A stretch of 7,753 bases of DNA, taken from an uncultured Ruminococcus sp. (GTDB lineage Bacteria > Bacillota > Clostridia > Oscillospirales > Ruminococcaceae). Below are positions 1-7,753 of the stretch, piece after piece (position 1 is the first letter of the stretch; every line of letters starts with the position of its first letter). The notes under the pieces were generated by a model. The model saw only the letters and a list, made by a program, of their open reading frames with translations, was not told where the DNA came from and made no database searches. The position numbers and the translations under genes are program-made. Location of the stretch: the NCBI GenBank assembly GCA_947176565.1, contig CAMWRC010000047.1, positions 1 through 7,753 of the forward strand, in the 5' to 3' direction.

Positions 1-21
1 AATAATAATAAATAATAACAA

Positions 22-48
22 AAAAGGGACTTCTCAGAAGTCCCTTTT
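22..48 (-). terminator. Intrinsic terminator of the GH26 gene
   Basis: A perfect inverted repeat pairs 22-33 with 37-48 around a 3-nt loop. Its core is the 8-bp stem GGGACTTC/GAAGTCCC, extended by A/T pairs. On the minus strand the stem is followed by six Ts and a T-rich tail (complement of 1-25). It begins about 20 bp past the GH26 stop codon. The stem would also work on the plus strand, but no plus-strand gene reaches it here. Confidence 0.9.
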
Positions 49-68
49 ATATTAGTATGATTTATAGA

Positions 69-2405
69 TTATTCAGCAACGATTTCCGGAAGTTCCTTTA
101 TTGCCCCTGCATCAAGTTTCTGAATTGCAAGAGCATCCATAGTTGAAAGTCCGTCGCCCGGATTATAACAGTCAGCATTCTTAGCACCCTGTTCGGAAAG
201 CGTATATTTATCCTTGTTTCCGAGGTACTGGAGAATTAATGTAGCATCAGCTACGCTGACTTCATTGTCACAGTTTGCATCGCCATACATCGAAACCTTA
301 ATGTCATCGCCGCCTGTTGCAGGTTCAGCCGGTTTCGTAGTTGTGGTAACTGTTGTTGTGGATTCGTCCTTGAGATATGCAGAAATAATCTTCACGCCGT
401 CGGTATCAGCTGCTTTATCTCCCTCGCCTGCATACCAGACCTGTCCCTCATAAACTGTAGCTTTGCCCAGTTCGGCTTTGAGTTTCGCGAAAAGCTCCTC
501 GTCCTCGATTTCATCTGTACCAAGTGTTATATTAAAGAGATTGTCAACAACATTAACCTTTACAGAACCGCTCTTTGTGGCTTCCCACTGAATATTAGAC
601 CAGTAATACTCTCCGTCAAGAGGAATAGTTACGCCGAGTCCGCCGTTTGCATATGTGACATTTTTCGGAAGTTCGACATCAATGTAAAATTCCTTTGCTT
701 CTTTCGGAAGCGTTATCTGATAGCTCTTTTTAGTTTTGTCATAGATTACCTTGCCGTAATCCTTTGATGGGTCAGCCTCTGTAGTTGCTACAGTTGTTGT
801 GTTTGCAGGGTCTTTTGTGGTAGTGGGCTTTGTTTCAATCGGGTCGGGCTTAGGAGTTTCTTTTGAATAAAGGTCAGCCGGAAGCTCATCAAGAGTAACA
901 CAATATTCGCTCTGATACATTGCGATTGTATCTTCTTCTGTATTGAATATCGGATCTGAAAGGAAATTCGGATTATCACTTTCAGCACTGCCGCCTGCAT
1001 CATACCATGTCATAAAGTATAACCAGCCTGCTTTTTCGGAAGTAAGATTCTCTACAGTTGAGAAACTGTCGTTTTCAGCCATTGCAATCATCTTTGTACT
1101 GTCATACTTATCCATGATTCCGTAGAAAGTCGAACTGATTGCGCTGTCGTTATGATATGCTTTTTTAGTTCCTGTAGACCAGTCTGAGCAGTTGTACTTA
1201 TCATAACCGATAATATCAACGTATTCATCTCCCGGATACCAGTCCTGAGAATATTCATAATTATAGCTGTTCCATACCCAGATAAGATTATGACAGTCAA
1301 AGTCCTCTGTAAGTACCTTATATGTGAATTTCCACAATTCCTTGTAAGCTTCTGAACCTTCTCTGCCCCACCAGAACCATGAACCTGTTTCACCGCCGCC
1401 GCCTTCAGCTTCGTGAAGGGGTCTCCACATTACCGGAACTCCCTCAGCTTCAAGCTCTTTAAATTCCTTTGCAAGAGTTGTCAGAGCCTGCATATAGTAC
1501 TGGTTTTCCTTAGTACCTTCAACAACAACTTTTGAAGGTGAGAAGTCTGTGATTTGACTGTATGTAGTCTGACCCCAGTCTATTCTGTCGCCGATATTAT
1601 AGCTTGCTGTATCTTTCGGAACATTGAGATGGAAGGATGCTGTGGCAATACCGTTTTTATTCTTTACCCAGTCAATAACACGCTCTGTAGAGCCGTCATC
1701 GCTTCCGAATGCAGGACAGCAGAAATTACCGTAGTCAAATCCGCGTATAGCAGGCATATGACCTGTAAGTTTTTCAAGATATTCAAATTCCTGTTCTAAA
1801 CCATGAGGACCGCCGCTATAGATTTCCTGCTGACCCGAAATAATTCCGTTTCCGTAAACGCTTGCGAGATATGACATCAAAGCTCTTGTCTCGTCAGTTG
1901 CATTAACATCACAGCAGGTTGTCTGTGTTGCCTTGATTGGCTTGAGTTCAGCAGCCTCGACTGTGAGATAGTCAAACTTCGACCAGCCCCATGATTTACT
2001 TATAGTAACCGTATTTTTACCCTCATTGAGCTTTACAGTCATTGAAGTCGGACTATATGTCTTACTTTCGGCTATGCTGATATTTCCCTGGTCTACGCCG
2101 TTTATAGCGAGAGTCTGGATTTTATCTCCGCCCTCTCCCATTGCATAGATTGAAAGAGTATACATTCCGGTTGACGGAGCTTCAACTTCCATGCTGATAG
2201 TGCCGTCCTCTTTCATAAAGAGTATTTTTCCACCGCTTGCAGCCGAATCATCGGTTACGGCGATAGTACCTGTAACTGCAGCGTCCTCGAACTCATACTT
2301 TGCAGAATCGGCAGCGAAAATATTCACCGCACCTATAGCCATGCCATTAATCGCCATAGATGCAGCCATAACAGCCGCTCCTGCTTTCTTCATAAATTTG
2401 TGCAT
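69..2405 (-). CDS. Secreted dockerin-bearing GH26 glycoside hydrolase (probable beta-mannanase) with CBM35-like module
   Basis: Predicted secreted GH26 endo-acting hydrolase, probably a beta-1,4-mannanase, carried on a cellulosome. Residues 1-31 form a signal peptide (KK, hydrophobic core, likely cut at A31/A32). Residues 36-150 look like a CBM35 module with the terminal WGW...FDYLTVE signature. GH26 spans about 160-512: WRPLHE supplies the general acid/base E332, GSWFWWG (341-347) lines the active site, and E444 in MAEND is the likely nucleophile. A P/T linker (515-548), an unassigned beta-rich module (549-680) and a Thr linker (682-699) follow. The dockerin is 703-770, with a canonical first calcium loop (D709, N711, D713, D720) and a longer second loop (D745 to D757). 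The start is set by GGAGGG at 2414-2419, 8 nt before ATG; an internal ATG at codon 5 is less likely. Substrate is inferred: some GH26 members cut xylan or mixed-linkage glucan, but mannan is commonest. Confidence 0.93.
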   Translation of the reverse strand: MHKFMKKAGAAVMAASMAINGMAIGAVNIFAADSAKYEFEDAAVTGTIAVTDDSAASGGKILFMKEDGTISMEVEAPSTGMYTLSIYAMGEGGDKIQTLAINGVDQGNISIAESKTYSPTSMTVKLNEGKNTVTISKSWGWSKFDYLTVEAAELKPIKATQTTCCDVNATDETRALMSYLASVYGNGIISGQQEIYSGGPHGLEQEFEYLEKLTGHMPAIRGFDYGNFCCPAFGSDDGSTERVIDWVKNKNGIATASFHLNVPKDTASYNIGDRIDWGQTTYSQITDFSPSKVVVEGTKENQYYMQALTTLAKEFKELEAEGVPVMWRPLHEAEGGGGETGSWFWWGREGSEAYKELWKFTYKVLTEDFDCHNLIWVWNSYNYEYSQDWYPGDEYVDIIGYDKYNCSDWSTGTKKAYHNDSAISSTFYGIMDKYDSTKMIAMAENDSFSTVENLTSEKAGWLYFMTWYDAGGSAESDNPNFLSDPIFNTEEDTIAMYQSEYCVTLDELPADLYSKETPKPDPIETKPTTTKDPANTTTVATTEADPSKDYGKVIYDKTKKSYQITLPKEAKEFYIDVELPKNVTYANGGLGVTIPLDGEYYWSNIQWEATKSGSVKVNVVDNLFNITLGTDEIEDEELFAKLKAELGKATVYEGQVWYAGEGDKAADTDGVKIISAYLKDESTTTVTTTTKPAEPATGGDDIKVSMYGDANCDNEVSVADATLILQYLGNKDKYTLSEQGAKNADCYNPGDGLSTMDALAIQKLDAGAIKELPEIVAE

Positions 2406-2413
2406 TGTTAATT

Positions 2414-2419
2414 CCCTCC
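2414..2419 (-). promoter_or_regulatory. Shine-Dalgarno site of the GH26 gene
   Basis: GGAGGG on the minus strand lies 8 nt before the ATG at 2405. This favours the MHKF start over the in-frame Met four codons later, which has no purine-rich site at a suitable distance. Confidence 0.85.
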
Positions 2420-2433
2420 ATGTGATATTTCCG

Positions 2434-2475
2434 GTCAGTCAGAACTGACATACCAATCCGACGACCTCAATCCGA
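2434..2475 (-). promoter_or_regulatory. GH26 leader: direct repeat and small hairpin
   Basis: The untranslated leader holds two exact copies of TCGGATTG on the minus strand (2475-2468 and 2461-2454), separated by 6 nt. The first sits at or just after the predicted transcription start. Next comes an inverted repeat, GTCAGT (2434-2439) with ACTGAC (2444-2449), around a 4-nt loop and upstream of the ribosome binding site. The 14-nt repeat spacing could fit a tandem operator, but no known regulator site is recognised. Confidence 0.35.
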
Positions 2476-2482
2476 TACTTTA

Positions 2483-2511
2483 ATTGTAGCATTTTTTCCT
2501 AAAAAAATCAA
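2483..2511 (-). promoter_or_regulatory. Sigma-A-type promoter of the GH26 gene
   Basis: On the minus strand TTGATT (2511-2506) is followed after exactly 17 nt by TACAAT (2488-2483), which is preceded by an extended -10 TGC. Transcription would start near 2476, giving a leader of about 70 nt. The enzyme gene can therefore be expressed apart from the upstream lipoprotein gene. Confidence 0.7.
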
Positions 2512-2570
2512 GTTTTTCCTAATTTTTTTTATACTGCGGCTTTGATTTTGTATATATAGACAAAACAGAA

Positions 2571-2604
2571 AAGCATTTTTTGTGAGATAAATAAAAAATC
2601 GCTT
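2571..2604 (-). terminator. Weak A/T-rich hairpin after the lipoprotein gene
   Basis: Minus-strand AAGC(G)ATTTTTT pairs with AAAAAATGCTT across an 11-nt loop with one bulged G, and the sequence after it is T-rich. It starts about 32 bp past the stop at 2636. The low G+C stem makes it a marginal terminator. The rest of the 2406-2635 gap shows only the promoter and leader elements listed separately, and no gene. Confidence 0.3.
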
Positions 2605-2635
2605 AAACAGCACTTAAATTATGCCTTAAAAATTT

Positions 2636-3253
2636 TTATACAAAAACTCCGAGAACTTTTCCGTCTGATTTACGCAATATAACATACGGCGGCATAGCAG
2701 GAGAAGCAATATTTCTGCCGTTATCTGTTACTCCGGACGGAGGATTCGGCACAATATAGCAGGCATCATATTCATCATAGAAATTCACAGAATAAGGCTC
2801 GTTTTTTCTTTGATATTTTACTTTCTCTCCGTTTATTGTGACAAATTCGGATTCTGTTCTTTCTATCCAGTCGGACAGTCCCAGCTCAATTAAAACTGCT
2901 CTTGCTTTTTCTATAGCATCTTCCCCCGAAGTTATTTCGCCTGATACTTTTTCAGATAATCTTTCCACATTGTCTGTAAGGTGTTTTATAGTATCATCAA
3001 TAAGAGATTTATCACAATAATCCCCATATATCGCATTACAGACCTTTTCGACAATCTGCCTTTCAGTTAATTCAGCGGATTCGGTTGTTTTAATTGCAGT
3101 AGTTTTGATTGATTCAGTTGTCATGACAGTACCGGCTGAAGTTTCAGTTTTTACGATTGTCTGACCGGAAGATATTTCACTTCCAGTCATTTCAGCACAT
3201 GAAGTTCCGGTTATAAGAAATACAAATAATAATAAAATAATTTTTCCTTTCAT
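2636..3253 (-). CDS. Putative lipoprotein with Thr-rich stalk and unassigned C-terminal domain
   Basis: No specific function is recognised. Residues 1-18 are a hydrophobic secretion signal ending in ITGTSC; C19 could be lipidated, although Gly at the -3 position makes the lipobox imperfect. Residues 27-64 are a Ser/Thr/Lys stalk with repeated TTES/KTTE units. The folded part covers about 65-205: a helical segment (66-126), then a mixed alpha/beta domain with PYSVNFYDEYDACYIV (153-168) and PPYVILRKSDGKVLGVFV at the C-terminus. That end pattern resembles small NTF2-like or immunity-type domains in Firmicutes proteins, a weak similarity judged by eye. The start is supported by GAGG at 3260-3263, 6 nt before ATG. 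It lies 35 bp after nth on the same strand with no terminator between, so it is probably the last gene of that operon. Confidence 0.75.
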   Translation of the reverse strand: MKGKIILLLFVFLITGTSCAEMTGSEISSGQTIVKTETSAGTVMTTESIKTTAIKTTESAELTERQIVEKVCNAIYGDYCDKSLIDDTIKHLTDNVERLSEKVSGEITSGEDAIEKARAVLIELGLSDWIERTESEFVTINGEKVKYQRKNEPYSVNFYDEYDACYIVPNPPSGVTDNGRNIASPAMPPYVILRKSDGKVLGVFV

Positions 3254-3288
3254 TCAGTACCTCATATCACATTAACAAAAAGACGAAA

Positions 3289-3924
3289 TCATTTCTGTGA
3301 AGCATAATACCGGCAGAAATAATTCAGCGTACATTCTTCACACTTTGGATTCCTTGCCCTGCATACATCTCGCCCAAACTGTACTGTCTGGTGGCAGAAA
3401 TGACCTGATGTTTCCTCCGGAAGCAGTTTTTTCAAATCCTCCTCTACCTTTGCCGGAGCTTTATTTTCCGTAAGTCCGAGCCGTCCTGTTATGCGTATGA
3501 AATGCGTATCCGTCACAACTGACGGCTTGCCAAAAATATCGCCGAGAACAAGATTTGCTGTTTTTCTGCCAACTCCCGGAAGTGTAAGCAGTTCCTCCAT
3601 AGTATCAGGGACTTCACCATTGAAATCAGAAATAAGTTTCTGCGCCATTCCTTTCAGACTCTTAGCCTTTTCGCGGTAGAATCCGCATGATTTTATATCC
3701 TGTTCAAGTTCGGAAATATCAGCATCTGCAAACGTCTGTAAATCAGGATATTTCACAAAAAGCGTCTTTGTTATTATATTTACTCTTGCATCGGTACACT
3801 GCGCTGAAAGACGTGTTGCAAACAACAATTCATACGGCTTGCTGTATTTAAGTGTACAGTCAATATCCGGATATATTTTTTCAAGTTCCATGCAGGCAAG
3901 TTCCGCGATTTCTTTTTTAGTCAT
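3289..3924 (-). CDS. nth: Endonuclease III, DNA glycosylase/AP lyase
   Basis: Base-excision repair enzyme that removes oxidised pyrimidines and nicks the resulting abasic site by beta-elimination; cytoplasmic. At 211 residues it matches the length of E. coli Nth. The helix-hairpin-helix is LPGVGRKTAN (115-124), with catalytic Lys K121. Asp D139 in TDTHFIR is the second catalytic residue. The [4Fe-4S] cluster ligands are intact as C-x6-C-x2-C-x5-C (C188, C195, C198, C204). The N-terminal LSAQCTDARVN (39-49) is the usual family helix. The start ATG is preceded by GGAG (3935-3938), which lies inside the end of the upstream gene. The two reading frames overlap by 8 nt, implying translational coupling. 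No missing key residue is seen. Confidence 0.97.
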   Translation of the reverse strand: MTKKEIAELACMELEKIYPDIDCTLKYSKPYELLFATRLSAQCTDARVNIITKTLFVKYPDLQTFADADISELEQDIKSCGFYREKAKSLKGMAQKLISDFNGEVPDTMEELLTLPGVGRKTANLVLGDIFGKPSVVTDTHFIRITGRLGLTENKAPAKVEEDLKKLLPEETSGHFCHQTVQFGRDVCRARNPKCEECTLNYFCRYYASQK

Positions 3925-4279
3925 TTTTATCTTTCTCCATTTCTTTATATAAATTCAATATTCTGTCATATACAGTATACATCTTCTGAACTGTATTTTC
4001 AAGGAAATAATAATGCTTGATATAAAATCCCAGCAATACCATAATTATAATAACAAGCAGCATAAGTGCTGGATTTTCGCTGAATATAAACGCGCATATG
4101 AACACACTCAATACGATTGCGAACATCATTGTAACAAGAAAATGTACTATTCTTTCATGCTGCATAAAAGCGATTTTGTCTTTATGTTCCGCCAGAATTT
4201 CATTCAGACTTTCAATATCAGAACATGATTCAATCCGCTGTTCTGTCTGTTCCATATATTTTTTCAGATATTCAGTCAT
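3917..4279 (-). CDS. Small two-helix membrane protein of unknown function
   Basis: A 120-residue protein not assigned to a family. It has a charged, helical N-terminal segment rich in Glu and Lys (about 1-43), two hydrophobic helices (about 44-66 and 71-92) joined by a short SENPA turn, and a charged helical tail ending KDKND. This suggests a hairpin membrane protein with both ends in the cytoplasm. The frame also has an ATG seven codons upstream at 4300, but the predicted transcription start is near 4304, leaving almost no leader for it, and no ribosome binding site precedes it. The ATG at 4279 has GGTGG four nt upstream and is preferred. The gene overlaps nth by 8 nt and appears to be first in the operon. 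No role in DNA repair can be inferred from position alone. Confidence 0.8.
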   Translation of the reverse strand: MTEYLKKYMEQTEQRIESCSDIESLNEILAEHKDKIAFMQHERIVHFLVTMMFAIVLSVFICAFIFSENPALMLLVIIIMVLLGFYIKHYYFLENTVQKMYTVYDRILNLYKEMEKDKND

Positions 4280-4283
4280 TTTT

Positions 4284-4288
4284 CCACC
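4284..4288 (-). promoter_or_regulatory. Ribosome binding site choosing the 4279 start
   Basis: GGTGG on the minus strand lies 4 nt before the ATG at 4279 (short but usable spacing). Nothing comparable precedes the upstream in-frame ATG at 4300, so this site decides the start of the small membrane protein. Confidence 0.55.
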
Positions 4289-4310
4289 GCCATACAACAT
4301 TCTACCAATA

Positions 4311-4339
4311 ATTATACATCATTTTTAAAAATTTGTAAA
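4311..4339 (-). promoter_or_regulatory. Strong sigma-A-type promoter of the membrane protein-nth-lipoprotein operon
   Basis: On the minus strand TTTACA (4339-4334) and a perfect TATAAT (4316-4311) are separated by exactly 17 nt. Transcription would begin near 4304, about 25 nt before the preferred ATG. It lies directly after the terminator of the upstream surface-protein gene, so this operon is transcriptionally separate. Confidence 0.8.
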
Positions 4340-4360
4340 GCATTTTTTCAGGAATAAACA

Positions 4361-4390
4361 AAAGCTCCCCTGATTTCTCAGGAGAGCTTT
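4361..4390 (-). terminator. Intrinsic terminator of the surface-protein gene
   Basis: A 13-bp stem (4361-4373 with 4378-4390) with a single C/A mismatch closes on a 4-nt loop and contains AAAGCTC/GAGCTTT and CCTGA/TCAGG. On the minus strand it is followed by TTTTGTTTATT. It starts about 30 bp past the stop at 4422. Seven Ts on the other side would let it act in both directions, though both flanking genes are minus-strand. Confidence 0.88.
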
Positions 4391-4421
4391 TTTTATACGT
4401 CATTCGGGAAGAACAGGATTA

Positions 4422-7400
4422 TTATTCCTCGTCTTCTCTCTTTCTGCGAACTGCAAATGCTGTCATAGCTGCTACTGCCAATGCGATTCCTGTAACGCCT
4501 ACGCCGATATCGCCTGTCTTAGGAGCGTTTGTCTTTGCTGAATAAGTTGTTGTTGCTGCTGTTGTTCTTGTTGTTCTTGTTGTAGCAGCAGCGGTGCTGT
4601 GAGTTGTTCTTGTTGTGGTTGAAGTTGTGACAATCTTTTCATCAATCATCGTTACAGTATTGCCGTCAACGCTTACTTCACCTGCTATAACACCGTTAGT
4701 TACTGTGAACTTGATGTCTGTAGCAACTGCATATCCGTCCGGAGCAGCTACTTCGTGAAGTACATAAGTACCGTCTGCAAGCTCGCTGATGAATGTTGAA
4801 GATGTACCAGAAATCCATGTGAGTGTCTTTCCGTTTTCTTCAGTTACAAGTTTTGCACCTGTTCCGAGAACTACCTGTGTAAGGTCGAAAGTAATATCAT
4901 TACCGTCTGCATCAACACCGCTGAGTGTAAGCTCTGCGCCTGCAAGTTCTTCGCCAAGTACGTCCTGCTTGCTGATTTCAACTTCTGCAAGTACTCTCTT
5001 GTCAATCATTGTTACAGTAGTTCCCTCAACTCCTACAGAGCCGACGATAACGCCAGATGCAATAGTGAATGTAATATCTGTAGCAACTGCATATCCGTCC
5101 GGAGCTGCAACTTCGTGAAGTACATAAGTACCGTCAGGGAGATTCTTAACAAGTGATGATGTCTTTCCTGAAATCCATGCAAGTTCTGTACCTGCTGATG
5201 TCAGTGCAGCACCTTCGCCGAGTACGAGTGAATCCTGTGTAAATTCAACAGCATTTCCGTTGAAGTCTGTTCCCGTAAGTGTGAGTGACGCACCGTTGAG
5301 TTCTTTGCCTGCGATGTCCTGCTTGCTGATTGTAACATCAGTAACAGTCATATCATCGACCATTGTTACGGAATCACTGCTTACGCCGACTTCGCCTGTC
5401 AGAACGCCGTTTTCGATTGTGAATGTGATGTCTGTAGCTACCTGATAACCGTTAGGAGCTGTAACCTCGTGAAGTACATAAGTACCGTCAGGGAGATTCT
5501 TAACCAGTGTGGTCTTTGTTCCTGAAGTCCATGTAAGCTCATCACCGCTGCTTACGAATCCTGCACTCTCGCCGAGTACAAGTGAATCCTGTGTGAACTC
5601 GATTGTGTTTCCTAAGAAGTCTTTACCTGTAAGTGTAAGTGTTGCACCTGCGATTTCTTCACCGCTTACGTTTACCTTGCTGATTGTTACATCAGTTGTA
5701 AGCATATCGTCAACCATTGTTACAGAATCGCCTTCAACTCCGACTTCGCCTGTTACAACGCCGTCTGTAACTGTGAATGTGATGTCTGTAGCTACCTGAT
5801 AGCCGTTAGGAGCTGCAACTTCGTGAAGTACATAAGTACCGTTCGGGAGATTCTTAACCATTGAAGCTGTTGTTCCGGAAGTCCATGTAAGTTGGCTGCC
5901 GCTGCCTACAAGTCCGGCACCTTCGCCGAGTACGAGTGAATCCTGTGTAAATTCTACAGTATGTCCTGTGAAGTCTGTACCTGTGAGTGTAAGTGTTGCA
6001 CCTGCGAGCTCAGAACCGAAAACATTTTCCTTGCTGAGGTAAACATCAGTTCCGCTCATATCGTCAACCATTGTTACGGAATCACCGCTTACGCCGACTT
6101 CACCTGTCAGAATGCCGTTTGTGATTGTGAATGTGATGTCTGTAGCTACCTGATAGCCGTTAGGAGCTGCAACTTCGTGGAGTACATAAGTACCATCAGG
6201 GAGATTCTTAATCATTGTAGATGTTATGCCTGAAATCCATCTAAGTTCTGTTGTATTTTCCGTTGAAACAAGCTGTCCGTTTTCACCGATAACAACATCG
6301 TCAACTGAGAATTCTATGCTTCCGCCGTCAGCGTGTGTACCCGTGAGAGTAAGTGTTGCGCCTGCAATTTCAGAGCCGAATATGTTTACCTTGCTGATTT
6401 CAACATCTGTAACTGCAAAGTCATCAACCATTGTGATATCATTGCCGTCAACGCCGACTTCGCCGCTTACGACACCGTTTGAAATTGTGAATGTAATGTC
6501 TGTTGTTATTTCGTATCCATTAGGAGCTGAAACCTCGTGGAGCACATAAGTACCGTCTGCAAGATTTCTTATTGATGTAGCTTCTGAACCTGATATCCAT
6601 GCAAGTCCGTGACCGCCGGAGATAAGTTCACCGTCAGCACCTACAGTAACATCATCTACATTGAATTCAACATCTCTGCCTGTGATGTCTGTACCTGTAA
6701 GAGTAAGTGTTGCGCCTGCAAGTTCGTTACCAAGAATGTTTTCTTTGCTGATAGTGATGTCTGTGGAAATCATATCATCTACCATAGTAACAATGTTTCC
6801 GCTAACTTCTGATTCGCCGATGATATCACCGTCATCTACAGTAAATGTAATGTCAGATGCTATCTTATATCCGTTAGGAGCTGCCTCTTCATGGAGTACA
6901 TAAGTACCGTCAGGAAGATTGCTGATGAATGTAGGTCTTGAACCTGAAATCCATGTAAATCCAGATTCATCAGCCGTTACAAGCTGTGCACCTTTTCCGA
7001 GAATGATATTTTCGGAATCGAATGTAATTGAATTGCCGTCAGCATCTGTGCCTGTGAGAGTAAGTGTTGCACCGGGGAGTTCATCACCGTATACATTAGA
7101 CTTGCTGATTCTTACTTCACCGATTCTTGTATCAACCATAATGACTGTATCATCATCATGTCCGATAACGTGACCTCTTCTGATTGTGAATCTGATATCT
7201 GCAGAAACTTCAAATCCGTCAGGAGCTGTAGTTTCGTGGAGTACATAAGTACCGTCAGGGAGATTCTTAATGAGTGTATTCACCATACCGGAAATCCATG
7301 TCAGTTCTGCGCCGTCGCTTACAAATTCAGCACCATAGCCGAATTCTACATCATCAGCAGAGAAGTTAACAGCATTGCCGTCTCTGTCTGTACCTGTGAG

Positions 7401-7753
7401 TACGAGAGTTGCGCCTGCCACTTCAGTACCGTGAATATCCTGCTTGCTGATATTGATATTTGCAACGATAGTAGTAGTTGTTGTTGCTTCTGTTGTAGTT
7501 GTTGTTGTAGTATTTTCGTCCAAGTCGCCGCCCTCAATAGTAGGACGAGTTGTTGTGGTATTTATGTCTGTATCCGGAGCAACAGCGCCTGAACGTGTAG
7601 TTGTTATTTCCTCAGTTGTAGTAGTTGTTGTCGTTGTTGTAGTAGTTGTTGTAGTAGTTGTTGTTGTTGTAGTAGTTGTTGTTGTAGTTGTTGTTGTAGT
7701 TGTAGTAGTTGTTGTTGTTGTGGTAGTAGTAGTTGTGGTTGTTGTAGTTGTAT
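4422..7753 (-). CDS. Partial giant wall-anchored surface protein: poly-Thr tract, eight CnaB isopeptide domains, sortase signal
   Basis: C-terminal 1109 residues of a sortase substrate; the N-terminus, signal peptide and any binding domain lie beyond 7753. The frame is open to the window edge. A TTG at 7521-7523 could be taken as a start, but it sits inside continuous low-complexity coding sequence with no ribosome binding site and is rejected. In protein order: at least 46 consecutive Thr (7751-7614); a Thr-rich segment (7613-7464); eight CnaB-like beta-sandwich domains (7463-4632), each with ISK/LSK, WISG or WTSG, TYVLHE, AP(D/N)G(Y/F) and M(V/I)D motifs; a Thr/Arg/Ala linker (about 4631-4536); NAPKTGD (4527-4507); a hydrophobic helix; and the basic tail RRKREDEE. 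The layout is that of a rigid, protease-resistant stalk linked to peptidoglycan. An adhesin, pilin-like or scaffold role is inferred, not shown. It is followed by its own terminator and is not in an operon with the genes downstream. Confidence 0.93.
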   Translation of the reverse strand, partial: TTTTTTTTTTTTTTTTTTTTTTTTTTTTTTTTTTTTTTTTTTTTTTEEITTTRSGAVAPDTDINTTTTRPTIEGGDLDENTTTTTTTEATTTTTIVANINISKQDIHGTEVAGATLVLTGTDRDGNAVNFSADDVEFGYGAEFVSDGAELTWISGMVNTLIKNLPDGTYVLHETTAPDGFEVSADIRFTIRRGHVIGHDDDTVIMVDTRIGEVRISKSNVYGDELPGATLTLTGTDADGNSITFDSENIILGKGAQLVTADESGFTWISGSRPTFISNLPDGTYVLHEEAAPNGYKIASDITFTVDDGDIIGESEVSGNIVTMVDDMISTDITISKENILGNELAGATLTLTGTDITGRDVEFNVDDVTVGADGELISGGHGLAWISGSEATSIRNLADGTYVLHEVSAPNGYEITTDITFTISNGVVSGEVGVDGNDITMVDDFAVTDVEISKVNIFGSEIAGATLTLTGTHADGGSIEFSVDDVVIGENGQLVSTENTTELRWISGITSTMIKNLPDGTYVLHEVAAPNGYQVATDITFTITNGILTGEVGVSGDSVTMVDDMSGTDVYLSKENVFGSELAGATLTLTGTDFTGHTVEFTQDSLVLGEGAGLVGSGSQLTWTSGTTASMVKNLPNGTYVLHEVAAPNGYQVATDITFTVTDGVVTGEVGVEGDSVTMVDDMLTTDVTISKVNVSGEEIAGATLTLTGKDFLGNTIEFTQDSLVLGESAGFVSSGDELTWTSGTKTTLVKNLPDGTYVLHEVTAPNGYQVATDITFTIENGVLTGEVGVSSDSVTMVDDMTVTDVTISKQDIAGKELNGASLTLTGTDFNGNAVEFTQDSLVLGEGAALTSAGTELAWISGKTSSLVKNLPDGTYVLHEVAAPDGYAVATDITFTIASGVIVGSVGVEGTTVTMIDKRVLAEVEISKQDVLGEELAGAELTLSGVDADGNDITFDLTQVVLGTGAKLVTEENGKTLTWISGTSSTFISELADGTYVLHEVAAPDGYAVATDIKFTVTNGVIAGEVSVDGNTVTMIDEKIVTTSTTTRTTHSTAAATTRTTRTTAATTTYSAKTNAPKTGDIGVGVTGIALAVAAMTAFAVRRKREDEE
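4507..4527 (-). other. Sortase sorting motif NAPKTGD
   Basis: APKTG, followed by D, a hydrophobic stretch of about 20 residues and RRKREDEE, has the tripartite layout of a cell-wall sorting signal. The Leu of canonical LPXTG is replaced by Ala. Cleavage is expected between Thr and Gly by a housekeeping or dedicated sortase encoded elsewhere. Confidence 0.85.
4632..7463 (-). repeat. Eight tandem CnaB (SpyCatcher-like) domain repeats, period about 118 residues
   Basis: Repeats in protein order: R1 7463-7122, R2 7121-6768, R3 6767-6414, R4 6413-6054, R5 6053-5700, R6 5699-5346, R7 5345-4992, R8 4991-4632. Spacing between equivalent Lys residues is 114-120 residues. Each contains the predicted isopeptide Lys (ISK, or LSK in R5), the catalytic Glu in LHE before the AP-D/N-G-Y/F loop (A-P-D-G-F in R1), and the acceptor Asp in MVD (R1-R6) or MID (R7-R8). 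Numbering residues from the TTG at 7523, the triads are K27/E97/D131, K141/E212/D249, K260/E330/D367, K378/E450/D487, K498/E568/D605, K616/E686/D723, K734/E804/D841 and K852/E924/D961. R1 is the most divergent; R5-R7 are the most alike. Confidence 0.93.
7614..7751 (-). repeat. Polythreonine tract, at least 46 consecutive Thr codons
   Basis: Every codon in the reading frame from 7751 down to 7614 encodes Thr: by hand count 26 ACA, 17 ACT, 2 ACC and 1 ACG. The tract runs into the window edge, so its true length is unknown. It looks like a long, probably extended and possibly O-glycosylated spacer. Shorter Thr runs follow at about 7548-7559, 7491-7511 and 7470-7484. Confidence 0.9.

Follow-up and report, generated by a model that had tools for sequence, protein, structure and literature searches.

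The window analysed here, an entire contig of 7753 nt (C47) from an uncultured Ruminococcus, encodes a row of similar repeats ahead of a putative sorting signal, and it raises the question of whether these repeats form a stalk that locks itself by isopeptide bonds and what such a stalk would present. The genome is fragmented (1.46 Mb in 262 contigs, 66% complete). The array reading frame (4422-7751, minus strand) exits the contig within 46 consecutive Thr codons, and because the contig ends inside this poly-Thr tract the head is absent from the window; the N-terminal secretion signal of the array gene likewise lies outside it. A neighbouring gene (69-2405, minus strand) encodes an enzyme whose GH26 and CBM35 matches exceed the Pfam cut-offs; it also has a sub-threshold type I dockerin match, and on account of these three matches is possibly a cellulosomal mannanase. 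The parts of the array gene, in the order of translation, are as follows.

7614-7751, minus strand: 46 Thr codons in a row at the edge of the contig, past which the frame continues (sequence)
7458-7613, minus strand: Thr-rich linker preceding repeat 1 (sequence)
7116-7457, minus strand: repeat 1, 114 aa; Lys 7443-7445, Glu 7233-7235, Asp 7131-7133 (Pfam, sequence)
6759-7115, minus strand: repeat 2, 119 aa; Lys 7101-7103, Glu 6888-6890, Asp 6777-6779 (Pfam, sequence)
6405-6758, minus strand: repeat 3, 118 aa; Lys 6744-6746, Glu 6534-6536, Asp 6423-6425 (Pfam, sequence)
6045-6404, minus strand: repeat 4, 120 aa; Lys 6390-6392, Glu 6174-6176, Asp 6063-6065 (Pfam, sequence)
5691-6044, minus strand: repeat 5, 118 aa; Lys 6030-6032, Glu 5820-5822, Asp 5709-5711 (Pfam, sequence; first half of the two-repeat model)
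5337-5690, minus strand: repeat 6, 118 aa; Lys 5676-5678, Glu 5466-5468, Asp 5355-5357 (Pfam, sequence; second half of the two-repeat model)
4983-5336, minus strand: repeat 7, 118 aa; Lys 5322-5324, Glu 5112-5114, Asp 5001-5003 (Pfam, sequence)
4629-4982, minus strand: repeat 8, 118 aa; Lys 4968-4970, Glu 4752-4754, Asp 4641-4643 (Pfam, sequence, model)
4530-4628, minus strand: Thr-rich linker following repeat 8 (sequence)
4422-4529, minus strand: sorting signal with NAPKTG, a hydrophobic stretch and RRKREDEE, stop codon 4422-4424 (by eye; conserved in the sister species)
4360-4391, minus strand: terminator-like hairpin, 30 bases past the array-gene stop codon (consensus match only)

The sequence-only reading had proposed eight tandem repeats, and these are found, although the span that it gave (4632..7463) has to be replaced by 7457-4629 on the minus strand. 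The repeats are each 114-120 residues long and share 48-75% identity with one another (mean 58%). The Pfam SpaA family (PF17802) matches them in eight stretches (E 4.4e-80, 264.4 bits against a curated cut-off of 23.1). A complete Lys-Glu-Asp triad had been assigned to every repeat at the positions of the FbaB residues, and this assignment holds, each of the three residues being present in 8/8 repeats. In the repeat alignment, the triad Lys is the sole fixed Lys column among 13 ungapped columns that hold Lys, and the triad Glu and Asp are each among only two fixed columns (of 22 Glu-holding and 23 Asp-holding columns, respectively). The Lys and the Asp are 105-110 residues apart within a repeat, the Asp and the next Lys 10-11 residues, and the Glu and the Asp 35-38 residues in every repeat; the latter distance is 248 residues (Glu 347 to Asp 595) in the SpaA-type domain of Spy0125/Cpa from S. 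pyogenes (4bug, 2xid), according to a survey of isopeptide domains (PMC12617251). The sequence blocks described as common to the repeats and FbaB hold as a consensus but not to the letter (LAGAT is exact in 2/8 repeats, TWIS in 3/8 and AAPDGY in 2/8), and the closing MVD block is present in 6/8 repeats, whereas repeats 7 and 8 read MID. It is well supported that the eight repeats are SpaA-type (CnaB-like) domains, reading as isopeptide domains.

The CnaB2 domain of FbaB is the parent of SpyTag/SpyCatcher, and its triad is K31, E77 and D117. The proposed homology to this domain is supported, for repeat 8, by sequence (2x5p, E 2.3e-8) as well as by fold. HMMER aligns repeat 8 with FbaB over a 19-residue piece that contains the Lys and a 62-residue piece that contains the Glu; the Asp end of the repeat is outside this alignment, and the equivalence of the Asp depends on the fold match instead. 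In its model, repeat 8 has a CnaB fold with the Lys on the first strand and the Asp on the last, and it shares with 2x5p the same fold (40% identity over 86 aligned residues), Lys, Glu and Asp on matching strands, and Asp as the acceptor. Repeat 8, the one repeat compared with the PDB, is by the model predicted to fold like FbaB CnaB2. Two features set the array apart from FbaB CnaB2: its eight tandem copies stand beside Thr-rich linkers, and its domains have about 26 extra residues past the first hairpin, up to the TWIS-like strand, for which FbaB has no counterpart (as aligned for repeat 8) and which the sequence-only reading did not describe. The best version of a two-repeat model (repeats 5-6) scores 93.9, and two of the five versions only 70.1 and 65.3. 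In the alignment used for modelling (A3), the row of one relative (L041) ends short of its Asp, and the departure from a fully invariant Asp there is an artefact of that truncation. Two further PDB entries, 9vo4 and 9vo5, carry the name 'SpaA-like prealbumin fold domain-containing protein'; by sequence they match the array about as well as FbaB does.

In FbaB, as described in PMC5487036, a spontaneous bond between the reactive Lys and Asp, catalysed by a nearby Glu, ties the first strand to the last. We propose that the eight SpaA-type Lys-Glu-Asp domains before the sorting signal lock themselves by eight predicted Lys-Asp isopeptide bonds and make up the stiff stalk of a likely sortase-anchored protein that presents an adhesive head, a reading to which we give a probability of about 80%. 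The direct sequence evidence consists of the repeats with their triads, the Thr-rich linkers and the NAPKTG signal. Upon folding of a domain, the Glu would aid the attack of the Lys amine on the Asp carboxyl, and one water would be lost per bond (about 18 Da per domain, 144 Da for eight, against a calculated average mass of 97,951 Da for the eight-repeat piece). A pulling force would then enter the first strand, cross the bond and exit by the last strand; if the bonds form, it would by-pass the 105-110 residues that separate Lys and Asp, sparing the bodies of the domains, so that the array would amount to eight covalent rings on tethers of 10-11 residues. A sortase would fix the C-terminal anchor to the wall, and the stalk would hold the likely adhesive head away from it. 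NAPKTG is, by eye, a variant of LPXTG and a basic tail is found at the C-terminal end; the window genome has two Pfam sortase matches above the cut-off. If the bonds form, the stalk of this gut commensal should withstand proteases and pulling, like streptococcal surface proteins.

The fold and the residues could also be present while not all bonds form, which would make the array a plain repetitive spacer with some bonds absent or slow. The presence of the residues is no proof of a bond, a slow-forming bond has been reported in a SpaD pilin (PMC4014117), and the full triad is missing in 10 of the 137 scored domains of the same genus, so that not all domains of the family would have the bond. 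However, the triads are kept in 8/8 repeats in the window and in 8/8 in a sister species, while most other charged positions are variable, and we regard incomplete bonding as unlikely.

Two other alternatives concern the protein as a whole. It would be very improbable, in our estimate, for the protein to be the backbone or ancillary subunit of a sortase-polymerised pilus instead of a monomeric adhesin. The fold matches of repeat 8 in the PDB are largely pilus proteins, and the NCBIfam models pilus_ancill_1 (187 of 600 bits) and SpaH/EbpB pilin (83.5 of 95 bits) both match below their cut-offs, but none of the four neighbours in the window is a pilin gene, and each closed relative is a single chain (1,120-4,334 residues) that has a sorting pattern of its own. 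Still harder to sustain is a cellulosomal cell-wall scaffoldin, in which the array would merely space cohesins from the cell: the adjoining GH26 enzyme has its sub-threshold dockerin match (17.4 of 22.9 bits), yet the Pfam scan finds no cohesin in the window frame (the N-terminal part of which is outside the window) or in a relative of 3,386 residues (L043).

Asp as the uniform acceptor had been singled out as notable, and here the comparison with relatives gives a different picture. The acceptor is Asp in 128 of the 137 scored domains from 18 same-genus loci (Lys-Glu-Asp complete in 127, Asn as acceptor in four) and in 651 of the 760 scored domains from 118 homologues (P0003-P0120, drawn from the best 120 of 980), where the full Lys-Glu-Asp is likewise counted in 651 and the acceptor is Asn in 85. 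These counts are of non-overlapping sequences and were made with a profile built from rows already spanning all three columns; 68 of 205 same-genus rows and 267 of 1027 homologue rows were left unscored as the match stopped before a triad column. SpaA is also given as Lys/Glu/Asp in Table 1 of the survey (PMC12617251). Since Asp is usual in the relatives and SpaA is published with this triad, the uniform Asp is unremarkable, and we rule it out as a special trait of the array.

The array is conserved beyond the window. The sister species, also an uncultured Ruminococcus sp. (CAMWYX010000006.1), has the same eight repeats in the same order, and the two array proteins are 89% identical with a dN/dS of 0.23 (1009 aligned codons); the sister array contig likewise starts within a poly-Thr tract. 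When repeat 4 is used as the query, 34 of 60 genomes match, the window genome included, and 3 of 25 genera; with repeat 1 (E <=1e-20), 72 of 125 genomes of the genus match, again including its own. The family is widespread in the genus. All 12 closed same-genus frames (1,120-4,334 residues) have the sorting pattern at their end, and L042, from another record, has an end that does not match it. The largest closed frame (L049) has 23 domain rows, 14 of them with a scored full triad. These observations suggest that the genus commonly encodes large isopeptide surface proteins and that metagenome assemblies often cut them.

The array adds a further case to a familiar architecture, in which the stalk of a surface protein, here a likely sortase-anchored one, is built of tandem isopeptide domains. 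The fibrillar adhesins described in PMC12617251 share this plan: they too are long surface proteins that carry a sorting signal and have isopeptide domains repeated along the stalk. The models in that survey reach at most 1,280 residues, whereas the closed relatives here reach 4,334, and its main text contains no 'Ruminococc'. Among the matches listed from a search of the titles and abstract openings of open-licence PMC papers, we found no work on the array or on Ruminococcus isopeptide stalks. We see even odds for a broader interpretation, in which the window is the end of a member of a class of giant isopeptide-armoured Ruminococcus adhesins, with a modified CnaB domain carrying an extra insert, 1,100 to >4,000 residues, up to 23 domains and poly-threonine hinges; this class would mostly have escaped notice, since assemblies from short reads break at poly-threonine codons and the survey of structures went no further than 1,280 residues. 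Splitting of CnaB domains gave functional pairs in two of four cases reported in PMC5487036, and eight diverged Lys-Asp domains in one chain (48-75% identical) would allow their tolerance of splitting into ligation pairs to be compared.

As to what the stalk would present, we found two candidate heads, A1 and choice-of-anchor A / pAdhesive_15, and favour neither. A1 is an N-terminal region of 835-898 residues common to four relatives (35-42% identity to that of L046).

L043, 13197-15890: A1 region
L044, 13442-16033: A1 region
L045, 5134-7665: A1 region
L046, 9034-11538: A1 region

Pfam and NCBIfam scans of A1 from L043 and L045 give no match, and A1 may be an undescribed adhesive head. The gene neighbours favour A1: the small membrane protein, endonuclease III and GH26 genes of the window stand beside the array gene in 5 of the 20 relative loci, and all five carry an A1 head. 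Among seven genomes searched with an A1 profile, the region is found in four (G021, G032, G027 and G005), with no match in the window genome (G000), the sister (G060) or G003. The sister genome is 90% complete (G143, judged to be the same assembly from identical coordinates). A search of the window genome and the sister with a single A1 sequence, run without a positive control, also returned nothing. A conserved upstream gene was considered as a bridge and discarded, as the upstream genes of L043, L044 and L046 differ by eye.

Contig ends point to the choice-of-anchor A head. On contigs C74 of the window genome (L010) and C45 of the sister (L064), a choice-of-anchor A / pAdhesive_15 head is encoded together with SpaA domains; in both genomes this is a second large gene, and it breaks in a Thr-rich tract at the contig edge. 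C45 is not the sole possible partner, because the sister contigs C39, C47 and C82 also end in Thr tracts. The ClpB gene that precedes the head on C45 is found in 0/20 relative loci, and such absences carry little weight because several stretches have short flanks. Two closed same-genus frames (L050 and L103) combine a choice-of-anchor A / pAdhesive_15 head with SpaA repeats and the sorting pattern; the repeats of L103 are at most 61% identical to repeat 1 of the window, and in the stretches examined the neighbour genes of the window are not found alongside either frame. The terms 'pAdhesive_15', 'SpaA' and 'Ruminococc' are absent from the main text of PMC9210967. In L050 (contig 11 of genome G030), a second pAdhesive_15 appears by eye to lie inside a SpaA repeat, a nesting that recalls the large insert of the Spy0125/Cpa domain.
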